Origin: Herbiconiux gentiana
GTDB taxonomy: Bacteria > Actinomycetota > Actinomycetes > Actinomycetales > Microbacteriaceae
DNA length: 64,000 nucleotides
Assembly: GCF_024978135.1 (NCBI RefSeq)
Contig: NZ_JANTEZ010000002.1
Location: 620,001 to 684,000 of the forward strand
Direction: 5' to 3'
A program made the translations under genes and the position numbers. Every line of letters begins with the position of its first letter. The stretch's first letter is position 1. This document shows, in pieces, positions 1 to 64,000 of this stretch. The notes below the pieces were generated by a model, which was not told the DNA's origin, did not search any database, and saw only the letters and a list, made by a program, of their open reading frames with translations.

Positions 1-623
1 GTCGCCAGGATGACCGCTCCGAACAGGTACGACAGCAGAGAGTGGCGAAGAACCGTGCCCCTGATGGCGGACGACGAGATGTTCGTGTCGGAGACCTGGA
101 ACGTCATTCCGAGCGTGAACGCCAGGTAGGCGAAGTCGGCGAACCGCGGTGGTTCGTCCTGGTTGAAGCTCACGCCGCCCGGCGTGCCCGAGTAGTAGAG
201 CACCGCGTAGCGCAGCGTGTACAGGGTGTGGATCAGGAACCACGACAGCACCACGCTGAGGATCGCCGTTCCGCTCAGCACGTCCCGTTCGACGCCCGGC
301 GACGCGGTCGAGAGCACCAGCACGAGCACCACGACCACGAGGCTCGCGACGCTGGCGAGCAGCAGCAGCACGTCGCTCGTGGTGCGGGTCGGGTTCTCCC
401 GGCTGGCGTGGGTCTGCGTCTGGTGCGCATCCAGGTGACCGATGTTCACCCAGACCCACGTCAGGTACACGATGCACGCCGCGGCCCAGCCGGCGACGAC
501 ACAGATCTCGACGAAACCCGCGGCGGCCACCGCTGCGGCGACGACCACCCCGGTGATCGCCATCATGATGAAGCGGATGCGCGCCCGGCGGACCCGCGCT
601 TCCTCGATCCCCGCCTGTCCCAT
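1..623 (-). CDS. DUF1345 family membrane protein, 3' end outside window
   Basis: The reading frame starts at ATG 623-621 on the minus strand and runs off the left edge, so the C-terminus is missing. The visible ~207 residues hold at least four hydrophobic segments, including an early Met/Ile/Val/Ala-rich pair (about residues 18-55) and another near residue 85. The stretch DFAYLAFTLGMTFQVSDT is the hallmark of DUF1345 (PF07077), a family of inner-membrane proteins without a known function. It lies 17 bp from the 3' end of the MOSC gene and is transcribed in the same direction. Family assignment is firm; role unknown. Confidence 0.85.
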   Translation of the reverse strand, partial: MGQAGIEEARVRRARIRFIMMAITGVVVAAAVAAAGFVEICVVAGWAAACIVYLTWVWVNIGHLDAHQTQTHASRENPTRTTSDVLLLLASVASLVVVVLVLVLSTASPGVERDVLSGTAILSVVLSWFLIHTLYTLRYAVLYYSGTPGGVSFNQDEPPRFADFAYLAFTLGMTFQVSDTNISSSAIRGTVLRHSLLSYLFGAVILA

Positions 624-640
624 CCCTGAGGGTCGCACGG

Positions 641-1177
641 TCAGACCGGTTGCAGCGACTCGTGCGGCTCGGCCGGCAGCTCCACGCGGATCGTGTCGCC
701 CGGGCGCACCTCGCCACCCTCCAGCACGACGCCCATGACCCCCGCCTTGCGCACCGTGCGACCCTCGGCGTCTTTCCCGACGACCTGCTTCAGCAGGCCC
801 GGCTCGAACCGGTCGATCTGGAGGCACGGGTTCCTCAGCCCGGTCACCTCCACCGCCGCGTGGGCGCCGAGTCGGAGCACCGTGCCGCGCGGCAGCCCGA
901 GCAGGTCGATGCCCTCGGAGGTGATGTTCTCGCCCAGCTCGCCGGGGGCAACCTCGGCGTCGACGTCGTCGAACAGCTCACGGTGGATCAGGTGGACCTG
1001 CCGGAGGTTGGGCTCGGTCGGGTCGCGGCGGATGCGCGAGAGGTGCTGCACCGTCTCACCGAAGTGCGCGTCGCCCTCGATCCCTCGGCCTGCCACGAGG
1101 GTGACGACCTCCTGGGGCGCCTTGGAGAACCGATGCTGGTCGTCACTGCTGACGGATACGACACGTGCGCTGGTCAT
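641..1177 (-). CDS. MOSC domain-containing protein
   Basis: A 178-residue protein. MOSC (molybdenum cofactor sulfurase C-terminal) domains bind Moco or handle sulfur through a conserved Cys; bacterial stand-alone members such as YiiM act in N-hydroxylated base or arylamine detoxification. Seen: the family block GELGENITSEG around residue 81, and the conserved Cys in LRNPCLQIDRF near residue 120. I chose ATG 1177 because GGAGGC precedes it directly and the family block spacing fits; an in-frame start at 1255 would add 26 unconserved residues. It is divergent from the PepSY gene. The substrate cannot be told from sequence. Confidence 0.8.
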   Translation of the reverse strand: MTSARVVSVSSDDQHRFSKAPQEVVTLVAGRGIEGDAHFGETVQHLSRIRRDPTEPNLRQVHLIHRELFDDVDAEVAPGELGENITSEGIDLLGLPRGTVLRLGAHAAVEVTGLRNPCLQIDRFEPGLLKQVVGKDAEGRTVRKAGVMGVVLEGGEVRPGDTIRVELPAEPHESLQPV

Positions 1178-1292
1178 GCCTCCAGTATTCACCCGCAGCC
1201 ACCCGCGCTTCAGGCTGGCTTCAGCGGCCGCTTGGCAGGGTGGCGGAGTTCGCACGCAGCGCGTGCCACCTCACCTCACGAAAGAGAACCCC

Positions 1293-1859
1293 ATGCAGAA
1301 GAAGACGAAGATCATCGGCGGAGCAACCCTGGCGGCCGTGCTCGTTCTCGGCGGCTCCGGCATCGCCTACGCCGCGACCGACGGGTTCGAGGGTTCCGAC
1401 GCGCTGACGGGCGGCGACCTCGACCGCGCGGCGTCGGTCGCCTCCGAGGAGATCGGCGGCGGATCGGTGACCTCGGCCGAGCGCGACGACGACGGGTACG
1501 AGCTCGAGCTGACGGGCGACGACGGGCGGTACTACGAGGTCGAGCTCGACGGATCCTTCGGGGTGGTGTCGAGCAGCCCCGACGAGCGGGTGGGCGACAC
1601 CGGATCGGGCGGCACGGGCGACGAGAACAACGCGGGCGGCGGCGGCAGCGCATCCGTCGACCCCGACGACCTCACGGGAGACGTTCTCGACCAGGCCTCG
1701 AAGGCCGCCGTCGCCGCAGCCGGCGGTGGCACCGTGACCGACGCCGAGACGAGCGACGACGCCGACCACGCCTACGACGTGGAGGTGCGACTCGACGACG
1801 GCACCGAGGTCGACGTCGACCTCGACGAGTCGTTCGGCGTGGTGCGCGTCGAGAAGTAG
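1293..1859 (+). CDS. Secreted PepSY domain protein
   Basis: A 188-residue exported protein. Residues 1-27 form a signal peptide: KKTK, then a hydrophobic core, then Ala-Tyr-Ala. Two PepSY-like units follow (about 38-85 and 123-185), each with alternating acidic and hydrophobic residues around Y-E-V-E-L or Y-D-V-E-V strands. They are joined by a Gly/Ser/Asn linker. PepSY domains are thought to bind or inhibit proteases or act as envelope sensors. The gene sits immediately upstream of an OmpR-type two-component system, a common PepSY context, and is followed by its own hairpin terminator, so it is probably a partner or target of that system (inference). Confidence 0.8.
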   Translation: MQKKTKIIGGATLAAVLVLGGSGIAYAATDGFEGSDALTGGDLDRAASVASEEIGGGSVTSAERDDDGYELELTGDDGRYYEVELDGSFGVVSSSPDERVGDTGSGGTGDENNAGGGGSASVDPDDLTGDVLDQASKAAVAAAGGGTVTDAETSDDADHAYDVEVRLDDGTEVDVDLDESFGVVRVEK

Positions 1860-1870
1860 TCGTGTGGCAC

Positions 1871-1898
1871 AGGGCGGGCTCGCGGTCGGGCCCGCCCT
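1871..1898 (+). terminator. Hairpin terminator after PepSY gene
   Basis: Perfect 9-bp arms AGGGCGGGC and GCCCGCCCT enclose a 10-base loop, 11 bp after the PepSY stop codon and 30 bp before the response regulator. There is no long T tract, as is usual in high-GC actinomycetes. Confidence 0.6.
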
Positions 1899-1928
1899 TG
1901 TAGCGTTGTCGAAGCAGAGGGGAGTCGG

Positions 1929-2603
1929 ATGCGCATCCTGGTGATCGACGACGAGCTGAACCTGTTGCGCGCCGTCGAGACCGGGCTCGAGGCAGAGGGG
2001 TTCGCGGTCGACACCGCCACCAACGGCACCGACGGGCTGTGGCTCGCGCAGGAGAACGACTATGCCGCCATCGTGCTCGACCTCATGCTGCCGGGGATGA
2101 GCGGGTTCCGCGTCTGCGAGGAGCTGCGGCGCGCGGGCGACTGGACGCCCGTCATCATGCTCACCGCGAAGGACGGCGATCTCGACCAGGTCGAGGCGCT
2201 CGATACCGGGGCCGACGACTACCTCACCAAGCCGTTCTCGTTCCAGGTGCTGCTGGCGCGGTTGCGGGCGCTGATCCGGCGCGGGGGCGCCGAGCGGCCG
2301 ACGGTGCTGACCGTGGGCGACCTGGCGCTCGACCCGGCGGCCAAGCGGGTCACCCGAGGCGCCGTGCCCATCGAGCTGACGACGCGGGAGTTCAGCGTGC
2401 TCGAGTACCTCGTGTCGCGGGCGGGCGCCGTGGTGTCCAAGCGCGAGGTGCTCGGCGCCGTGTGGGACTTCGACTTCGAGGGCGACCCGAACATCGTCGA
2501 GGTGTACGTGCGGCACCTGCGCAACAAGGTCGATAGGCCGTTCGGGCGGGCGTCGATCGAGACCATGCGCGGATCGGGGTACCGGGTGGTCGACGATGGG
2601 TGA
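1929..2603 (+). CDS. OmpR/PhoB-type response regulator
   Basis: A 224-residue response regulator. The receiver domain (1-120) has the acidic pair D8-D9, the phospho-acceptor D51 in IVLDLMLPGMSG, and the conserved Lys in the LTKPF motif. The C-terminal winged-helix domain (about 128-222) carries ELTTREFSVLEYL and VYVRHLRNKVDRPFG, which are typical of Trans_reg_C. AGGGGAG lies just upstream of the ATG. The stop overlaps the histidine kinase start by 8 bp, so the two are co-translated and form a cognate pair. The neighbouring PepSY gene is the likeliest visible target (inference). Confidence 0.95.
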   Translation: MRILVIDDELNLLRAVETGLEAEGFAVDTATNGTDGLWLAQENDYAAIVLDLMLPGMSGFRVCEELRRAGDWTPVIMLTAKDGDLDQVEALDTGADDYLTKPFSFQVLLARLRALIRRGGAERPTVLTVGDLALDPAAKRVTRGAVPIELTTREFSVLEYLVSRAGAVVSKREVLGAVWDFDFEGDPNIVEVYVRHLRNKVDRPFGRASIETMRGSGYRVVDDG

Positions 2604-3945
2604 GCGGCGGCGGTTCCGTTCGGTGCGGGGGCGGATCACGCTCGTCACGACGGTGGTCGCCGCGGTGTCGGCGGGGCTCGGCGGGGCCGGGTTCGCGCTG
2701 GTGCTCTCGCAGAGCCTGCTCGACCAGGCGCGGACGGCCGCCTCCGTCGAACTCGAGCGGTTCGAGGCCGCCCTCGACGCCGGCGGGCCGGCTGCGCTCG
2801 CCGAGCTCGACGGCTACGGGCAGCTCGTGCGCGACGGGGTCGTGCTGGGTGCGACCGACGAGCTGGAGGATGCGCCGGCGCTGGCGGGGCGCTCCGACGG
2901 CGACGGCGACGGCGCCGACGAGCTGACCGGTCGCGTGATCCCGGTGCCCGACGAGGACGACTCGATAGTAGTCGCCGCGAATGAGACCGACGCCGGCCTG
3001 CTCATCGCCGGAGTCGACGACGGCCCGCGTGCCGAGGCCGTCGTCACGACGATCGTGCTGCTGCTCGTGGCCGTGCCGCTGCTCGTCGCCGCCATGGCCC
3101 TCGTGACGTGGCTCGCCGTGGGCCGGGCGCTGCGGCCGGTCGAGCGCATCCGCTTGGACACCGAGCAGGTCACCGCCGCCGACCTCGGCCGTCGCATCGC
3201 CGCCCCCGGCTCGGGCGACGAGATCGATCGCCTCGCCCAGACCATGAACCGCATGCTCGAGCGCCTCGACGAGAGCCAGCGCCGGCAGCGCCGCTTCGTC
3301 TCCGACGCCTCGCACGAGCTGCGTTCCCCCATCAGCGCCCTGCGGCAGAACGCCGAGGTGGCCCTCGCCTACCCCGAGCGGATGCCCGCCGACCGCCTCG
3401 GCCGCACCGTCGCCGAGGAGTCCGCCCGCATGGCCGAGCTCGTCGACGGGCTGCTGCTGCTGACGCGGGCCGACGAGCGTGGCCTGGTTCCGGATGCCCG
3501 GGACGTCGACCTCGACGATCTCGCCCTCGCCGAGGCGCGGCGGCTCCGCGCACTCGCGCCCGACTCCGGGCTCGTCATCGACGCGACCGCCGTCTCGGCT
3601 GCGCGCGTGCATGGCGACGAGCAGATGCTCGCCCGAGCCCTCCGCAACCTCGGCGACAACGCAGCACGGCACGCCCGCGGCCGCATCGCGCTGAGGTGCC
3701 GCGTCGAGGGCGGCGTCGCGGTGCTCGCCGTGGACGACGACGGCCCGGGCATCCCACCCTCCGAGCGCACCCGCGTCTTCGAGCGCTTCGTGCGGCTGGA
3801 CGAGTCGCGCGCCCGCGACAGCGGCGGCTCGGGTCTCGGGCTGCCGATCGTGGCATCGATCGCGGCGGCGCACGGCGGGACGGTCGAAGCGCTGGACTCG
3901 TCGCTCGGCGGGGCCCGCCTAGAGCTCAGGCTCCGCTCCGCCTGA
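2596..3945 (+). CDS. Sensor histidine kinase (HAMP, HisKA, HATPase)
   Basis: A 449-residue membrane sensor kinase. TM1 is at about 13-38 and TM2 at about 150-173. The extracellular loop of ~110 residues between them is acidic (DGDGDGADEL) and could sense a cation or envelope state (inference). HAMP follows, then the HisKA box FVSDASHELRSPIS with the phospho-acceptor H240, the N box LRNLGDNAARHA, G1 DDDGPGIP and G2 GGSGLGLPIV. All catalytic blocks are intact. The gene overlaps its response regulator by 8 bp. Its stop codon lies inside a 16-bp tandem repeat. Confidence 0.95.
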   Translation: MGERRRFRSVRGRITLVTTVVAAVSAGLGGAGFALVLSQSLLDQARTAASVELERFEAALDAGGPAALAELDGYGQLVRDGVVLGATDELEDAPALAGRSDGDGDGADELTGRVIPVPDEDDSIVVAANETDAGLLIAGVDDGPRAEAVVTTIVLLLVAVPLLVAAMALVTWLAVGRALRPVERIRLDTEQVTAADLGRRIAAPGSGDEIDRLAQTMNRMLERLDESQRRQRRFVSDASHELRSPISALRQNAEVALAYPERMPADRLGRTVAEESARMAELVDGLLLLTRADERGLVPDARDVDLDDLALAEARRLRALAPDSGLVIDATAVSAARVHGDEQMLARALRNLGDNAARHARGRIALRCRVEGGVAVLAVDDDGPGIPPSERTRVFERFVRLDESRARDSGGSGLGLPIVASIAAAHGGTVEALDSSLGGARLELRLRSA

Positions 3946-3984
3946 CGTGGCCTCCGCCTGACGTGGCCTCTGTCTGAGGTCGCC
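3937..3984. repeat. 16-bp tandem repeat across the histidine kinase stop codon
   Basis: Two exact copies of TCCGCCTGACGTGGCC (3937-3952, 3953-3968) and a degenerate third (3969-3984). The TGA of the kinase gene is inside copy 1. It is one of five repeats of this kind in the window. Confidence 0.8.
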
Positions 3985-4088
3985 GCGATCGGCTCCGAGT
4001 GAGGATCGGCGTGAGGATCCGGCGCCCGCGCGCTCGGATTCCGTTAGGACTCCCGCACCGCCCCGGCCGGCGGCGTAGACCTTCATTC

Positions 4089-4562
4089 GTGACTCTCACC
4101 AGCATCCTCCCCACCCTCCGCGCCTCCATCCCTGACCCCCTCGCGATCGACCGCTGGCCCGAGTGGACCCACCCCACCACCACCGACGTCATCGTCTCCG
4201 GCGTCTCCCTGCTGCGCCTCGTCGCCATCTGTGGCACCCCCTGCGTCCACGTCGCCGCCGCTGTGGTGCCCGGCACCCACGGCCGCCCCTCCGACCGCGA
4301 CCAAGCCTGTGTGGTCGTCGCCCGGGTGACCGCGATCACGCACGGGGGCGAACTGGTGCTCGACGCAGGCCTCACCGACACGGCCGCGTGCTTCGACGAA
4401 CTCCGGATGCTCGGCCGCGCCTCGACCCGGCACACCCGCCCGTTCCAGCTCTCGGGGCATACCGTCCAGCTGCCCGACGACCTGGCGCCCGGCGACCTCG
4501 TCGCGATCCCCTGCGGCGGCGCGCTCACCTGCCGCCAACTCCGCACCCCGGCCGCCTCCTGA
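4089..4562 (+). CDS. Hypothetical protein
   Basis: A 157-residue protein I do not recognise. GTG 4089 is the best start: upstream codons are Arg-rich and non-protein-like, and a TAGACC element ends 7 bp before it, as in nearby leaderless genes. The sequence alternates hydrophobic beta-like stretches (VIVSGVSLLRLVAI, ACVVVARVTAI) with charged turns and ends in a small beta segment, LAPGDLVAIPCGGAL. This suggests a soluble mostly-beta protein with two Cys-containing segments. It has no signal peptide or TM helix. It stands alone 140 bp after the histidine kinase. Confidence 0.55.
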   Translation: MTLTSILPTLRASIPDPLAIDRWPEWTHPTTTDVIVSGVSLLRLVAICGTPCVHVAAAVVPGTHGRPSDRDQACVVVARVTAITHGGELVLDAGLTDTAACFDELRMLGRASTRHTRPFQLSGHTVQLPDDLAPGDLVAIPCGGALTCRQLRTPAAS

Positions 4563-4754
4563 ACCGCACCCCACCCGTGGACTCGTGACCATCGTCACGT
4601 GTCTCTCCACCCGGCCATGGCCATCGAGGGCAAGCGCGTCAGCGCGCGGCAGCCCCTCCGGGTGGGACGGGTGGCGCTGGCTGCCGACTGGGCTGCCGCG
4701 CGCTTCGCGCTTGCCCTCGGTTGCCGTGGCTGGTTGGCGCAGGTGGGCGCGTTG

Positions 4755-6068
4755 TCACGCAGCCGGGCGCGTGATGGTGCGTCGGCGTGTGGTCGGGATG
4801 GGTGTCTGTTCAGGATCGTTCCACCGGGGCGGGATCAGATGCGGGACTCCGCCCTGCATGACTAGTTTCCAGTCTGCTTTGTGGAGGTGTGAGTGGTGGA
4901 AGTGGCAGAGGAGGACCCCGTTGTCGATGTCGGTTCTGCCGGGTGGGTGGTCGTCGGAGACCCATTCGTCGGCGTGGTGGGTTTCGCAGTAGGAGGGTGG
5001 TCGGTCGCAGCTCGGCCACACGCACCCGCCATCCCGGGCGGCGAGTGCACGGTTCTGCGCGGCGGTGAAGAGCCGCTTCGTCTTGCCGTGGAACAGCACC
5101 TCGCCGCGGTCGCCGAAGAGCGTCACTGCCATCGGTGAGCTGCACCGCAGCTGCGCCACGGTCGACGCGGGTACGGGTTCGTCGAGTCCGTCGATGTACC
5201 CGACGCCGCGCCCGGCCTCGAGATCGGCGAGCGTCATGTGCAGGTTGAGGGTGGTGGTGGCGCCGTTGATGCGGGGCATGTCGTCGGCGCCGGCGGCTCG
5301 GGCGATGAGTTCGGTGATGGTGTCGGCGTTCTTCTGCGCCGCGGTGCGATCGTCAGCGGTGACGTAGTCGCTCTCCTCCATGAACCGCGGCCCGGTCACC
5401 CGGGGGCTCTGCATCGCTTGCAGGCTCGACATCCAGATGCCGCCCTGCTGCGGCATCAGTGCGAACTTCCCGCGGATCATCCCGTCCGGCGATTGACCGA
5501 TGGTGAGGAAGCGGAGTTGCTGGTGCACCTCGTCCCGAGGTTCGGCGCCGTCGGGGTCGAGCACGTCCCGGAGGTGGATCGCCATTCTCGCGGTCTCATC
5601 GGCCGAGAAGTGGCAGGAGAGGGTCTTGTCGACCAGGGTCTCTTCGGCGCCGGCGACGACGTCGGGCGCGCATCCGCGGTCGGCGAGTTCGGTGCAGCGC
5701 TTGACGATGGTGGCGGCCGCCTCGATGGGCAGGTCGCCCGCGTCGAGCGCCTCAGAGACCAGGGGGAACGGCGCCGGCCCCTCGCCACCGCCGAGCAGGA
5801 TCTCGCCGCGCAGCCGCTTCCCGAGGTCGAGTCGGTTCTTGCACTCCTTCGCCGATGCGCCCGTGACATTCGCGAGCAGCGCGACCGGCGAGGTGAAGTT
5901 CTGCGACCGGCTCAGGCCCTCGTCACCGAGCTCGGGACGCGACCGCACCGCGACTTCACCCGCGAACCGGATCTGCAGAGCCAAAGCCGCCCGCACGACG
6001 AGCTCGTTGGCCGCCATCGCCTCGAGCAGCGCGTCATCACCGAGGGCGGACACGGCGGCTGGAGTCAT
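4755..6068 (-). CDS. DUF222 / HNH endonuclease domain protein
   Basis: A 437-residue protein of the 13E12-like family: an N-terminal DUF222 helical region (about 1-300) and a C-terminal HNH nuclease motif. Seen: GCVWPSCDRPPSYCETHH (Cys pair plus HH, a zinc-binding knuckle) followed by NGVLLCHFHHSHLH. These are the ββα-metal active-site residues. The family is numerous and paralogous in actinomycetes and is suspected to be mobile or self-propagating; its function is not established. TAGAAT (6075-6080) ends 6 bp before the ATG, so the mRNA is probably leaderless. Composition matches its neighbours. Confidence 0.88.
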   Translation of the reverse strand: MTPAAVSALGDDALLEAMAANELVVRAALALQIRFAGEVAVRSRPELGDEGLSRSQNFTSPVALLANVTGASAKECKNRLDLGKRLRGEILLGGGEGPAPFPLVSEALDAGDLPIEAAATIVKRCTELADRGCAPDVVAGAEETLVDKTLSCHFSADETARMAIHLRDVLDPDGAEPRDEVHQQLRFLTIGQSPDGMIRGKFALMPQQGGIWMSSLQAMQSPRVTGPRFMEESDYVTADDRTAAQKNADTITELIARAAGADDMPRINGATTTLNLHMTLADLEAGRGVGYIDGLDEPVPASTVAQLRCSSPMAVTLFGDRGEVLFHGKTKRLFTAAQNRALAARDGGCVWPSCDRPPSYCETHHADEWVSDDHPPGRTDIDNGVLLCHFHHSHLHKADWKLVMQGGVPHLIPPRWNDPEQTPIPTTRRRTITRPAA

Positions 6069-6109
6069 GCTGAGATTCTATCAGAAACAGCTGATGAATG
6101 CTCGGTTTC

Positions 6110-7576
6110 CTAGGGTGCGGTCGACGGTGACGCGGGCTTCGTCTGGGGGCGCAGCTCGGGCTTCGGGACGGGACCGGGGTCGGCCGGGGGCTCGGACTCC
6201 GCGGCCTGCGGCGGCGAGAACGGAGCGGTCGCAGAAGAGCCGGGGCCGGAGCCGCGGGCAGCCGCCCCCGAGCCGCGCTCGAGGTCGGTCTTCGGCTCCT
6301 CCACGATGATCGGGTGCTCGGCGGCGTAGCTGTCCTGGCGGATGCCCGTGATCTGCCACGACACCTCGACGTTCGGCTTGTCCGTCGCGACGGCGAAGCT
6401 GCCGTCGGCGACCTTGCGCGAGACGATCGCCTGGGCGAAGACGCCGATCACGGTGAGCTGGTAGCGGAAGTCCCGGTTCAGCGCCTCGAAGTAGGAGGGG
6501 AGCTCGACGGTCGCCTGGCCATCGGCATCGGTGGTGACGTTACCGTTGTAGACGTTCATCATGTCGGGCGACTCGACGAAGGAGTGCGACAGCCACTGGT
6601 TGTCCGGGTCGAGCGGGTGGTCGATCTTGAAGGAGCCCGCCGACTTGGACAGCGTGCCGTTGACGTGCATCCGCCCCGAGGCGTAGATCGCGTAGCCGGC
6701 GGGACTGGCTGCGCTGCCGTAGACGCCGTAGGTCTGGCCGCTGGTCGCCGTGGAGGTGCCGAAGACGCCGAAGGTCGTGGCCTCACCCCAGACGCCGACG
6801 TAGTTGGAGTCTCCGCGCACGCCCGCGGTGTACGCGCCCACTCCGCGAACGGCGTACTGACCGCCGTTGCCGGAGACGGCGTTGCCGGCATTGTTGTTCA
6901 CGACTCCCACGACACCGGCTGTGCCGCCGCTGGCGTAGATGGCGGTGTTGCCGGAGGCGGCGAACAGGCCGTAGCCGTCGCTGTTCACGATGGCGCCGTA
7001 GCCGACGCCGCTGAAGTAGCCGCCGTAGCTTCCCGCGCCCGAGCCGGTGCCGATCACCCCGTAGGTGGTGCCCGACGCATAGCATCCGGCGTAACCGCCG
7101 GTGCCGTACAGGCCCATGTAGTTCTTCGACGTGCCCTCGACGCCGTAGCCGTCGGACGCCGACCCCTGCACGCCTCGACCGTCGCTGGCCGTGGAAGTGC
7201 TCGTGCCCTTGATGCCGATGCTGCTGCTCACGGCGTCGACCCGCGCTGCGGGTGCGGTGACACCGAGCCCCAGCCGGCCCTGCGGGGTCAGCCGCATCTT
7301 CTCCGAGACCGCCGAGCTCGTGTTGGCCTTCGTCTTGAAGATCAGCGCCGCACCGGAGGTGGTGGGGCCGAGGAAGTTGCTCGTGGTGACGCCCGTGTTC
7401 CCGCCGAGCATCCAGGGCGTGGTGGCGGATGCGGCGGCGGCGGGCTCAGCCGCCCCGGCCGTGACGGCGACCGCCGCTGCGGCGGCCCCGGCTGCTCCGG
7501 CGAAGAGGAACCGGCGCGGGAAGCGCCGCTCCAGTTCGGCTGGTTCGAGATCGACGGGACGCTTCATTGCGGGCAT
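6110..7576 (-). CDS. Exported glycine-rich repeat protein with conserved C-terminal module
   Basis: A 488-residue protein. The N-terminus has a Tat-like signal (RRFPRRFLFAGAAGAAAAAV) with a hydrophobic Ala/Val core. Residues ~110-290 are a run of degenerate 8-15-residue units built on YGV.G(T/S)..., as in beta-helical surface or fibre proteins. A conserved module follows: DPDNQWLSHSFVESPDMMNV, ELPSYFEALNRDFRYQL and SWQITGIRQD. I know this from uncharacterised repeat proteins of environmental bacteria. The tail is Pro/Glu-rich and disordered. GGAG 6 bp upstream selects ATG 7576 over GTG 7603. It is probably secreted or surface-exposed (inference); exact role unknown. Confidence 0.75.
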   Translation of the reverse strand: MPAMKRPVDLEPAELERRFPRRFLFAGAAGAAAAAVAVTAGAAEPAAAASATTPWMLGGNTGVTTSNFLGPTTSGAALIFKTKANTSSAVSEKMRLTPQGRLGLGVTAPAARVDAVSSSIGIKGTSTSTASDGRGVQGSASDGYGVEGTSKNYMGLYGTGGYAGCYASGTTYGVIGTGSGAGSYGGYFSGVGYGAIVNSDGYGLFAASGNTAIYASGGTAGVVGVVNNNAGNAVSGNGGQYAVRGVGAYTAGVRGDSNYVGVWGEATTFGVFGTSTATSGQTYGVYGSAASPAGYAIYASGRMHVNGTLSKSAGSFKIDHPLDPDNQWLSHSFVESPDMMNVYNGNVTTDADGQATVELPSYFEALNRDFRYQLTVIGVFAQAIVSRKVADGSFAVATDKPNVEVSWQITGIRQDSYAAEHPIIVEEPKTDLERGSGAAARGSGPGSSATAPFSPPQAAESEPPADPGPVPKPELRPQTKPASPSTAP

Positions 7577-7700
7577 GGCAGACTCCGGCTTCCGGCGGTG
7601 CACGACGGGGGTGACTTGCGATGACCGAGAGTGTAGCCCCGGGCCGGAGCGGCGTACAGAGCGACGGCGATGCCCCGGATGCGCCCCGGGGGTCAGGGGG

Positions 7701-7970
7701 TCAGGGTGCGCCGACGACGCCCAGCACGAGTCCCGGGATCCACAGCGACACCGACGCCACGATGGCGGTGAGCGCCGCGCCGAGCACGAGCGCCGCCGCC
7801 GGCACGACGATCGCGAGCAGCACCCCGAGGGAGATGCCCGCCTGAGCGGCCCGCACGCCCGGCCGGTCGGTGACCTCGGTCTCCCCGGCGGCGATCAGCT
7901 GGCCCATGTCGTCGGGGGAGGCCGGCGCGTAGCCGGGTGAAGGAACTGAGGCACTCCCGGGCTCGACCAT
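7701..7970 (-). CDS. Small two-helix membrane protein
   Basis: 89 residues. The polar N-terminal ~40 residues (Pro/Gly/Asp-rich) are followed by two hydrophobic segments (about 45-66 and 70-87) ending in GLVLGVVGAP. The layout resembles small DUF4190-like actinobacterial membrane proteins, but I cannot assign a family. It starts with ATG and sits alone between the repeat protein and the aminopeptidase operon on the same strand. Overlapping frames here look like shadows, without hydrophobic periodicity. Confidence 0.5.
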   Translation of the reverse strand: MVEPGSASVPSPGYAPASPDDMGQLIAAGETEVTDRPGVRAAQAGISLGVLLAIVVPAAALVLGAALTAIVASVSLWIPGLVLGVVGAP

Positions 7971-8062
7971 GATCGTCCCACCCTACGCTCGTCGCCCCCG
8001 ACACGCCGGCGACGACTCACGCCGACGACCACCCGCACGGGCGACGACCCGCGCCGCCCGCC

Positions 8063-9541
8063 CTACCGCGCCAGCGCCCCCATCCACTCCTCCACCTCGG
8101 ACGGCGTCCGCGGCATCCCCGCCGACAGCAGGATCGACGACGTCTCCGTCACCACCAGGTCGTCCTCGATCCGGATGCCCAGCCCCCGCAGCTCGGCCGG
8201 CACCGTCAGATCGCCCGGCTGGAAGTACAGCCCCGGCTCGACCGTGAGCGTGTTCCCGGCCGCGAGAACCCCGCCGAGGTACGTCTCGTGCGGAGCGTGG
8301 TTGCAGTCGTGCACGTCCATGCCGAGCATGTGCCCGGCCCGCGAGATGCTCCACCGCCGGTGGTACGACGCCGACGGCGCCATCGCCTCGTCGACCGAGC
8401 AGCGGATGAGGCCCAGCTCGATCAGCCCCTCCGTCAGCGAGCGCCCGCAGGCGTCCTGGTAGTCCTGGAATCGCACGCCCGCCCGCAGCGCGTCGATGCC
8501 GGCCTGCTGCGCGCGCAGCACGATCGAGTAGACGTCGCGCTGCAGAGGTGTGAAGGTACCGCTCACCGGGAGGGTGCGGGTGATGTCGGCCGCGTAGAGG
8601 GAGGCCATCTCCACCCCCATGTCCATCAGCACGAGGTCGCCGTCGACGAGGGGGCCGGTGTTCCGCGTGTAGTGCAGCGTGGTGGCGTGCGCTCCGGCGG
8701 CGACGATCGAGCCGTAGGCGGGCCCCTCCCCCTCCACGAGGGCGCGGCGGGCGAAGGTGCCCTCGAGGAAGCGCTCGCCCCGGGGGTTCGCGCAAGCATC
8801 CGACCACGCCTCGAGGCAGTCGTCGAAGCCGCGGGCGGTGCCGTCGACCGCGAGCTGCAGCTGGCCGATCTCCCAGTCGTTCTTGATCAGGCGCAGCTCG
8901 TCGAGCGTGGCCTTCAGCGCCAGGTGCGGCCCGAACACCGGCCCGCAGATCTGCCGCACCAGCTCGTCGACCCGCTCGTCGAGAGTGGGCAGCACCCGGA
9001 TGCGCCGGGCCCGCCGCGCGGCCCGTTCCACGTCGCGGGTGAAGTCGGCGAGCGGCCGGGTCTCGATACCGAGGGCCGCCTGGGTCTCGGCGAGCGTGGG
9101 CCGCGGCCCCACCCAGAGGTCGCCGAGCGCGTCGTTCTGCCAGAACTCGTCGCCGTCGCGCCCCGACGGGGCACGCAGGTACAGGATCGACCCGGCCTCC
9201 CCGCCGGTGGTGTCGACCACGAGCACGCTCTCGGCGACGTCGTTGCCCGTCAGCCAGACGTGGTCGGTGCCCGGTCGGAAGCGGTGATCGCTGTCGTTGG
9301 AGCGCACCCGCGGCAGTCCGGCGGGGATGATCAGCAGCTCGGCCGGCAGCGCCTGCGCCAGCCGCGACCGGCGCTCGGCCGTGTAGGCGATCACGGGGTC
9401 GTCGGGGTCGATCACCGGCTCGGGGTCGGCCCAGCCGGCGGTCATGAAGGCGCCGTCGCCGGGCAGCGGGCTGCGGTTCACGGCCCGCGGCATGCTCCAC
9501 CGAGCGGATGCCGCCGGCCCGGTCTCCTCCACCGCGCTCAC
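8063..9541 (-). CDS. Xaa-Pro aminopeptidase (M24B)
   Basis: A 492-residue metallopeptidase that removes the N-terminal residue from X-Pro peptides. The N-terminal creatinase-like domain (about 30-200) is followed by the pita-bread domain. Metal ligands are visible: Asp in VLMDMGVEMASLYAADITRT (two Asp), His in GHMLGMDVHD, Glu in TVEPGLYF, and Glu in LGIRIEDDLV. The start is GTG 9541, overlapping the last ABC gene as GTGA. Longer readings are Arg-rich out-of-family sequence. Placement as last gene of a peptide-import operon means it probably hydrolyses imported Pro-containing peptides in the cytoplasm. Confidence 0.92.
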   Translation of the reverse strand: MSAVEETGPAASARWSMPRAVNRSPLPGDGAFMTAGWADPEPVIDPDDPVIAYTAERRSRLAQALPAELLIIPAGLPRVRSNDSDHRFRPGTDHVWLTGNDVAESVLVVDTTGGEAGSILYLRAPSGRDGDEFWQNDALGDLWVGPRPTLAETQAALGIETRPLADFTRDVERAARRARRIRVLPTLDERVDELVRQICGPVFGPHLALKATLDELRLIKNDWEIGQLQLAVDGTARGFDDCLEAWSDACANPRGERFLEGTFARRALVEGEGPAYGSIVAAGAHATTLHYTRNTGPLVDGDLVLMDMGVEMASLYAADITRTLPVSGTFTPLQRDVYSIVLRAQQAGIDALRAGVRFQDYQDACGRSLTEGLIELGLIRCSVDEAMAPSASYHRRWSISRAGHMLGMDVHDCNHAPHETYLGGVLAAGNTLTVEPGLYFQPGDLTVPAELRGLGIRIEDDLVVTETSSILLSAGMPRTPSEVEEWMGALAR

Positions 9542-10392
9542 GCGCTCGTCCGCTCCAGCGCCTCGGGCAGGTCGTCGAGCCAGGCGGCCCGGTCGGCCTC
9601 GGCGGGCGCGAGCGGCAGCCGGCCCAGCCCGTCGGGCAGCGGGATTGCCGCGAGCAGCGCCCGCGTGTACGGGTGCAGCGGGTTCTGCCACACCGTCTCG
9701 GTGTCACCCGACTCGACGACTCGGCCGCGGTACATCACGAGCACGCGGTCGGCGATGCGGCGCACCACCGAGAGGTCGTGCGAGATGAAGAGCATGCCGG
9801 CCCCGGCCTCGACGCTGAGCGAGCGCATCAGGGCGGCGACGCTCGTCTGGGTGGAGGCGTCGAGGGCGGAGATGGGCTCGTCGGCCACGAGCATCCGCGG
9901 GCGGGCCGCGAGCGCCCGCGCGATGGCGATGCGCTGCTTCTGGCCGCCCGAGAACTCGTGCGGGAAGCGGGTGACCATCGCGGGGTCGAGCCCGACCCGG
10001 CGCAGCCAGTCGGCGGGGTCGGAGCCCTCGTCGCCGCGGGCGAGCGCGGCACGCACGCCGTCGCCGATCTGCTCGCCGATGCGGCGGCGGGGGTTGAGCG
10101 AGGAGTTCGGGTCCTGGAAGACCATCTGCATGCCGGTCATCACCGGACTGCGGCGGCGCAGGCCGAGCGTCGGCACGTCGGCCCCGTTCAGCCGCACGTC
10201 GCCGGCCCGGCGCTTCTCGATGCCGACGACGGCACGCGCGAGGCTCGACTTGCCGCAGCCGCTCTCGCCGACCAGCGCCACGACCTCGCCGGCCGCCACA
10301 CGGAAGCCGACCCCGTCGACCGCGCGCAGCGGCGGCCGGCGGCCGTACTCCACGACGATGCCCTCGGCCTCGAGAACCGTTCCGGCGCTCAT
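9538..10392 (-). CDS. Peptide ABC importer ATPase, DppF/OppF type
   Basis: A 284-residue ATPase. Walker A is GESGCGKSSLARAV, the Q loop is near MVFQDPNSSLNPRR, the signature is FSGGQKQRIAIARAL and Walker B is MLVADEPISALD, followed by the H-loop ISHDLSVV. The C-terminal NPLHPYTRALL segment is the oligopeptide/dipeptide transporter C-terminal motif. It pairs with the preceding DppD-type ATPase (4-bp ATGA overlap) to form the heterodimeric motor. Its own stop overlaps the aminopeptidase start. Substrate class (peptides versus nickel) is not certain from the ATPase alone; the aminopeptidase favours peptides. Confidence 0.93.
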   Translation of the reverse strand: MSAGTVLEAEGIVVEYGRRPPLRAVDGVGFRVAAGEVVALVGESGCGKSSLARAVVGIEKRRAGDVRLNGADVPTLGLRRRSPVMTGMQMVFQDPNSSLNPRRRIGEQIGDGVRAALARGDEGSDPADWLRRVGLDPAMVTRFPHEFSGGQKQRIAIARALAARPRMLVADEPISALDASTQTSVAALMRSLSVEAGAGMLFISHDLSVVRRIADRVLVMYRGRVVESGDTETVWQNPLHPYTRALLAAIPLPDGLGRLPLAPAEADRAAWLDDLPEALERTSA

Positions 10393-11342
10393 CGCGCTCC
10401 CCCTTCGACGTCGTGATCCGAGGCGGCGACCGGGGCGTCCGAGCCGCCCGAGCCGGCCGCACCCTCGCGCCCCTCCACGAGCTCCTCGACCAGCTCCTCC
10501 GGGCTCTCCTCGAAGCTCGACCCGGGCAGCGCCGCGAGCAGCGAGCGCGTGTAGGCGTCCTGCGGCGCGGTGAACAGCTGCTCCCGGGGCGCCGACTCCA
10601 CCACGAGCCCCTGCCGCATCACCGTCACCTCGTCGGCGACGGCGCTCATCACGCCGAGGTCGTGGGTGACGAGCAGGATGCTCAGCCCCCCGTCGTCGAC
10701 CAGCTCACGCAGGAGCTGCAGCACTCCGGCCTGCACCGTCACGTCGAGCGCGGTGGTCGGCTCGTCGGCCAGCAGCACGGAGGGGTCGCACGCCAGCGCC
10801 ACCGCGATCGCGATGCGCTGACGCTGACCGCCCGAGAACTGGTGGGGGTAGCGCGCGAGGGAGGCGCGAGCATCCGGAACGCGCACCCGCTCGAGCAGGG
10901 CCTCGGCCTTCGACCGGGCCGCCGCCTTGCCGAGGCCGAGGTGGTGGCGCAGGTGGTCGGTGAGCTGACGGCCGACGGTGAGCTGCGGGTGCAGGCTCGT
11001 CGACGGGTCCTGGAAGACCATGGCGACCCGGCGCCCGCGCACCGCGCCGAGCACCTGCCGCGACGCTCCGACGAGCTCGATCGAGCCGCCGGCCGAACCG
11101 CCTGCCGAGCCACCGGTCGTGACGCCGGCAGAAGTGTCGTCGGCCAGCCGGATGCTCCCGCTCGCCGTCATCGAGCCAGGGAGCAGCCCGAGCACGGCCA
11201 GCGCCGTCATGGTCTTGCCCGAGCCCGATTCCCCGGCCAGGCCGTGGATGCCGCCCCGCCGAAGCGCCAGGTCGATTCCGTCGACGATGGGGTGACTGCG
11301 GGTGCGGATGCGCAGCTCGCTGATGGTGAGTGCGTCGGTCAC
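10389..11342 (-). CDS. Peptide ABC importer ATPase, DppD/OppD type
   Basis: A 317-residue ATPase. Walker A is GESGSGKTMTALAVLG, the signature FSGGQRQRIAIAVAL and Walker B VLLADEPTTALD, followed by VTHDLGVM and QDAYTRSLLAALPG (C-terminal oligopeptide motif). A Gly/Ser insert (about residues 60-80) separates Walker A from the Q-loop region and is not usual for the family. Residues after ~285 form an acidic Gly/Ser tail. It overlaps the upstream permease by 4 bp and the downstream ATPase by 4 bp, so translation is coupled. Confidence 0.93.
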   Translation of the reverse strand: MTDALTISELRIRTRSHPIVDGIDLALRRGGIHGLAGESGSGKTMTALAVLGLLPGSMTASGSIRLADDTSAGVTTGGSAGGSAGGSIELVGASRQVLGAVRGRRVAMVFQDPSTSLHPQLTVGRQLTDHLRHHLGLGKAAARSKAEALLERVRVPDARASLARYPHQFSGGQRQRIAIAVALACDPSVLLADEPTTALDVTVQAGVLQLLRELVDDGGLSILLVTHDLGVMSAVADEVTVMRQGLVVESAPREQLFTAPQDAYTRSLLAALPGSSFEESPEELVEELVEGREGAAGSGGSDAPVAASDHDVEGGAR

Positions 11343-12304
11343 AGCGTGGTGCCTCCCCCGCGGATGGTCTGCGATTTGGGGTCGAGGGCGTCACGCAGGG
11401 CGTCGCCGACGAAGTTGAACGCGATCACCACGGTGAGGATCGCCAGTCCCGGGAAGACCCCGATCCACCACGCGTCGAAGTTCTGGATCGCATCCGACAC
11501 CATCGAGCCCCACTCGGCGGTCGGCGGCTTCGCCCCGAGCCCGAGGAACGACAGCCCCGACAGCAGCAGGATGGCCGTGCCGATGTCGAGGCTCGCGAGC
11601 ACGAGCACCGGGCCGACGATGTTCGGAGCGATGTCTCGGCCGAGCGAGCGCAGCGGCGAGAAGCCGAGCAACTGGCCCGACACGACGTAGTTCGAGGAGC
11701 GCAAGCCCAGCACGAGACCGCGGGTGAGTCGCGCGTAGGCGGGCCACGACACGATCAGCGCCGCGAGCACCGCGTTCAGCAGCGACGCCCCGAGGGCGGC
11801 CGCGATCACCATGGCCAGGATGACCGTGGGGAACGCCATCACGAGGTCGGTGACGCGCATCGCGACCTCATCGACCGCGCGGCCGAAGAAGCCGGCGATC
11901 GCGCCGACGACGGCGCCGATCAGCACCGACATCACCACGAGCAGCAGGGCGAGCGGGATGGTGACGCGGGCGCCCCAGATCACGCGGGAGAAGACGTCGC
12001 GGCCGAGCGCGTCGGTGCCCATCAGGGTGCCCTCGCCGGGCGCCTGGAGGATGGGCAGGTCCTGCGCGAGCGGGTCGTGCGGGGCGATCACGGGGGCGAG
12101 CACGGCGACGAGGATCCAGAGGACGCCGACGGCGGCACCGAACAGGCCGAGCGGCGCCGACCAGCGGCCGAGCCGCAGGCGCGGGCGACGCCAGCGGGGG
12201 CCGGCGGTGGAAACCGGGTCGAGCATCCCGGCGCCGACACCGTCGCGGGGGCCGGCCGGGGCACCGTCGCGCGGGTCGGGACGGGTGGTTCGCGCATCCG
12301 TCAC
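11339..12304 (-). CDS. Peptide ABC importer permease, DppC type
   Basis: A 321-residue inner-membrane permease. The N-terminal ~45 residues are cytoplasmic and Pro/Arg-rich. TM1 follows (FGAAVGVLWILVAVLAPVIA), then the periplasmic segment with GTDALGRDVFSRV that defines the DppC/OppC N-terminal region. The BPD_transp_1 core has the EAA-like loop around ARLTRGLVLGLRSSNYVVSG and further helices to GDALRDALDPK. It forms the channel with the DppB-type permease. It overlaps both neighbours by 4 bp. Confident family call. Confidence 0.93.
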   Translation of the reverse strand: MTDARTTRPDPRDGAPAGPRDGVGAGMLDPVSTAGPRWRRPRLRLGRWSAPLGLFGAAVGVLWILVAVLAPVIAPHDPLAQDLPILQAPGEGTLMGTDALGRDVFSRVIWGARVTIPLALLLVVMSVLIGAVVGAIAGFFGRAVDEVAMRVTDLVMAFPTVILAMVIAAALGASLLNAVLAALIVSWPAYARLTRGLVLGLRSSNYVVSGQLLGFSPLRSLGRDIAPNIVGPVLVLASLDIGTAILLLSGLSFLGLGAKPPTAEWGSMVSDAIQNFDAWWIGVFPGLAILTVVIAFNFVGDALRDALDPKSQTIRGGGTTL

Positions 12305-13380
12305 GAGGCCAGCCTCACTCTCGGGTCGAGCACGCCGTAGAGCAGGTCGACGATCAGGTTCACGAGCAGATACATCACGCCGATCAGGAGGCCGACGCCC
12401 ATGATGCCGGGCAGGTCGAGGTGCGAGGCGGCCTGGTAGGCGTACGAGCCGATGCCGGGCCAGGCGAAGATGGCCTCGACGAGCACGGTGCCGCTGAGCA
12501 GGCTGCCGAAGGCGAGGCCGACGACGGTGAGAATCGGGATGCTCGCCCCGCGCAGCACGTACGAGAAGATCACCGTGCGGGTCGGCAGGCCCTTGGCCCG
12601 GGCGGCGCGCACGTAGTCCTGGTCGAGGATCTCGAGCACCGCCGTGCGCACGAACCGGGTGAGCAGGCCCACCGTGTAGAGCGTGAGCACGAGCACCGGC
12701 AGGAACAGGTGCGAGGCCGCGTCGAGGAAGGTGTCGAGCTGACCGGCCAGCAGGGCATCCACCGTGTAGAGGCCCGTCACCGTCGGCGGCGTCGTGAAGT
12801 CGCTGCTCAGCCGGCCCGAGCCCGGGGCGATGTGCAGCTGGAAGTAGAAGACGTAGTAGAGCACGAGCGCGAGCCAGAAGGTCGGCACGCTGAGGCCGGC
12901 CAGCGAGACCACGCGCAGCACGTGGTCTGACGCCTTGCCGCGCCGGTACGCGGCGATCGTGCCGAGCACGACGCCGATGATCACGCTGAGCACGATGGCG
13001 CCGAAGGCGATCTCGAGCGTGGCCGGCAGGGCCTTCGCCAGGTCGTCGACCACGGGGTTGTGCGTGGTGGTCGAGACGCCGAGGTCACCGTGCAGCAGGT
13101 TGCCGAGGTAGGTGAAGTACTGCACCACGAGCGGCTGGTCGAGGCCGTAGGTGGCGCGGAACTGGGCGACGATCGCCGGGTCCTCCGCGGCGCGCTGGCC
13201 GAGGGCCGCCGCCACCGGGTCGCCCGGCACGAGGTTCGTCAGCACGAAGGTGACCAGGGTCACACCCACCACGAGCAGCAGCGAGGTGAGCACGCGCCGC
13301 AGCGCGTAGCGGAGGAACGGGTGGGCCGCCCGGCCCCCGCGCGAACGCGGGGACCGGACGGCCTTCGTGCTGGTGGACAC
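12301..13380 (-). CDS. Peptide ABC importer permease, DppB type
   Basis: A 359-residue permease. TM1 is near residue 26-50 (LRRVLTSLLLVVGVTLVTFV) and is followed by LVPGDPVAAALGQRA, typical of DppB/OppB. Five more helices follow, with the ABC-contact loop ILDQDYVRAARAKGLPTRT and a C-terminal DLLYGVLDPRVRL. It lies 3 bp after the substrate-binding protein gene and overlaps the DppC-type permease by 4 bp. With the four flanking genes it makes a complete binding-protein-dependent importer. Confidence 0.93.
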   Translation of the reverse strand: MSTSTKAVRSPRSRGGRAAHPFLRYALRRVLTSLLLVVGVTLVTFVLTNLVPGDPVAAALGQRAAEDPAIVAQFRATYGLDQPLVVQYFTYLGNLLHGDLGVSTTTHNPVVDDLAKALPATLEIAFGAIVLSVIIGVVLGTIAAYRRGKASDHVLRVVSLAGLSVPTFWLALVLYYVFYFQLHIAPGSGRLSSDFTTPPTVTGLYTVDALLAGQLDTFLDAASHLFLPVLVLTLYTVGLLTRFVRTAVLEILDQDYVRAARAKGLPTRTVIFSYVLRGASIPILTVVGLAFGSLLSGTVLVEAIFAWPGIGSYAYQAASHLDLPGIMGVGLLIGVMYLLVNLIVDLLYGVLDPRVRLAS

Positions 13381-13383
13381 GGG

Positions 13384-14982
13384 TTACTTCGCGGCGAGGG
13401 CCGCGATGTCGATGGTCCACACGGCGTTGTAGACGACGCCCGTCACGTCCTTGGCCGCGGCGATGTTGTTGCCGGGCTGGAGCAGCGGGATGAACGGACC
13501 GTCGGCGTTCAGCGCGGTCTGCAGCTCCTCGAAGCGCGACTGGCGCTCCTCGTCGCTGCCCCCGGCGGCCGCGGCGTCGGCGAGCGTCGAGATCGCGGGG
13601 TTCGCGCCCTCGGCCCAGCCGGAGCGGAGACCGACGACGTTGCCCGGGGTGAAGACGAGGTAGTCGCTCGGGTCGGGGTAGTCGGGGCCCCAGTACCACA
13701 GGCCCATGGTCTCGGTGCCGTTGCGGTAGGCGTCGAGCTCGGTGGCCACGGGGGCCGGGGCGAGCTCCACCGTGATGCCAGCGTCCTTGAGCTGCGACTG
13801 GATGCGCTGGGCGATCGTCGGGAAGTCGATGCCGTTCAGGCTGATGTCGCTCGGGAAGTTGAGCGTCACCGACTCGCCGGCGTAGCCGCTCTTCGCGAGG
13901 TCGGCCTTGGCGGCGTCGAGGTCCTGCGTGAGGGCGCCGCTCTCGGGCAGGGCGCCGAGCAGCATGCTCGGGACGACACCTGAGGCCTGCGCGGTTCCCG
14001 TGCCGGCGATCGAGACCAGGTCGTCGTAGTCGACGGCCTCCTTGACGGCCTTCACGAAGTCGGGGTTCGAGGTGATCGTCGAGACGCTCGGGTTCTGGTT
14101 GAGCAGCAGGAAGATGACGTTCGCAGAGGGGTCGCTGGTGACGTCGACGGAGTCGCCGAGGGCCTCGGCCTGGGTGCCCGAGAGGTCGAGCGCCACGTCG
14201 GCGCTGCCGCCCTCGACGTTGATCTTCTGGGTCGCGCCCTCGACGTTCTGGATGACCACGCGGCCGTAGCCGGGGGCGTCGCCGTCGTAGTTCTCGTTGG
14301 CCTTCAGCACGACCTGCGAGGCGAGGTCGAGGGTGTCGAGCACGTAAGGGCCCGAGCCGGCGGAGGTGGTGTTGAGGAACTTCTCGGCGGTGTCGGTCTC
14401 GTCGGTGGTGCCGCCGTTCTCCTTCACGACCTTCGAGTTCAGGATGCCGAGGGCCGGGTTCGCCAGGATCGCCGGGAGGGCGGGCGTGGGGTTCTCGGTG
14501 GTCAGCACGACGGTCGTGTCGTCCTTCTTCGTGACGGTGACGCCGTCGAGCAGGAAGGAGGGGTTGCCCTTCAGGCCGATCACGCGCTGCAGCGAGAACA
14601 CCACGTCGTCGGCGGTCATCGCGGTGCCGTCGGAGAAGGTGTGCTCGCCCTTCAGGGTGAGGGTGAAGGTCTTCGCGTCGTCGGACTGCTCGAGGCTCGC
14701 GACGCCGTCGACGACCTTCGAGACGTCGCCGCCCTCGAAGGTGAGGAGGGTCTCGTAGAGCGCCTTGTCGACCAGCTGGCCGGTGGGCTCGTACATGCGG
14801 CCCGGGTCGGCCGTCTTGAGGTCGAACGCCTTGTTGATGGTGAGCGTCTTGCTGCTGCCATCGGCGGTGTCGGTGCGGCCCGAGGAGCAGCCCGCGACGA
14901 GGAGCGTGAGCGAGACCGCTGCTGCGGCGATCGCGACTCGGGTCGGGGTGGAGCGCGCTGTGCGTGTGGTGCGGAAAACCAT
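13384..14982 (-). CDS. Peptide-type substrate-binding lipoprotein (SBP_bac_5)
   Basis: A 532-residue extracytoplasmic receptor. The signal peptide ends in the lipobox LLVAGCSS, so Cys is lipid-modified and membrane-anchored. SBP_bac_5 signatures follow: YETLLTFEGGDVS, LKGEHTFSDGTAMTADDVVF and GLWYWGPDYPDPSDYL. I chose ATG 14982 because AGGAGG lies 5 bp upstream; the in-frame ATG at 15033 would add 17 residues before the signal. It is first in the importer operon and divergent from the Lrp/AsnC gene, which probably controls it. Ligand is probably short peptides (inference). Confidence 0.93.
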   Translation of the reverse strand: MVFRTTRTARSTPTRVAIAAAAVSLTLLVAGCSSGRTDTADGSSKTLTINKAFDLKTADPGRMYEPTGQLVDKALYETLLTFEGGDVSKVVDGVASLEQSDDAKTFTLTLKGEHTFSDGTAMTADDVVFSLQRVIGLKGNPSFLLDGVTVTKKDDTTVVLTTENPTPALPAILANPALGILNSKVVKENGGTTDETDTAEKFLNTTSAGSGPYVLDTLDLASQVVLKANENYDGDAPGYGRVVIQNVEGATQKINVEGGSADVALDLSGTQAEALGDSVDVTSDPSANVIFLLLNQNPSVSTITSNPDFVKAVKEAVDYDDLVSIAGTGTAQASGVVPSMLLGALPESGALTQDLDAAKADLAKSGYAGESVTLNFPSDISLNGIDFPTIAQRIQSQLKDAGITVELAPAPVATELDAYRNGTETMGLWYWGPDYPDPSDYLVFTPGNVVGLRSGWAEGANPAISTLADAAAAGGSDEERQSRFEELQTALNADGPFIPLLQPGNNIAAAKDVTGVVYNAVWTIDIAALAAK

Positions 14983-15025
14983 GGAGGCCTCCTGGGAATG
15001 GGTCGGCTGGACGGTGTTGGGAAAC

Positions 15026-15036
15026 TGTGGCACACA
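15026..15036. promoter_or_regulatory. Small inverted repeat between importer operon and AsnC gene
   Basis: TGTG-GCA-CACA sits in the short divergent gap (14983-15107) that must hold both promoters. It could be an AsnC/Lrp half-site pair or chance; arms are only 4 bp. Confidence 0.25.
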
Positions 15037-15107
15037 GCGACGCAGTCTTTTTTCACGGAGGCACTATCGTGGACGAAATGCCGACATCGGCGGACGAGGA
15101 GCAGATT

Positions 15108-15695
15108 ATGTCGATCACCGATCAGGCCGTGACCCCGGCCGCTGGACAAAGCGCGGGCGGTCTCGACGAGGTCAATCTGCGCATCCTCGCCATCCTGCGG
15201 GAGAACGGCCGCATCTCGATGTCGGCCCTCGCCGAGCGGGTGAACGTCTCGCGGGCGAGCGTCTACAACCGGGTCGAGCAGCTCACCGCCTCGGGGGTGA
15301 TCACCGGGTTCTCGGCCCAGGTCGACCCCGGCAAGGTGGGGCTCGACGTCTGCGCGCTCGTGTTCGTGACGGTGCACCCGCAGTCCTGGCACCGGTTCCG
15401 GGAGGGCATCCTGCAGATGCCCGACGTCGAGTACTGCTGCATCACCACCGGCGAGCACGACGCCATGCTGCTCGTTCGCTCGCTCGACATCGGGGGCGTG
15501 CACGACTTCGTCACGGGAGTCGTCGCCGCGCGGCCCGAGGTGAAGTCGGTGGTGTCGGTCGTCGTGCTCGACGAGGTCGTGCGGAAGGCCTATCTACTGC
15601 CCTCGGACATCCCCGACCGCTCGGGATCGACGAACCGCCTGGGTATGACGAGGTTCACCACGGCCGGAAACGGGCGGGACTCGGCACGCAGCTGA
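15108..15695 (+). CDS. Lrp/AsnC family regulator next to peptide importer
   Basis: A 195-residue DNA-binding protein. The HTH (about 17-75) contains LDEVNLRILAILRENGRISM and VNVSRASVYNRVEQL. The C-terminal RAM ligand-binding domain has EYCCITTGEHDAMLLVRS. ATG 15108 has GAGGAG 6 bp upstream; GTG 15069 also has GGAGG at 7 bp and would add 13 residues, so the start is not settled. It is divergent from the peptide importer operon and is probably its feast/famine-type regulator sensing an amino acid (inference). The tail after the RAM domain (~25 residues) is unusually long. Confidence 0.88.
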   Translation: MSITDQAVTPAAGQSAGGLDEVNLRILAILRENGRISMSALAERVNVSRASVYNRVEQLTASGVITGFSAQVDPGKVGLDVCALVFVTVHPQSWHRFREGILQMPDVEYCCITTGEHDAMLLVRSLDIGGVHDFVTGVVAARPEVKSVVSVVVLDEVVRKAYLLPSDIPDRSGSTNRLGMTRFTTAGNGRDSARS

Positions 15696-15737
15696 GCCCT
15701 GCCGCGCTCGCCCCGGCGGGCGGCCGCGTCGCGCGGG

Positions 15738-16136
15738 TCAGACCTCGACGCAGATGCTGACGTGGTCGACGCCGTCGATCTCGAAGTCCTCGACGAGCCG
15801 CACGCGACCGGTGGCGTCGAGCTCGACACGACTGCCGCCGGTGCCGCTCACGATCGTCTCGCCGTCGAGCAGCTGGTGCACGAACGAGACCTGCAGGGCG
15901 TCGCCCGAGCGCGTGCCGACGAAGCGGCCGAAGGTCACGGTGTCGCCCACGTAGTCGCCCCAGATCACCCCGTCGCGCTCGAAGTAGTGGAAGCGCGACG
16001 GCGACGCGGGGTCGACCGCGCTGTTGGTCGAGGACTCCATCACGAACTCGCGGCCGTCGAGACTGGGGGCGGTGGGGGCTTCGTTCACGTGAAGGAGTAT
16101 GCCCGACGACGCCTGTCGTCCTGACGCATCGAGCAT
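15738..16136 (-). CDS. N-acetylglutamate-synthase-like small protein
   Basis: 132 residues. It belongs to a small beta-rich family often labelled n-acetylglutamate synthase although it lacks a GNAT fold; the true function is unknown. Seen: LDGREFVMESSTNSAVD, then FHYFERDGVIWGDYVGDTV and FVHQLLDGETIVSGTG, the alternating strands and F-x-Y-x-Q pattern of the family. ATG 16136 has GAAGGA about 9 bp upstream; GTG 16088 would give a protein starting just before the conserved DGR, and is the alternative. It is convergent with the AsnC gene. Confidence 0.65.
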   Translation of the reverse strand: MLDASGRQASSGILLHVNEAPTAPSLDGREFVMESSTNSAVDPASPSRFHYFERDGVIWGDYVGDTVTFGRFVGTRSGDALQVSFVHQLLDGETIVSGTGGSRVELDATGRVRLVEDFEIDGVDHVSICVEV

Positions 16137-16158
16137 TTCGTCGAATCCTTCAGGCCCG

Positions 16159-16196
16159 CGCCTCGCCGAACTGGACGAAACCGGTTCGGCGAGGCG
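16159..16196 (-). terminator. Strong hairpin downstream of putA
   Basis: Perfect 12-bp arms GCCTCGCCGAAC (16160-16171) and GTTCGGCGAGGC (16184-16195), extended by one more pair, lie 20 bp after the putA stop codon. It is a likely intrinsic terminator. Confidence 0.65.
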
Positions 16197-16215
16197 TCAG
16201 ACGCAACGATTCGTC

Positions 16216-19200
16216 TCAGAGCGCCTCGACGAGTTCGGCCAGCGCGCGGTCGGGGGTGCCGAAGCGGTGGGCCGTGATCGAGACCGCCTGCTCGCGCAGG
16301 AACGGCAGGAGTTCGAGGCGGCCGGCCTCGGTCACTGGGCCGCTCCACACGGCGACGTCGGGGCGTCCGGCGGTGGCGGCCACGACCTCGTCGGCGGGGG
16401 TGCCGATGAGGCGGATGCGCGCCGGCGGCTGCGCGGCGAGCGACGTCGCCCAGCGGGCATCCGTCTCGACCTGCACCGTCAGGGGGAGCCCCTCGAGCAG
16501 CGCCGCGAGCTCGGGGTCGGCGACGCTGACCGTGGCCGGGTCGCCGCTCCGCAGCGCCGCCGCGACCACGCGCAGCACCTCGACGGCTGCGGCCGCCGAT
16601 CCCGCCCGCACGTGGGTGCCGCCCGCTGCGCGGTAGCGGAACACGTTGTGCTCGGCCGCGACCTGTGAGACGTCGACCGCGGCGCCGAAGCGCTCGTTCC
16701 AGACGCGGGCGTCGCTCTGGGCGGCGCGGGTGAGGGAGGCCAGGGCGTCGTCGCCGACGAGGGGCGAGCGACGGGCGGCGGCCAGCAGGGCGGTGACCGC
16801 GGGGAGGAGGGCGGGAGCATCCGTCACCCCACTGGCGGCGGGAGTCTCAGCGGCGGCGGCCACCTGGGCAGCGGCCGTCGCCCGCGCGGGCACCCACGAC
16901 CCGAGGTTGACCAGGTAGTTCGGCCCACCTGCCTTGGCACCCGCGCCCACCGACGACTTCTTCCAGCCGCCGAACGGCTGGCGCTCGACGATGGCGCCGG
17001 TGATGCCGCGGTTGACGTAGAGGTTGCCCGCCTCGATGCGGTCGAGCCAAGTCGAGATCTCGCCGCGGTCGAGCGAGTGCAGGCCCGAGGTGAGGCCGTA
17101 GTCGACCTCGTTGACGATGTCGATCGCCTCGTCGAGGGTGGGGGCGGTCATGATGCCGAGGATCGGGCCGAAGTACTCGGTGCGGTGGAACGCCGAACCG
17201 CGGGCGACGCCGTCGCGGAGGCCCGGGCCCCACAGCCGGGCGTCGTCGGTGCTGAGCGCGCGGGGGCGGATCAGCCAGGACTCCCCGGCGCCGAGCGTCG
17301 TCAACCCTTCGCGGAGCTTCGGGCCCGGGGCCTCGATCAGCGGACCCATCCGGGTCGAGGCGACGTGGGGCAGGCCGACGGGCAGGGAGGAGATCGCGTC
17401 CATCAGCTGCGAGCGGAAGCGCGGCGACGACGCGACCGAGCCCACCAGCACCACGAGCGAGGCGGCCGAGCACTTCTGGCCGGCGTGGCCGAAGGCGGAG
17501 GCCACGACGTCCTTGACGGTGAGGTCGAGGTCGGCCGACGGGGTCACGATGATGGCGTTCTTGCCGCTCGTCTCGGCGAGCAGCGGCAGCTCGGGGCGGA
17601 ACGAGCGGAACAGCTCGGCCGTCTCGAACGCGCCGGTGAGGATGACACGGTCGACCGCGGGGTGCGAGACCAGCTGGCGGCCGAGCGTCTCCTCGTCGAC
17701 GTCGATCAGGCGCAGCACCTCGGTGGGGACGCCGGCGGCCCAGAGCGCCTCGGCGACCAGCGCGCCCGAGCGCGCCGAGAGGCCGGCGGGCTTGAACAGC
17801 ACGGGCGACCCGGCGGCGAGCGCCGCCAGCGCCGACCCGGCCGGGATGGCGACGGGGAAGTTCCACGGCGGGGTGACGAGCGTCAGGCGGGCGGGCACGA
17901 ACGTCGCGCCCTCGACCGCCTCGAGCTCGAGCCCGCGCTCGGCGTAGTAGTGGGCGAAGTCGACGGCCTCCGACACCTCGGGGTCGGCCTGGTCGATCGT
18001 CTTGCCGGCCTCGGCGGCCATCACCTCGATCAGCTCGGCGCGACGCTCCTCGAGCACGTCGCCGGCGCGGTGCAGCACGGCGCCGCGCTCGGCCGCACCG
18101 AGCTCGGCCCAGGCCCGTCCGGCCTCGACCGTCTCGGCGACCAGGCGCTCGAGCTCGGCCTCGGTCTCGACCCGGGCGGCCGCGACGGTGTCGACGCCGA
18201 GCGTGCTGGCCTCGATGCGACCGAGGATGCCGTCGGCCCAGACCCGGTTGGCGCCGACCGACGGGTCGGTGTCGGGCGTGCTGACGAACCGGCCCGGGGC
18301 CGAGCGGCCGACCTCGGCGAACCGGTCGGCCACTCGGCGTGCGGGCGGCACGGCGGCGTCCAGGGCCTCGAGCGAGGCGGTGAAACGCGTCCTCTCGCGC
18401 TCGAACAGCTCGGGCCGGTCGTTCAGCTCGAAGACGGCCGACATGAAGTTCTCCTGCGACGCGCCCTCCTCCAGACGGCGGATCAGGTACGCGATCGCGA
18501 CGTCGAACTCCTTGGGCGAGACCACCGGCGTGTAGAGCAGCAGCGAGCCGACCTCGCGCTTCACGGCTTCGGCCTGGCCCTGCGCCATGCCGAGCAGCAT
18601 CTCGAACTCGAGGCCGTCGCGCACGCCGCGACGGCCGGCGACGATCCAGGCGTAGGCGAGGTCGAAGAGGTTGTGGCCCGCGACGCCGAGTCGCACGTTG
18701 CCGATGCGATCGGGGTGCAGGGCGTAGTCGAGCACACGCTTGTAGTTCGTGTCGGAGTCCTGCTTGCTGCCCCAGGTGGCGAGCGGCCAGCCGTGCAGCG
18801 AGGCCTCGACCTGCTCCATCGGCAGGTTCGCGCCCTTCACCAGTCGCACTTTGACGCCCGCGCCGCCGTGCGCGCGACGCTTCGCGGCCCACTCCTGCAG
18901 CCGCATCATCGCGGCGAGCGCGTCGGGCAGGTACGCCTGCAGCACGATGCCGGCCTCGAGCTGGCGGAACTCCGGGCGGTCGAGCAGCCGCATGAAGACC
19001 TCAAGGGTCAGGTCGAGGTCCTTGTACTCCTCCATGTCGAGGTTGATGAACTTGGCGGGCCGGCCCGACTTCAGCGGCTTCGCGGCCTCGGCGAAGAGGG
19101 GGATGAGCTTCGCCACCACGTCGGCGACCGCATCCTCGAAGGCCCAGGGCGCGTGCGGGGCGACCGTCGACGAGACCTTGATCGAGACGTAGTCGACGTC

Positions 19201-19749
19201 GTCGCGGCCGAGCAGCCGGATCGTGCCGCCGAGGCGACGCCCCGCCTCCTGGTCGCCCAGCACGGCCTCGCCGAGGAGGTTCACATTCAGGCGCGTGCCC
19301 GGTTTGCGGATCTTCGCGATCGCCGGCCCGAGCTTGGAGTCGGTGGCGTCGATCACGAGGTGGCCGACCATCTGCCGCAGCACCCGCCGGGCGATCGGCA
19401 CGACGACGCCGGGCAGCACGGGCGCCATCACACCGCCGAGGCGCACCGCGGCGCGCAGCGGAAGCGGGAGGAAGGCGGGCACGTCGGGCGCGATGCGGGC
19501 GAGCGTGGCGGCGGCGACCGTGAGGTCCTCCGGGCGCACCACGCCGTCGACGAAGCCGACCGTGAAGTCGAGGCCCTTGGGGTCGGCGAGCACACCGGCC
19601 AGGCGGGTGGCCGAGGCGTCGGACTCGTGGCTCGCGGCCTCCGTGAGCCAGCGGCGCACCAGGGCGACGACCTCGTCGGCGAGGGCGGCGTCGTTCGCAA
19701 GGTCGGGGGTGCTCGAGTCGGTGCGGGGCGCATCCGTCAGATCAGTCAT
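16216..19749 (-). CDS. putA: Bifunctional proline dehydrogenase / P5C dehydrogenase
   Basis: A 1177-residue enzyme converting proline to glutamate: FAD-dependent PRODH first, NAD-dependent glutamate-semialdehyde dehydrogenase second. The PRODH barrel is at about 90-480 (FINLDMEEYKDLDLTLEVF, VRLVKGANLPMEQVEASLHG). The ALDH domain (about 500-1010) has TPPWNFPVAIPAG, LAETSGKNAIIV and the catalytic Cys in FGHAGQKCSAAS. A degenerate ~150-residue C-terminal domain follows. No DNA-binding RHH domain is present, so unlike E. coli PutA it is not an autorepressor. ATG 19749 is preferred to the TTG at 19782. A divergent LysR gene is the likely regulator. Confidence 0.95.
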   Translation of the reverse strand: MTDLTDAPRTDSSTPDLANDAALADEVVALVRRWLTEAASHESDASATRLAGVLADPKGLDFTVGFVDGVVRPEDLTVAAATLARIAPDVPAFLPLPLRAAVRLGGVMAPVLPGVVVPIARRVLRQMVGHLVIDATDSKLGPAIAKIRKPGTRLNVNLLGEAVLGDQEAGRRLGGTIRLLGRDDVDYVSIKVSSTVAPHAPWAFEDAVADVVAKLIPLFAEAAKPLKSGRPAKFINLDMEEYKDLDLTLEVFMRLLDRPEFRQLEAGIVLQAYLPDALAAMMRLQEWAAKRRAHGGAGVKVRLVKGANLPMEQVEASLHGWPLATWGSKQDSDTNYKRVLDYALHPDRIGNVRLGVAGHNLFDLAYAWIVAGRRGVRDGLEFEMLLGMAQGQAEAVKREVGSLLLYTPVVSPKEFDVAIAYLIRRLEEGASQENFMSAVFELNDRPELFERERTRFTASLEALDAAVPPARRVADRFAEVGRSAPGRFVSTPDTDPSVGANRVWADGILGRIEASTLGVDTVAAARVETEAELERLVAETVEAGRAWAELGAAERGAVLHRAGDVLEERRAELIEVMAAEAGKTIDQADPEVSEAVDFAHYYAERGLELEAVEGATFVPARLTLVTPPWNFPVAIPAGSALAALAAGSPVLFKPAGLSARSGALVAEALWAAGVPTEVLRLIDVDEETLGRQLVSHPAVDRVILTGAFETAELFRSFRPELPLLAETSGKNAIIVTPSADLDLTVKDVVASAFGHAGQKCSAASLVVLVGSVASSPRFRSQLMDAISSLPVGLPHVASTRMGPLIEAPGPKLREGLTTLGAGESWLIRPRALSTDDARLWGPGLRDGVARGSAFHRTEYFGPILGIMTAPTLDEAIDIVNEVDYGLTSGLHSLDRGEISTWLDRIEAGNLYVNRGITGAIVERQPFGGWKKSSVGAGAKAGGPNYLVNLGSWVPARATAAAQVAAAAETPAASGVTDAPALLPAVTALLAAARRSPLVGDDALASLTRAAQSDARVWNERFGAAVDVSQVAAEHNVFRYRAAGGTHVRAGSAAAAVEVLRVVAAALRSGDPATVSVADPELAALLEGLPLTVQVETDARWATSLAAQPPARIRLIGTPADEVVAATAGRPDVAVWSGPVTEAGRLELLPFLREQAVSITAHRFGTPDRALAELVEAL

Positions 19750-19773
19750 GCTGCAATGGTCCGTCACGTCAAG

Positions 19774-19818
19774 CCTCAGCAAAAGCGATGGTTACTGATG
19801 CATATCCGTAAGCTGAGG
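19774..19818. promoter_or_regulatory. Inverted repeat between putA and lysR-type gene
   Basis: CCTCAGC (19774-19780) and GCTGAGG (19812-19818) are exact inverted 7-mers 31 bp apart in the 85-bp divergent gap; nested inside are TCAG/CTGA arms (19776, 19795). The spacing would suit a LysR-type tetramer controlling both genes, but no experimental motif supports it. Confidence 0.3.
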
Positions 19819-19834
19819 TGACGAAAGGGGCCGG

Positions 19835-20749
19835 ATGCTCGACGTGCGCAAGCTCGTGCTGCTGCGCGAACTGGCGATCCGAGGCACCATTGCGGCGGTC
19901 GCCGAGGCGCTCAGCTTCAGCCCCTCGGCCGTGTCGCAGCAGCTGAGCGCCCTCGAACGCGAGGCGGGGGTGCCGCTGTTCCGCCGCACCGGACGGCGCC
20001 TGCAGCTCACACCGCAGGCCGAGGTGCTCGTCGCGTCGGCCGCCGAGCTGCTCGACACGCTCGAGCGGGCCGACGTGGCGCTGCAGTCCTCGCTCGAGAC
20101 GGTGAGCGGCACCCTGCGGGTCGCGGTGTTCCAGTCGGCGGCGCTCACCCTGATGCCGCCGGCCCTCCGATCGATGACCGACGAGCATCCGAACGTGCGC
20201 ATCGAGATGGCCCAGCGGGAGCCCGGGCAGGCGCTGCACGACACCTGGGCGCGCGAGTTCGACCTCGTCGTCGGCGAGGAGTACCCGGCGCACTCGGCCC
20301 CCTGGCTCAGCGGGCTCGAGCGGCACGACCTCACCAGCGACGCGGTCGAGCTGGCGCTGCCGGGTGAATCGGCCAGTCCGCATCCGCTCGCCACGATGCA
20401 GGATGCCCGCACCATGCCCTGGGTGATGGAGCCGCGTGGTACCGCCAGCCGCCACTTCGCGGAGCAGCTCTGCCGCGTCGCGGGCTTCGAGCCCGACGTG
20501 CGGTACGAGACCGCGGATCTGCAGACGCAGATCCGGCTGATCGAGACCGGCAACGCCGTGGCGTTCATGCCGGAGCTGGTCTGGGCGGGCCGACCGACGA
20601 CGTGCCGGCTGGTCACGCCGCCCGGTGCTCCTCGGCGCACGATCTTCACGGCGCACCGGGCGTCGGCGAGCGGATCGTCGGCGATCGGGGCACTGCGGGC
20701 GGCACTGGAGGCCTCGGCGGCGGCGTGGAGGTCATCGACCGCTCGCTAG
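19835..20749 (+). CDS. LysR family regulator
   Basis: A 304-residue regulator. The N-terminal HTH (residues 1-60) includes VAEALSFSPSAVSQQLSALE and VPLFRRTGRRLQLTPQAE. The substrate-binding domain (about 90-295) has two alpha/beta lobes. Divergent from putA with 85 bp between, so it is likely to regulate proline catabolism (inference; LysR regulators commonly control the divergent neighbour). The start ATG has AAGGGG 4 bp upstream. I see no feature naming the inducer. Confidence 0.9.
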   Translation: MLDVRKLVLLRELAIRGTIAAVAEALSFSPSAVSQQLSALEREAGVPLFRRTGRRLQLTPQAEVLVASAAELLDTLERADVALQSSLETVSGTLRVAVFQSAALTLMPPALRSMTDEHPNVRIEMAQREPGQALHDTWAREFDLVVGEEYPAHSAPWLSGLERHDLTSDAVELALPGESASPHPLATMQDARTMPWVMEPRGTASRHFAEQLCRVAGFEPDVRYETADLQTQIRLIETGNAVAFMPELVWAGRPTTCRLVTPPGAPRRTIFTAHRASASGSSAIGALRAALEASAAAWRSSTAR

Positions 20750-20777
20750 CCTGCCGCTCGACAACGGAGCGCTCGAT

Positions 20778-20809
20778 AACTTGCACAGCCATGTGCAAGT
20801 TAGTAGAAT
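20778..20809 (+). promoter_or_regulatory. Promoter with perfect 24-bp operator for TetR operon
   Basis: AACTTGCACA - GCCA - TGTGCAAGTT (20778-20801) is a perfect inverted repeat with 10-bp arms. It contains the -35 hexamer TTGCAC (20781-20786); TAGAAT (20804-20809) follows after exactly 17 bp. GTG 20817 lies 7 bp after TAGAAT, so the transcript is probably leaderless. The operator covers the -35 and spacer, a classic TetR autorepression layout. Confidence 0.8.
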
Positions 20810-20816
20810 CAGGGGC

Positions 20817-21542
20817 GTGACCACCACTCTCTCCCCCCGCGCTCCGCGGCGAGACGCCCTCGAGAACCGCGAAGCCATCGTGCGCGCCGCCTCGGTCGTC
20901 TTCCGCCGCGACCCCGAGGCGTCGCTCGACGCCGTCGCCGCCGAGGCCGGCCTCTCGCGTCGCGCCCTCTACGGACACTTCTCCTCTCGCGACGAGCTGC
21001 TCGCCGAGCTGCTCACCCGCGGCGGCGCGCGCATCTCCGAGGCGCTGGCCGACGTGCACCACGACGACCCGCGCATCCACCTCGCCCTGATCGGCGCGGC
21101 CATCTGGGCCGAGGTGCAGCAGGTGCGGGTGCTCGCGCAGCTCGCGCTGCACGGGCCGCTCGAGAAGACGGTGGCGTCGGCCCTGTCGCCGGTGCGGGCA
21201 TCCGTTCGCCGGGCCACGAGCGCGGGGGTCTCGGCGGGGTACTTCCGTGAGAGTGTGCCGGTCGAGTCGCTCGCCCAGCTGATCGAGGACGCCGCGATCG
21301 GCGTGCTCGACGTCGCCGTGCGCACCGACCTCGACGAGGCCGCGGGGCGGCAACTGGTGATGACCGTGGGGCTGTCGGTCGCGGGGCTGTCGTGGCGGGA
21401 GGCGGATGCGCTGGTCGCGTCGATCCCGGGGTCGCTGCTCGCGGCCTGGAGTGCGCCGGGGTCGGGCGCGGTCGTCGGGTCGGGCGCTGTCGCCGGGTCG
21501 GGCGCTGTCGCCGGCTCGGGGTCGGAAGGGGGTCGGTCGTGA
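20817..21542 (+). CDS. TetR family repressor of the YhgE/Pip operon
   Basis: A 241-residue regulator. The HTH at about 30-55 reads SLDAVAAEAGLSRRALYGHF, and a helical ligand-binding domain follows. The C-terminal ~30 residues are a GSGAV(A/V) hexapeptide run encoded by an 18-bp tandem repeat and are probably disordered. The GTG start is set by a TAGAAT element 7 bp upstream. The gene overlaps the next one as GTGA. The perfect palindrome over its promoter indicates autorepression of the three-gene operon (inference). Confidence 0.88.
   Translation: MTTTLSPRAPRRDALENREAIVRAASVVFRRDPEASLDAVAAEAGLSRRALYGHFSSRDELLAELLTRGGARISEALADVHHDDPRIHLALIGAAIWAEVQQVRVLAQLALHGPLEKTVASALSPVRASVRRATSAGVSAGYFRESVPVESLAQLIEDAAIGVLDVAVRTDLDEAAGRQLVMTVGLSVAGLSWREADALVASIPGSLLAAWSAPGSGAVVGSGAVAGSGAVAGSGSEGGRS
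21460..21530. repeat. 18-bp tandem repeat at the 3' end of the tetR-type gene
   Basis: Near-identical 18-bp units start at 21460, 21478 and 21496, with a partial fourth copy. They encode Gly-Ser-Gly-Ala-Val-(Val/Ala). Length variation would be in frame and would change only the flexible tail. Confidence 0.75.
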
Positions 21543-22387
21543 AGATCGTGGCGGAGGGTGTGAGCAAGGGGCACGCGGGCATCCCGCTGCCGCAGCGCGA
21601 CGTGGAGTTCTCGACCGGGCGGGTCACCGTCGCCGAGGCCGAGGTGGGCGACCAGCCGACCGTGCTGTCGCTCATCCTGAGCGGGCGCATGGTGCCCGAC
21701 AGCGGATCGGTGACGGTCGACGGGGTCGACGACGCGGCGCGCATCCGGGAGCTCGTCGCGCTCGTCGACGCGCCGGACGTGAGCGAGCCCGCCGCCGACC
21801 TGGCGCTGCGCGACGTCGTGCGCGAGGAGCTGATGTTCTCGGACCGCAGCGCCACGCGCGCCGCCGTCGCCCGGGTTCTTGCCGATGCCGGGGCGGGCGA
21901 CTACGCCGGCGTGCGGGTGGGCGACGTGCCCGCGGGGCTGCGGATCCGGCTGATGGTGGAGCTGGCGGCGTTCCGGCGGGGGGTGCGGGCGCTCGTGCTC
22001 GCGTCGCCCGACCGGCACGGCGGCGACCCGCAGGAGTGGCTCGACATCGCCGACGACCTGGCGGCCCGCGACTTCGCGGTACTCGTGGTCTGCGGCGCGC
22101 CCTCGGCGCAGCTCGTGCGCCCGCTGCTCGAGGCCCGCGCCGCCGCCGAAGCCGCTGCGGCCGAGGCAGCGGCACGCGAAGCCGCCGCGCGCGACGCCGC
22201 GCAGCAGGATGCCGCCGCCAAGGCCGCCCGCGCCGCCACTCCTCGCTCCGTCGCGGACGCCTCCGCCGCCGCAACGCCGCCCACCGCGAACCCGCCCGCC
22301 GCGCATCCGCTCACCCCGCCCGCGCCGGCCACCCCGGCGGCGCCCACCCCCGCACTCACCGACACCGAACCGGAGTCACACGCGTGA
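21539..22387 (+). CDS. Degenerate ABC-type ATPase-like protein of YhgE/Pip operon
   Basis: A 282-residue protein laid out like an ABC ATPase but with missing motifs. The segment EVGDQPTVLSLILSGRMVPD stands where Walker A plus helix should be (GxxGxGKST expected) and has no Gly-Lys-Ser/Thr. SGSVTVDGVD matches the strand after Walker A. RALVLASPDRHGG stands where Walker B should be and lacks Asp-Glu, and no LSGGQ is present. It is therefore unlikely to hydrolyse ATP. The last ~90 residues are an Ala-rich helix/coil (AAAEAAAREAAARDAAQQDA) and a Pro/Ala linker. It overlaps both neighbours by 4 bp, so it probably acts with the membrane protein. Confidence 0.65.
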   Translation: MKIVAEGVSKGHAGIPLPQRDVEFSTGRVTVAEAEVGDQPTVLSLILSGRMVPDSGSVTVDGVDDAARIRELVALVDAPDVSEPAADLALRDVVREELMFSDRSATRAAVARVLADAGAGDYAGVRVGDVPAGLRIRLMVELAAFRRGVRALVLASPDRHGGDPQEWLDIADDLAARDFAVLVVCGAPSAQLVRPLLEARAAAEAAAAEAAAREAAARDAAQQDAAAKAARAATPRSVADASAAATPPTANPPAAHPLTPPAPATPAAPTPALTDTEPESHA

Positions 22388-24447
22388 AGATCTACCACCT
22401 CGTCGCCACCGAGCTGAAGCGGCTCACCGCGACCGGCATGGCGAAGCTCGCCCTCGTCGCCCTGATGCTCGTGCCCGTGCTCTACGCCGGGCTCTACCTC
22501 TGGGCCAACAACGACCCCTACGGCAACCTCAAGGACGTGCCCGTCGCGCTCGTCGTCGAGGACACCGGCGCCACCGTCGACGGCGAGCAGGTCGACTACG
22601 GCACCCAGGTCGAAGAGCGGCTGCTCGACGACCAGTCGGTCGGCTGGATCGTCACCGACGCCGACACCGCCGAGCGGGGAGTGCGGGACGGCACCTTCGA
22701 CTTCATCCTGACGCTCGGGCCCGACTTCTCGACCGCGCTCACGAGCGCCGAGGGCGACGCGCCCACCCAGGCCGTCGTCGAGCTCACGACCAACGACACG
22801 AACAGCTTCCTCGCCACCACGATCGCCGGCCAGGTCGCCGAGAAGGTGCGCGCCAGCATCACCGAGCAGGTCGGCAAGGAGGCGGCGCTGAAGCTCCTCG
22901 ACGGCTTCGCGACCGTGCGCGCGAACCTGACCACCGCGGTCGACGGCGCCGGACAGCTCGCCGACGGCGCCGCCAGCGCCAGCTCGGGTGGGCAGCAGCT
23001 CGCCTCGGGAGCGGGCACCGCCAACATCGGCGCCCTGCAGCTCGCCGACGGACTGCAGCAGCTGCAGGCCGGCTCGGCCGCCCTCCCCGGCCAGGCCAAC
23101 CAGCTGAACGACGGCGCGCAGCAGCTCTCGACCGGGCTGCAGCAGCTGCAGGCCGGTTCGGCGAGCCTGCCCGACGACACCCAGCGCCTGAACGACGGCG
23201 CGCAGCAGGTCGCGGCGGGCAATGCGCAGCTCGCGTCCACCGCGTCGGGCCTCGCCGGGCAGGTTCAGGATGCGGTGGACCAGGCTGCGGCCGTGCGCTC
23301 CGACGCCGAGGCGGCCATCGCCGCCAGCGCCCTCACCCCCGCTGAGAAGCAGGCCCTGCTCGCCGACATCGCCCAGATCGCCACCGCGGTCGACGACGGC
23401 AACACGAAGGTGCAGGCCGCCAACACGCAGATCGGGCAGCTCGCGGCCGGAAGCGCTGCCGTCGCCGCGGGCACGCAGCAGCTCGCCGACGCCGCCCCCA
23501 CCCTGACGAACGGCATCGCGTCCGCCGCGACCGGCGCGTCCCAGCTCGCGGCCGGAACCCAGCAGCTCGCGGATGCCGCCCCCACCCTGACGAACGGGAT
23601 CGCGTCCGCCGCGACGGGAGCCTCGCAGCTCGCGGGCGGCGTGACCCAGCTCGCCCAGGGCTCACTCGACCTCGCCGGCGGGCTCGGCAGCCTCGACAGC
23701 GGAGCCGACCAGCTGCACGACGGCCTCGCATCCGGGCTCGCCGACGTGCCGGACCAGACCGCCGACCAGCGCGAGACCGCGGCCCAGACCATCTCGGACC
23801 CCGTCGCGGTCGACAGCAGCGCGGTCACCAAGGCCAGCAACTACGGGGCCGGCATGGCGCCGTTCTTCATCAGCCTCGCGGCCTGGATCGGCATCTACGC
23901 CCTGTTCCTGATCGTGAAGCCGCTGTCGCGCCGCGCCCTGACCGCGCTGAAGAAGCCGTTCACGGCGACCACCGCCGGCTGGGCTGCACCCGCCCTGCTC
24001 GGTTCGGTGCAGATGCTCGCGGTGTTCGGCATCATCACGCTCGCGCTCGGCTACCAGGTCGAGCACCCGTGGGGGATGCTCGGCTTCATGGTGCTCACCT
24101 CGGCGACGTTCGCCACGATCATCCTGGCGCTGAACATCCTGCTCGGCAGCGTCGGGCAGTTCCTCGGGCTGGTGCTGATGGTGCTGCAGCTGGTGACGGC
24201 GGGCGGCACGTTCCCGTGGCAGACGCTGCCCGGGCCGCTGCAGGTGCTGCACCAGGTGCTGCCGATGAGTCACGCGGTCGACGGCATCCGGCAGCTGATG
24301 TACGGGGGCGACGTGTCGCTCGCGGGGGCCGACACCGGGGCGCTGGCGTTCTGGCTTCTCGGGGCACTGCTCGTGTCGTACCTCGGGGCGCGGCGCATGA
24401 CGCGCCACCGCACCCTGCGCGACCTCCGCCCCTCCCTCATCGGGTAG
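22384..24447 (+). CDS. YhgE/Pip family membrane protein
   Basis: A 687-residue membrane protein related to phage infection protein Pip/YhgE and to ABC-2-type exporters. TM1 is at about 20-40 (LALVALMLVPVLYAGLYLWA). A large extracytoplasmic region follows, with long Gln/Ala/Leu/Gly repeats (QLADGLQQLQAGSAALPGQA and so on) that form the usual YhgE helical heptad-like repeats. The last ~210 residues contain five TM segments, as in ABC-2 permeases. The GTG start overlaps the previous stop. Family members serve as phage receptors or in envelope/ESX-like export in firmicutes; here the partner is a degenerate ATPase. Confidence 0.88.
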   Translation: MKIYHLVATELKRLTATGMAKLALVALMLVPVLYAGLYLWANNDPYGNLKDVPVALVVEDTGATVDGEQVDYGTQVEERLLDDQSVGWIVTDADTAERGVRDGTFDFILTLGPDFSTALTSAEGDAPTQAVVELTTNDTNSFLATTIAGQVAEKVRASITEQVGKEAALKLLDGFATVRANLTTAVDGAGQLADGAASASSGGQQLASGAGTANIGALQLADGLQQLQAGSAALPGQANQLNDGAQQLSTGLQQLQAGSASLPDDTQRLNDGAQQVAAGNAQLASTASGLAGQVQDAVDQAAAVRSDAEAAIAASALTPAEKQALLADIAQIATAVDDGNTKVQAANTQIGQLAAGSAAVAAGTQQLADAAPTLTNGIASAATGASQLAAGTQQLADAAPTLTNGIASAATGASQLAGGVTQLAQGSLDLAGGLGSLDSGADQLHDGLASGLADVPDQTADQRETAAQTISDPVAVDSSAVTKASNYGAGMAPFFISLAAWIGIYALFLIVKPLSRRALTALKKPFTATTAGWAAPALLGSVQMLAVFGIITLALGYQVEHPWGMLGFMVLTSATFATIILALNILLGSVGQFLGLVLMVLQLVTAGGTFPWQTLPGPLQVLHQVLPMSHAVDGIRQLMYGGDVSLAGADTGALAFWLLGALLVSYLGARRMTRHRTLRDLRPSLIG
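23477..23644. repeat. 84-bp in-frame tandem repeat in the Pip gene
   Basis: Two 84-bp units (23477-23560 and 23561-23644) encode nearly the same 28 residues, starting QQLADAAPTLTNGIASAATG. The repeat extends the extracytoplasmic helical rod and keeps frame. Confidence 0.8.
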
Positions 24448-24472
24448 CCCTCGCGCCCGCTCCTCGCTCCCG

Positions 24473-24530
24473 GCGAGTGGTCGCTTTCGGCGCGAAACAC
24501 GCGGTTGTGGCGCCGAAAGTGACCACTCGC
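24473..24530. terminator. Long bidirectional hairpin, 21-bp arms
   Basis: Arms 24473-24493 and 24510-24530 are complementary over 21 bp with one G-T position; the loop is 16 bases. It lies between the convergent Pip and molybdopterin genes. Such length with a distinctive GAGTGGTC...GACCACTC core suggests a dispersed repetitive terminator element rather than a unique site (inference). Confidence 0.75.
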
Positions 24531-24535
24531 GGGGC

Positions 24536-26206
24536 CTAGGAGACCGAGAGGGTGCGGGTGTGCCAGCCCGAGGCTCCGTCGGGGGCGGGGGACGCCTCGT
24601 CGGGAGTCTGGGTGTAGCCCGAGCGGTCGGTCGCGCGCACCGAGACGGTGTGGTCGCCGGGGGTGGCGTCCCAGTCGTAGACCCACTGCACCCAGGTGTC
24701 GATGCCGGCGGTGTCGGCGAGCCGAGCATCCGCCCAGGGGCCGTCGTCGACCTTCACCTCGACCTTCTGGATGCCCGTGTGCTGTGCCCAGGCGACACCC
24801 GCGATCGGCGTCGAACCGGCCGCGACCGAAGCGCCGACGCGGGGTACGTCGATGCGCGACTCGGTCTTCACGGGGCCGAGCGCCGACCACCCGCGGGGCG
24901 TCCAGTACCCCTCGGACTCGTCGAACGTCGTCAGCTCGAGCTCCGTCACCCACTTGGTCGCCGAGACGTAGCCGTAGAGGCCCGCGACCACGACGCGCAC
25001 CGGGAACCCGTGCTCGACCGGCAGCGGCTCGCCGTTCATGCCGACGGCAAGGATGCCGACGCGATCCGGATCCTGCAGCACCTCGAGCGGGGTGCCGGCC
25101 GTGAAGCCGTCGATGCTGCGGCTGAGCACCATATCGGCCCCGGCCAGGGGTTTCGCGCGCGCGAGCAGCTCGCGAATGGGGTAGCCGAGCCACAGCGCGT
25201 TGCCGATCAGGTCGCCGCCGACCTCGTTCGAGACGCAGGCGAGGGTGACCGGATGCTCCTCCAGAGGCAGCGCGACGAGGTCGTTCCACGACAGCTCGAT
25301 CTCCTGCTCCACCATGCCGGTGATCTTCAGCGACCACGTGCTCGCGTCGACGCTCGGCACCTGGAGGGCGGTGTCGATGCGGTAGAAGTCGGCGTTCGGG
25401 GTGATGTAGGACGCGAGGCCGTCGATGCCGAGCTCGGCTCCGGCCGGGGCGGCGGGCGCGGGGGTCGCGGCGGTGGGGAGGGTGATGGCCTCGCGGGCGG
25501 CGGTGACGGCGGACGCGGCGGCGTTCATGCTGCGGGCGATGACGCCGGCGAACACGGCGGCGACCGCGGTCACTCCGGTCGCGACGAGGAACCGCCGCCG
25601 GTCGACGCGCCCGGCGCCGGCCGCGGGCTGCGCGGGCCCGGCGGGGGTGAGGGACGGTGCCGCAGGGGTGGTGGGGGCCGGAGCGGCCACGCGGGCGGGG
25701 GCCGGGGTGGTGGGGGCCGGAGTGGCGGCCACGCGGGCGGGGGCCGCGGTGGCGGGGGTGCGGGTGGCGGCGGTCTGCCAGGCGCGGAGGCGCTGGGCGA
25801 GCATCCGGAGCAGGAGCGCGCCGGCGATCATGCCCACGACGGTCGGCAGGCCCGAGAGCGCGCCGGCGCCCGAGCGCGTGGTGACCGCGAGCACCGCGAC
25901 GCCCGAGACGAGCACGAGGAGGGCGACGCCGAACGGCGTGCGACGCCATTCGAGCAGGCCGGCGAGGGCGGCGAGCACCGCGACGATCACGCCGAGCAGG
26001 GTCAGCAGCGCGGCCTTGTCGCCGGTGCCGAACAGCTGGATGACCAGGTCCTTCACGCCGGGCGGGGCGAGATCGATGACGAGGGATCCGACGGCGAAGA
26101 GGGGGCTCGTCGAGGCTCCGGCGAACACCGCGATGACCTCGGCGATCGCGAGCACGGCGGCGGCCGAGGCGAGGCCCGCGGCGGCGGCCCAGAGTTTCCA
26201 GCGCAT
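24536..26206 (-). CDS. Membrane-bound molybdopterin-dependent oxidoreductase
   Basis: A 556-residue protein. Residues 1-135 have four hydrophobic helices. A Pro/Ala linker follows, then a second membrane signal beginning RRRFLVATG (about 198-225), and then a sulfite-oxidase-fold catalytic domain. The Moco-ligating Cys is in VTLACVSNEVGGDLIGN. A Mo-co dimerisation-like domain closes the protein (KVEVKVDDGPWADARL, VSVRATDRSG). It probably faces the outside. Electron donor or substrate unknown; close actinobacterial relatives are annotated as YedY/sulfite oxidase-like. TACGAT ends 5 bp before the ATG, so it is probably leaderless. Confidence 0.88.
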   Translation of the reverse strand: MRWKLWAAAAGLASAAAVLAIAEVIAVFAGASTSPLFAVGSLVIDLAPPGVKDLVIQLFGTGDKAALLTLLGVIVAVLAALAGLLEWRRTPFGVALLVLVSGVAVLAVTTRSGAGALSGLPTVVGMIAGALLLRMLAQRLRAWQTAATRTPATAAPARVAATPAPTTPAPARVAAPAPTTPAAPSLTPAGPAQPAAGAGRVDRRRFLVATGVTAVAAVFAGVIARSMNAAASAVTAAREAITLPTAATPAPAAPAGAELGIDGLASYITPNADFYRIDTALQVPSVDASTWSLKITGMVEQEIELSWNDLVALPLEEHPVTLACVSNEVGGDLIGNALWLGYPIRELLARAKPLAGADMVLSRSIDGFTAGTPLEVLQDPDRVGILAVGMNGEPLPVEHGFPVRVVVAGLYGYVSATKWVTELELTTFDESEGYWTPRGWSALGPVKTESRIDVPRVGASVAAGSTPIAGVAWAQHTGIQKVEVKVDDGPWADARLADTAGIDTWVQWVYDWDATPGDHTVSVRATDRSGYTQTPDEASPAPDGASGWHTRTLSVS

Positions 26207-26260
26207 GCTTCATCGTAGGGACCGCGGGCTGGGGGTGGGCCGTGCGCGGCGGCGGGGGCG

Positions 26261-26668
26261 TCAGCGGCGGCGGGCTCGGAGGCGGCGCACCAGGGCCGCG
26301 ATCGCGTGCCAGCCCACGAGGAACACGCCCAGCACGATCGTCGTCACGATGACGAAGCTCAGCTGAACGCCCTGACCGCTCGCCACCCGCAGCAGCATGC
26401 CGACCGCCACCGCCGCCAGCCACACCGCGACGCCGGTCGGCCACACCGCGAGGGGGCGGCGCCATCCGAGGGAGGCGACCCACCCGACAGCCGCGCCCAC
26501 CACGAAGGGCCAGGCCGTGACGGCGAAGCCCGAGAGCGCGTCGCCCTCGTCGTGGCTGCGACGGCCGATCGCCACGAACAGCAGCACCAGCACGAGATCG
26601 ACGACGGCCGCGACCACGACGTCCCGAGCGGATGCGCGGCGAGCGGGCGGGGTGATGGAGGAGGTCAC
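26261..26668 (-). CDS. DUF3054 family membrane protein
   Basis: 135 residues with four TM helices. The block VLLFVAIGRRSHDEG near residue 34-48 is the DUF3054 signature (Arg-Arg-Ser-His), followed by WPFVVGAAVGW. It ends in a basic tail RRLRARRR. Function unknown; the family is limited mainly to actinomycetes and haloarchaea. Start is GTG 26668, with TAGGAT (26675-26680) ending 6 bp before it, a leaderless arrangement. It is in the same direction as the molybdopterin gene, 54 bp upstream of it. Confidence 0.85.
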   Translation of the reverse strand: MTSSITPPARRASARDVVVAAVVDLVLVLLFVAIGRRSHDEGDALSGFAVTAWPFVVGAAVGWVASLGWRRPLAVWPTGVAVWLAAVAVGMLLRVASGQGVQLSFVIVTTIVLGVFLVGWHAIAALVRRLRARRR

Positions 26669-26744
26669 CGCTCGATCCTAGGCGCGTCACCCTCGGCGGC
26701 CGGTGGGAGACGGCACAGCGACAGCGGCGGCCCCACAGCGGCGA

Positions 26745-26870
26745 GGCCGCGGCGGGTTGGGTGGCCGCGGCGGGCTGGGTGGCCGCGGTGGGCGGCCGCA
26801 GGTGGAATGGCCACGGGTGGAAAGGCCACAAGTGGAATGGCGGCGGGTGGAGGGCGGCGGGTGGGGTGGT
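26745..26870. repeat. G-rich low-complexity repeat in 290-bp intergenic gap
   Basis: The gap 26669-26958 between divergent genes has no credible gene. It contains 18-bp units starting at 26745, 26763 and 26781 (GGCCGCGGCGGG...), then GTGGAATGG/GTGGAAAGG-type repeats. Strong purine bias on the plus strand. Promoters of both flanking genes lie at its outer edges. Confidence 0.6.
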
Positions 26871-26958
26871 TGTGGTCGCGAGGAAGGGAGCGGCGGGTGG
26901 CGGGCGCAGGTGGGGCGGGCCCGCGCGGTGGGGCGCGCATCCGGATACCGTGGCCCGC

Positions 26959-27792
26959 ATGACGAGCGACGCGAACAGGTGGGACGAGGTCGGCGACGGG
27001 GTGTTCGTGCGGCGGTACGAGCCGGTGGACGTGTCGGTGGGGGCGATCGTCGGGCCGACCGGCGTGACCGTCATCGACACGCGCAACAACCCCGAGGAGG
27101 GCGACGAGATCCTGCGGGACGTCGTCGAGCGGTTTCGCAAACCGGTCGTCGCCGCGATCAACACGCACGCCCACTACGACCACACCTTCGGCAACGAGCG
27201 CTTCGCGGCGCACGGCGTCGGCATCTACGGGCACGTGCTGATCCCGCGCCACTTCGAGCAGCACGAGGCGCCGCGCCTGGCCGCCGTGCAGGCCGACCCG
27301 ACCCGCGAGCCCGACAAGCACTGGGCCGGCGTGCACCTCACCCCGCCGACGATCCTCGTCGACGCGCCCCTGACCATCGATCCGGGCGAGCGGATGATCG
27401 AACTGCTGCCGATCGAAGCCGGACACACCGACACCGACCTCGCCGTGCACGTGCCCGACGCGGGGGTGTGGTTCCTCGGCGACGTGCTGGAGGAGTCGGG
27501 ACCGCCGATGTTCGGCTCCGGCTCGTTCCCGCTGGAGTGGCCGGCGGCCCTGCGCTCGGTGCTCGGGCGGGTCGGGGAGGAGGACGTGATCGTCCCGGGG
27601 CACGGTGCACCCGTCGACCGGGCGTTCGGCGAGCGCCAGGCCGGGCAGCTCGAGGCGGTGGCGGAGTTCGTGCGCCGGGCGCACGCCTCGGGGGAGACCG
27701 CCGATGCCGCCCGGGTGCCGGAGGAGCTGCTCGCCGTCTGGCCCGAGGCGCAGCTGCGGTCGGCGCTGCGGGCCGGGTTCGCGACGCTGTAG
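26959..27792 (+). CDS. MBL-fold metallo-hydrolase
   Basis: A 277-residue metallo-beta-lactamase-fold enzyme. Metal ligands are seen: INTHAHYDHTFGN (HxHxDH, about residue 75), EAGHTDTD (His), FLGDVLEES (Asp) and VPGHGAP (His), all intact for a dinuclear site. The family includes glyoxalase II-like and lactonase-like hydrolases; the substrate is not evident. TACCGT (26946-26951) ends 7 bp before ATG 26959, so the mRNA is probably leaderless. The last codons and the stop codon are inside a 37-bp tandem duplication. Confidence 0.88.
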   Translation: MTSDANRWDEVGDGVFVRRYEPVDVSVGAIVGPTGVTVIDTRNNPEEGDEILRDVVERFRKPVVAAINTHAHYDHTFGNERFAAHGVGIYGHVLIPRHFEQHEAPRLAAVQADPTREPDKHWAGVHLTPPTILVDAPLTIDPGERMIELLPIEAGHTDTDLAVHVPDAGVWFLGDVLEESGPPMFGSGSFPLEWPAALRSVLGRVGEEDVIVPGHGAPVDRAFGERQAGQLEAVAEFVRRAHASGETADAARVPEELLAVWPEAQLRSALRAGFATL

Positions 27793-27840
27793 CGACGCGT
27801 CGCTGCGGGCCGGGTTCGCGACGCTGTAGCGACGCGTCGC
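27764..27840. repeat. 37-bp tandem duplication over the MBL stop codon
   Basis: Copy 1 is 27764-27800 and copy 2 is 27801-27837. Each holds the TAG stop (27790-27792; 27827-27829) and the palindrome GCGACGCGTCGC. Copy 2 is non-coding. Confidence 0.85.
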
Positions 27841-27881
27841 GGCGGGCAGCGCCGCGACGTGGCACCGCAGCCCGACCCGGC

Positions 27882-28121
27882 TCAGGCCTCCGCGATCTCC
27901 CCCGCCACGATCGCGTCGGCGTACTTCCGCACGTCCGGCCCGGGCTCGTAGTCGATGAACCGATCCTTCAGGTGCCGGTTCAGCTCGGCGTACACCTCGT
28001 CGGACGTGGCATCGGGGTGGGACGCCGCCACGGCCGAGACGGCCTCGCGCAGCACGCCGTCGGCATCGTCGAGGATCTTCGCGCGCGCCTCGTCGTTCCA
28101 GCGGATCTCTGATTTCTCCAT
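27882..28121 (-). CDS. Small hypothetical protein
   Basis: 79 residues, helical and acidic, starting MEKSEIRWNDEARAKI; it contains DEVYAELNRHLKDRFIDYEP and ends GEIAEA. I do not recognise a family. It resembles a small soluble helical protein without TM or signal peptide. ATG 28121 is supported by TAGCGT (28129-28134) ending 7 bp upstream; the longer frame to 28247 would add 42 Arg/Ser-rich residues overlapping the divergent gene. It is divergent from the 87-residue gene at 28228. Confidence 0.6.
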   Translation of the reverse strand: MEKSEIRWNDEARAKILDDADGVLREAVSAVAASHPDATSDEVYAELNRHLKDRFIDYEPGPDVRKYADAIVAGEIAEA

Positions 28122-28227
28122 GGGCCTCACGCTATGCCGGTCGCCCGAACCCGCAAGGGGGCTGCGCCCCGAACGCGCTGGGCGGCCAGAGGTGGCGCCG
28201 AGCATCCGCCTGCACGAGACTTGTCGC

Positions 28228-28491
28228 GTGACCCACACCGACATCACCGTGCTGAACTACACCGTGAACGCCGACGTCTACGCCCGCTACGGCGCCGACT
28301 TCGACACCGAGGCGGTGAACGACGAGATCCTGCGCATCGTGAACGCCGAGGCGCCGGCCGGCGTCACCGTGCACCGCAACGGCAAGGTCGTCGCCGAGGA
28401 CGACGCGATCGACGCCGCCCGCTCCTTCGACTGGGCGGGCCTGCTGAAGCGCATCGACCTCGACACGATCCTCGCCGAGCACGGCCGCTGA
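28228..28491 (+). CDS. Small hypothetical protein
   Basis: 87 residues starting (V)THTDITVLNYTVNADVYA, acidic, with a mixed alpha/beta pattern. The middle, EAPAGVTVHRNGKVVAED, looks like a beta-hairpin, and the end is a helix (LLKRIDLDTILAEHGR). I do not recognise it; it could be a small regulatory or antitoxin-like protein, with no direct evidence. GTG 28228 is the only start giving a compact protein. Its stop codon lies inside a 26-bp direct repeat. Confidence 0.55.
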   Translation: MTHTDITVLNYTVNADVYARYGADFDTEAVNDEILRIVNAEAPAGVTVHRNGKVVAEDDAIDAARSFDWAGLLKRIDLDTILAEHGR

Positions 28492-28547
28492 CGCGGAGCA
28501 CGGCGCGGCCCAGCGCGGCCGGCCGAGCACGGCCGCTGACGCGGAGC
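28474..28547. repeat. 26-bp direct repeat over a stop codon
   Basis: 28474-28499 and 28522-28547 are identical over 26 bp, 48 bp apart. The first copy contains the last codons and TGA (28489-28491) of the 87-residue gene. Confidence 0.85.
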
Positions 28548-28561
28548 CCGCGCCCCGCGCC

Positions 28562-29560
28562 TCACCCCCGCGCCATCAACTCCAACGTCTCCACCACCCG
28601 GTTCGAGAACCCCCACTCGTTGTCGTACCACGCCACCACCTTCACGTGCCGCCCGTCGACCCGCGTCAGCCCCGAGTCGAAGATCGACGACGCCGGGTTC
28701 CCCGTGATGTCCGACGACACCAGCTCGTCCTCGCTGTACTCCAGGATGCCCGCCAGCGCCCCTGACGCCGCCGCCTGGTAAGCGTCCAGCACCTGCGCGC
28801 GCGTCACGTCCCGCGCCACGGCCGCGTTCAGCTCGACGATCGACCCCACCGGCACCGGCACCCGGATCGAGTCCCCCGACAGCTTCCCGTCGAGCTGCGG
28901 CAGCACCAGCCCGATGGCCTTCGCCGCCCCGGTCGTCGTCGGCACGATGTTCACCGCCGCGGCGCGGGCCCGGCGGGGGTCGCGGTGCGGGGCGTCCTGC
29001 AGGTTCTGCTCCTGCGTGTAGGCGTGCACGGTCGTCATGAACGCGTGCTCGATGCCGGCGACGTCGTCGAGCACGGCGGCCAGCGGTGCCAGCGCGTTCG
29101 TGGTGCACGAGGCGTTCGAGACGATCCGGTGCCGGGCCGGGTCGTAGGCGTCGGTGTTCACGCCCAGCGCGAGCGTCACGTCCGCCCCGTCCGACGGCGC
29201 GCTCACGAGCACCTTCCGCGCCCCGGCCGCGAGGTGCGCCCCGGCGGCCGACGCCGAGGTGAAGCGCCCGGTCGACTCGAGCACGAGGTCGATCCCGAGC
29301 TCGGCCCAGGGCAGCTGTGCCGGGTCGCGCTCGGCCAGAACCTCGATGCGCCGGCCGTCGACGACGAGGGTCGTCCCGTCGACCGAGACAGGCCGGCCGA
29401 GCCGCCCGGCGGTGGTGTCGAAGGCGAGCAGCCGGGCCAGCGTGGCCGGCTCGGTGAGGTCGTTCACGGCGACGACCTCGAGGGTCGAGTCCCGTTCGAG
29501 CAGGGCGCGCAGGGCGTTCCGGCCGATGCGTCCGAAGCCGTTGACGGCGATGCGGGTCAT
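28562..29560 (-). CDS. gap: Type I glyceraldehyde-3-phosphate dehydrogenase
   Basis: A 332-residue oxidoreductase. The NAD-binding motif VNGFGRIGRNALRAL and Asp34 (VAVNDL) indicate NAD preference. The catalytic C152 is in SNASCTTNALAPL, and HAYTQEQNLQDAPH plus WYDNEWGFSNRV complete the family blocks. DTTAGRL replaces the usual D(S/T)THGR(F), so it is a divergent copy; the main glycolytic gap in actinomycetes is normally beside pgk-tpi, which are absent here. It is probably a second isoform (inference). In the longer frame the upstream codons are shadows of the GlxA gene. Confidence 0.9.
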   Translation of the reverse strand: MTRIAVNGFGRIGRNALRALLERDSTLEVVAVNDLTEPATLARLLAFDTTAGRLGRPVSVDGTTLVVDGRRIEVLAERDPAQLPWAELGIDLVLESTGRFTSASAAGAHLAAGARKVLVSAPSDGADVTLALGVNTDAYDPARHRIVSNASCTTNALAPLAAVLDDVAGIEHAFMTTVHAYTQEQNLQDAPHRDPRRARAAAVNIVPTTTGAAKAIGLVLPQLDGKLSGDSIRVPVPVGSIVELNAAVARDVTRAQVLDAYQAAASGALAGILEYSEDELVSSDITGNPASSIFDSGLTRVDGRHVKVVAWYDNEWGFSNRVVETLELMARG

Positions 29561-29682
29561 GGTGGTTCCTCTCCGGGGCGTCGGGCGACGTCCCGCGAAC
29601 CAGGCTCGCCGAGCATCCGGATGCCCGACAGCAGCAGCGCGGACACGGTCCGCAAGGATCCGGCCAACCCCGCCGGGCCCGC

Positions 29683-30735
29683 TCACTCCCCCTGCGAGAA
29701 CGTGCGCCGGTACTCGCTCGGCGTCGTGCCCAGGATGCGCTGGAAGTGCATCCGGAGATTCGCCCCCGTGCCGAGCCCGACGTCGGCGGCGATCTGCTCG
29801 ACGCCGAGCGACGACCGCTCGAGCAGCTCGCGTGCCACGTCGATGCGCGCCCGCAGCACCCACTGCATCGGTGTGTACCCCGTGTCGTCGGCGAAGCGCC
29901 GCGAGAAGGTGCGGGGCGAGACCGCCGCGTGCCGGGCGAGCTCGGTCAGCCCGAGCGGCTCGCCGAGGTGCCGCAGCGCCCACTCCCGGGTCGCGGCGAA
30001 GCGCTCGCCGAGCGGCTCGGGGACGCTCCGCGGCACGTACTGCGCCTGACCGCCGCTGCGGTACGGCGCCGCCACCAACCGCCGGGCCGCGTGGTTCGAC
30101 GCGGCCACCCCGAGGTCGCCGCGCAGCACGTGCAGGCAGAGGTCGAGCCCCGAGGCGGCCCCCGCCGAGGTGAGCACGCGGCCCTCGTCGACGAAGAGCA
30201 CGTTCTCGTCGACCTCGATCGCCGGATACCGCGCCGCCAGCGCCCGCGTGTAGTGCCAGTGCGTGGTCGCCCGCCGCCCGTCGAGCAGCCCGGTCGCGGC
30301 GAGCGCGAACGCCCCCGTCGAGATCGCGGCGAGCCGGGCCCCGCGGGTGTGGGCGGCCCGCAGCGCCTCGACCACGACCGCCGGCGGATCCTCCCGATCG
30401 GGGTGCCGGTAGCCCGGGATGAACACGATCTCCGCCCACTCCAGCGCCTCGAGCCCGTGCGCGACGTGCCACGACAGCCCGTCGCCCCCGGTCACGAGCC
30501 CCGGCGCCGCCCCGCACACCCGCACCTCGTAGGGCATGCTCGCCCGGGTCGTGAACACCTGCGCCGGGATGCCGACGTCCAGCGGCTTCGCGCCCTCCAG
30601 CACCAGCACGGCGACGCGGTGCAGCGCCGCGGCCGAGGCCGGGCTCGCGGCGGGGCCGTGCAGCGCCGGTATCGAGGCCTGGCTCGCGGCGGGGCCGTGC
30701 AGCGGGGCGGCGGGGTGACGAGCGGATGCGCACAC
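29683..30735 (-). CDS. GlxA-family regulator (DJ-1/PfpI plus AraC HTH)
   Basis: About 350 residues. After a short repetitive leader, the DJ-1/PfpI-like domain starts at RVAVLVLEGAKPLDVGIPAQ (about residue 40). It contains ISTGAFALAATGLLDGRRAT, where a Thr replaces the nucleophile Cys of active peptidases, so it is a ligand sensor. Two AraC HTHs follow (LARHAAVSPRTFSRRF, ADVGLGTGANLRMHF). GTG 30735 is preferred because TACCCT (30743-30748) ends 7 bp upstream. The N-terminal 13-residue repeat PLHGPAAS... is unusual. It is divergent from the EamA gene, which it may control. Confidence 0.85.
   Translation of the reverse strand: MCASARHPAAPLHGPAASQASIPALHGPAASPASAAALHRVAVLVLEGAKPLDVGIPAQVFTTRASMPYEVRVCGAAPGLVTGGDGLSWHVAHGLEALEWAEIVFIPGYRHPDREDPPAVVVEALRAAHTRGARLAAISTGAFALAATGLLDGRRATTHWHYTRALAARYPAIEVDENVLFVDEGRVLTSAGAASGLDLCLHVLRGDLGVAASNHAARRLVAAPYRSGGQAQYVPRSVPEPLGERFAATREWALRHLGEPLGLTELARHAAVSPRTFSRRFADDTGYTPMQWVLRARIDVARELLERSSLGVEQIAADVGLGTGANLRMHFQRILGTTPSEYRRTFSQGE
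30636..30711. repeat. 39-bp in-frame repeat at the start of the glxA-type gene
   Basis: Two near-identical 39-bp units (shared core at 30643 and 30682) encode LHGPAAS(Q/P)AS and precede the DJ-1 domain. They add or remove 13 residues in frame. Confidence 0.7.
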
Positions 30736-30849
30736 GGCACCCAGGGTACGGCGACGGCCCGCGCATCCGTCGCATTGTGAACCGCACCCACATCGTGGGT
30801 GAAGCGATGGTCGCTTGTGCGTCGGAGCCCACCCCGCGAGGCTGACCCC

Positions 30850-31833
30850 ATGCCCCTCCGCGACCGCCTCCTCGCCGCCCTCGTCGCCGTGCTGTGGGGG
30901 GTCAACTTCGTGGCGATCCACTTCTCGCTCGAGCACTTCCCGCCGTTCTTCCTGGTGGCGCTGCGATTCCTGGTGCTGGCGATCCCGACGGTGCTGTTCG
31001 TGAAGTGGCCCGGGGTGAGGGTGCGGTGGCTGCTCGGCTACGGGCTGGGTTTCGGCATCCTGCAGTTCGCGTTCCTCTACGCGGGCATGTCGGCCGGGAT
31101 GCCGCCGGGGCTCGCGTCGCTCGTGCTGCAGGCCTCGGCGCCGTTCACCGTGGTGCTCGCCGCTTTATGGCTGAGGGAGCGGCTGACCGTGGTGCAGGGG
31201 GTGGGCATCCTGATCGCGGTCGCCGGGCTCGGCGTGATCGCAGCCGAACGGGCGGGCGTCTCGGCGCTGCTGCCGGTGGTGCTGACTCTGTTCGGGGCGC
31301 TCGGCTGGGCGTTCGGCAACATCTGCAGCCGGCAGGCCAAGCCGGTCAGCCCGCTCGGTCTCACGATGTGGATGTCGGTGGTGCCGCCCGTCCCGCTGCT
31401 GATCCTGTCGCTGCTGGTCGAGGGGCCGGCGCGTATCGGCGGTTCGCTCGCCACCGCGTTCACGCCCTCGGCGCTTCCCGCTCTCATCGGACTGGCGTAC
31501 ACGGTGCTGCTCGGCACGGTGGTGGGTTCGGGCATCTGGGTGACGCTGATGAAGCGCAACCCGTCGAGCCGCGTGGCTCCGTTCTCGATGCTGGTGCCGG
31601 TGGCGGGGTTCACGAGCGCGTGGCTAATCCTCGGGGAGGTGCCGAACGTGGGCGACCTCGTGGGCGGCGCGATCGTGATCGCGGGGGTGCTCATCGCGAC
31701 GGTGCCGTGGCGCGGGCGCGGCGGGCGGCCACCGCTTGGAGCCGGGCGCGGGCCGGCGGGGATCAGCCGCCGAACGGGTGGTGCTGCAGGATCCAGGCGT
31801 GCATCGCGACCGCCGCAGCCGCTGAGGCGTTGA
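30850..31833 (+). CDS. EamA (DMT) family exporter
   Basis: A 327-residue inner-membrane transporter with ten TM helices in two EamA repeats. The first starts LLAALVAVLWGVNFVAIHFS, the typical N-terminal EamA motif; the second begins around LPVVLTLFGALGWAFGNICS. Relatives export amino acids or metabolites such as O-acetylserine and cysteine (YdeD); I cannot fix the substrate. ATG 30850 follows a short divergent gap from the GlxA gene. The 3' end overlaps the convergent TrmH gene by 71 bp; residues after ~300 are Arg/Gly-rich and probably non-functional read-through. Confidence 0.88.
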   Translation: MPLRDRLLAALVAVLWGVNFVAIHFSLEHFPPFFLVALRFLVLAIPTVLFVKWPGVRVRWLLGYGLGFGILQFAFLYAGMSAGMPPGLASLVLQASAPFTVVLAALWLRERLTVVQGVGILIAVAGLGVIAAERAGVSALLPVVLTLFGALGWAFGNICSRQAKPVSPLGLTMWMSVVPPVPLLILSLLVEGPARIGGSLATAFTPSALPALIGLAYTVLLGTVVGSGIWVTLMKRNPSSRVAPFSMLVPVAGFTSAWLILGEVPNVGDLVGGAIVIAGVLIATVPWRGRGGRPPLGAGRGPAGISRRTGGAAGSRRASRPPQPLRR

Positions 31834-32542
31834 TCGAGCGGGTCGAGCCGAACTGCGAGATCTCGACCACCGCGTCCGCCGCCGCGAGCGCCTCGGGCGA
31901 GAGACCCGGGCCCTCCTGCCCGAACAGCAGCAGGCACCGCGCCGGGAAATCGAACGTCTCGATGATCACACTGCCCGGCACGTTGTCGATCGCGATGATC
32001 GGCAGCGACTCGGCCCGGCAGTACTCCACGAGCGCCGCCACGTCGGGGTGGTTCTGCACGTGCTGGTAGCGGTCGGTCACCATCGCGCCGCGCTTGTTCC
32101 AGCGCCGACGGCCGACGATGTGCACCGTCTCGGCCGCGAAGGCGTTGGCGCTGCGCACGATCGAGCCGATGTTCAGGTCGTGCTGCCAGTTCTCGATGGC
32201 CACGTGGAAGGGGTGCCGCGTGCGGTCGAGGTCGGCGACGATGGCCGCCATGCTCCAGTAGCGGTAGCGGTCGATCACGTTGCGCGTGTCGCCGCGCTCC
32301 AGCAGCTCGGGGTCGTACCAGGGCTCGGTGGGGCGCTCGCCGATCCAGGGGCCGACGCCGCCGGCGCTCAGCTCGTGGCTCGGGCCGGGGCCGGGCTCGC
32401 CGCTCGGGCCGGGGCCGGGCTCGCCCGGGGCGGGCGTGGGGCCGGGCTCGCCCGGAGCGGGCGTGGGGCCGGGCTCGCCCGGGGCGGGCGTGGGTGCGGG
32501 GCCGGATGCTCGTCCCGGCTCGTCCCCCCGCGCATCCGTCAC
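31763..32542 (-). CDS. TrmH/SpoU family RNA 2'-O-methyltransferase
   Basis: A 259-residue SPOUT methyltransferase. Motif 1 is HDLNIGSIVRSANAF (about residue 113), motif 2 LLLFGQEGPGLSPEAL, and motif 3 GSTRSINASAAAAVAMHAW, which forms the trefoil-knot SAM site. The first ~60 residues are a Pro/Gly-rich tail made of (T)PAPGEPGP repeats from 27-bp DNA units, likely disordered. The target RNA (tRNA or rRNA) is not deducible. GTG 32542 is supported by TAGCCT (32549-32554), 6 bp upstream. Convergent overlap with the EamA gene. Confidence 0.9.
   Translation of the reverse strand: MTDARGDEPGRASGPAPTPAPGEPGPTPAPGEPGPTPAPGEPGPGPSGEPGPGPSHELSAGGVGPWIGERPTEPWYDPELLERGDTRNVIDRYRYWSMAAIVADLDRTRHPFHVAIENWQHDLNIGSIVRSANAFAAETVHIVGRRRWNKRGAMVTDRYQHVQNHPDVAALVEYCRAESLPIIAIDNVPGSVIIETFDFPARCLLLFGQEGPGLSPEALAAADAVVEISQFGSTRSINASAAAAVAMHAWILQHHPFGG
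32417..32497. repeat. 27-bp tandem repeat in the trmH-type gene
   Basis: Three 27-bp copies start at 32417, 32444 and 32471. They encode the nine-residue unit PTPAPGEPG in the N-terminal tail; expansion or loss keeps the frame. Confidence 0.8.
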
Positions 32543-32561
32543 CCGCCCAGGCTACCCGCCG

Positions 32562-33620
32562 CTACAACCACCGATTGCGCTTGAACACCAGGTACAGCCC
32601 CACGCCCATGCCCACCATCGCGAGCAGGGCCAGCGGATACCCGAACTCCCAGTGCAGCTCCGGCATGTGGTCGAAGTTCATCCCGTAGACGGTGCCGATC
32701 AGGCTCGGCGCGAACAGGATGGCCGCCCAGGCCGAGATCTTCTTCACCTCGTCGCCCTGCTGGATGCTCGTCTCCGACAGCTTCCGGGTGTCGTCGGCGA
32801 GCGCGAGGCTCGCCTCGGAGATGCGGCGCATCTCGTCGTTCTGCCGCTGCGTGGTGAGCGTCGAGTGAACGGTGAGGGCGTTCTGCAGCGTCGCCCGGAA
32901 CGCGTCCGCGTGGCCCGCCACCGCCAGCACGTGGTCGAGCACGTCGCGCAGCCCCCGCTGCACCTCGAGGTCGACCGCGTACTTGTCGGCCCCGCGCAGC
33001 AGCGCCTCGAGCATGGTGATCAGCGGATGCACGGCCCGCTGGAAGTCCATCACCTCACCCAGCAGGTCGTAGATGCGCCGCGACACGTCGGTGTCGCCAC
33101 CGAACAGCTGCTTCTCGATCTCGTCGATGTCGTTCTGCAGCCCGCGCACCACCGGCGCGTACTCGTCGACGACCTCGTCGAGGATCGCGTACAGCACCGC
33201 CTCCGGCCCGAGCGCCAGCAGCTCGGGGCTGCTCTCGAGGCGCTGCCGCACCGCGGCGAGGTTCGGCGACTCGGCGTGCCGCACGGTCACCACGAACCCC
33301 GGCCCGATGAACACGTGCACCTCGCCGAACTCGACCTCCTCGCTGGAGTCCACGTAGCGGGCCGGCCGCAGCACCACGAACAGGGTGTCGCCGTAGCGCT
33401 CGAGCTTCGCGCGCTGGTGGCCGGTGAGGGCGTCCTCGACCGCGAGGTGGTGCAGGTCGAACTCGGTCTCGAGCGAGTGCACCTCCGCCTCGTCGGGGCG
33501 GTAGAGGCCGATCCAGGCCATCCCGCCGTCCTGGCGCATCAGCGCGTAGGTGTCGTCGAGGCTCTTCGGCGTGCGGGCGCGGCGGCCGGCGACGTAGACC
33601 GCGTTGTCGATCAGGGGCAT
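32562..33620 (-). CDS. corA: CorA family magnesium/cobalt channel
   Basis: 352 residues. A large N-terminal cytoplasmic domain (about 1-285) with acidic and coiled helices is followed by two C-terminal TM helices. The selectivity motif YGMNFDHMPE lies after TM1, and the positively charged end FKRNRW is typical. CorA pentamers take up Mg2+ (also Co2+ or Zn2+). TACGCT (33627-33632) ends 6 bp before ATG 33620, so it is probably leaderless. It is followed on the same strand by the TrmH-type gene. Confidence 0.93.
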   Translation of the reverse strand: MPLIDNAVYVAGRRARTPKSLDDTYALMRQDGGMAWIGLYRPDEAEVHSLETEFDLHHLAVEDALTGHQRAKLERYGDTLFVVLRPARYVDSSEEVEFGEVHVFIGPGFVVTVRHAESPNLAAVRQRLESSPELLALGPEAVLYAILDEVVDEYAPVVRGLQNDIDEIEKQLFGGDTDVSRRIYDLLGEVMDFQRAVHPLITMLEALLRGADKYAVDLEVQRGLRDVLDHVLAVAGHADAFRATLQNALTVHSTLTTQRQNDEMRRISEASLALADDTRKLSETSIQQGDEVKKISAWAAILFAPSLIGTVYGMNFDHMPELHWEFGYPLALLAMVGMGVGLYLVFKRNRWL

Positions 33621-33687
33621 GGGGCGAGCGTACGTCGGGCAGATGAACGAGCGGTGACCGGGCGGATGCGCGGCGGCACCGTCCGCG

Positions 33688-33753
33688 ACGGGCCCCCGCG
33701 CGCATCCGTCGCCGCCCGCGACGGGCCCCCGCGCGCATCCGTCGCCGCCCGCT
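33688..33753. repeat. 33-bp tandem duplication between corA and methyltransferase
   Basis: Two 33-bp units (33688-33720, 33721-33753) in the 196-bp divergent gap. Each includes CCGCGCGCATCCGTCGCCG. No gene is evident here. Confidence 0.75.
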
Positions 33754-33816
33754 GTTGCCCGTGTCGGAGGTGCGTGCGAGGGTGTCGGTAGTCACGACCC
33801 CGACCCAGGAGGTGCC

Positions 33817-34593
33817 ATGGCCGGATGGGACGGCGAGCGCTACGCCGAGGTCGCCACCCTGCAGCACGAGCTCGGCCGGCGCTTCGCCGACGCGCTCACC
33901 CCCGTCGCGGGCAGCGGGGGGCGGGCGGCGCGGGTCGTCGACGCGGGCTGCGGCGACGGGGTCGTCACGCGGATGATCGCGGCGCTGCCGTGGGTCGGCG
34001 ATGTGCTGGGGTTCGACCCCTCGCCGCTGATGGTCGAGAAGGCGGGGGCCGGGAATCCGGGGGTCTCGTTCGAGGCCGGAGACGTCACGACGTTCGTCGC
34101 CACCTCGCCCTTCGACCTGGCCGTGTCGCTGAACGCGCTGCACTGGGTGCCCGACTCGGCGGCGGCGCTCGCGCAGCTGCGCGACGCGCTGCGGCCGGGC
34201 GGGCGGCTCGTGGCGCAGTTCGTGTCGGAGGGGGCGCGGCCGTCGCTGGAGGACGTCGCCCAGCAGGTGGCGACCGGGCCGGCGTGGGGTCGGTACTTCT
34301 CGGGCGTCGAGGCGCCGCACGTGCACCGCACGGCCGAGGAGTGGCGGGCGCTGGCGGCGGGCGCGGGGCTCGCGGTGTCGGGTGCCGAGGTGAGCGATCT
34401 CGCGTGGGACTTCGGGTCGGCCGAGGCGTTCGAGGCGTGGTGCACGGTGGGGTTCACGGCGTGGACGGAGCGGCTTCCGGCCGAGGCGCACGGGTCGTTC
34501 GTGCGGGAGGTGACGGGGGAGTACGCGTCGGTCGTGGGGTCGCACCGGGTGCTGCGGTTCCAGCAGCTGCGGCTGGAGGCGGGGCGGGGGTGA
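33817..34593 (+). CDS. Class I SAM-dependent methyltransferase
   Basis: 258 residues. The Rossmann SAM site shows motif I VVDAGCGDGVVTRMIA, an acidic residue at the end of strand 2 (VLGFDPSPLM), and motif post-I FEAGDVTTF. It is of the methyltransf_11/25 type. DLAVSLNALHWVPDSAAAL matches trans-aconitate-methyltransferase-like proteins, but the substrate is unproven. AGGAGGTGCC directly precedes ATG 33817, one of the clearest ribosome sites in the window. Stand-alone gene, convergent with the Nramp transporter. Confidence 0.88.
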   Translation: MAGWDGERYAEVATLQHELGRRFADALTPVAGSGGRAARVVDAGCGDGVVTRMIAALPWVGDVLGFDPSPLMVEKAGAGNPGVSFEAGDVTTFVATSPFDLAVSLNALHWVPDSAAALAQLRDALRPGGRLVAQFVSEGARPSLEDVAQQVATGPAWGRYFSGVEAPHVHRTAEEWRALAAGAGLAVSGAEVSDLAWDFGSAEAFEAWCTVGFTAWTERLPAEAHGSFVREVTGEYASVVGSHRVLRFQQLRLEAGRG

Positions 34594-34606
34594 GGCCGGC
34601 TGCAGG

Positions 34607-36061
34607 TCAGCTCGCCGACGTCAGCGTCAGCACGATGAGCACCACGTTCAGGGCGACGATGAGGGCGGCGACGGTCCACGCGAGCAGGCGCACGGGCATC
34701 CGGTCGGCGAAATCGCCCATCACCCGTCGGTCGCCCGTGAGGCGGATGAGCGGGATCAACGCGAACGGGATGCCCACCGACAGCAGCACCTGGCTGAGCA
34801 CCAGGGCCCAGGTCGGGTCGACGCCCGCGGCCAGCACGGCGAGCGCCGGGATCAGCGTCACCGCGCGGCGCAGCAGGATCGGCACCCGGATCGTCAGCAG
34901 GCCCTTCATGATCACCGAACCCGCGTAGGCGCCGACGCTCGTCGACGCGAGGCCCGAGGCGAGCAGGCCGATCGCGAAGATCGTGGCGATCACGGGGCCG
35001 AGTGCGGCGCGGATGGCGTCGTACGCCCCGGGGATCGTGTCGGTGCCGGCGACCCCGCGGAGGCTCGCGGCGGCCAGGAGGAGCATCGCGATGTTGACGA
35101 CGCCGGCGAGGAGCAGGGCGATCAGCACGTCGGCGCGGGTGGCGCGGAGGAGGGTGCGGAGGCGGGGGGCGTCGGCGCCGTGCGGGCGGGCGGGGTCGGG
35201 CGAGGGGGCCGGGGCGGCCGGGCCCGGGGCGGCGGGCACCTCGGTGGGCGTCGCGGCGGAGGCCGGGGCCTCGGCGGCGGGACGCGCATCCTGAGCCGTG
35301 AAGTCGGTGCGCTCGGCCACGCGCGCCCACTCGGCGTGGTGCCGGTCGCGGGCCAGGGCCGAGTGCAGGTAGATGGCGTGCGGCATCACCGTGGCGCCGA
35401 GCATGCTGGCGGCGAGCAGCACGGTTCCGGTGCCCTCGAAGCGCGGCACCAGGCCGGCCGCGGCATCGGGCCAGCTGATCGGGGACACCACGGTGCCGGC
35501 GAGGAACCCGACCGCGATGACCGCGAGCATCCCGATGATCACGAACTCGAAGGTGCGCTGCCGCCTCGATGACTGCACGAGCAGCAGCACCATCGACACC
35601 ACTCCCACGATCAGCCCGCCCAGCACGAGCGGCAACCCGAACAGCAGGTTCAGTGCGATCGCCCCGCCGATCACCTCGGCGATGTCGGTCGCGGCCGCCA
35701 CCAGCTCGGCCTGCAGCCAGTAGGCGCGCCGGGGCCAGCGGCGGATGCGCGCCCCCACGTGCTCGGGCAGCGTGCGCCCGGTGACGATGCCGAGCTTCGC
35801 GGACTGGTACTGGATCAGCATCGCCATCAGGTTCGCCAGCACCAGCACCCACACGAGCAGGTAGCCGTACCGGGCGCCCGAGGTGAGGTTGGCGGCGACG
35901 TTGCCGGGGTCGACGTAGGCGATCGAGGCGACGAACGCCGGCCCGAGCATCGCCAGGGGGTGCCACCAGCGCGGGCGGGGGGCGGATGCTCGGCCGCTGC
36001 CTCCCGCGTCCCCCCGCTTCGCCGGCCTCACCCTCGACGGCGTTGGCGCATTTTTAGGCAT
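34607..36061 (-). CDS. mntH: Nramp family Mn2+/divalent metal transporter
   Basis: 484 residues with 11 predicted TM helices. The metal-binding DPGN motif is in FVASIAYVDPGNVAANL (TM1), and the TM6 region HAIYLHS carries the second metal-site segment (MPH motif: GATVMPHAIYLHS). It couples H+ to uptake of Mn2+/Fe2+. A ~55-residue Pro/Ala insert between TM6 and TM7 (about 263-302) is longer than usual. Start ATG 36061 lies inside a palindromic operator, with TAATTT 6 bp upstream. Regulation by the DtxR/MntR-type protein at 45216 is plausible (inference). Confidence 0.93.
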   Translation of the reverse strand: MPKNAPTPSRVRPAKRGDAGGSGRASAPRPRWWHPLAMLGPAFVASIAYVDPGNVAANLTSGARYGYLLVWVLVLANLMAMLIQYQSAKLGIVTGRTLPEHVGARIRRWPRRAYWLQAELVAAATDIAEVIGGAIALNLLFGLPLVLGGLIVGVVSMVLLLVQSSRRQRTFEFVIIGMLAVIAVGFLAGTVVSPISWPDAAAGLVPRFEGTGTVLLAASMLGATVMPHAIYLHSALARDRHHAEWARVAERTDFTAQDARPAAEAPASAATPTEVPAAPGPAAPAPSPDPARPHGADAPRLRTLLRATRADVLIALLLAGVVNIAMLLLAAASLRGVAGTDTIPGAYDAIRAALGPVIATIFAIGLLASGLASTSVGAYAGSVIMKGLLTIRVPILLRRAVTLIPALAVLAAGVDPTWALVLSQVLLSVGIPFALIPLIRLTGDRRVMGDFADRMPVRLLAWTVAALIVALNVVLIVLTLTSAS

Positions 36062-36073
36062 GCCGAAAAATTA
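36050..36073 (-). promoter_or_regulatory. Putative MntR/DtxR-type operator over mntH start
   Basis: ATTTTTAGGC-AT-GCCGAAAAAT (36050-36071) is an inverted repeat with 10-bp arms and one mismatch, centred on the mntH ATG. An extended -10 (TGCTAATTT on the minus strand, TAATTT 36068-36073) overlaps it and ends 6 bp before the ATG. A/T-rich ends and a GGC-GCC core fit metalloregulator sites of Mn transporters; the AT-rich block stands out in this GC-rich DNA. Confidence 0.7.
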
Positions 36074-36124
36074 GCACGTCAAGCCCCCGGCGCCCAGGGT
36101 CTGCCGCGCGACAGAATGAGGATC

Positions 36125-37348
36125 ATGAGCGAGACTCCCTCCGCCGCCCCCGCACTCTGGGCCGGTTCCTACACCGCCGAGTTCGGTGGACGCGGCGCCG
36201 GCCTGACGCCCCTCATCCGTGACGACTCGGGCGGGCTCGCGGCGGCCGGTGCCGCCTCTGCGGCGTCGCCGAGCTTCGTGGTCGCGCATCCGTCGCTCGC
36301 GGTGCTCTACACCGCCGACGAGAGCAGCTCGACCGTGTCGGCCTACGCGCTCTCGGGCCGCTCGCGGCTCACGCACCTCGGCTCGCAACCGGCCGGGCCG
36401 GCGGTCTGCCACGTCGCGGTCGACCCCTCGGGCTCGTTCGTGGCGGCGACCTGCTGGGGGGACGGGCGGGTGCTCGTCTATCCGCTCGACGCGTCAGGCC
36501 GCCTCGGCGCCCCGCTGCTCGCGCCGCCCGCGACCGACCCCCACGCCGCCTCGCGCCCACCCATTGACGAACACACCGACGCCCCACCCCGCAGCCAGGC
36601 GCACATGACCCTCGCGCTCGACCCCCTCCCCGACGGCTCCCGGATGCTCGCCACCACCGACCTCGGCTACGACCTCGTGCGCTTCTGGGCGTGGACGCCG
36701 GGGCCCGCTGCGGGCGGCGCGGCGCTCACGTCGCTCGGAGAGGTGGTGCTCCCGCTCGGATCCGGCCCGCGGCACCTCGTGCGCACCCCCGACGACCGCC
36801 TGCTCGTGGTGACCGAGTACTCGGCGGAGGTCGCGGTGCTGGAGCCAGTGCCCGCCGCCGTCGTAACCGCCCCAGCTCCGGACGCGACCGCGGCCGCTCC
36901 CGCTCCGGACGAGGCACCGTCCGAGCCCGCCCCGGACGGGACCGCGGCCGCCCCCGACGGGGTCGCGCCGGGCGAGCATCCTGTCGCCGCCCCGTACCGG
37001 CTGGCCGCGATGGTGCCCGTGCTCGCCGACGGCCCCGCCCCCGGCGACAGCGCCGCCGAGATCGCCCTCTCGCCCGACGCCCGGCACGTCTACGTCGGCG
37101 TGCGCGGCAGCGACCTCCTCGCCACGCTCGAGCTCGACGGCCCGTCCCTGCGCCCGATCGCGCACGTCCCCAGTGGCGGACGCACTCCCCGCCACCACCT
37201 CGTCGACGCCGACCGCCTCCACATCGCCCACCAGGACTCCGACGAGCTCACCACTCACGCCCTCTCCCCCGCCGGCCTCCCCGCGGGCATCGTCGCCCGC
37301 CTCCCCCTCGGATCCCCCACGGTCCTCGCCCGGCCGCCCCGATCCTGA
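36125..37348 (+). CDS. Lactonase/6-phosphogluconolactonase-like beta-propeller protein
   Basis: 407 residues of the PF10282 seven-bladed propeller family. Blade signatures are SFVVAHPSLAVLYTADE, VCHVAVDPSGSFVAAT, GPRHLVRTPDDRLLVVTEYS, IALSPDARHVYVGVRG and TPRHHLVDADRLHIAH. These repeated (x)HPS/SPD turns are diagnostic. Residues ~250-290 are an unusual Pro/Ala/Asp linker (APAPDEAPSEPAPDG-like repeat) inserted in one blade. No signal peptide, so cytoplasmic. Enzymatic activity on 6-phosphogluconolactone is family knowledge only. ATG 36125 is preceded by GAGGATC; it is divergent from mntH. Confidence 0.85.
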   Translation: MSETPSAAPALWAGSYTAEFGGRGAGLTPLIRDDSGGLAAAGAASAASPSFVVAHPSLAVLYTADESSSTVSAYALSGRSRLTHLGSQPAGPAVCHVAVDPSGSFVAATCWGDGRVLVYPLDASGRLGAPLLAPPATDPHAASRPPIDEHTDAPPRSQAHMTLALDPLPDGSRMLATTDLGYDLVRFWAWTPGPAAGGAALTSLGEVVLPLGSGPRHLVRTPDDRLLVVTEYSAEVAVLEPVPAAVVTAPAPDATAAAPAPDEAPSEPAPDGTAAAPDGVAPGEHPVAAPYRLAAMVPVLADGPAPGDSAAEIALSPDARHVYVGVRGSDLLATLELDGPSLRPIAHVPSGGRTPRHHLVDADRLHIAHQDSDELTTHALSPAGLPAGIVARLPLGSPTVLARPPRS

Positions 37349-37405
37349 CCCTACAAACACGCAGCAGGCGTTTCGTTTATTTCACTTGTGTGAGATGATG
37401 ACATT

Positions 37406-37858
37406 ATGTCGCTTCCCCAACCCGCGCAACAGCCCCCGTCGGCCGACGGCATCGCCCGGCGTGCGCTCGAACGACTCGGGGGCTCAGCGAGCGATGCTCG
37501 CTCCCGCCCCACCATCAGGCTGGTCGTCGGCGGTGACGCCGAGCCGGTCGAGATCCCGACCGCGCTCGAAGCGCTGGTGATCGAGGCGCTCGAGGGTCTG
37601 GCCGCGGGTCGACGGATGCGCGTGCTCGACGCCGACGGCGAGGTGACGACGACCCAGGCGGCCGAGCTCCTGAACGTGTCCCGCCCCCATCTGGTCAAAC
37701 TGCTCGAGCGCGGCGTCATCGCGCACCGTCGGGTGGGCTCGCATCGGCGCGTCGATGTCGCGTCCCTGCTCGACTTCAAGGCGTCCGAGACGGCGAGATC
37801 GCACGCCGCTGCCGACGAACTCGTTCAGCTGGGGCAGGAGTCGGGCACCGATCGGTGA
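37406..37858 (+). CDS. Antitoxin-like HTH (excisionase-family) protein
   Basis: 150 residues. The N-terminal half is loosely helical. The C-terminal MerR/excisionase-type winged HTH (about 88-125) reads VTTTQAAELLNVSRPHLVKL, RGVIAHRRVGSHRRV and DVASLLDFK. This architecture is a known antitoxin for PIN_3 toxins. It overlaps the PIN gene by 4 bp (GTGA). An AT-rich leader (37365-37405) with TCAC-TTGT-GTGA may be the autoregulated promoter. Confidence 0.85.
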   Translation: MSLPQPAQQPPSADGIARRALERLGGSASDARSRPTIRLVVGGDAEPVEIPTALEALVIEALEGLAAGRRMRVLDADGEVTTTQAAELLNVSRPHLVKLLERGVIAHRRVGSHRRVDVASLLDFKASETARSHAAADELVQLGQESGTDR

Positions 37859-38421
37859 CGGTGTGCGCTCTCCTCGACGCCAACGTGCTGTACCCCTCGC
37901 TGCTGCGCGACCTGCTGATCAGGGTCAGCATCGAGGGCGGTCTTCGTGCCCGGTGGTCCGAGCAGATCCTCGACGAGACCTTCCGGAGCCTTGCGGCCAA
38001 CCGCCCCGACCTCGCCGTCTCGCGGCTCGACCGGACCCGGCAACTGATGAACATCGCCGTCCCGGACGCGAGTGTGCGCGGCTTCGAGCACATCATCGAG
38101 CAGGTGCACCTCCCCGATCCGGACGACCGGCACGTTCTCGCCGCCGCCATCCACGCAGACGCCCAGATCATCGTGACGAACAACCTCGCCGACTTCCCGG
38201 CCGCGCAACTCGAGCCCTTCGGAATCGTCGCCGAGCATCCGGACGTCACCCTCTCCCGGTGCTTCGACGACGACCCCGCCCGCTTGCGGAGGGTGGTCGG
38301 CCTGATCGCGCGAGCGACGCGCTCTCCTCCGCTCGACGAGAGCGGCATCACCGACCGGATGCTCTCCGGCGGCCTCCCGCGAACAGCCTCGCGCCTCAGG
38401 GGCGACACGCGATGTGGCTGA
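37855..38421 (+). CDS. PIN-domain toxin (probable RNase)
   Basis: 188 residues. PIN acidic residues are in place: Asp in CALLDANVLYPSLLRD, Glu in EQILDETFRSL, the Asp pair in LPDPDDRHVLAAAIH, and IIVTNNLADFP (Asn-Asn-x-x-Asp). These coordinate Mg2+ in toxin ribonucleases. GTG 37855 overlaps the antitoxin stop, as is usual for type II modules. The ~50 residues after the PIN fold are Arg-rich and of unknown role. All catalytic positions are intact, so it is probably active and held by the HTH antitoxin. Confidence 0.87.
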   Translation: MTVCALLDANVLYPSLLRDLLIRVSIEGGLRARWSEQILDETFRSLAANRPDLAVSRLDRTRQLMNIAVPDASVRGFEHIIEQVHLPDPDDRHVLAAAIHADAQIIVTNNLADFPAAQLEPFGIVAEHPDVTLSRCFDDDPARLRRVVGLIARATRSPPLDESGITDRMLSGGLPRTASRLRGDTRCG

Positions 38422-38524
38422 GTCTGAGGCGAAGGGTGCCGGATCGACGCGCAATCGGGACGGGCGAGACGCAACGGCGCCCGCGTGCGTGCGGCGCGAG
38501 GAGGGTGGCTGCCATGATGGCGCC

Positions 38525-38839
38525 ATGCTGATCTCGACGATGAACGATGTGCCCGGACGCCAGATCACCGGCGTGCTGGGCGAGGTGACCGGGCTGACCG
38601 TGCGGTCGCGCAACGCGGGCGTGCAATTCGGCGCCGGGCTGAAGGCGCTGGTCGGCGGCGAGCTCGCCGGTCTGACGAAGCAGCTCATGCAGAGCCGCGA
38701 GGAGGCGAAGCAGCGCCTGATCGAGGCCGCGACCGCCCTCGGCGCCGACGCCGTCATCGCCATGCGCTTCGACGCGAGCGAGGTCGGGCAGAACGCGCAG
38801 GAGGTCGTGGCCTACGGCACGGCCGTCACGCTGGCCTGA
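38525..38839 (+). CDS. YbjQ/UPF0145 family protein
   Basis: 104 residues of the YbjQ (DUF74) family, small pentameric proteins once called heavy-metal-binding. Seen: LGEVTGLTVRSRNAG, GLKALVGGELAGLTKQLMQS, EEAKQRLIEAATALGADAVI and the closing VVAYGTAV. All secondary-structure blocks of the family are present and the length is normal. Function remains unproven. ATG 38525 gives the family's usual start (MLISTMNDVPG). It is a lone gene between the toxin and PPOX genes. Confidence 0.88.
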   Translation: MLISTMNDVPGRQITGVLGEVTGLTVRSRNAGVQFGAGLKALVGGELAGLTKQLMQSREEAKQRLIEAATALGADAVIAMRFDASEVGQNAQEVVAYGTAVTLA

Positions 38840-38901
38840 GGCCGTCAGGCACGTCTGACGCCATCGGCCGGCACGGCACGGCCCGAACTAGGCTGGCGGG
38901 T

Positions 38902-39336
38902 GTGACCGCTCCGCTGAACGCCGCCGCCCTCGAGTTCGTGACCGTTCGCCACCTCGCGACGCTGACGACGCTGCTGCCCGACGGGTTCCCGCACGTGGTG
39001 CCGGTGGGCTTCACGTTCGAGCCGACGGCCGCGGTGGCGCCCGCATCGGGAGCCGAAGCGGCGGCGAGAATCGGCACCGTGCGCGTCATCACGAACGGGC
39101 CCTCGCAGAAGGTGCTGAACGTGCGGCGCGACGGGCGCGCCAGCGTCTGCCAGGTCGACGGCGCCCGGTGGATCACCCTCGCCGGCACCGCCCGCATCCT
39201 CGACGACCCCGCCGACGTGGCCGACGCCGTCGAGCGCTACGCCGCGCGCTACCGCCAGCCCCGCGAGAACCCGCAGCGCGTGGTCATCGCGATCGACGTC
39301 GAGCGGGTGATGCAGTCGGGGCTGCTGTCCGACTAG
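38902..39336 (+). CDS. PPOX-class (F420-dependent-like) flavin/deazaflavin oxidoreductase
   Basis: 144 residues forming a split beta-barrel. Seen: FVTVRHLATLTTLLPDGFPH (first strands), then GPSQKVLNVRRDGRASVCQV and DGARWITLAGTARILDDP, the pattern of pyridoxamine-5'-phosphate-oxidase-like and F420-binding proteins in actinomycetes. Cofactor (FMN or F420) cannot be told from this alone. The GTG start is set by TAGGCT (38889-38894), 7 bp upstream, so it is probably leaderless. Confidence 0.82.
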   Translation: MTAPLNAAALEFVTVRHLATLTTLLPDGFPHVVPVGFTFEPTAAVAPASGAEAAARIGTVRVITNGPSQKVLNVRRDGRASVCQVDGARWITLAGTARILDDPADVADAVERYAARYRQPRENPQRVVIAIDVERVMQSGLLSD

Positions 39337-39413
39337 CGCACCGGATGCCCGCCCCACCGCCCGCGACCGACGAGACCCTTCCCCTCGCGAACGAGGGCGG
39401 CTACCGTGAGCGC

Positions 39414-40697
39414 GTGCCCGAACCCCGCCTCCGCCGCATCGTCGCGGCCGCCGCCGCTCTGCCCCTCGTCGTGGTGTCGCTCGCGCTCGGTGCCCAGATG
39501 GCTTCGGCGACCGACGTGGGCGGAGCATCCGACCCCGTGCAGTACGTGGCCCTCGGCGACTCGTACTCGGCGGGCTTCGGGCTCGTGCCGTTCAGCGACG
39601 AACCGGCGGCCGGGTGCTACCAGGCTGTCGCGAACTACCCGCACCTCGTGGCCGACGCGCTGGGCCTCGCGCTCACCGACCGCACCTGCAGCGGGGCGGT
39701 GACGGCGAACATCCGGGACACGCCGCAGACCACGATCACCGGCGCCGGCGTCGCGCCCGTGCAGTCGGACGCCCTGACCGCCGACACCGACGTCGTCACC
39801 GTGACCATCGGCGGCAACGACCTCGGCTTCTCGACCGTCGCCACCTCGTGCCTCGCGCAGTCGGCGCAGGGGCCGCTGTTCGCGGTCGACCTGCCGAACT
39901 GCCGGGCGCTCTACGTGCAGGGCTCGGGCGAGTTCGAGTTCGACACCCTGAAGGCGAAGCTCGACGACACGGTCGCGCCGGCGCTGGCGCAGACGTTCGC
40001 GCTGATCGCCGCGAAGGCACCGAACGCGAAGGTGATCGTGGTGGGGTATCCGTCGATCGCGCCCGACGTCGAGAACGTGCCGGTGGGCGGATGCTTCACG
40101 CCGCTGATCACGGGTCAGGGCGCGTTCCCTGAGAACGCGTTCCCGTTCACCGACGTCGACACCGGCTACCTGCACGAGACCGAGGCGCGGCTGGACGCGG
40201 CCATCCGCACGGCGGCGGAGGGGGCGGGAGCGAGCTACGTCTCGACTCTCGCCGCGACCGAGAGCCACTCGGCGTGCTCGACGAGCGATCCGTACATCAA
40301 CGGGGTGACGCTGACGGCCGGGGAGGGGACGGCGTCGGGCGTCGAGGGGCTGTCGGTGAAGCTCGGGGTGCTGCATCCGAACACGGCGGGGGTGGGGTTC
40401 CTCGCGACGGAGGTGGGGGCGGCCGTCGCGGCGGCGATCGAGCCGACCCAGCCGTCGCCGTCGCCGACTCCCCCGCCCGCGCCCACTCCCTCGCCGGGTT
40501 CGTCGGCGCCGGCGTCGCCCGCTCCGGGTGCGGTCCCGGCGGCTCCGGGCACCGGGCCGGGCGCCGACCCCGCGCATCCCGCCCTCGCGGCGACCGGCAC
40601 CGACCCGCTGCCGCTGCTGCTCGCGGCCCTCGCGGTGCTCGCCGCAGGCGCGCTCGCGGCGGCGGCAGCCACCCGCCGCCCGCACCCCCGCGCCTAG
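39414..40697 (+). CDS. SGNH/GDSL hydrolase with LAXTG cell-wall sorting signal
   Basis: 427 residues. The signal peptide (1-~31) ends MASA. The SGNH hydrolase (about 40-335) has block I ALGDSYSAGFG (Ser), block III VTIGGNDLGFS (Asn) and block V LHPNTAG (His), as in Rv0518/SGNH lipase-type enzymes. Residues ~340-385 are a Pro/Ser/Thr linker. The C-terminus is LAATGTDP, a hydrophobic helix and a short basic tail, which fits class E sortase anchoring to the wall. It acts outside the cell on an ester substrate. GTG 39414 gives a standard signal peptide; ATG 39345 is the alternative. Confidence 0.88.
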   Translation: MPEPRLRRIVAAAAALPLVVVSLALGAQMASATDVGGASDPVQYVALGDSYSAGFGLVPFSDEPAAGCYQAVANYPHLVADALGLALTDRTCSGAVTANIRDTPQTTITGAGVAPVQSDALTADTDVVTVTIGGNDLGFSTVATSCLAQSAQGPLFAVDLPNCRALYVQGSGEFEFDTLKAKLDDTVAPALAQTFALIAAKAPNAKVIVVGYPSIAPDVENVPVGGCFTPLITGQGAFPENAFPFTDVDTGYLHETEARLDAAIRTAAEGAGASYVSTLAATESHSACSTSDPYINGVTLTAGEGTASGVEGLSVKLGVLHPNTAGVGFLATEVGAAVAAAIEPTQPSPSPTPPPAPTPSPGSSAPASPAPGAVPAAPGTGPGADPAHPALAATGTDPLPLLLAALAVLAAGALAAAAATRRPHPRA

Positions 40698-40811
40698 CCT
40701 CCGCCGCCCGCGCGCACTGTCAGCCCGCACCCCGCGCCCCGCGGCTAACCTCGCGCCACCCGCAGCCCCGCACCCGCACCCGCACCCGCGCGTGATGCCC
40801 GCGCTCCGCGG

Positions 40812-41291
40812 CTACCTCCCCGCGACACCCTCGAGCAGCCCCCGCACCCGGTGCGGCATCGCCTCCACGAGCGACAGCGCCGTGCTCGTGCGCTCCACGC
40901 CCTCGATGCGCAGCATCCGGCTGGTCAGGCTGTGCAGGTGCTGCGGGTCGCGCGCGACCACCTTCGCCAGCAGGTCGGCGTCACCCGTGGTGGCGTGCAT
41001 CTCCACGATCTCGGGGATCTCCCCCAAGCTCGCCATCGCCGCGCTGTCCGACGCCTGGCTGATCGCGATCCAGACGAAGGCCACCAGCGGATACCCGAGC
41101 GCCGCGGGCGCCACCCGCTTGCTGAACGACCCGAGTGCACCGCCCTCCGTCATGCGGCGGAGCCGCGCGTGCACCGTGTTGCGCGCGACGCCGAGCGTCT
41201 GGGCGAGGTGCAGCACCGTCGCATCCGGGTTCTCGTCGAGGGCGAGCAGGATGCGGGCGTCGAGGTCGTCGAGCTGGTTCACACTGGTCAT
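40812..41291 (-). CDS. Lrp/AsnC family regulator
   Basis: A 159-residue regulator. The HTH is at about 7-55 (LDDLDARILLALDENPDATV, LGVARNTVHARLRRM), followed by a RAM domain (VEMHATTGDADLLAKVVARD). It is divergent from the aminotransferase gene with 89 bp between, and likely controls it in response to an amino acid (inference). The ATG overlaps a TGTGTCAC-like sequence on the other strand, with no clear palindrome. Confidence 0.9.
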   Translation of the reverse strand: MTSVNQLDDLDARILLALDENPDATVLHLAQTLGVARNTVHARLRRMTEGGALGSFSKRVAPAALGYPLVAFVWIAISQASDSAAMASLGEIPEIVEMHATTGDADLLAKVVARDPQHLHSLTSRMLRIEGVERTSTALSLVEAMPHRVRGLLEGVAGR

Positions 41292-41380
41292 TGTGTCACT
41301 TCAGCGCCTTGAATCGGGCAGGATGCTCAACGGCGCGGTCGCCGATTGCGCCGCTGCGCATCCGTTCGCAGACTGGGTGG

Positions 41381-42607
41381 ATGCCCGCCACCCCCGCCCA
41401 CGCCCCGCGCCCCCGCGCCGCCGTGCTCGCGCTGCCCGCCTACATCGCCGGACGTCGCGCCGAGCACGAGCTCACCGCCGCCCTCGCCTCGAACGAGAGC
41501 CACCACCCGCCGCTGCCCGCGGTGCTCGAGGTGCTGGCGCATTCGAGCGCGACCGTGAACCGCTACCCCGACACGGCGGCGCTGGCCCTGCGCGAGCGCC
41601 TGGCCGAGCTGTTCGGCGTGGGTGTCGACGAGACGGTCGTGGGGGCGGGGAGCACCGGGGTGCTGCAGCAGATCATCGCGTCGCTATGCGACCCGGGCGA
41701 CGAGGTGGTGTTCGCGTGGCGGTCGTTCGAGGCGTATCCGATCCTGGCGCGGCTCGCCGGCGCGGTGCCCGTCGCCGTGCCGTTGCGCGCCGACGAGGCG
41801 CACGACCTCGAGGCGATGGCCGCCGCGGTGACGGCGCGCACGCGGGTCGTGCTGCTCTGCACGCCCAACAACCCCACCGGGGTGCCGCTCGACGCCGCCG
41901 AGCTCGACACGTTCCTCGCCCGGGTGCCGAGCGACGTGCTCGTGGTGATCGACGAGGCGTACATCGAGTACTCGTCCTCCGACGCGGTCGATTCGGTCGC
42001 GCTGTTCCGCCGGCACCCGAACGTCTGCATCCTGCGCACCTTCTCGAAGGCGTACGGGCTCGCGGGGCTGCGCGTCGGCTACGCGATCGCCCAGGCGGCG
42101 GTCGCCGACGGCCTGCGCCGCACCGGCCTGCCCTTCGCCGTCAGCGCCCTGGCCCAGCGCGCCGCCCTCGCCTCGCTCGAGCCCGCAGCGGCGGCGGAGA
42201 TGCGGGTGCGGGTCGCCGAAGTCGTGGCCGAGCGCGCGCGGCTGACCGCGGCGCTGCGCGGGCAGGGGTGGGTCGTGCCCGACAGCAGCGCGAACTTCGT
42301 CTGGCTCCGGATGCCCGATGCCGAGCGGGAGGCGCTGGTGGAGCTGCTGGCGGCTCATCACATCCTCGTGCGGGGGTATCCGGGTGACGGGGTGCGGATC
42401 TCGGTCGCGGACGCGGCGGCGACGGATCGGGTCGTGGCGGTGCTGGCGCAGGTGGCGCCGCCGGCGTCGCTCGGCCTGGCCGGGTCGGCTGCCGCAGAGT
42501 CTGCGGGGTCTGTCGCGGCCGGGTCGACCGGGTCGGCGGGGTCACTCGCCTCTGCGGGGTCTGTCGCTGCCGGGTCAGCCGGGTCGGCTTCGGGGGTGTT
42601 CGCGTGA
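41381..42607 (+). CDS. HisC-type aromatic/histidinol-phosphate aminotransferase
   Basis: A 408-residue class I/II PLP aminotransferase. Seen: LASNESHHPPLPAV, NRYPDTAALALRERLAELFG, GAGSTGVLQQII, the LCTPNNPTGVPL block, VIDEAYIEYS, and the PLP lysine in TFSKAYGLAGLRVGY. The highest similarity of motifs is to HisC and phenylalanine/aromatic aminotransferase PatA; no his genes are nearby, so an aromatic role is more likely (inference). The last ~45 residues are a degenerate Ala-Gly-Ser repeat outside the fold. Stop overlaps the YitT gene (GTGA). Confidence 0.88.
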   Translation: MPATPAHAPRPRAAVLALPAYIAGRRAEHELTAALASNESHHPPLPAVLEVLAHSSATVNRYPDTAALALRERLAELFGVGVDETVVGAGSTGVLQQIIASLCDPGDEVVFAWRSFEAYPILARLAGAVPVAVPLRADEAHDLEAMAAAVTARTRVVLLCTPNNPTGVPLDAAELDTFLARVPSDVLVVIDEAYIEYSSSDAVDSVALFRRHPNVCILRTFSKAYGLAGLRVGYAIAQAAVADGLRRTGLPFAVSALAQRAALASLEPAAAAEMRVRVAEVVAERARLTAALRGQGWVVPDSSANFVWLRMPDAEREALVELLAAHHILVRGYPGDGVRISVADAAATDRVVAVLAQVAPPASLGLAGSAAAESAGSVAAGSTGSAGSLASAGSVAAGSAGSASGVFA

Positions 42608-43293
42608 CCTCGCTCGGTCGTGCCGGGCGGGCATCCGCCGCTCTGGAGGACGCCGCAAGCGAAGGCCACCCGACCACCGTCGCCCCGCCCCGGCGCGGAC
42701 CGCTCGCGCACTCGCCGGTCGAGGACGTGCTCGGCGTGCTGACCGGGACGTTCACGGCGTCGCTCGGCATCTTCCTGCTGAAGACGAGCGGGGCGGTCAC
42801 CGGCGGCACGGCGGGGCTCGCGCTGCTGCTCAGCTACGTCATCCCGCTGCCGTTCGGGGTCGTGTTCTGCCTGCTGAACGTGCCGTTCTTCGGGCTCGCG
42901 CTGTGGATGAAGGGGATCGACTTCACCCTCCGCTCCGTCGCGAGCGTGGCGCTGGTGTCGACGTTCTCGCTGCTGAACCCGATCGCGATCGTCTTCGAGC
43001 ACCTCGATCCGGTGTTCGCGGTGCTCGCCGGCAACCTGCTGGCCGGGATCGGGCTGCTCGTGCTGTTCCGGCACCGGTCGAGTCTCGGCGGGTTCAACAT
43101 CCTCGCGCTGATCGCGCAGGACCGGTTCGGCTGGCGGGCGGGGTACGTGCAGATGGCGCTCGACGTGACGGTGATCGTGTGCGCGCTGGCCGTCGTGCCG
43201 CCGTTGACGGTGCTGCTGTCGGCGGGTGGGGCGGTGCTGCTGAACCTCGTGCTGGCGCTGAACCACCGGCCGGGGCGGTACACGGCGGCCTGA
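42604..43293 (+). CDS. YitT family membrane protein
   Basis: 229 residues with about six TM helices (YitT/DUF161). Seen: GTFTASLGIFLLKTSGAVTG-like first helix with SGAVTGGTAGLALLLSYV, and RHRSSLGGFNILALI, which match YitT members whose role is unproven. The N-terminal 40 residues are hydrophilic. It overlaps the aminotransferase gene by 4 bp, so the two are co-translated and probably related in function (amino-acid or metabolite transport; inference). Confidence 0.85.
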   Translation: MTSLGRAGRASAALEDAASEGHPTTVAPPRRGPLAHSPVEDVLGVLTGTFTASLGIFLLKTSGAVTGGTAGLALLLSYVIPLPFGVVFCLLNVPFFGLALWMKGIDFTLRSVASVALVSTFSLLNPIAIVFEHLDPVFAVLAGNLLAGIGLLVLFRHRSSLGGFNILALIAQDRFGWRAGYVQMALDVTVIVCALAVVPPLTVLLSAGGAVLLNLVLALNHRPGRYTAA

Positions 43294-43302
43294 GCATTCC
43301 TC

Positions 43303-43408
43303 TTGTCTTCTCGGCGCGGGTGTCTTATCCTGGTGGTGCTCGCTCCCGCTGAGAGGTCGAGAAGTAAAAGCCGGGACTCCCGCCCTTCGACGGGACCCGG
43401 CTTTCGCG
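43303..43408 (+). ncRNA. Candidate small RNA with own promoter and terminator
   Basis: TTGTCT (43303-43308) and TATCCT (43326-43331) are separated by exactly 17 bp, one of the best vegetative promoters in the window. It is not followed by a reading frame. Transcription from about 43338 would yield ~70 nt: a CTCG...CGAG stem candidate, an A-rich spacer (GAAGTAAAA) and the strong hairpin 43367-43404. The gap between the convergent YitT and DUF3800 genes has no other role apparent. The hairpin could simply be a shared terminator. Confidence 0.45.
43367..43404. terminator. Bidirectional hairpin between YitT and DUF3800 genes
   Basis: Arms AAAGCCGGG (43367-43375) and CCCGGCTTT (43396-43404) pair perfectly, with inner TCCCG/CGGGA pairs. 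On the minus strand it is followed by TTTT, so it is a good intrinsic terminator of the DUF3800 gene; on the plus strand it ends CTTTCG. Confidence 0.75.
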
Positions 43409-43419
43409 CTGTCAGCGGT

Positions 43420-44004
43420 CTAGAGATCCACGTGCACGACCGACGCGACATCAGCCAACCGCCGCATCGCGTCGCCGGCCTGCTCCTCTCCGGCGAGGGT
43501 CGCAGCGATGAGTCCGAGAACGAGGTCGGCAGCCCAGAGCATGGGCTCGGAGTGGGGCTGCCGGTGTTCGAACCGGAGCGATGGAGTGATCAGCCCACGG
43601 CGTCGAAGGCGGTCGACGGTGCGATCGTCCTTCAGCATCAGGCTGGTGGTGCGGGCTTCGAGGTGCGCCAGTGAGACTCCGCGTCGCTGGAGCTCCCATG
43701 CGAGGCGCTCGAGGCAGACGGACCGGGCGCGCTCCTGCTTGCGGTGGTCCATCGGCGAGGCGATGACGATGAGGATCTCTGCGTCGAAGTGGGCGACCGC
43801 GTCGAGGGCGCGGCGGCGGTGGCGGGCGTCGAGTTCGCGCCAGTGGAGCTTGACGCCCGAGGTGCGGAGGCGTGCGAGGGCGGCGCGGTAGGGGTCGCAC
43901 CGGCCGGGGTCGGCGAGGAGGCCGCCGAGGAGGTACGAGGGGCGGGGGACGCCGACGGTTCGCATGCTCTCGTCGATCCAGGCGTGGAGGATCGGGGCGG
44001 GCAT
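43420..44004 (-). CDS. DUF3800 domain protein
   Basis: 194 residues. The N-terminal WIDESMR is the DUF3800 Asp-Glu-Ser motif, GVKLHWREL is the middle conserved block, and the ADLVLGLIAATL segment closes with the conserved Ala-Asp-Leu. The family has an RNase H-like fold and is often found near mobile or defence genes; activity is unproven. ATG 44004 is preferred: the longer frame runs into the DnaA-box repeat and is Arg/His-rich. It ends at a strong hairpin terminator. Confidence 0.8.
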   Translation of the reverse strand: MPAPILHAWIDESMRTVGVPRPSYLLGGLLADPGRCDPYRAALARLRTSGVKLHWRELDARHRRRALDAVAHFDAEILIVIASPMDHRKQERARSVCLERLAWELQRRGVSLAHLEARTTSLMLKDDRTVDRLRRRGLITPSLRFEHRQPHSEPMLWAADLVLGLIAATLAGEEQAGDAMRRLADVASVVHVDL

Positions 44005-44045
44005 CCGGAGATCGTGGCAACACCGCGGGGTGCGTGGCGTGGCGC

Positions 44046-44109
44046 GGGCCGATCTGTGGATAAGTGGCCCAGGGCGCGAGGACGCCCCGGGCCGATCTGT
44101 GGATAAGTA
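44046..44109. repeat. 43-bp direct repeat carrying two perfect DnaA boxes
   Basis: GGGCCGATCTGTGGATAAGT occurs at 44046 and 44089, and the copies stay similar beyond it. Each contains TGTGGATAA (44055-44063, 44098-44106), the exact complement of the DnaA box TTATCCACA. They lie in the gap between the DUF3800 gene and a small membrane gene, in the same orientation. Confidence 0.75.
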
Positions 44110-44111
44110 GC

Positions 44112-44303
44112 TCAGGGAGTGAGGATGCCGAGGGCCAGCGCGAGGGTGGCGAGGGAGACGCCGGCCAGGGCGACGGCGGTGGTGGCGAGCACCCGCGTGC
44201 GCGCCGGCGTGGCGGGGGCGAGTGCGGGTGCGACGGCGAAGGTGGTGGCCGCCGCATCCGCATGAGTGGATCGAGAGGCAGGGGCGGTGAGCAGGGCGGT
44301 CAT
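44112..44303 (-). CDS. Small single-TM membrane protein
   Basis: 63 residues: Ala/Thr-rich N-terminal half and a C-terminal hydrophobic helix (about 38-61, VLATTAVALAGVSLATLALA). GGAAGGA lies 6 bp before ATG 44303, which supports translation. No family recognised. The stop is 3 bp from the DnaA-box repeat. Confidence 0.55.
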   Translation of the reverse strand: MTALLTAPASRSTHADAAATTFAVAPALAPATPARTRVLATTAVALAGVSLATLALALGILTP

Positions 44304-44428
44304 GAAAAGTCCTTCCGTGGGCGTGACTCCAGACTCCCGCGCCGAGGCGGCGGGCGGATCGTCCCGCGGGACCGCCCCGGCGGTACCCCGGTGCCACGTC
44401 GTCAGTGCGCCTCGACGGTGCCGTGTAG

Positions 44429-45169
44429 TCAGCGGCGCCCGAACAGCCCCCGCCCCCGCCGCGCCCGGCGGTAGAACGGCGTCACACCGTGCAGCAGGTG
44501 CCGCGCCCCAGGCGGCGAGTACAGCACGTCGACCGGCGCCGCCGCCGAGAACGTCGCGAGCGCACGCGCGAGCGGAGCACCCAGCGACGACCGCAGCGAC
44601 TCCGGCCCCACGATGACGAGCAGGTAGCTCGCGTCGTTAGGCGGCGTGACCGTCCACCCGAGCACCGCCTCCGAGACGTCCGGATGCCCGGCGAACAGCT
44701 CGGCGAGCGCCGCCGTCATGCCGGGCGGCACCTGCGCCGGCTCCCCCACCATCACCCGCTCGCCCGCGGCGGCCACCCGCGGCGTCAGCGCCGCCTCCCC
44801 GTCGAGCAGCTGCCCGATCTCGCCCGGCAGGAACTCCTTGCCGTACGGCGAGTGCGGATTCAGCACGAGCGTCGCCCCGCGGGTCATCTCCCACAGCGCC
44901 CGGCACGGCATCGCCAGGAATGACCGCTCGAACCCCGGCACGGCCTCGAGCGTCTCGCGCAACCGACCCTCCGAGGTGTAGAACGGCTGCACCGAACGCC
45001 CGTCGGCCCCGAGCAGATCGGCGAGCTGCACGGTGCGATCTCCGGATGCCCGTCCCGGCACGATCACCGTGCTCCGCAGCAGCGCCTCCACGAATGCCGG
45101 CGCGGCGGCCCGGTCGGTCGCGGCGGACTGGAGCAGCTGCTCGAGCCGAGGGTCCACGTCATCGCTCAT
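44429..45169 (-). CDS. SseB family protein
   Basis: 246 residues. The SseB N-terminal domain (about 30-130) includes VQPFYTSEGRLRETLEAVPG, LWEMTRGATLVLNPHSPYGK and the hydrophobic LPGEIGQLL. The SseB C-terminal domain follows (AALAELFAGHPDVSEAVLGW, YLLVIVGPE). The family is linked to enhanced serine sensitivity in E. coli; biochemical role unclear. A basic Arg-rich tail ends the protein. TACGCT (45176-45181) ends 6 bp before ATG 45169: a leaderless arrangement. It is divergent from the DtxR-type gene. Confidence 0.85.
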   Translation of the reverse strand: MSDDVDPRLEQLLQSAATDRAAAPAFVEALLRSTVIVPGRASGDRTVQLADLLGADGRSVQPFYTSEGRLRETLEAVPGFERSFLAMPCRALWEMTRGATLVLNPHSPYGKEFLPGEIGQLLDGEAALTPRVAAAGERVMVGEPAQVPPGMTAALAELFAGHPDVSEAVLGWTVTPPNDASYLLVIVGPESLRSSLGAPLARALATFSAAAPVDVLYSPPGARHLLHGVTPFYRRARRGRGLFGRR

Positions 45170-45215
45170 CCCCCGAGCGTAGCGGCGCGCATCCGCTCGC
45201 TAGGCTGGTCGGATC

Positions 45216-45884
45216 ATGAGCCAGGACACGGCCACCGAGAACTACCTCAAGGCCATCTACGCCCACACCGAGTGGCAGCCCGTGCCCATCAGCCCCTCGG
45301 TGCTGGCGGGGCGGCTCGGGGTGGCGCCGTCGTCGGTGACCGAGATGGTGAAGAAGCTGGCGGCGGGCGGGATGCTCACCCACGTGCCCTACGGACCGCT
45401 CACCCTCACGGCCGAGGGCCGGTTGCGCGCGATGGGTGTGGTGCGGCGGCACCGTCTGATCGAGACCTGGCTGGTGCGCGAGATGGGCTTCGGCTGGGAC
45501 GAGGTGCACGACGAGGCCGAGGTGCTCGAGCACGCGATCAGCGAGCGGCTGCTCGACGCGATCGACGAGCGGCTCGGGCATCCGGCGCAGGATCCGCACG
45601 GCGACCCCATCCCCACGGCGGCCGGCACCGTGCCGAGCTTCGACGCGCTCCTGCTCGCCCAGGCGCCGGCGGGGCACGAGGGGCGCGTGGTGCGCATCAG
45701 CGACCGCGACCCCGAGCTGCTGCGCACGCTGGCGGCCGAGGGCATCGGGCCGGGCACGGCGGTGCGGGTGACGACGGGGCCGACGGTCACCCTGCACCAG
45801 CTCGAGAGCGAGAGCGACGCGACGGCGTCGGCCGGAACCGAGATCCCGACCGACGCGCTCGACGCGATCTGGCTGACCCCCTAG
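45216..45884 (+). CDS. DtxR/MntR family metal-dependent regulator
   Basis: 222 residues. The HTH (about 5-60) reads ATENYLKAIYAHTEW, LAGRLGVAPSSVTEMVKKLA, followed by the dimerisation domain with LVREMGFGWDEVHDEAEVLEH, which includes metal-site His and Glu residues (H-x-x-A-E-x-x-E-H). The FeoA-like SH3 domain is at about 150-222 (LRTLAAEGIGPGTAVRVT). It binds operator DNA when loaded with Fe2+ or Mn2+. The mntH operator in this window is a natural candidate target (inference). Start ATG 45216; TAGGCT ends 9 bp upstream. Confidence 0.9.
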   Translation: MSQDTATENYLKAIYAHTEWQPVPISPSVLAGRLGVAPSSVTEMVKKLAAGGMLTHVPYGPLTLTAEGRLRAMGVVRRHRLIETWLVREMGFGWDEVHDEAEVLEHAISERLLDAIDERLGHPAQDPHGDPIPTAAGTVPSFDALLLAQAPAGHEGRVVRISDRDPELLRTLAAEGIGPGTAVRVTTGPTVTLHQLESESDATASAGTEIPTDALDAIWLTP

Positions 45885-46402
45885 CCCTCCACCTCCCGCA
45901 AGTGCCGATACTTCCCCTTGAAGTACAGCAGCGGGTCGTGCTTGTGCCACGACGCCGGGCTCATCTCGTTCACCCGCCCGATCACGATGAGGTGGTCACC
46001 GGCCTCGTGCTCGGCCCAGATGTCGCAGTCGAGCCACATCAGGGTGTCGGCGATCACGGGGTTGCCCGCCGCGGTGGGCGACCAGTCGATGCCCGCCCAC
46101 TTGTCGGTGCCCGAGCGCGCGAACTGGTTCGACACGGTGTGCTGGTGGTGCGAGAGCACGTTCACCGAGAACCGTCCGGTCGAGCGGATGCGCGGGTAGG
46201 TCGTCGAGGTCGTCATCACGCTGAACGACACCAGCGGCGGCTCGGTCGAGACCGAGTAGAACGACTGGCAGGTGAAGCCGACGGGGGCGCCGTCCTCGAT
46301 GCCGCCGATGATGGTGATGCCCGAGGCGTAGTGCCCGAGCGTGTCGCGGAACACCCGCGGATCGATGGGTGTCCCGTGGGCGATGTCCGGTGCGATTGTC
46401 AT
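45881..46402 (-). CDS. Flavin reductase (RutF/HpaC-like) of monooxygenase cluster
   Basis: 173 residues of the flavin_reduct family. Seen: FRDTLGHYASGITIIGG, the GFTCQSFYSVSTEPPLVSFS block, and GRFSVNVLSHHQ. It supplies reduced FMN, using NAD(P)H, to two-component monooxygenases. ATG 46402 has AAGGAG 6 bp upstream; the longer frame to 46426 adds 8 residues within the FMN reductase gene. It is 16 bp downstream of that gene on the same strand. It is convergent with the DtxR gene, with 4 bp overlap of stops. Confidence 0.88.
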   Translation of the reverse strand: MTIAPDIAHGTPIDPRVFRDTLGHYASGITIIGGIEDGAPVGFTCQSFYSVSTEPPLVSFSVMTTSTTYPRIRSTGRFSVNVLSHHQHTVSNQFARSGTDKWAGIDWSPTAAGNPVIADTLMWLDCDIWAEHEAGDHLIVIGRVNEMSPASWHKHDPLLYFKGKYRHLREVEG

Positions 46403-46418
46403 GTCCGTCTCCTTGCGG

Positions 46419-46961
46419 TCACGCAACCGGTGCGGAGGGAGAAGCGGTGGCGTCCGCCACGCGGGCCAGCCGCGCGAGGTTCCGGGCGTACTCCGCTGCG
46501 GCCTGGGTGACGATCTCGTCGAGATGGTCCATCTGGCCGGCCACGAAGTAGAGCCCCCGCCCGGGAACGACCGCGCCGAGCTCGACGAGCAGCGGTGCGA
46601 GGTTCACGGTCGGGCCCATGGCGTGGGTGAGGTCGCCCCCGGTGTGCACCGGGATCGCCGTCACCCCCGCGAGCCCGTTCGCGGGATAGCGGTCGAGGAA
46701 CGCCTTGAGGAGCCCCGTGTACGTCGCCTTGTAGGTGGGCGACGCGAACACGGCCAGGTCGCTCGAGGCGACCCGCTCGTTCAGGGCGGCCATCACGTCG
46801 GAGGGCCACGCGAAGATCTCCGCCGTGTGATCGGCGAGGTCGATGATCTCGAGCTCGTACGATCCGGGAGCGAGCAGCTTCTCGACCAGGGTCTCGGCGA
46901 CCCTGAGCGTGCGCGACTTCGGCTTGGGGTTGCCGACGACGATCGTGACCTTCAGTGCCAT
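46419..46961 (-). CDS. NAD(P)H-dependent FMN reductase (SsuE/MsuE-like)
   Basis: 180 residues with a flavodoxin-like fold. Seen: VTIVVGNPKPKSRTLRVAET (phosphate loop of the SsuE family), DLAVFASPTYKATYTGLLKA (active-site loop with Pro-Thr-Tyr-Lys, as in SsuE) and GVTAIPVHTGGDLTHAMG. It is the second flavin reductase of the cluster, perhaps matched to one of two monooxygenases. Divergent from the lipoprotein gene across 402 bp. SsuE-type enzymes often serve sulfonate use, so a sulfur role is an alternative. Confidence 0.88.
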   Translation of the reverse strand: MALKVTIVVGNPKPKSRTLRVAETLVEKLLAPGSYELEIIDLADHTAEIFAWPSDVMAALNERVASSDLAVFASPTYKATYTGLLKAFLDRYPANGLAGVTAIPVHTGGDLTHAMGPTVNLAPLLVELGAVVPGRGLYFVAGQMDHLDEIVTQAAAEYARNLARLARVADATASPSAPVA

Positions 46962-47045
46962 TGCTTCTCACTTCATACCGATTGACAGGAAATGAGAGGG
47001 CGGCGCAGCGAGCCGAAGCGCGAGGCGTCCACCTCTCCCAACACT

Positions 47046-47169
47046 CCACCGAGGTCTTGTGGCTCGGTGGGCCCGCAACGGCTTACGTTGCCCTTCCAGT
47101 ATCGGCACCCGACGTTTCGGGCGTATTTCGCCAGTCACAATCCGTCAGAGAGCGGATGCGCATCCGCTC
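47046..47169. promoter_or_regulatory. Series of hairpins in the 402-bp divergent gap
   Basis: The gap 46962-47363 has no credible gene. On the plus strand: hairpin 1, CCACCGAG...CTCGGTGG (47046-47070, 8-bp arms); hairpin 2, GCAACG-GCTTA-CGTTGC (47075-47091); hairpin 3, CCCGA-CGTT-TCGGG (47108-47121); and a 20-bp perfect palindrome from 47150 to 47169 (GAGCGGATGC then GCATCCGCTC). The first three could be a structured leader or cis-regulatory RNA; the palindrome could be an operator. No known riboswitch motif is recognised. Confidence 0.45.
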
Positions 47170-47363
47170 GTCAGGCCGACGCCGCCGGTGGCGCAGCCGC
47201 TCTCCCGCCGCGCGTTCTGGCGCGGAGGAAGTGGCGCAACCGATCCTTCGCGGTGCCGAAACACCGGTGCAACGACGGCAGGACAGACTGACTCCGCTCG
47301 CACCACCTGCACCATTCCCGCGCATCCGCCCCGCCGGAGCGCCCTTCGACAGATGGAGACGCC

Positions 47364-48545
47364 ATGCCCCGATCCGTTCCCCGCCTCGCCTCAGCCCTCG
47401 GTCTCATGGCCGTCGGAGCGCTGGCGCTCAGCGCCTGCAGCTCCGGCAGTTCGGCCGAGGAGTCCGGCGGCTCCACCGCCCCGGCCGCCGCCGTCGGCGA
47501 CGTCGACCTCTCGGGCGTCTGCCCCGCCACCGTCGTCATCCAGACCGGGTGGAACCCCGAGGCCGAGCACGGTCACCTCTACGAGCTGCTCGGGCCCGAC
47601 CCGGTGATCGATGCGACCGCCAAGTCGGTCTCGGGCCCGCTCTACTCCGGCGGCGAGTACACCGGCGTCGACGTTCAGATCCGCGCCGGCGGCCCGGCGA
47701 CCGGTTTCCAGCCCGTGTCGAGCCTGATGTACACCGATCCCGACATCCTGCTCGGCTACGTCTCCACCGACGAGTCGATCGCGCAGTCGGCCGAGATGCC
47801 CACCACGGCCGTGTTCGCCTCGCACGACATCAGCCCCCTGATGATCATGTGGGACCCGGAGACCTACCCCGACGTGAAGACCGTGCCCGAGCTGGTGGAG
47901 TCGGGAGCGATCATCCGCTACTTCGCCGACACCGCGTACATGCAGTACCTGACCTCGGCCGGTGTCATCCCGGCCGGGCAGACCGACGCCTCCTACGACG
48001 GCACCCCGGCCAACTTCGTGGCCGCCGACGGCAAGGACGCGCAGCAGGGCTACGCTTCGGCAGAGCCGTACATCTACGAGAACGAGGTGGAGAACTGGAT
48101 GAAGCCCGTCGCCTACCAGCTCATCGACGACCTCGGCTTCCGCCCCTACCAGGACCCGGTGGTCGTTCGCTCGGCCGACGTCGCCGATCAGGCCGACTGC
48201 CTGAAGGCCATCGTGCCGGTGCTGCAGCAGGCGGAGGTCGACTACTTCGCCGACCCCGCTGAGGCGAACTCGCTCATCCTCGACCTGGCCGAGCAGTACG
48301 ACACCGGCTGGGTGTACTCCCAGGGCGTCGCCGACTACGCGGTGAAGACCATGATCGAGGACGGCATCTCGGGCAACGGCGACAACGATACCCTCGGCGA
48401 CTTCGACGAGGCGCGCGTGCAGGACCTGATGAACAAGGTGATCCCCGTCTACACCGAGCAGGGCGTGACCCCGGCCGACGGCCTCACCCCCGGCGACCTC
48501 GTGACGAACGAGTTCATCGACACGACGATCGGGATGACCGACTGA
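47364..48545 (+). CDS. Orphan ABC substrate-binding lipoprotein (NMT1/THI5-like)
   Basis: 393 residues. The signal peptide ends in lipobox LALSACSS (Cys ~25), so a lipoprotein. The mature part starts VCPATVVIQTGWNPEAEHGH, followed by IRAGGPATGFQPVSSL, DILLGYVSTDESIAQS and MPTTAVFASHDISPLMIMWD: type II periplasmic binding fold of the NMT1/THI5 group, which binds thiamine precursors, riboflavin, taurine or nitrate-like ligands. No permease or ATPase gene is nearby, so it must borrow a transporter or serve as a sensor. GGAG in ATGGAGACGCC precedes the ATG. Ligand unknown. Confidence 0.82.
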   Translation: MPRSVPRLASALGLMAVGALALSACSSGSSAEESGGSTAPAAAVGDVDLSGVCPATVVIQTGWNPEAEHGHLYELLGPDPVIDATAKSVSGPLYSGGEYTGVDVQIRAGGPATGFQPVSSLMYTDPDILLGYVSTDESIAQSAEMPTTAVFASHDISPLMIMWDPETYPDVKTVPELVESGAIIRYFADTAYMQYLTSAGVIPAGQTDASYDGTPANFVAADGKDAQQGYASAEPYIYENEVENWMKPVAYQLIDDLGFRPYQDPVVVRSADVADQADCLKAIVPVLQQAEVDYFADPAEANSLILDLAEQYDTGWVYSQGVADYAVKTMIEDGISGNGDNDTLGDFDEARVQDLMNKVIPVYTEQGVTPADGLTPGDLVTNEFIDTTIGMTD

Positions 48546-48586
48546 CCGAGCGCACTCCCGGCCCCCTCGCGGGGCGCCCGCTGGGC

Positions 48587-49801
48587 ATGAACGCGCAGGC
48601 GATCCTCGTCTGCGCGTTCATCGCGTCGGCGCAGATGACCTGGGGCGTCATCGTGCCGGCCCTGCCCCTGCTGGTCGAGCGCTTCGGCATCGGCACCGGC
48701 AGCATCGGCCTCCTGCTCGCGGCGTTCGCGATCGGGCGCGTGATCGCGAACGTCCCCGCCGGTCTCGCTCTGCGGCGCGTCCCGCCCCGGCGCTTCCTGC
48801 AGATCGTGTCGGTTCTGCTGGCGGTGGTCACGGCGGTGACGGGGCTGCTGCCGAGCGAGCCGCTGCTCCTCGCCGCCCGGCTGGTGGCGGGGGTGCTCGG
48901 CGGCGCCGCCGTGACGATCGGCTTCTCGGTGCTCGTGGCGGGCGCCCCGGCCGACCGCCGTGGCCGCACCATGTCGACGGCCACCGTGGTGATGATGAGC
49001 GGGTCCGCCGTCGGCGCCCTCGTGGGCGGCGTCGCGGTCACGGTGCTCGGGGTGGCCGGCGCGTTCGCCGTGGCGGTCGTGCCCCTCGTCGCCTGTCTGC
49101 TCGTCGACCTGGTGCGGCCGGCGGCCGGGTACTGGGCGGCGTTCAGTCCGTCGGCCGAGGCGGGGGCGACCAAGGCGGGGGCGGCGACGGATGCCCGATC
49201 CGCACCCTCGGGCACACCTCGCCCTCGCCCCGCCGGCACCGGTGGGCTCGTGGTGGGCCTGATCGCCATTTCGTTCGCCACCTACCTGGCCCGGTTCGCC
49301 GGCGAGCAGGGCCTGATCCCGGTGCTCGCCTACGATTCGGGCGGGCTCACTCCCCTCACCCTCGGTGTCGCCATGGCCGTGGGCACCGTGGTCAGCATCG
49401 CCGCCCTGCCGCTGGTCGGGCACGTCGTGGACCGCGGCGCGCGCCTGGCTGTGCTGCTGCCCTCGGCGCTCGTCGGCGCCGGCGCCCTGCTGCTGTTCCC
49501 GATCGCCACCGAGCCGCTCGCCTTCGGTGCCGCGATCGTCGTGTACTACGTCTCCACCAGCATCGCCGGGGTGGTGCCGAACGTGCTCACGAGCGAGCGG
49601 TTCGAGCCCGCGGCGGCGGGAGCCGTGGTCGGGTTCACCCGAACGGCCGGTGACATCGGCTCGGCGGTGGGCCCGCTCGCGGTGTTCGCGCTCGCCGACG
49701 CGGCGGGCGCGGAGGCGGCGGTGGCGGTGATCGCGGCCGTGCTCGTCGTGGCGCTGGTGCTGCTGGCCCCGGCGGTGGCGCGCCGCCCGGCCGCGCCGTA
49801 G
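48587..49801 (+). CDS. Major facilitator superfamily transporter
   Basis: 404 residues with 12 TM helices. ATG 48587 begins with MNAQAILVCAFIASAQMTWG; the inter-helix 2-3 loop ALRRVPPRRFL resembles MFS motif A (G-x-x-x-D-R-x-G-R-R-x-x) only loosely. The long central loop (about 180-225) is Ala/Pro-rich. The start is 41 bp after the lipoprotein stop, so they are one transcription unit. It could import the substrate or export a product; direction is not evident. Confidence 0.85.
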   Translation: MNAQAILVCAFIASAQMTWGVIVPALPLLVERFGIGTGSIGLLLAAFAIGRVIANVPAGLALRRVPPRRFLQIVSVLLAVVTAVTGLLPSEPLLLAARLVAGVLGGAAVTIGFSVLVAGAPADRRGRTMSTATVVMMSGSAVGALVGGVAVTVLGVAGAFAVAVVPLVACLLVDLVRPAAGYWAAFSPSAEAGATKAGAATDARSAPSGTPRPRPAGTGGLVVGLIAISFATYLARFAGEQGLIPVLAYDSGGLTPLTLGVAMAVGTVVSIAALPLVGHVVDRGARLAVLLPSALVGAGALLLFPIATEPLAFGAAIVVYYVSTSIAGVVPNVLTSERFEPAAAGAVVGFTRTAGDIGSAVGPLAVFALADAAGAEAAVAVIAAVLVVALVLLAPAVARRPAAP

Positions 49802-49855
49802 GCCGACCGCGCCCGCCGCCAGCGCCGCAGCGCGACCGCGCCGAAGCCCCGGCCC

Positions 49856-50686
49856 CTAAAGATCCGTCCGCGACGGCTCCAGCGCGATCCGCACCTGATC
49901 GGAGCGCTGGCGCCCGTGGTAGATCATCACCACGGTGCCGCCCGGCTCCCGCACGGTCGTCTCAATGAACAGCAGGGGTGTGCCCACCTCGGTCGACAGC
50001 AGCTCCGCCGCCGAGAGGTCGGCCGAGATCGCGCTGATCTGCCGGTCGGCCGTCAGGCGCTCGTGCCCGAATCGGCTCTCGATGATCTCGAAGACGTCGT
50101 CGTTCGCGTCGGCCCGCCCGAACTCGTCGCCCGGCCGCAGCGGCAGGTAGTAGGTGCGCAGCGAACCGGGGCGCCCCTGGTAGAGGATGACCCGCTCGAA
50201 CACGGCCATCCGGTCGACCGTGTCGTCGAACAGCGCCGCCATCGGGGTCGGCACCGCGGTGGTCTCGCGCCAGCCGATCAGCACGTAGTCGTGGTCGACG
50301 GGCGCCGGGACGATCTTCAGCTGATCGAGCAGCCGGTCGGTGCGCCAGGTCAGCGGCCGCGGATGCGCGTACGTCCCCTGCCCGGCGGTGCGGCCGATGG
50401 TGTTCTCCTGCACGAGCATCTGCATCGCGATGCGGGCGGTGTTCCTGGTGCAGGAGAACTCGCGCGCGATCTCCTCGTCGCTCGGCAGCCGCTCCCCGTC
50501 GGTGGCGCCCGAGAGCACGAACGCCGAGACGAGGTCGCGCAGCCGCCGCGCCTCGTCCTGCCGGCGGTGCTGGCCGAGGTCGAGGATCTTGTCCTCGGTG
50601 AAGCTGCGCCGGCGCGGCGGCCCGGAGGCGCGGCCGAGGCCGGCCGGTGTGCGCCCGGCGGGCTCGATCGGGTTCTCGGGACTCAC
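49856..50686 (-). CDS. GntR family regulator with UTRA domain
   Basis: 276 residues. The GntR winged HTH is at about 45-110 (LPSDEEIAREFSCTRNTARI and GTYAHPRP). A UTRA ligand-binding domain (HutC type) occupies about 125-270, including VFERVILYQGRPGSLRTYYL. Lies between the MFS gene (convergent) and the monooxygenase genes; the gene is 12 bp after the NtaA-type monooxygenase on the same strand, so it may be co-transcribed with it. It probably senses the substrate or an intermediate (inference). GTG 50686 is the start; the N-terminal ~45 residues are Pro/Arg-rich. Confidence 0.87.
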   Translation of the reverse strand: MSPENPIEPAGRTPAGLGRASGPPRRRSFTEDKILDLGQHRRQDEARRLRDLVSAFVLSGATDGERLPSDEEIAREFSCTRNTARIAMQMLVQENTIGRTAGQGTYAHPRPLTWRTDRLLDQLKIVPAPVDHDYVLIGWRETTAVPTPMAALFDDTVDRMAVFERVILYQGRPGSLRTYYLPLRPGDEFGRADANDDVFEIIESRFGHERLTADRQISAISADLSAAELLSTEVGTPLLFIETTVREPGGTVVMIYHGRQRSDQVRIALEPSRTDL

Positions 50687-50698
50687 GGTCTCAGACTC

Positions 50699-52045
50699 TC
50701 ACGCGAAGGCGGGCACCCCGAGGGTGTCACGGAGGGTCGTGCCGTCGTACCGGGTGCGGAACCGCCCGCGCCGCTGCAGCTCGGGCACGAGCAGCCCCAC
50801 CACGTCGATCAGGTCGCGGGGTGTGACCTGCGGATGCGCGACCATGAAGCCGCCGCGACTGCCGGTGGCCTCGTACGACTCCTCGAGGTAGTCGGCCACC
50901 TCGGCCGCGCTCCCGGCCACGGTGTGCTCGTAGCCGGTGGCCACCTTCCACAGCGACTCGAAGAACTCCTCGCGGCTCAGCTCCGCGTCGGCGCCGTGCT
51001 CGTTCACGAGATCGCGGAAGCCCATCGGGCTCGCCTGCTTCGCGACCACCTCGGCCGTCAGCTCGGTGAGCGTGAAGCGGGACGGGAGCTTGGCGAAGTC
51101 GTAGCCGGTGTTGTTCGCGAACTGCGCGGCGGCGGCCTCGGGCGGGAGGAGGTCGGCGAGCTGCTGCTTGCGGCGGAGGGCGTCGTCGGTCGTCTCCCCG
51201 ACGATCAGCTGCAGGTCCCAGAGGATGCCGACCCGCGACGGGTCGCGACCCTGCTCGAGGAGGGCCTCGTCGAGCGCCGCACGGTGTTTCGCGCGGTCGC
51301 CGTTGTCGAAGGCTCCGCCGAACACCACGTCGGCGAACGTCGACGAGGCCCGGATGCCGCGCGGCGACCCGCCCGCCTGGATCAGCACCGGCGCCTGCTG
51401 CGGACTCGGTACCGAGTTCAGTGGGCCCTTCACCTGGAAGAACTCGCCCGCGTGGTCGATCGGCCGGATCCGGCCGGGCTCGGCGACCATCCCCGTCTCC
51501 CGGTCCCAGACGAAGGCGTCCTGGTCGACGCTGCGCCAGAGCTCCTGGCAGACGGTGACGAACTCCTCCATCCGGCGGTAGCGGGCGTCGTGGTCCATCA
51601 GCGCGTCGAAGCCGTAGTTGGCCGCATCCGCTCCCCGGCTGGAGGCCACCACGTTGAAGGCCATCCGGCCCTGGGTGACGAGGTCGAGCGAGTTCAGCAG
51701 CCGGGCGACGTAGAACGGATGCATGAAGGTCGACGAGTAGGTCAGCCCGAAGCCGATGTGCTGCGTCTGCTGCGCGAGGGCCGCGATGAACGGGCTCATG
51801 TCCTGCCGCGGGTAGCCGATGCCCCACTCCACGGCCGCGTCGATCGAGTCGCCGTAGGTGGACGGGATGCCGGAGCCGTCGCCGAAGAACACCATGTCGA
51901 GGCAGCCGCGCTCGGCGGCGAGCAGCAGCTCGGTGTACATCCGCAGGTCGGGGAAGGTGCGGCCCTCCCACGACCCGGGCAGCCGCCACCGGCCCTGGTG
52001 GTGCGAGAAGGAGAGGTCGAGGGCGAGGCTCATCTGGTAGGGCAC
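50699..52045 (-). CDS. NtaA/SnaA/DszA-type FMNH2-dependent monooxygenase
   Basis: 448 residues, a TIM-barrel bacterial luciferase-family enzyme. Seen: LTYSSTFMHPFYVARLLNSL, GRMAFNVVASSRGADAANYG (the family's flavin/phosphate loop), VLIQAGGSPRGIRASS and HAGEFFQVKGPLNSVPSPQ. The last two blocks are the NtaA/EmoA/DszA signature (nitrilotriacetate, EDTA, dibenzothiophene sulfone, pristinamycin). It needs reduced FMN from a partner reductase; two such genes lie at 45881 and 46419. The exact substrate is not deducible. It lies 6 bp after the RutA-like gene. Confidence 0.9.
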   Translation of the reverse strand: MPYQMSLALDLSFSHHQGRWRLPGSWEGRTFPDLRMYTELLLAAERGCLDMVFFGDGSGIPSTYGDSIDAAVEWGIGYPRQDMSPFIAALAQQTQHIGFGLTYSSTFMHPFYVARLLNSLDLVTQGRMAFNVVASSRGADAANYGFDALMDHDARYRRMEEFVTVCQELWRSVDQDAFVWDRETGMVAEPGRIRPIDHAGEFFQVKGPLNSVPSPQQAPVLIQAGGSPRGIRASSTFADVVFGGAFDNGDRAKHRAALDEALLEQGRDPSRVGILWDLQLIVGETTDDALRRKQQLADLLPPEAAAAQFANNTGYDFAKLPSRFTLTELTAEVVAKQASPMGFRDLVNEHGADAELSREEFFESLWKVATGYEHTVAGSAAEVADYLEESYEATGSRGGFMVAHPQVTPRDLIDVVGLLVPELQRRGRFRTRYDGTTLRDTLGVPAFA

Positions 52046-52051
52046 GGGCGG

Positions 52052-53119
52052 TCAGCCTTTCGTCGGCAGGTGGTCGAGCAGGGGCATGACCTCGGTGCCG
52101 AAGCGCTCGAGGCCCTCCTCGAAGTCGTCGAAGGTGAGCATCGTGCCGGCCGTTCCGGGCACCGCCGCGATGGCGTTGAGGTGGTCGGCCACGGTCTGCG
52201 GCGATCCGACGAGGGCGCGACCGCCGTAGAACGGCGAGACGTCGGCGCGGTGGCTCGCGGCCACGGCCGCGCTCGAGCCGTCGGTGCTGGTGTCGTTGGA
52301 GTACTCGCGCACCATCCCCTCCACCGCGCCCCGGTCGACCCCGCGCTGGTAGAGCTCGACCTTGCGGGCCGCATCGGCATCCGTGTCGCCCATCACGAGG
52401 AGGGTCGTCGCGAACGAGCCGGGTGTGCGGCCGAGGCTCTCGCTCTCGGCGGCGAGGTGGGCGTTCGAGGCGGCCACCTCCTCGGCGCTCTGGCCCGAGC
52501 CGAAGTGGTAGTCGGCGTACTCGGCCACGAAGCGGCGGCCGCGCGGCGAGGAGCCGGCCGAGATGAGGTCGATGTGCCCGACGGGGGTCGGCAGCACCTC
52601 GCAGTCCTCGATGTCGAAGTACTCGCCGTGGAAGGTGACGCGGCCGGTCTCCCACGCGGTGAGCAGGATCTGGGTGAACTCGCTGAGGTAGTCGTAGCGG
52701 TAGCCGTAGTAGTCGTCACCGCGCCACGCGCCCATCTGCGCGTACTCGCTGCGGTTCCAGCCCGCCACCAGGTTGATGCCGAAGCGGCCGCCCGAGACCT
52801 CGTCGATCAGCTGCGCCATCTTCGCCACCACGATCGGGTTGTAGCTGAGCGGGGAGACGGTGGCGTAGAGCTTGATGGTGCTCGTGATCGGGGCGAGCGA
52901 CGCCATCAGGGTCATCGGGTCGATCGTGTGGTTCCAGTGCCGGGTCTCGCCGCCGTAGCCGCGGTACTTCAGCATCGCGAGGGCGAAGTCGAGGCCGTGG
53001 TGCTCGGCCTTCTCGACGATGCGGCGCTGCAGGGCGAAGGTCGGCTCGTACTGCGGCGAGGTGGTGGAGAGGATCCAGCCGTTGTTGCCGACGGGGAGGA
53101 AGACGCCGTAGCTGACCAT
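52052..53119 (-). CDS. RutA-like FMNH2-dependent pyrimidine-type monooxygenase
   Basis: 355 residues, bacterial luciferase family, closest in motifs to RutA: YGVFLPVGNNGWILSTTSPQ, EKAEHHGLDFALAMLKYRGY, then FGINLVAGWNRSEYAQMG and GTAGTMLTFDDFEEGLERFG. RutA opens the uracil ring using a flavin N5-oxygen adduct. Here the other rut genes are absent and the next gene is asparaginase-like, so the substrate may be a different cyclic amide or N-heterocycle (inference). AGGAGCACCACC precedes the ATG. It begins a tight run of monooxygenase-monooxygenase-GntR. Confidence 0.9.
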   Translation of the reverse strand: MVSYGVFLPVGNNGWILSTTSPQYEPTFALQRRIVEKAEHHGLDFALAMLKYRGYGGETRHWNHTIDPMTLMASLAPITSTIKLYATVSPLSYNPIVVAKMAQLIDEVSGGRFGINLVAGWNRSEYAQMGAWRGDDYYGYRYDYLSEFTQILLTAWETGRVTFHGEYFDIEDCEVLPTPVGHIDLISAGSSPRGRRFVAEYADYHFGSGQSAEEVAASNAHLAAESESLGRTPGSFATTLLVMGDTDADAARKVELYQRGVDRGAVEGMVREYSNDTSTDGSSAAVAASHRADVSPFYGGRALVGSPQTVADHLNAIAAVPGTAGTMLTFDDFEEGLERFGTEVMPLLDHLPTKG

Positions 53120-53151
53120 GGTGGTGCTCCTGTTCTGCGGGGGTGGCGCGG

Positions 53152-54822
53152 CTAGTGGGTGTCGAAGACGGTCTGGTACCCGGCCACCGCGGCACGGATG
53201 GCGTCGAGCTCGGCCGGGGTCGGCGCCTCCGGGTCGGCGGGCAGCGGCAGCGCACCGAATTTGAGCAGGCAGGCCATCAGCAGGATGCGGGCCTTCGGTG
53301 CCGAGAGGTTGCTGCCGCGGATGAACAGGCCGCCGATCGTCGACTGCCCGAACGCGTAGCCGCCACCGCCGCGGCCGACCGCCACCACGGGCATCCCTCG
53401 GAAGACGCCCTTCAGCAGCGCCGCCCGCATGGACTCGTAGACACCGCCGTACGGCGCGGAGCCCTCGGCCACCAGACCGGAGAGCGGGTGGTCGCGCAGG
53501 TTCTTCTCGATCCGGGCCAGGATCTCGACCTCGCTGTCGGCGCTGTCGCTGAAGTCGTCCTGCCCGTAGTTGACGTAGCGGGCGATGGTCACCTTCGGCA
53601 TCGCCTCGGGGCGGAGGTGACCGGCGTCGTCTCGGGTCACGACGGCGTCGCCGTGGAGGCCGGGCACCGCATCCGGGAGCCGGTCGAGGCGCAGCACCGA
53701 GGTGGAGGTGTGGCGGGCGACCGGCACGAAGGAGAGCACCGGGTCCTCGACGGTGTTGCCCACGATGCCGCCGTGGCCGCCGTAGGCGATGTAGCCGCCG
53801 GGACGCGCATCCGCCTTCTGCACCTCGCGGCTGGTGAAGATCTGGCCGTTCTGGATCATCACCGCACCGACCCGGTCGTCGCCGTGCTCGTCGGCCCAGA
53901 CGCCCGACGCGATGTAGTTGACCGACTGCACGAGGTTGTGGTCGCCGTCGTTGCCGAAGACGCCGTGGCCGTACTGCGAGCAGTTGCCGATCAACGGGCG
54001 GCGGGTCGGGATGAGGAGGTTGAGCCAGTAGACGGTCTCCTCGGTGGTGGGGCTGCCCTCGAGCCAGATGGCGCCGTCGTAGTCTCCGCCGGTGAGCGTG
54101 TCGTAGACGATGTTGGTGAGCGAGGCCAGCGTGGGCAGCGCGGGCTCCTGGCGCATCGGCATGTACGGGAAGAAGTCCTCGCCCAGCACCTCGGGCGGCA
54201 GGTCGCCCGGCTCGGTGCCGCGGCGCGCGGTGTCGGTGCGCTCGGCCGCGGGCTGCCCCTTCGTGTAGCCGCCGGAGGGCGCGGCGCGCACGAAGTCGAA
54301 GTCGGCCACGCCGCTCATCAGGTTGTTGCCGCCGTAGCCGTCGAGGCCGAAGCGGTCGATCTCGGCCACGATGCGCGAGGCGTCGGGGTAGAACAGCTGC
54401 CGGGCGGTGCCGGCGTCGTCGAACGGCCCGTCCCAGGGCTCGCCGTTCGCCTGCGTGGCCGCGTAGGGCAACGGGAACGGCCCCTTCGCCGGGTCGAGCG
54501 TCACCTCGTACACGGGCGTCCAGCCGTCGTGCTCGGTCGCGCTGAACTCACCGGTCGCCGGGTCGAGCCAGCCGTCGACGGGGCCGTAGAGCTCCCGGGC
54601 GTCCTTCTCGAGCGGATGCGCGGAGAACGCCTCGACGTAGGCGGTGACCGGCGCCGCCAGCCGCTGCGCACGCAACGACTCCGGCAGGCTCTCGTCGGCG
54701 CCGGCGAGCCCGCGCGCCTGTCGCACGGACTGGCTGGTGCGCAGAGCCGCACTGTTCTGGATGGTGGCGCGAGGCCCCGAGAAGATCACCACGGAGGCCC
54801 GGGAGGCGGGAGAGAAGGTCAC
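53152..54822 (-). CDS. Divergent asparaginase-like amidohydrolase
   Basis: 556 residues from GTG 54822, far longer than the ~330 of type II asparaginases. The first strand ASVVIFSGPRATIQ (10-22) matches the N-terminal GGTI strand but lacks the Gly-Gly. Residues ~30-230 are an extra region. AIWLEGSPTTEETVYWLNLL (251-270) aligns with the HGTDT(M/L)EET block; His, Thr and Asp become Glu, Ser and Pro, so the second catalytic Thr-Asp is lost. GAVMIQNGQIFTSREVQK (319-336) matches the strand and Lys of the family. Likely an amide hydrolase with an altered active site. TACTCT (54829-54834) ends 6 bp upstream of the start. Confidence 0.7.
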   Translation of the reverse strand: MTFSPASRASVVIFSGPRATIQNSAALRTSQSVRQARGLAGADESLPESLRAQRLAAPVTAYVEAFSAHPLEKDARELYGPVDGWLDPATGEFSATEHDGWTPVYEVTLDPAKGPFPLPYAATQANGEPWDGPFDDAGTARQLFYPDASRIVAEIDRFGLDGYGGNNLMSGVADFDFVRAAPSGGYTKGQPAAERTDTARRGTEPGDLPPEVLGEDFFPYMPMRQEPALPTLASLTNIVYDTLTGGDYDGAIWLEGSPTTEETVYWLNLLIPTRRPLIGNCSQYGHGVFGNDGDHNLVQSVNYIASGVWADEHGDDRVGAVMIQNGQIFTSREVQKADARPGGYIAYGGHGGIVGNTVEDPVLSFVPVARHTSTSVLRLDRLPDAVPGLHGDAVVTRDDAGHLRPEAMPKVTIARYVNYGQDDFSDSADSEVEILARIEKNLRDHPLSGLVAEGSAPYGGVYESMRAALLKGVFRGMPVVAVGRGGGGYAFGQSTIGGLFIRGSNLSAPKARILLMACLLKFGALPLPADPEAPTPAELDAIRAAVAGYQTVFDTH

Positions 54823-54967
54823 GCTGGAAGAGTAGGACGCGCCTGTTTCACCGGCGTTGCGTGGATGTGTTGACCGCGCTTCGCCACCGCGCACGGCCCG
54901 CAGGGCCCGGAATCACGCGGGCGGGGCTCGGCGTGGGTGGGGCTGCGCCGGTTCTAAGCTGAGGCCC

Positions 54968-55861
54968 GTGCTGATCCGCGACGGCTTCCCCGGGCAGCGA
55001 CTGCGGGTGCTTCCGAGGCCCCGGGTCGCCGAGGCGCTGGCGGCTCCGATCACGAGGCGGATGCTCGTGACCGACGCCGGCCATTTCCCCCACGCCGCGG
55101 CGCACGGCCGCGATCGGCCCCGGGGCGCGGAGGAGGTGGTGGTCATCCTCTGCACCGGAGGGGCCGGCCGGCTCGAGGTGCGGGGTGACGAGCATCCGAT
55201 GGCACCGGGCGTGGTCGCCGTCATACCGCGCGGCGAACCGCACCGCTACCGTGCCGATCCGCGCGACCCCTGGACGATCTGGTGGATGCACGTGACCGGC
55301 GGCGACGCCGACGACCTCGCGGCGGCCATCACCCGGCCTTCGGACGACTTCGCGCCCGTGCTGCAGGTGCACGACCCCTACGCCGCGAAGTCGGCCCTGG
55401 AGCACGCCCTCGTCTCGCTGGAGCGGGACGAAACGGTGGCGAGCCTCGTGTCGGCCTCGGGTGCCGCCTGGGGTCTGCTCGCCCAGCTCGCCGCCGATCG
55501 GGCGCGGGGCGCGAATCAGGCGGGCGACCCGATCCTCGCGGCGCAGGACTACCTGCGGGAGAACCTCGAGACCACGACCGGCGTGGCCGAGCTCGCCGCC
55601 ATCGCAGGGCTCAGCACCTCGCACTTCTCGGCCCGGTTCCGCCAGGCCTCGGGGATGGGCGTCGTGGAGTACCACAAGCGCCTCCGCAGCGCCCGGGCGC
55701 GGGAGCTGCTGATCACGACGGAGGCGACGGTGGCCGACATCGGGCGGGCCGTGGGGTACGAGGACGCGTTCTACTTCTCACGGCAGTTCCGCGCGATCAA
55801 CGGCACGAGCCCGAGCGGCTATCGGGCGGCCTTCCGGGATCGCTCGCGCCCGCACGACTGA
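54968..55861 (+). CDS. AraC family regulator (cupin plus HTH)
   Basis: 297 residues. The N-terminal AraC-type cupin domain (about 20-150) contains VVVILCTGGAGRLEV and DPWTIWWMHVTG, the arabinose-binding-domain pattern. The C-terminal two HTHs are VAELAAIAGLSTSHFSARFR and VADIGRAVGYEDAFYFSRQF. Divergent from the asparaginase-like gene across 145 bp; it likely regulates that gene and the pathway (inference). The GTG start is supported by TAAGCT (54955-54960), 7 bp upstream, so the transcript is probably leaderless. Confidence 0.88.
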   Translation: MLIRDGFPGQRLRVLPRPRVAEALAAPITRRMLVTDAGHFPHAAAHGRDRPRGAEEVVVILCTGGAGRLEVRGDEHPMAPGVVAVIPRGEPHRYRADPRDPWTIWWMHVTGGDADDLAAAITRPSDDFAPVLQVHDPYAAKSALEHALVSLERDETVASLVSASGAAWGLLAQLAADRARGANQAGDPILAAQDYLRENLETTTGVAELAAIAGLSTSHFSARFRQASGMGVVEYHKRLRSARARELLITTEATVADIGRAVGYEDAFYFSRQFRAINGTSPSGYRAAFRDRSRPHD

Positions 55862-55867
55862 CCGGGC

Positions 55868-55940
55868 GAGCCGCCTCAGCGCACCTGCTTCGGGAGCCGC
55901 CTCAGCGCACCTGCTCAGGAGCCGCCTCAGCGCACCTGCT
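55868..55940. repeat. Three tandem copies over the pdxY stop codon
   Basis: A 22-bp unit occurs at 55868, 55894 and 55919 (spacing 26 and 25 bp). The last copy is the true 3' end of the pyridoxal kinase gene (codons Gln-Val-Arg-stop, read on the minus strand); the other two are non-coding duplicates in the gap to the AraC stop. Confidence 0.85.
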
Positions 55941-56778
55941 CGGCCGTGAACTGCAGTCGCGGATGCGCGTAGAACTCCTGCGCCTCGACCAGCTGCAGCT
56001 CCCGCCGCCCCGAGCGGTGGGTGGTCTCGATCAGGTCGAAGACGCTCGAGACCGTGCGCTCCAGCGCCGTCGCCGCCGACCCCGTCGAGCGGTAGTGCGC
56101 CGTGAACAGCGCCGCCGTGACGTCTCCGGAGCCGTTCGCCTTGAACGGCAGCAGCGGGGTCTGCACGATCCAGGCCCCGGCGTCGTCGACGACGAGCATC
56201 TCGATGGTGTCGGGCGCGCGGTCGGGGCGCTCGACGCTCGTGACGAGCACGGTCGACGGCCCCATCGCGCGGGCGAGGTCGGCCGAGGCGAGGGTCGACT
56301 CGATCGAGCCGGGCTCGGTGCCGGTGAGGAAGCCGAGCTCGAACTGGTTCGGGGTGATGATGTCGGCCACCGGCACGACGCGGTCGCGCAGCAGATCGGG
56401 GATCTCGGGTGCGACGAAGCAGCCCGACTTCGCGTTGCCCATCACCGGGTCGCACGCGTACACGGCCGACGGGTTCGCGGCCTTGACGCGCTGCACCGCG
56501 TCGACGATCACGTCGCCGATGCCCACGCCGCCCTGGTACCCCGACAGCACCACGTCGATCTCCGACAGCACGCCGCGCTCCTCGATGCCGACGATCACGT
56601 CGTGCACGTCCTCGGGCGAGATCAGCGGCCCACGCCAGGCGCCGTACCCCGTGTGGTTCGAGAAGTTCACCGTGTAGACGGGCAGCACCTCCACCCCGAT
56701 GCGCTGGAGGGGGAACACGGCCGCGGAGTTGCCGACGTGCCCGTAGGCCACGGCCGACTGAATCGAGAGGATCTTCAC
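55927..56778 (-). CDS. pdxY: Pyridoxal kinase
   Basis: 283 residues, ribokinase-like PLP salvage kinase phosphorylating pyridoxal with ATP. Seen: VKILSIQSAVAYGHVGNSAA (substrate loop), GYQGGVGIGDVIVDAV, YACDPVMGNAKSGCF, ITPNQFELGFLTG, and the ATP/phosphate-site PFKANGSGDVTAALF with the catalytic Asp in GSGD. GTG 56778 is chosen by GGAGG about 8 bp upstream and by family length (~283). It stands just upstream of the cysteine desulfurase, itself a PLP enzyme, in the same direction. Confidence 0.92.
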   Translation of the reverse strand: MKILSIQSAVAYGHVGNSAAVFPLQRIGVEVLPVYTVNFSNHTGYGAWRGPLISPEDVHDVIVGIEERGVLSEIDVVLSGYQGGVGIGDVIVDAVQRVKAANPSAVYACDPVMGNAKSGCFVAPEIPDLLRDRVVPVADIITPNQFELGFLTGTEPGSIESTLASADLARAMGPSTVLVTSVERPDRAPDTIEMLVVDDAGAWIVQTPLLPFKANGSGDVTAALFTAHYRSTGSAATALERTVSSVFDLIETTHRSGRRELQLVEAQEFYAHPRLQFTAEQVR

Positions 56779-56890
56779 CCGACTATCCTCCGCCCTCCGG
56801 AGGCCTCCCGTCACCTCGACCGGCAGAACCCCAGCGCTCACACGGCCTCCGGCCGGGCGCCGCGGGGCCGCTGGGCCAAGACCGGCGCGG

Positions 56891-58030
56891 TCAGCGCAGC
56901 GTCGCGAGGGACGCCAGGGTCGCCTCGAGCGCCTGCACGGCGGTGCCGAGGTCGGCGGCCGTCACGTCGTGGCCGAAGGCGAAGCGCACGGCCGTGCGGG
57001 CGACGGCCGGGTCGAGTCCGATGGCCAGCAGCACGGGAGACGGCTCGTCGCTGCCGGCCGCGCAGGCCGATCCGCTCGAGACGGTCACCCCGCGTTCCTC
57101 GAGGCCGAGCAGCACCGCCTCGCCGGCCGTGCCCGGGAAGCAGAACGAGGCGATCGAGGGCAGGCGGGCATCCGGATGCCCGGTCAGCACCGCCCCGTCG
57201 ACCCGCCGCAGCACCTCGCCGACGAACTCGTCGCGGAGCGCTGTGGCGCGCGCGGCCGCCGCGACCCGACCCGGCTCGGCGAGCTCGACGGCGCGCGCCA
57301 GCCCGACCGCGAAGGCCACGTTCTCGGTGCCGGAGCGGCGACCGCGCTCCTGGCCGCCGCCGTGCAGCACCGGCTCGAGCGGGAGGCGACCGCGCACCGC
57401 CACCGCCCCGATGCCCTTGGGGGCACCGAGCTTGTGGCCCGAGATGCTCACGGCATCGGCGCCGAGCCGGTCGAGGCGCAGGTCGAGCCAGCCGGCGGCC
57501 TGCACCGCATCCGTGTGGAACAGCGCACCCCGGGCGTGCGCGATCGCCGCGAGCTCGGTCACGGGCTGCACCGTGCCGATCTCGTTGTTCGCGAGCATCA
57601 CCGTGGCGAGCGTGGTGTCGTCCCGCAGCGCGGCGGCGAACGCGGCGGGGTCGACCAGCCCCGCCGAGTCGACGGGCACGACCGTGACCTCGAAGCCGTG
57701 CAGCCTCCGCAGGTGGTCGACCGACTCGACGACCGCCGGATGCTCGATGGCACTCAGCACGACGTGCCGGCCCCGGGGGCTCCCGAGCGCGAGCCCCTTC
57801 ACCGCGAGGTTGGCGCCCTCGGTGCCGCCCGAGGTGAAGACGACGTCCGCCGCGCGGCAGCCGAACCACTCCGCCACCGTGGCCCGCGCCGCCCGCAGCG
57901 CCCGGGCCGCGGCATCGCCCAGGGCGTGATGGCTGGACGGGTTGCCGAACTCGCCGGTGAGGTACGGCCACATCGCCTCGAGCACTTCGCGCCGCACCGG
58001 CGTGGTGGCGGCGGCGTCGAGGTGGATCAC
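56891..58030 (-). CDS. Cysteine desulfurase (IscS/NifS-like)
   Basis: 379 residues, PLP enzyme moving sulfur from Cys to Fe-S clusters. Seen: IHLDAAATTPVRREVLEAMW, FTSGGTEGANLAVKGLALG, the PLP Lys in VSISGHKLGAPKGIGAV, and the active-site loop with Cys in SSGSACAAGSDEPSP. Fully intact. Its GTG overlaps nadC (GTGA), making it the last gene of the NAD operon; such nifS-type genes are commonly linked with nad genes to build the 4Fe-4S cluster of NadA (established context). Confidence 0.92.
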   Translation of the reverse strand: MIHLDAAATTPVRREVLEAMWPYLTGEFGNPSSHHALGDAAARALRAARATVAEWFGCRAADVVFTSGGTEGANLAVKGLALGSPRGRHVVLSAIEHPAVVESVDHLRRLHGFEVTVVPVDSAGLVDPAAFAAALRDDTTLATVMLANNEIGTVQPVTELAAIAHARGALFHTDAVQAAGWLDLRLDRLGADAVSISGHKLGAPKGIGAVAVRGRLPLEPVLHGGGQERGRRSGTENVAFAVGLARAVELAEPGRVAAAARATALRDEFVGEVLRRVDGAVLTGHPDARLPSIASFCFPGTAGEAVLLGLEERGVTVSSGSACAAGSDEPSPVLLAIGLDPAVARTAVRFAFGHDVTAADLGTAVQALEATLASLATLR

Positions 58031-58941
58031 GGGGTCTCGCGGTCGGTGTCGAGGGAGTGATCGACGTCGGTGTCGAGACCCGGGGCGGCGTCGAGGTCGA
58101 CGTCGAGACCGAAGTCGAGGGCGCGCACCGAGTGCGTGAGCGCCCCGACCGAGATCAGGTCGACCCCGGTGCGCGCGATGTCGGCGACGGTGTCGAGGGT
58201 CACCCCGCCGCTCGCGTCGACGAGGGCCCGCCCCGCCACCAGCGCGACCCCCGCGCGCAGCTCGTCGAGCGTGAAGTTGTCGAGCAGGATCGTGTCGACC
58301 CCGCCCGCGAGCACCGGCTCGATCTGGTCGATCCGGTCGACCTCGACCTCGAGGTGGGTGGTGTGCGAGAGCTGCGCCCGCACGGCGCGGATCGCAGCCG
58401 TGACGTCGCCTCCGTGCCGCTGCGCCAGCACCGCGAGGTGGTTGTCCTTCGCGAGCACCGCGTCCGAGAGCGAGAAGCGATGGTTGTGCCCGCCGCCCGC
58501 CCGCACGGCCGCCCGCTCGAGGGCGCGGAGGCCGGGCGTCGTCTTGCGGGTATCGACGATCCGCGCGCCGGTGCCGGCGACTGCAACGACGTAGCGGGCG
58601 GTCTCGGTGGCGATGGCGCTCATCCGCTGCACCAAGTTGAGGGCCACCCGCTCGGCCCGCAGGATGCCCCGCGCGGGCCCGTCGACCGTGGCCAGCACGG
58701 CGCCGGCGGCGAAGCGCTCCCCGTCGCGCACGAGCGGCACCGAGCGGATGCGCGGGTCGACCAGTCGCATCGTCGCCTCCCACACGGCGACCCCGCTGAA
58801 CACTCCCGGCTCCCGCGCCTCGAGTCGGGCGGTGACCCATGCCTCTTCGGGAATGAGCAGCTCGGAGGTGAGGTCGCCCCAGGGCGCGTCCTCGTTGAGT
58901 GCGCGGCCGACGACGTCGTCGATGATCTGGGTGGTGAGCAT
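58027..58941 (-). CDS. nadC: Nicotinate-nucleotide pyrophosphorylase (quinolinate PRTase)
   Basis: 304 residues converting quinolinate plus PRPP to NaMN. Seen: EDAPWGDLTSELLIPE, RAERVALNLVQRMSAIATET, the DTRKTTPGLRALERAAVRAG block (Arg/Lys/Thr of the PRPP/quinolinate site), GGGHNHRFSLSDAVLAKDNH, and LEVEVDRIDQ. The C-terminal ~35 residues are a degenerate Asp/Thr/Leu repeat (DFGLDVDLDAAPGLDTDVD) beyond the fold. ATG 58941 overlaps the nadB stop (ATGA), and its stop overlaps the desulfurase start. Confidence 0.95.
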   Translation of the reverse strand: MLTTQIIDDVVGRALNEDAPWGDLTSELLIPEEAWVTARLEAREPGVFSGVAVWEATMRLVDPRIRSVPLVRDGERFAAGAVLATVDGPARGILRAERVALNLVQRMSAIATETARYVVAVAGTGARIVDTRKTTPGLRALERAAVRAGGGHNHRFSLSDAVLAKDNHLAVLAQRHGGDVTAAIRAVRAQLSHTTHLEVEVDRIDQIEPVLAGGVDTILLDNFTLDELRAGVALVAGRALVDASGGVTLDTVADIARTGVDLISVGALTHSVRALDFGLDVDLDAAPGLDTDVDHSLDTDRETP

Positions 58942-60659
58942 CAGGCACCGACCTCTTCCCTCAGTCCGTGTGGGGTGGCGTATCGGGTGGACGGGTACGG
59001 GAAGTCGGCTCGCGCGTGAGCGCCGCGGGATTCCTCCCTGGCGAGCGCCGCGCTCACCACCACTCGGGCGAGCTGCAGCAGGTTCGCGGTCTCGAGCCGC
59101 CGCACGTCCGTGGCCCCGGACGTGTCGATGCTCCAGGACTCGAGCACCCTCTGCGCCTCGAGCAGACCCTCCGCCGTGCGGAGGAGACCGGCGTGCCGCC
59201 ACATCAGAGCCTGAAGTTCGGCGCGGGTTGGCTCGGTCGACGGCGCGGAGGGAGCGACATCCCCCGCCGGCGGCGACCAGGCCGCCGAGCGCATGCCACG
59301 GACGGAATGGAACTCGGCGCGCAGCGCGGCGGCGGCCCGATGCGCGAACACGAGGCCTTCGAGCAGGGAGTTCGACGCGAGGCGGTTGGCGCCGTGCACC
59401 CCCGTGCAGGCCGCCTCGCCGACCGCGACGAGACCGGGGAGCGAGGTGCGGCCGTCGTGGTCGGTGGCGATGCCGCCCATCCAGTAGTGGGCGGCGGGGG
59501 CGACGGGCACGGGCTCGCGGGCGAGGTCGTAGCCGGCCGCGCGGCAGGCCGCCGTGACCGTCGGGAAGCGCGCCTCGACGTCATCGACGCCGGTCGCGTC
59601 GAGCAGCACGGGGGCGCCGGTGGCGAGCATCTCGGTGGCGATGGCCCGGGCCACGACGTCGCGCGGGGCGAGCTCGGCGAGCGGATGCGCGTGCACGAGG
59701 AACCGCGCCCCGTCGACGTTGCGCAGCACGGCGCCGTCCCCCCGCACCGCCTCCGACACCAACGCCATCGCGACCCCCGCCGCCCCCGACCCCACCCCCG
59801 CCGGCGCGCCCACGCCCGGCGTCGACCCCACCCCCGCGGGCGGGCCGGGCACGGCGAGCGCCGTCGGGTGGAACTGCACGAACTCCACATCGGCCAGCAC
59901 CGCCCCGGCCCGCAGTGCCGCGGCGACGCCGTCCCCCGTCGAGACCGCCGGATTCGTCGTGAACGGGTACAGCTGCCCGACCCCACCGCTCGCCAGAACG
60001 ACCGCGTCGGCCCACACCTCCTCGAACGCGCCGTCGCGCATCACCCGCACTCCGACGACCCGGGCGTCCGACCCCGTGCCGCTCGGGCCGTCCGTCAGCA
60101 GCTCCACCAGCATCGTCTGCTCGAGCACCCTTACCGCCTGCGCCCGAACTGCCGCCACGAGCGCCGTCTCCACCGCCAGCCCCGTCGCGTCCCCACCCGC
60201 GTGCAGGATGCGGCGCCGCGAGTGCGCCCCCTCCAGCCCCGCGTCGAAGTCCCCGGCGGCCCGGTCGAACCCGACGCCCCACGCGATCAGGTCCCGGATG
60301 CGCGCCGGCCCCTCCTCGCACAGCACCCGCACCGCCTCCGGGTCGCCGAGCCCGGCGCCGGCCGCCAGCGTGTCGGCGACGTGCGACTCCACGGAGTCGC
60401 CCGGCATCACGGCCGCCGCGATCCCGCCCTGGGCGTACCGGGTGCTCCCATCCTCGACTGCGCCCTTGGTCACGACGACGACCTCGGCGACGTCCGCCAG
60501 TTCGAGCGCCGTCACCAGGCCGGCGACACCGCTGCCCACGACGATCACCCGCGGACGACGACCGGCCGCGAAGCCGGAGAGAAGCGCCCCCGCGCGAGCC
60601 GTCGTCATGGCTTCGCCGCGAGCATCCGCTCGAGCGCCACCCGCGCGAGCCGTCGTCAT
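58941..60659 (-). CDS. nadB: L-aspartate oxidase
   Basis: 572 residues from ATG 60659. FAD enzyme oxidising L-Asp to iminoaspartate. Seen: FAD site VIVVGSGVAGLVTALELAD, STRYAQGGIAAAVMPGDS, HSRRRILHAGGDATG, VQFHPTAL and GLVAVGEAACTGVHGANRLA. Residues 1-17 (MTTARAGGARADARGEA) repeat the start: a 51-bp in-frame duplication places a second ATG at 60608 with the same MTTARAG context. ATG 60659 overlaps the nadA stop (ATGA); either may be used. A Pro/Gly/Val insert (about 265-290) lies in the FAD domain. Confidence 0.93.
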   Translation of the reverse strand: MTTARAGGARADARGEAMTTARAGALLSGFAAGRRPRVIVVGSGVAGLVTALELADVAEVVVVTKGAVEDGSTRYAQGGIAAAVMPGDSVESHVADTLAAGAGLGDPEAVRVLCEEGPARIRDLIAWGVGFDRAAGDFDAGLEGAHSRRRILHAGGDATGLAVETALVAAVRAQAVRVLEQTMLVELLTDGPSGTGSDARVVGVRVMRDGAFEEVWADAVVLASGGVGQLYPFTTNPAVSTGDGVAAALRAGAVLADVEFVQFHPTALAVPGPPAGVGSTPGVGAPAGVGSGAAGVAMALVSEAVRGDGAVLRNVDGARFLVHAHPLAELAPRDVVARAIATEMLATGAPVLLDATGVDDVEARFPTVTAACRAAGYDLAREPVPVAPAAHYWMGGIATDHDGRTSLPGLVAVGEAACTGVHGANRLASNSLLEGLVFAHRAAAALRAEFHSVRGMRSAAWSPPAGDVAPSAPSTEPTRAELQALMWRHAGLLRTAEGLLEAQRVLESWSIDTSGATDVRRLETANLLQLARVVVSAALAREESRGAHARADFPYPSTRYATPHGLREEVGA

Positions 60660-60702
60660 GGCTTCGCCGCGAGCATCCGCTCGAGCGCCACCCGCGCCGG
60701 CT
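60589..60702. repeat. 51-bp tandem duplication at the nadA/nadB junction
   Basis: Copy 1 is 60589-60639, copy 2 is 60640-60690, and similarity runs a few bases further. The unit contains the nadA stop and the nadB start, and 51 bp keeps the nadB frame. One copy is therefore coding and the other makes a 17-residue N-terminal extension. Confidence 0.85.
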
Positions 60703-62020
60703 CGGCCACGGCGGCCGGCACCGAGATCTGGTTCAGCACCACCCCGTCGACCAGCGACTCGAGCACCCACGCGAGATACCCCGGGTGGATGCGGTACATC
60801 GTCGAGCACGGGCAGATCACGTCGTCGAGGCAGAAGATCGTGTGCTGCGGGTACTCGTTCGCCAGCCGCTGCACGAGGTTGATCTCGGTGCCGATGGCGA
60901 AGGTCGAGCCGGCGGGCGCGGCCGCGATGGCCTTGACGATGTAGTCGGTCGAGCCGGCACCGTCGGCCGCGTCGACCACGGGCATGGGGCACTCCGGATG
61001 CACGATCACCCGCACCCCGGGATGCGACGCCCGGGCGCGGTCGATCTGCGCCACCGTGAAGCGCTTGTGCACCGAGCAGAATCCGTTCCAGAGGATGACC
61101 TGCGCCTCGACGAGCGAGTCCTCCGACTGCCCGCCGAGGGGCTTCCGCGGGTTCCAGATCGGCATCCGCTCGACGGGCACGCCCATCGCCTTCGCCGTGT
61201 TGCGACCCAAGTGCTGGTCGGGGAAGAAGAGCACGCGCTGCCCGCGCTCGAACGCCCACTCGAGCACCGTCGCCGCGTTCGACGAGGTGCAGACGATACC
61301 GCCGTTGCGGCCGCAGAAGCCCTTGAGGTCGGCGGCCGAGTTCATGTAGGTGACCGGGATGATCGGCACGCGGCCGTCGGCGTCGGGTTCGGTGCCGTAG
61401 AGCTCGGTCAGCTCCGCCCAGGCCTCTTCGACCGAGTCGATGTCGGCCATGTCGGCCATCGAGCAGCCGGCGGCGAGGTTCGGCAGGATGACCGCCTGCT
61501 CCGGCCGCGCGAGGATGTCGGCGGTCTCGGCCATGAAGTGCACGCCGCAGAAGACGATGGCGCGAGCATCCGGCCTGGTCTTCGCGGCGTTCGCCAGCTG
61601 GTATGAGTCGCCCACGAAATCGGCGTACTGCACCACCTCGTCGCGCTGGTAGAAGTGGCCGAGCACGACGACGTCGGCGCCGAGGGTCTCTTTGGCACGA
61701 CGGATGCGCGTGTCGAGCTCGCTCTTCGCGGCCGTCGTGTACTCCTCCGGGAGCCGGCCCTGCCGGGGCGCCTCCGCGGGGAGCGGGTCGGCCATCGAGG
61801 CGCCGGGGCCGTAGGAGGGGGGCCGGAGGTCGAAGACCCAGGGGCCCTCGGCGAGCTCGGGGGCGCAGGTGCTGGCGGCGGCGCCCGGCGCGGAGGGGGT
61901 GCCGGCGGTGATCAGCTGGACCTCGTCGTCGACGGAGAGGGTTCGGGTGATCGCGGGCGCTGCGGTGGTCACGGGCGCGGCTTTCGTCGTGGGTGCTGCC
62001 GAGGGCGCGGCGGTGTTCAT
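60656..62020 (-). CDS. nadA: Quinolinate synthase A
   Basis: 454 residues joining iminoaspartate and DHAP into quinolinate with a 4Fe-4S cluster. Cluster Cys: VFCGVHFMAETADIL, GGIVCTSSNAAT, and DDVICPCSTMYR, all present. Other blocks: VLGHFYQRDEVVQYADFVGD and IIPVTYMNSAADLKGFCG. The first ~100 residues are Ala/Thr/Pro-rich and not part of the fold, so the functional start could be later. ATG 62020 overlaps the NrtR-like stop (ATGA). Sulfur for the cluster probably comes from the desulfurase at the end of the operon. Confidence 0.95.
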   Translation of the reverse strand: MNTAAPSAAPTTKAAPVTTAAPAITRTLSVDDEVQLITAGTPSAPGAAASTCAPELAEGPWVFDLRPPSYGPGASMADPLPAEAPRQGRLPEEYTTAAKSELDTRIRRAKETLGADVVVLGHFYQRDEVVQYADFVGDSYQLANAAKTRPDARAIVFCGVHFMAETADILARPEQAVILPNLAAGCSMADMADIDSVEEAWAELTELYGTEPDADGRVPIIPVTYMNSAADLKGFCGRNGGIVCTSSNAATVLEWAFERGQRVLFFPDQHLGRNTAKAMGVPVERMPIWNPRKPLGGQSEDSLVEAQVILWNGFCSVHKRFTVAQIDRARASHPGVRVIVHPECPMPVVDAADGAGSTDYIVKAIAAAPAGSTFAIGTEINLVQRLANEYPQHTIFCLDDVICPCSTMYRIHPGYLAWVLESLVDGVVLNQISVPAAVAEPARVALERMLAAKP

Positions 62021-62739
62021 GGGCGCGGCTTTCTGGGGAGGCGGTCGAGCGGCCCGCGATCGACGGGCGGCACCTGGGTGTTGTAGCGGTAGAGGCGCGG
62101 GGGGCGGTAACTCGTGCCGAGCACCCGCTTGCCGGTGGGCACGACCGAGTTCGACGATTCGATCTGCCGGCGGAAGTTCGCCGGGTCGAGCGAGCGCCCG
62201 AGCACCGCCTCGTGCACCTCGCGCAGTTCGGCGAGGGTGAAGGTGTCGCCGAGGAAGGCGTGCGCGATGCGGCTGTACTCCACCTTGTTGCGCAGGCGCC
62301 AGAGGGCGTACTCGATGATCACGTCGTGGTCGAAGGCGAGGTCGGGCAGGTCGTCGACCGAGAACCAGCTGACGTTCTCGGGGTTGGCGCCGACGCTCGA
62401 GGCCACCTCGTCGGAGCTCACCAGCGCCCAGTAGACGATGGAGACGACGCGGTCCTTCGCGCCCTCGGGCGAGCGGTCGAGGGTGCCGAAGGCGTAGAGC
62501 TGCTCGAGGTAGCCGGGTTCGAGGGCGGTGGTGTCGCCGAGGGTGCGGGCGGCGGCGTCCTCGAGATCCTCGTCGATCGTCAGGGGACCGCCGGGCAGCG
62601 CCCAGTCGCCCTCGTAGGGCGGACGGATGCGCCGCACCAGCGGCAGCCAGAGCCCGGGTGCCGCGTCGGGCTGGTCGGGCCGCAGCGCGAAGATCACCGT
62701 CGACACGGCCAGCGCGATGCCCTCCGGATGCCCGCCCAC
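62017..62739 (-). CDS. NrtR-like Nudix-winged-helix regulator of NAD genes
   Basis: 240 residues. The Nudix-like N-terminal domain shows GDWALPGGPLTIDEDLEDAA, but the REUxEE part reads AARTLGDTTAL, so metal-binding Glu residues are missing and it should not hydrolyse. The C-terminal winged helix has FTLAELREVHEAVLGRSLDP and ANFRRQIES, then RPPRLYRYN: the NrtR pattern. NrtR family regulators repress nad genes and sense ADP-ribose. It is first in the operon with nadABC, as expected for autoregulation. GTG 62739 has GGGAGG close upstream. Confidence 0.85.
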   Translation of the reverse strand: MGGHPEGIALAVSTVIFALRPDQPDAAPGLWLPLVRRIRPPYEGDWALPGGPLTIDEDLEDAAARTLGDTTALEPGYLEQLYAFGTLDRSPEGAKDRVVSIVYWALVSSDEVASSVGANPENVSWFSVDDLPDLAFDHDVIIEYALWRLRNKVEYSRIAHAFLGDTFTLAELREVHEAVLGRSLDPANFRRQIESSNSVVPTGKRVLGTSYRPPRLYRYNTQVPPVDRGPLDRLPRKPRP

Positions 62740-62755
62740 GACGCCTCCCGCTCCG

Positions 62756-62822
62756 CGACCACCACCGGCCGCCTCCCGCGGCCACCACCGGCCGCCCTCG
62801 CGACCACCACCGGCCGCCCTCG
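62756..62822. repeat. 22-23-bp tandem repeat in leader of the NAD operon
   Basis: Three near-identical units starting at 62756, 62779 and 62801 share CCACCACCGGCCGCC; a fourth is degenerate. They occupy the region upstream of the NrtR-like gene between 62740 and 62830. Confidence 0.7.
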
Positions 62823-62900
62823 CGGCCGCCTCCGACCGCCCTAAAGGTAGCTCTGACTATAACCCTTAAGGTTCCCCCAACCCAAACCCTGCCGCACTGC

Positions 62901-62934
62901 TAACCTGCAATAACGCCCCCGTTATTGCAGGTTA
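62901..62934. promoter_or_regulatory. Perfect palindrome with 15-bp arms
   Basis: TAACCTGCAATAACG (62901-62915) and CGTTATTGCAGGTTA (62920-62934) are exact inverted repeats with a CCCC loop. The A/T-rich arms stand out in GC-rich DNA. It lies 50 bp upstream of the Fic gene and ~160 bp upstream of the NAD operon start. Probable operator of one or both; which regulator binds is not known. Confidence 0.75.
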
Positions 62935-62983
62935 AGCCTGCTAAGCTCATCTACCGACGCCACTATCTCGGCTTGGAGGGATC

Positions 62984-64000
62984 ATGGACTGGCCTCCGCA
63001 CCGCCGCCGCACCGTCCCGTGGGCCCAGCGTCGTTGCGCCGGCACCCGCGCCGACCGCATGCTCTCCGAGGTGACGGTGGCGATTCCCCCGTCGATCGCG
63101 ACGCTCGAGATCCCAGGCGGAGCGACCACCCTCGAGATCGAGGCGCTCGACGCGATCGCCCGCCTCGATCAGGCATCAGACGGGCAGACCGTCGGCGCTC
63201 TCGGCATGATGCTCATAAGGCTCGAGTCGGTCGCCTCGTCGAAGATCGAGCACCTCGAGGCCGGTGTCGGGGACTACGCCCGGGCCATGGCGGGAAGCCG
63301 GGCGAACGAGTCGGCGACGGCGATGGTCGCGGCGTCGGCGGCCATCCACGACCTCGTCTCTTCGGTCGAGCCGGGAGGTCGCTTCACGGTCGATCGCATC
63401 CTCACCGCGCACCGGGCGCTCATGATCGACGATCCGGGCGAGCGCAGCTACGCCGGACGGTTCCGCGACGTGCAGAACTGGATCGGGGGCAGCGATCACT
63501 CCCCCCGCGACGCACTCTTCGTCCCTCCCCCGCCCGAGCTCGTCGCCCCCTTGATGGACGATCTCCTCGCCTTCGCGCACCGAGACGACCTGCCGCCCCT
63601 GCTGCAGGCCGCCGTCGTGCACGCCCAGTTCGAGTCGATCCACCCGTTCACCGACGGCAACGGACGCATCGGGCGCGCCCTGATCCAGGCGGTGCTGCGC
63701 CGTCGGGGCAACGCCCGCACGGTCGTCGTGCCGATCGCCTCGGCCCTGGCGGCCAATCGCGACCGCTACTACGGCCTGCTCACCTCCTACCGCGACGGCG
63801 ACGTCCGGCCGATCGCCGACGGCATCGCCACCGCCGCCCGCATCGCGGCCGACGCCTGCCTTCCGCTGCCCCAGCGGCTGAACGACCTCTCGCGGGAGTG
63901 GCGCGCGACCACGGGGTTCCGGCGGGGCTCGGCCGCCGACGCCCTCCTCGACCTGCTGCCCGCCCGCCCCGTCGTGACGGCGGGAACCGTGGAAGAGGAG
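62984..64000 (+). CDS. Fic family protein, 3' end outside window
   Basis: At least 339 residues, cut by the window end. The Fic active site HPFTDGNGRIGR (His and the Gly-Asn-Gly-Arg anion site) is intact, so AMPylation or related nucleotide transfer is likely. The N-terminal inhibitory helix motif is present as SSKIEHLEA (S-x-x-x-E), fitting self-inhibited class II enzymes. The N-terminal Fic_N-like domain occupies about 20-100. After residue ~280 a helical region begins that in relatives carries a winged-helix domain. ATG 62984 is preceded by GGAGGG. The palindrome upstream suggests autoregulation. Confidence 0.9.
   Translation, partial: MDWPPHRRRTVPWAQRRCAGTRADRMLSEVTVAIPPSIATLEIPGGATTLEIEALDAIARLDQASDGQTVGALGMMLIRLESVASSKIEHLEAGVGDYARAMAGSRANESATAMVAASAAIHDLVSSVEPGGRFTVDRILTAHRALMIDDPGERSYAGRFRDVQNWIGGSDHSPRDALFVPPPPELVAPLMDDLLAFAHRDDLPPLLQAAVVHAQFESIHPFTDGNGRIGRALIQAVLRRRGNARTVVVPIASALAANRDRYYGLLTSYRDGDVRPIADGIATAARIAADACLPLPQRLNDLSREWRATTGFRRGSAADALLDLLPARPVVTAGTVEEE

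Follow-up and report, generated by a model that had tools for sequence, protein, structure and literature searches.

A conserved Herbiconiux gene block pairing two flavin monooxygenases with an asparaginase-fold protein: a candidate oxidative nitrogen-scavenging module

Three described systems lie close to the gene set analyzed here: the Rut pathway (E. coli rutABCDEFG), the NtaA/DszA/DmoA two-component monooxygenases (TIGR03860) and type II L-asparaginase. The available text of PMC7662398 describes RutA and DszA as examples of flavin-N5-oxide chemistry, and the accessible parts of that paper and of PMC10005588 assign roles to the O2-pocket residues of RutA. The window, that is, the whole 64,000-nucleotide stretch of Herbiconiux gentiana DNA that was analyzed, resembles the Rut pathway in encoding a RutA-family monooxygenase (44.4% identical to E. 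coli RutA) in which all five O2-pocket residues (Leu65, Thr105, Asn134, Val136 and Phe224 of E. coli RutA) are kept in the alignment, in having flavin reductase genes nearby, and in a proposed hydrolase acting after ring opening within a putative nitrogen-scavenging logic. Unlike the Rut pathway, it carries an additional NtaA-type monooxygenase, which is a full TIGR03860 member passing the curated cut-off, an asparaginase-fold protein (AspL) in place of RutB, and a lipoprotein with a major facilitator superfamily (MFS) transporter for uptake. RutC-E and RutG are absent among the nine cluster proteins, the RutA-type protein scores below the RutA family cut-off, and E. coli RutA Glu292 is replaced by Arg.

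Profile searches recovered all nine genes described in an earlier note on this DNA, each in its position and matching its named family (Table 1), but strand and spacing divide what had been taken for a single contiguous ten-kb set into four units that alternate in strand: the two reductases, the lipoprotein-MFS pair, an AspL-RutA-NtaA-GntR operon with gaps of 32, 6 and 12 bp, and the AraC gene. The lipoprotein-MFS pair is convergent with the operon. The AspL start formerly placed at 54894 is most likely the GTG at 54822, since the upstream frame is interrupted in two other Herbiconiux loci (L034 and L035, below). The reported absence of rutB-E was borne out: a Pfam scan of 20 window proteins, which also defined the scope of the dihydropyrimidinase search, found no canonical Rut genes, profile searches found no RutB-RutE among the nine cluster proteins, and the genome has two isochorismatase-family matches, each on a contig other than this one.

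Table 1. Genes and promoter motifs of the locus (window positions).
Feature	Position	Strand	Evidence
HsaB/RutF-type flavin reductase (Flavin_Reduct)	45881-46426	-	PF01613; HsaB 187.8 bits, RutF 74.8 bits, both below cut-off
SsuE-type NADPH:FMN reductase (FMN_red)	46419-46961	-	PF03358
Promoter motif upstream of lipoprotein	47231..47273	+	GTGGCGCAAC-N17-GAAAC-N6-GCAAC
Lipoprotein, divergent NMT1/THI5-type substrate-binding protein	47364-48545	+	Pairwise similarity to Aquibium/A. vitis binding proteins
MFS transporter	48587-49801	+	PF07690
GntR/UTRA regulator, final operon gene	49856-50686	-	PF07702, PF00392
NtaA/DmoA/DszA-type FMN monooxygenase	50699-52045	-	TIGR03860 368.7 bits (cut-off 279.7)
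RutA-type FMN monooxygenase	52052-53119	-	TIGR03612 379.7 bits (cut-off 498.3, not reached)
AspL, asparaginase-fold protein, 556 aa, GTG start, proposed amide hydrolase	53152-54822	-	PF00710 31.5 bits
Promoter motif upstream of AspL	54845..54887	-	GTGGCGAAGC-N17-GCAAC-N6-GAAAC
AraC-type regulator, divergent from AspL	54857-55861	+	PF12833, PF02311

Lack of co-conservation had been set beforehand as a refuting test of the proposed gene set, and the outcome differed between its parts. The AspL, RutA-type, NtaA-type, GntR, lipoprotein and MFS genes occur together in all three other Herbiconiux loci (L033, L034 and L035), one of which has a single gene inserted into this six-gene core; AspL of the nearest locus is 95% identical, and the flanking genes differ in L034 and L035. 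The AraC gene and both reductases accompany the core in L033 only, the reductases beside the block and AraC about 3.6 kb from it; the L034 and L035 stretches yielded none of them. What is conserved spans less than ten kb and consists of the AspL-RutA-NtaA-GntR operon plus the lipoprotein-MFS pair. The AraC gene is probably outside the module, and the two adjacent reductases are probable FMNH2 suppliers that are not conserved as neighbors. A pyridoxal-kinase-like neighbor (55927-56841) was rejected as a member, having no match in the three Herbiconiux loci.

The two conserved units share a promoter motif of the layout GMAAC-N6-GMAAC plus GMARC with 11-bp phasing. The copy upstream of AspL occurs without mismatch in the window and in all three other loci; the copy upstream of the lipoprotein has one mismatch in L033 and none in the window, L034 or L035. 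Seven of the eight sites over both promoters of the four loci are thus exact, for a motif that was defined after the regions had been inspected. In the 3.85 Mb genome, these two sites alone match with at most one mismatch; with two mismatches allowed, the pattern gave three genome sites against three for a backward control, and a shortened form three against two. In a promoter identity scan of 1131 pairs, a part of all pairs, the two regions were not singled out (25 of 43 positions identical, against up to 31), so that the motif rests on its four-locus conservation and the rarity of exact matches. GMAAC agrees with GlnR boxes given in the available text of PMC10704036; the box used for comparison was gTnAc-n6-GaAAc or its Gc/aAAC variants. 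Scanning the genome with a Streptomyces coelicolor GlnR pattern gave three matches, two of them with three mismatches, against one for a control; the best of them lies upstream of a gene resembling that for glutamine synthetase, and the two motif sites are not among the genome matches within three mismatches. The motif resembles nitrogen-control (GlnR) boxes, and a role of it in nitrogen control is putative.

AspL is an asparaginase-fold subfamily. It exceeds the PF00710 cut-off of 22.5 bits and falls below those of PF17763 (26.0 bits, cut-off 34.6) and TIGR00520 (39.9 bits, cut-off 314.3); its AF2 model (pLDDT 81.7, pTM 0.84) had an L-asparaginase as the best Foldseek match (E 1.1e-14, TM 0.74 over the target). 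The catalytic residues of type II L-asparaginases are Thr12, Thr89, Asp90 and Lys162. Thr20, Ser257 and Lys336 of AspL, invariant in 37 sequences, are the equivalents of Thr12, Thr89 and Lys162 by motif and profile alignment, the pairing of Thr20 with Thr12 being by motif only. In contrast, the Asp90 position is Pro (Pro258) in all 37 sequences, and activity of AspL is therefore not assured. AspL also differs from type II L-asparaginase by more than 200 extra residues and by its genomic contexts, with acetamidase, urease, nitrile hydratase or monooxygenase genes: an acetamidase/formamidase gene is next upstream in 14 of 44 cases, a UreE (urease) gene next downstream in 10 of 42 and a nitrile hydratase alpha gene in 3 of 42, and AspL mostly occurs without the monooxygenases, both of which accompany it at 4 of 82 loci, although some of these contigs are only 3-5 kb long. 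Two annotated plasmid matches to AspL carry only the name "asparaginase domain-containing protein."

The trio of RutA-type, NtaA-type and AspL genes is also found in two alphaproteobacteria: Aquibium, where NMT1-type uptake genes accompany it, and Agrobacterium vitis, where it is borne on a conjugative plasmid together with a flavin reductase gene, a GntR gene and ABC genes; both sets carry NMT1-type binding-protein and ABC genes. Identities to the window proteins are 58% (NtaA-type) and 47% (AspL) in Aquibium and 60% (NtaA-type) in A. vitis, compared to about 36% or less between the window NtaA and the other plasmid relatives found. BLAST gave no match between the window and A. vitis GntR proteins. 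The Herbiconiux RutA-type protein is nearer to E. coli RutA (44%) than to its counterparts in Aquibium (38%) or A. vitis (34%), and the three occupy separate branches of the tree; Trp139 is kept in Herbiconiux and is Asn in the other two. With such low identity and separate branches, the RutA slot may not catalyze the same reaction in all sets.

The lipoprotein had been called an orphan. No Pfam family of its type matched it, and PF09084 gave no match even at E 5, but it is a distant relative of the NMT1/THI5 type, being 27% identical to the A. vitis binding protein (E 1e-11) and 25% to that of Aquibium (E 7e-8), both of which are PF09084 members.

We consider it fairly probable that the block serves to scavenge nitrogen oxidatively from a cyclic amide or N-heterocycle. 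In this scheme, the lipoprotein and MFS transporter would import a small nitrogen-containing ring compound (a cyclic amide, imide or substituted pyrimidine-like N-heterocycle), which the NtaA-type enzyme may oxidize or dealkylate. Using O2 and FMNH2 from a flavin reductase, the RutA-type enzyme could then cut the ring amide, probably via a flavin-N5-oxygen species, and AspL might hydrolyze the exposed open-chain amide or ureide to free ammonia, the kind of task that RutB has in the Rut pathway. GntR would sense a pathway compound, and the GlnR-like box at both promoters could couple expression to nitrogen limitation. We infer the order of the two oxygenations, the AspL reaction, GlnR control and the substrate class. 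The N-heterocycle or cyclic amide suggested in the earlier note stays the best guess, reached by inference, while its "complete route", which would require these enzymes to suffice, is not supported. An already characterized substrate for the same gene set would have spoken against a new pathway; our literature search found no report giving a substrate to such a set. The operon combines two RutA/DszA relatives with a candidate amide hydrolase of a new kind, and a similar set occurs on a conjugative plasmid in another phylum, which points to an unassigned nitrogen-acquisition route. The module also provides a compact gene set open to testing and an entry point to the asparaginase-like family.

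An alternative hypothesis is that the block scavenges sulfur or carbon, with the NtaA-type enzyme cleaving a C-S or C-C bond, the RutA-type enzyme acting like SfnG or SsuD, and AspL only trimming a side-chain amide. The nearest solved structures to the NtaA-type protein are indeed DszA/BdsA (232 bits), LadA (211) and DmoA (200), an SsuE-type reductase is nearby, and the RutA-type protein also scores against the SfnG (153.8 bits) and SsuD models. However, its RutA score is far above that for SfnG, the Thr105/Asn134/Trp139 set is kept, AspL relatives adjoin amide, urease and nitrile hydratase genes, and the promoter motif looks like a nitrogen-control box, making this reading unlikely.

It is rather improbable that the genes are loosely related neighbors, serving general amide or xenobiotic detoxification with no single pathway. 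Such an arrangement would fit the patchy reductases and AraC, the scattered branches of the RutA-type proteins from three lineages, and the occurrence of AspL without NtaA and of NtaA without AspL; in one further genome (G815), two NtaA relatives (54% and 60%) have no RutA neighbor in the stretches read. Against this, the six genes remain grouped in four Herbiconiux loci, of which two differ in their flanks, a similar enzyme trio is present in two further genera, and both units are preceded by a shared promoter motif.

A Rut variant acting on uracil or thymine itself, with AspL in RutB's place, is improbable. The 44% identity to E. coli RutA, the conserved O2 pocket and Trp139, and a flavin reductase with distant similarity to RutF (E 5e-13) speak for it; the sub-cut-off RutA score, the Arg at Glu292, the missing RutC-E among the nine proteins and a tree placement outside the E. 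coli RutA group speak against it, and uracil cleavage needs no NtaA partner. Other substrates were considered as well: the reconstituted riboflavin/lumichrome pathway involves, in the available text of PMC12746152, a P450, hydrolytic pyrimidine degradation, xanthine oxidase, and Rieske and catechol dioxygenases, and the earlier suggestion of riboflavin breakdown products is weakened, and was not retained, because none of these enzymes is among the nine cluster proteins; the Arthrobacter 4-hydroxypyridine pathway was rejected, as the main text of its study (PMC7356986), in its available part, names no luciferase, asparaginase or flavin reductase; and nitrilotriacetate or EDTA is not favored, as the NtaA-type protein scores DszA, LadA and DmoA above the PDB nitrilotriacetate/EDTA monooxygenases.

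Returning to the nitrogen-scavenging module, the same genome holds a second set (L123) in the order RutA'-isochorismatase-NtaA', which likewise combines a RutA-type and an NtaA-type enzyme with a single hydrolase and has a binding protein of the NMT1 type. Unlike the window set, it has an isochorismatase-fold hydrolase (BiuH/RutB-like, scoring below cut-offs) in AspL's place, a LacI-like regulator (read by eye) and one additional NtaA-family enzyme. The two sets suggest that the hydrolase may come from either family. We tentatively speculate, at somewhat less than even confidence, that AspL represents an uncharacterized hydrolase family, marked by Pro for Asp90, that organic-nitrogen pathways acquired on several occasions for the step that releases ammonia (alongside nitrile hydratase, acetamidase and urease, or paired flavin monooxygenases), and that the RutA, NtaA and hydrolase trio might be a general, mobile cyclic-amide-opening oxidative route distinct from Rut in which AspL and RutB-like hydrolases are interchangeable. 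One genome scan gave 136 candidate places for the AspL-like family.

The best reading of the gene set at 45881..55861 is a nitrogen-scavenging module acting on a cyclic amide or N-heterocycle. The module would open such a ring oxidatively, and ammonia would be released through the asparaginase-like protein AspL, a predicted amide hydrolase. All nine genes claimed by the earlier note are present where it placed them, in the families it named according to profile matches, and by strand and spacing they form four units (see table). The AspL start is probably GTG 54822, giving a product of 556 aa, since the frame further upstream is interrupted in the Herbiconiux loci L034 and L035. Outside the set, a predicted gene of 325 aa lacked a match in a Pfam scan, and a 71% similar copy adjoins the gene block in a third Herbiconiux locus, L033. 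The 3.85-Mb genome (G000) holds 23 luciferase-like monooxygenase matches.

Locations of the gene set and of features discussed in the text
Feature	Location	Strand	Unit and spacing
Flavin_Reduct reductase	window 45881-46426	minus	reductase unit; 8 bp overlap between the two genes
SsuE-type reductase	window 46419-46961	minus	reductase unit
Lipoprotein	window 47364..48545	plus	lipoprotein-MFS unit, convergent with the AspL unit; 41 bp gap
MFS transporter	window 48587..49801	plus	lipoprotein-MFS unit
GntR/UTRA regulator	window 49856..50686	minus	AspL-RutA-NtaA-GntR unit
NtaA-type monooxygenase	window 50699..52045	minus	AspL unit; 12 bp to GntR
RutA-type monooxygenase	window 52052..53119	minus	AspL unit; 6 bp to NtaA
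AspL	window 53152..54822	minus	AspL unit; 32 bp to RutA
AraC regulator	window 54857-55861	plus	single, divergent from AspL
DUF222 gene	window 4755-6068		
Gene lacking a Pfam match	window 43420-44397	minus	
DUF222-type gene	L034 11460-12857		
AspL, actinobacterium	L031 9949-11685		
AspL, phenazine-type neighbors	L032 9295-10962		
NtaA relative, alphaproteobacterium	L131 2497-3846		
Second RutA'-NtaA' set	G000:C1 ~493.9-497.1 kb (L123, 484000-503999)		

RutA- and NtaA-type genes lie near AspL in four of 82 loci (L031-L112), some other contigs being too short to judge; these are L033, L034 and L035 from Herbiconiux and L056 from Aquibium. The linkage that the earlier note saw across all nine genes held in part: AspL, RutA, NtaA, GntR, MFS and lipoprotein recur in all three Herbiconiux loci, whereas the reductases and AraC are near the block in L033 only, with AraC there ~3.6 kb away. 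Neighbors beyond the reductases are common to the window and L033 and differ in L034 and L035. A DUF222-type gene sits between GntR and MFS in L034; it is 72% similar to a DUF222 gene elsewhere in the window. The closest AspL loci among the best 80 of 136 confirmed places are from Herbiconiux (95, 84 and 82% identity), in a scan that detects only places with one of two short peptide patterns. Of 393 other genomes in the class, two gave a full-length AspL. For NtaA, relatives with E values of 1e-100 or better came from 2/396 phylum genomes, counting the window's own; a search started from the Aquibium protein gave relatives at E 1e-120 in 2/385 genomes of that protein's class, again counting its own.

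A plasmid search revealed a further cluster on Agrobacterium vitis CP146243.1, typed as a conjugative plasmid, in the order flavin reductase, GntR, binding protein, ATPase, permease, RutA-type, NtaA, hypothetical, AspL. Identities of the Aquibium and A. vitis proteins to those of the window are 58-60% for NtaA, 45-48% for AspL and 34-38% for RutA. The GntR regulators and flavin reductases of the window and A. vitis clusters were probably recruited separately, judging from their sequences, because BLAST matched neither GntR protein to the other and the reductases are 26% identical. For uptake, the Herbiconiux set has an MFS protein in contrast to the ABC permease and ATPase genes of Aquibium and A. 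vitis. The lipoprotein had no PF09084 match in a Pfam profile search; it aligns with the NMT1/THI5-type binding proteins encoded in the clusters of A. vitis (E 1e-11) and Aquibium (E 7e-8).

We propose that AspL is a putative amide hydrolase, mainly because amide and nitrogen genes are among its neighbors in other genomes. The next same-strand gene upstream is FmdA/AmdA in 14/44 cases and Amidase in 3/44; downstream it is UreE in 10/42, nitrile hydratase alpha in 3/42 and PhzF-like in 4/42, the rest being diverse on both sides. A Rhizobium tumorigenes plasmid carries the order acetamidase-AspL-urease. The predicted AspL model (pLDDT 81.7, pTM 0.84) has L-asparaginases as structural matches, the best at E 1.1e-14 and with a TM of 0.74 over the target, and a profile from 37 AspL relatives retrieves asparaginases in the PDB at E 1.2e-21. 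Thr20, Ser257, Pro258 and Lys336 are invariant (37/37 sequences); Thr20 corresponds by motif to Thr12 of E. coli asparaginase, and the others to Thr89, Asp90 and Lys162, in the numbering of that enzyme. By eye, AspL of L031 adjoins tripartite-transporter-like, ABC-importer-like and UbiD-like genes, perhaps another catabolic use. AspL also lies beside phenazine-type genes in L032, where genes resemble PhzD/PhzE and asparagine synthase by eye, and probably in L070, L089, L097 and L100, the 4/42 downstream PhzC-PhzF matches being assigned to particular loci by length. A biosynthetic role is possible there.

Over 354 alignment columns, the Herbiconiux RutA-type enzyme shares 44.4% identity with E. 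coli RutA. It keeps the O2-pocket residues Leu65, Thr105, Asn134, Val136 and Phe224 (pocket residues from excerpts of PMC10005588 and PMC7662398) as well as Trp139, with Glu292 replaced by Arg. The Aquibium and A. vitis enzymes share four of these pocket residues (Thr105, Asn134, Val136, Phe224); in both, Leu65 is replaced by Phe and Trp139 by Asn. In a 23-row tree with long-branch warnings, the Herbiconiux enzymes adjoin the group of E. coli RutA, and those of Aquibium and A. vitis occupy a separate long branch. RutA, DszA and HcbA1 share flavin-N5-oxide chemistry, according to an extract of PMC7662398, and by analogy the Herbiconiux enzyme likely works in the same way. An NtaA relative (54%) in L131 lies near an apparent histidine-utilization cluster, judged by eye.

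AspL and the lipoprotein gene are each preceded by the motif GTGGCGMARC-N17-GMAAC-N6-GMAAC. Across four Herbiconiux loci, 7/8 sites match it exactly and the remaining one has a single mismatch. At <=2 mismatches it has three matches in the 3.85-Mb genome, the two cluster sites (0 mismatches) and one elsewhere (2), and its backward control likewise has three. A shortened 11-bp-phased form has three exact genome matches, two at the cluster (backward control, two). Within the window, the shuffled expectation is 0.04 (long form, three mismatches) and 0 (short form). GMAAC units at 11 bp spacing fit the GlnR boxes in part of a review (PMC10704036). The S. coelicolor GlnR pattern finds its best match in the genome (two mismatches) upstream of a gene that, on reading its N-terminal sequence, resembles glutamine synthetase. 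Control of both promoters by GlnR is put forward only as a proposal, because the pattern was derived from the very sites on which it was scored, the AspL/lipoprotein pair did not stand out when 1131 promoter pairs were scanned for identity (25/43; others up to 31), and the cluster sites did not match the S. coelicolor pattern at <=3 mismatches.

The same genome carries a second set, comprising RutA', an isochorismatase-family gene and NtaA', in which RutA' is 36% and NtaA' 56% identical to its first-set counterpart. An NMT1-type binding protein gene is nearby, for which no BLAST match to the lipoprotein was listed at E 1, as are a permease, a LacI-like regulator and an additional NtaA-family enzyme, these three recognized by eye. 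Gene order differs from that of the first set, and a RutB-like hydrolase takes the place of AspL, since the isochorismatases are similar to biuret amidohydrolase and to RutB, with scores far under both cut-offs. Among other Herbiconiux, L125 and L126 also have a RutA'-NtaA' pair; so does L124, from a different genus of the family, and there too the two genes flank an isochorismatase gene.
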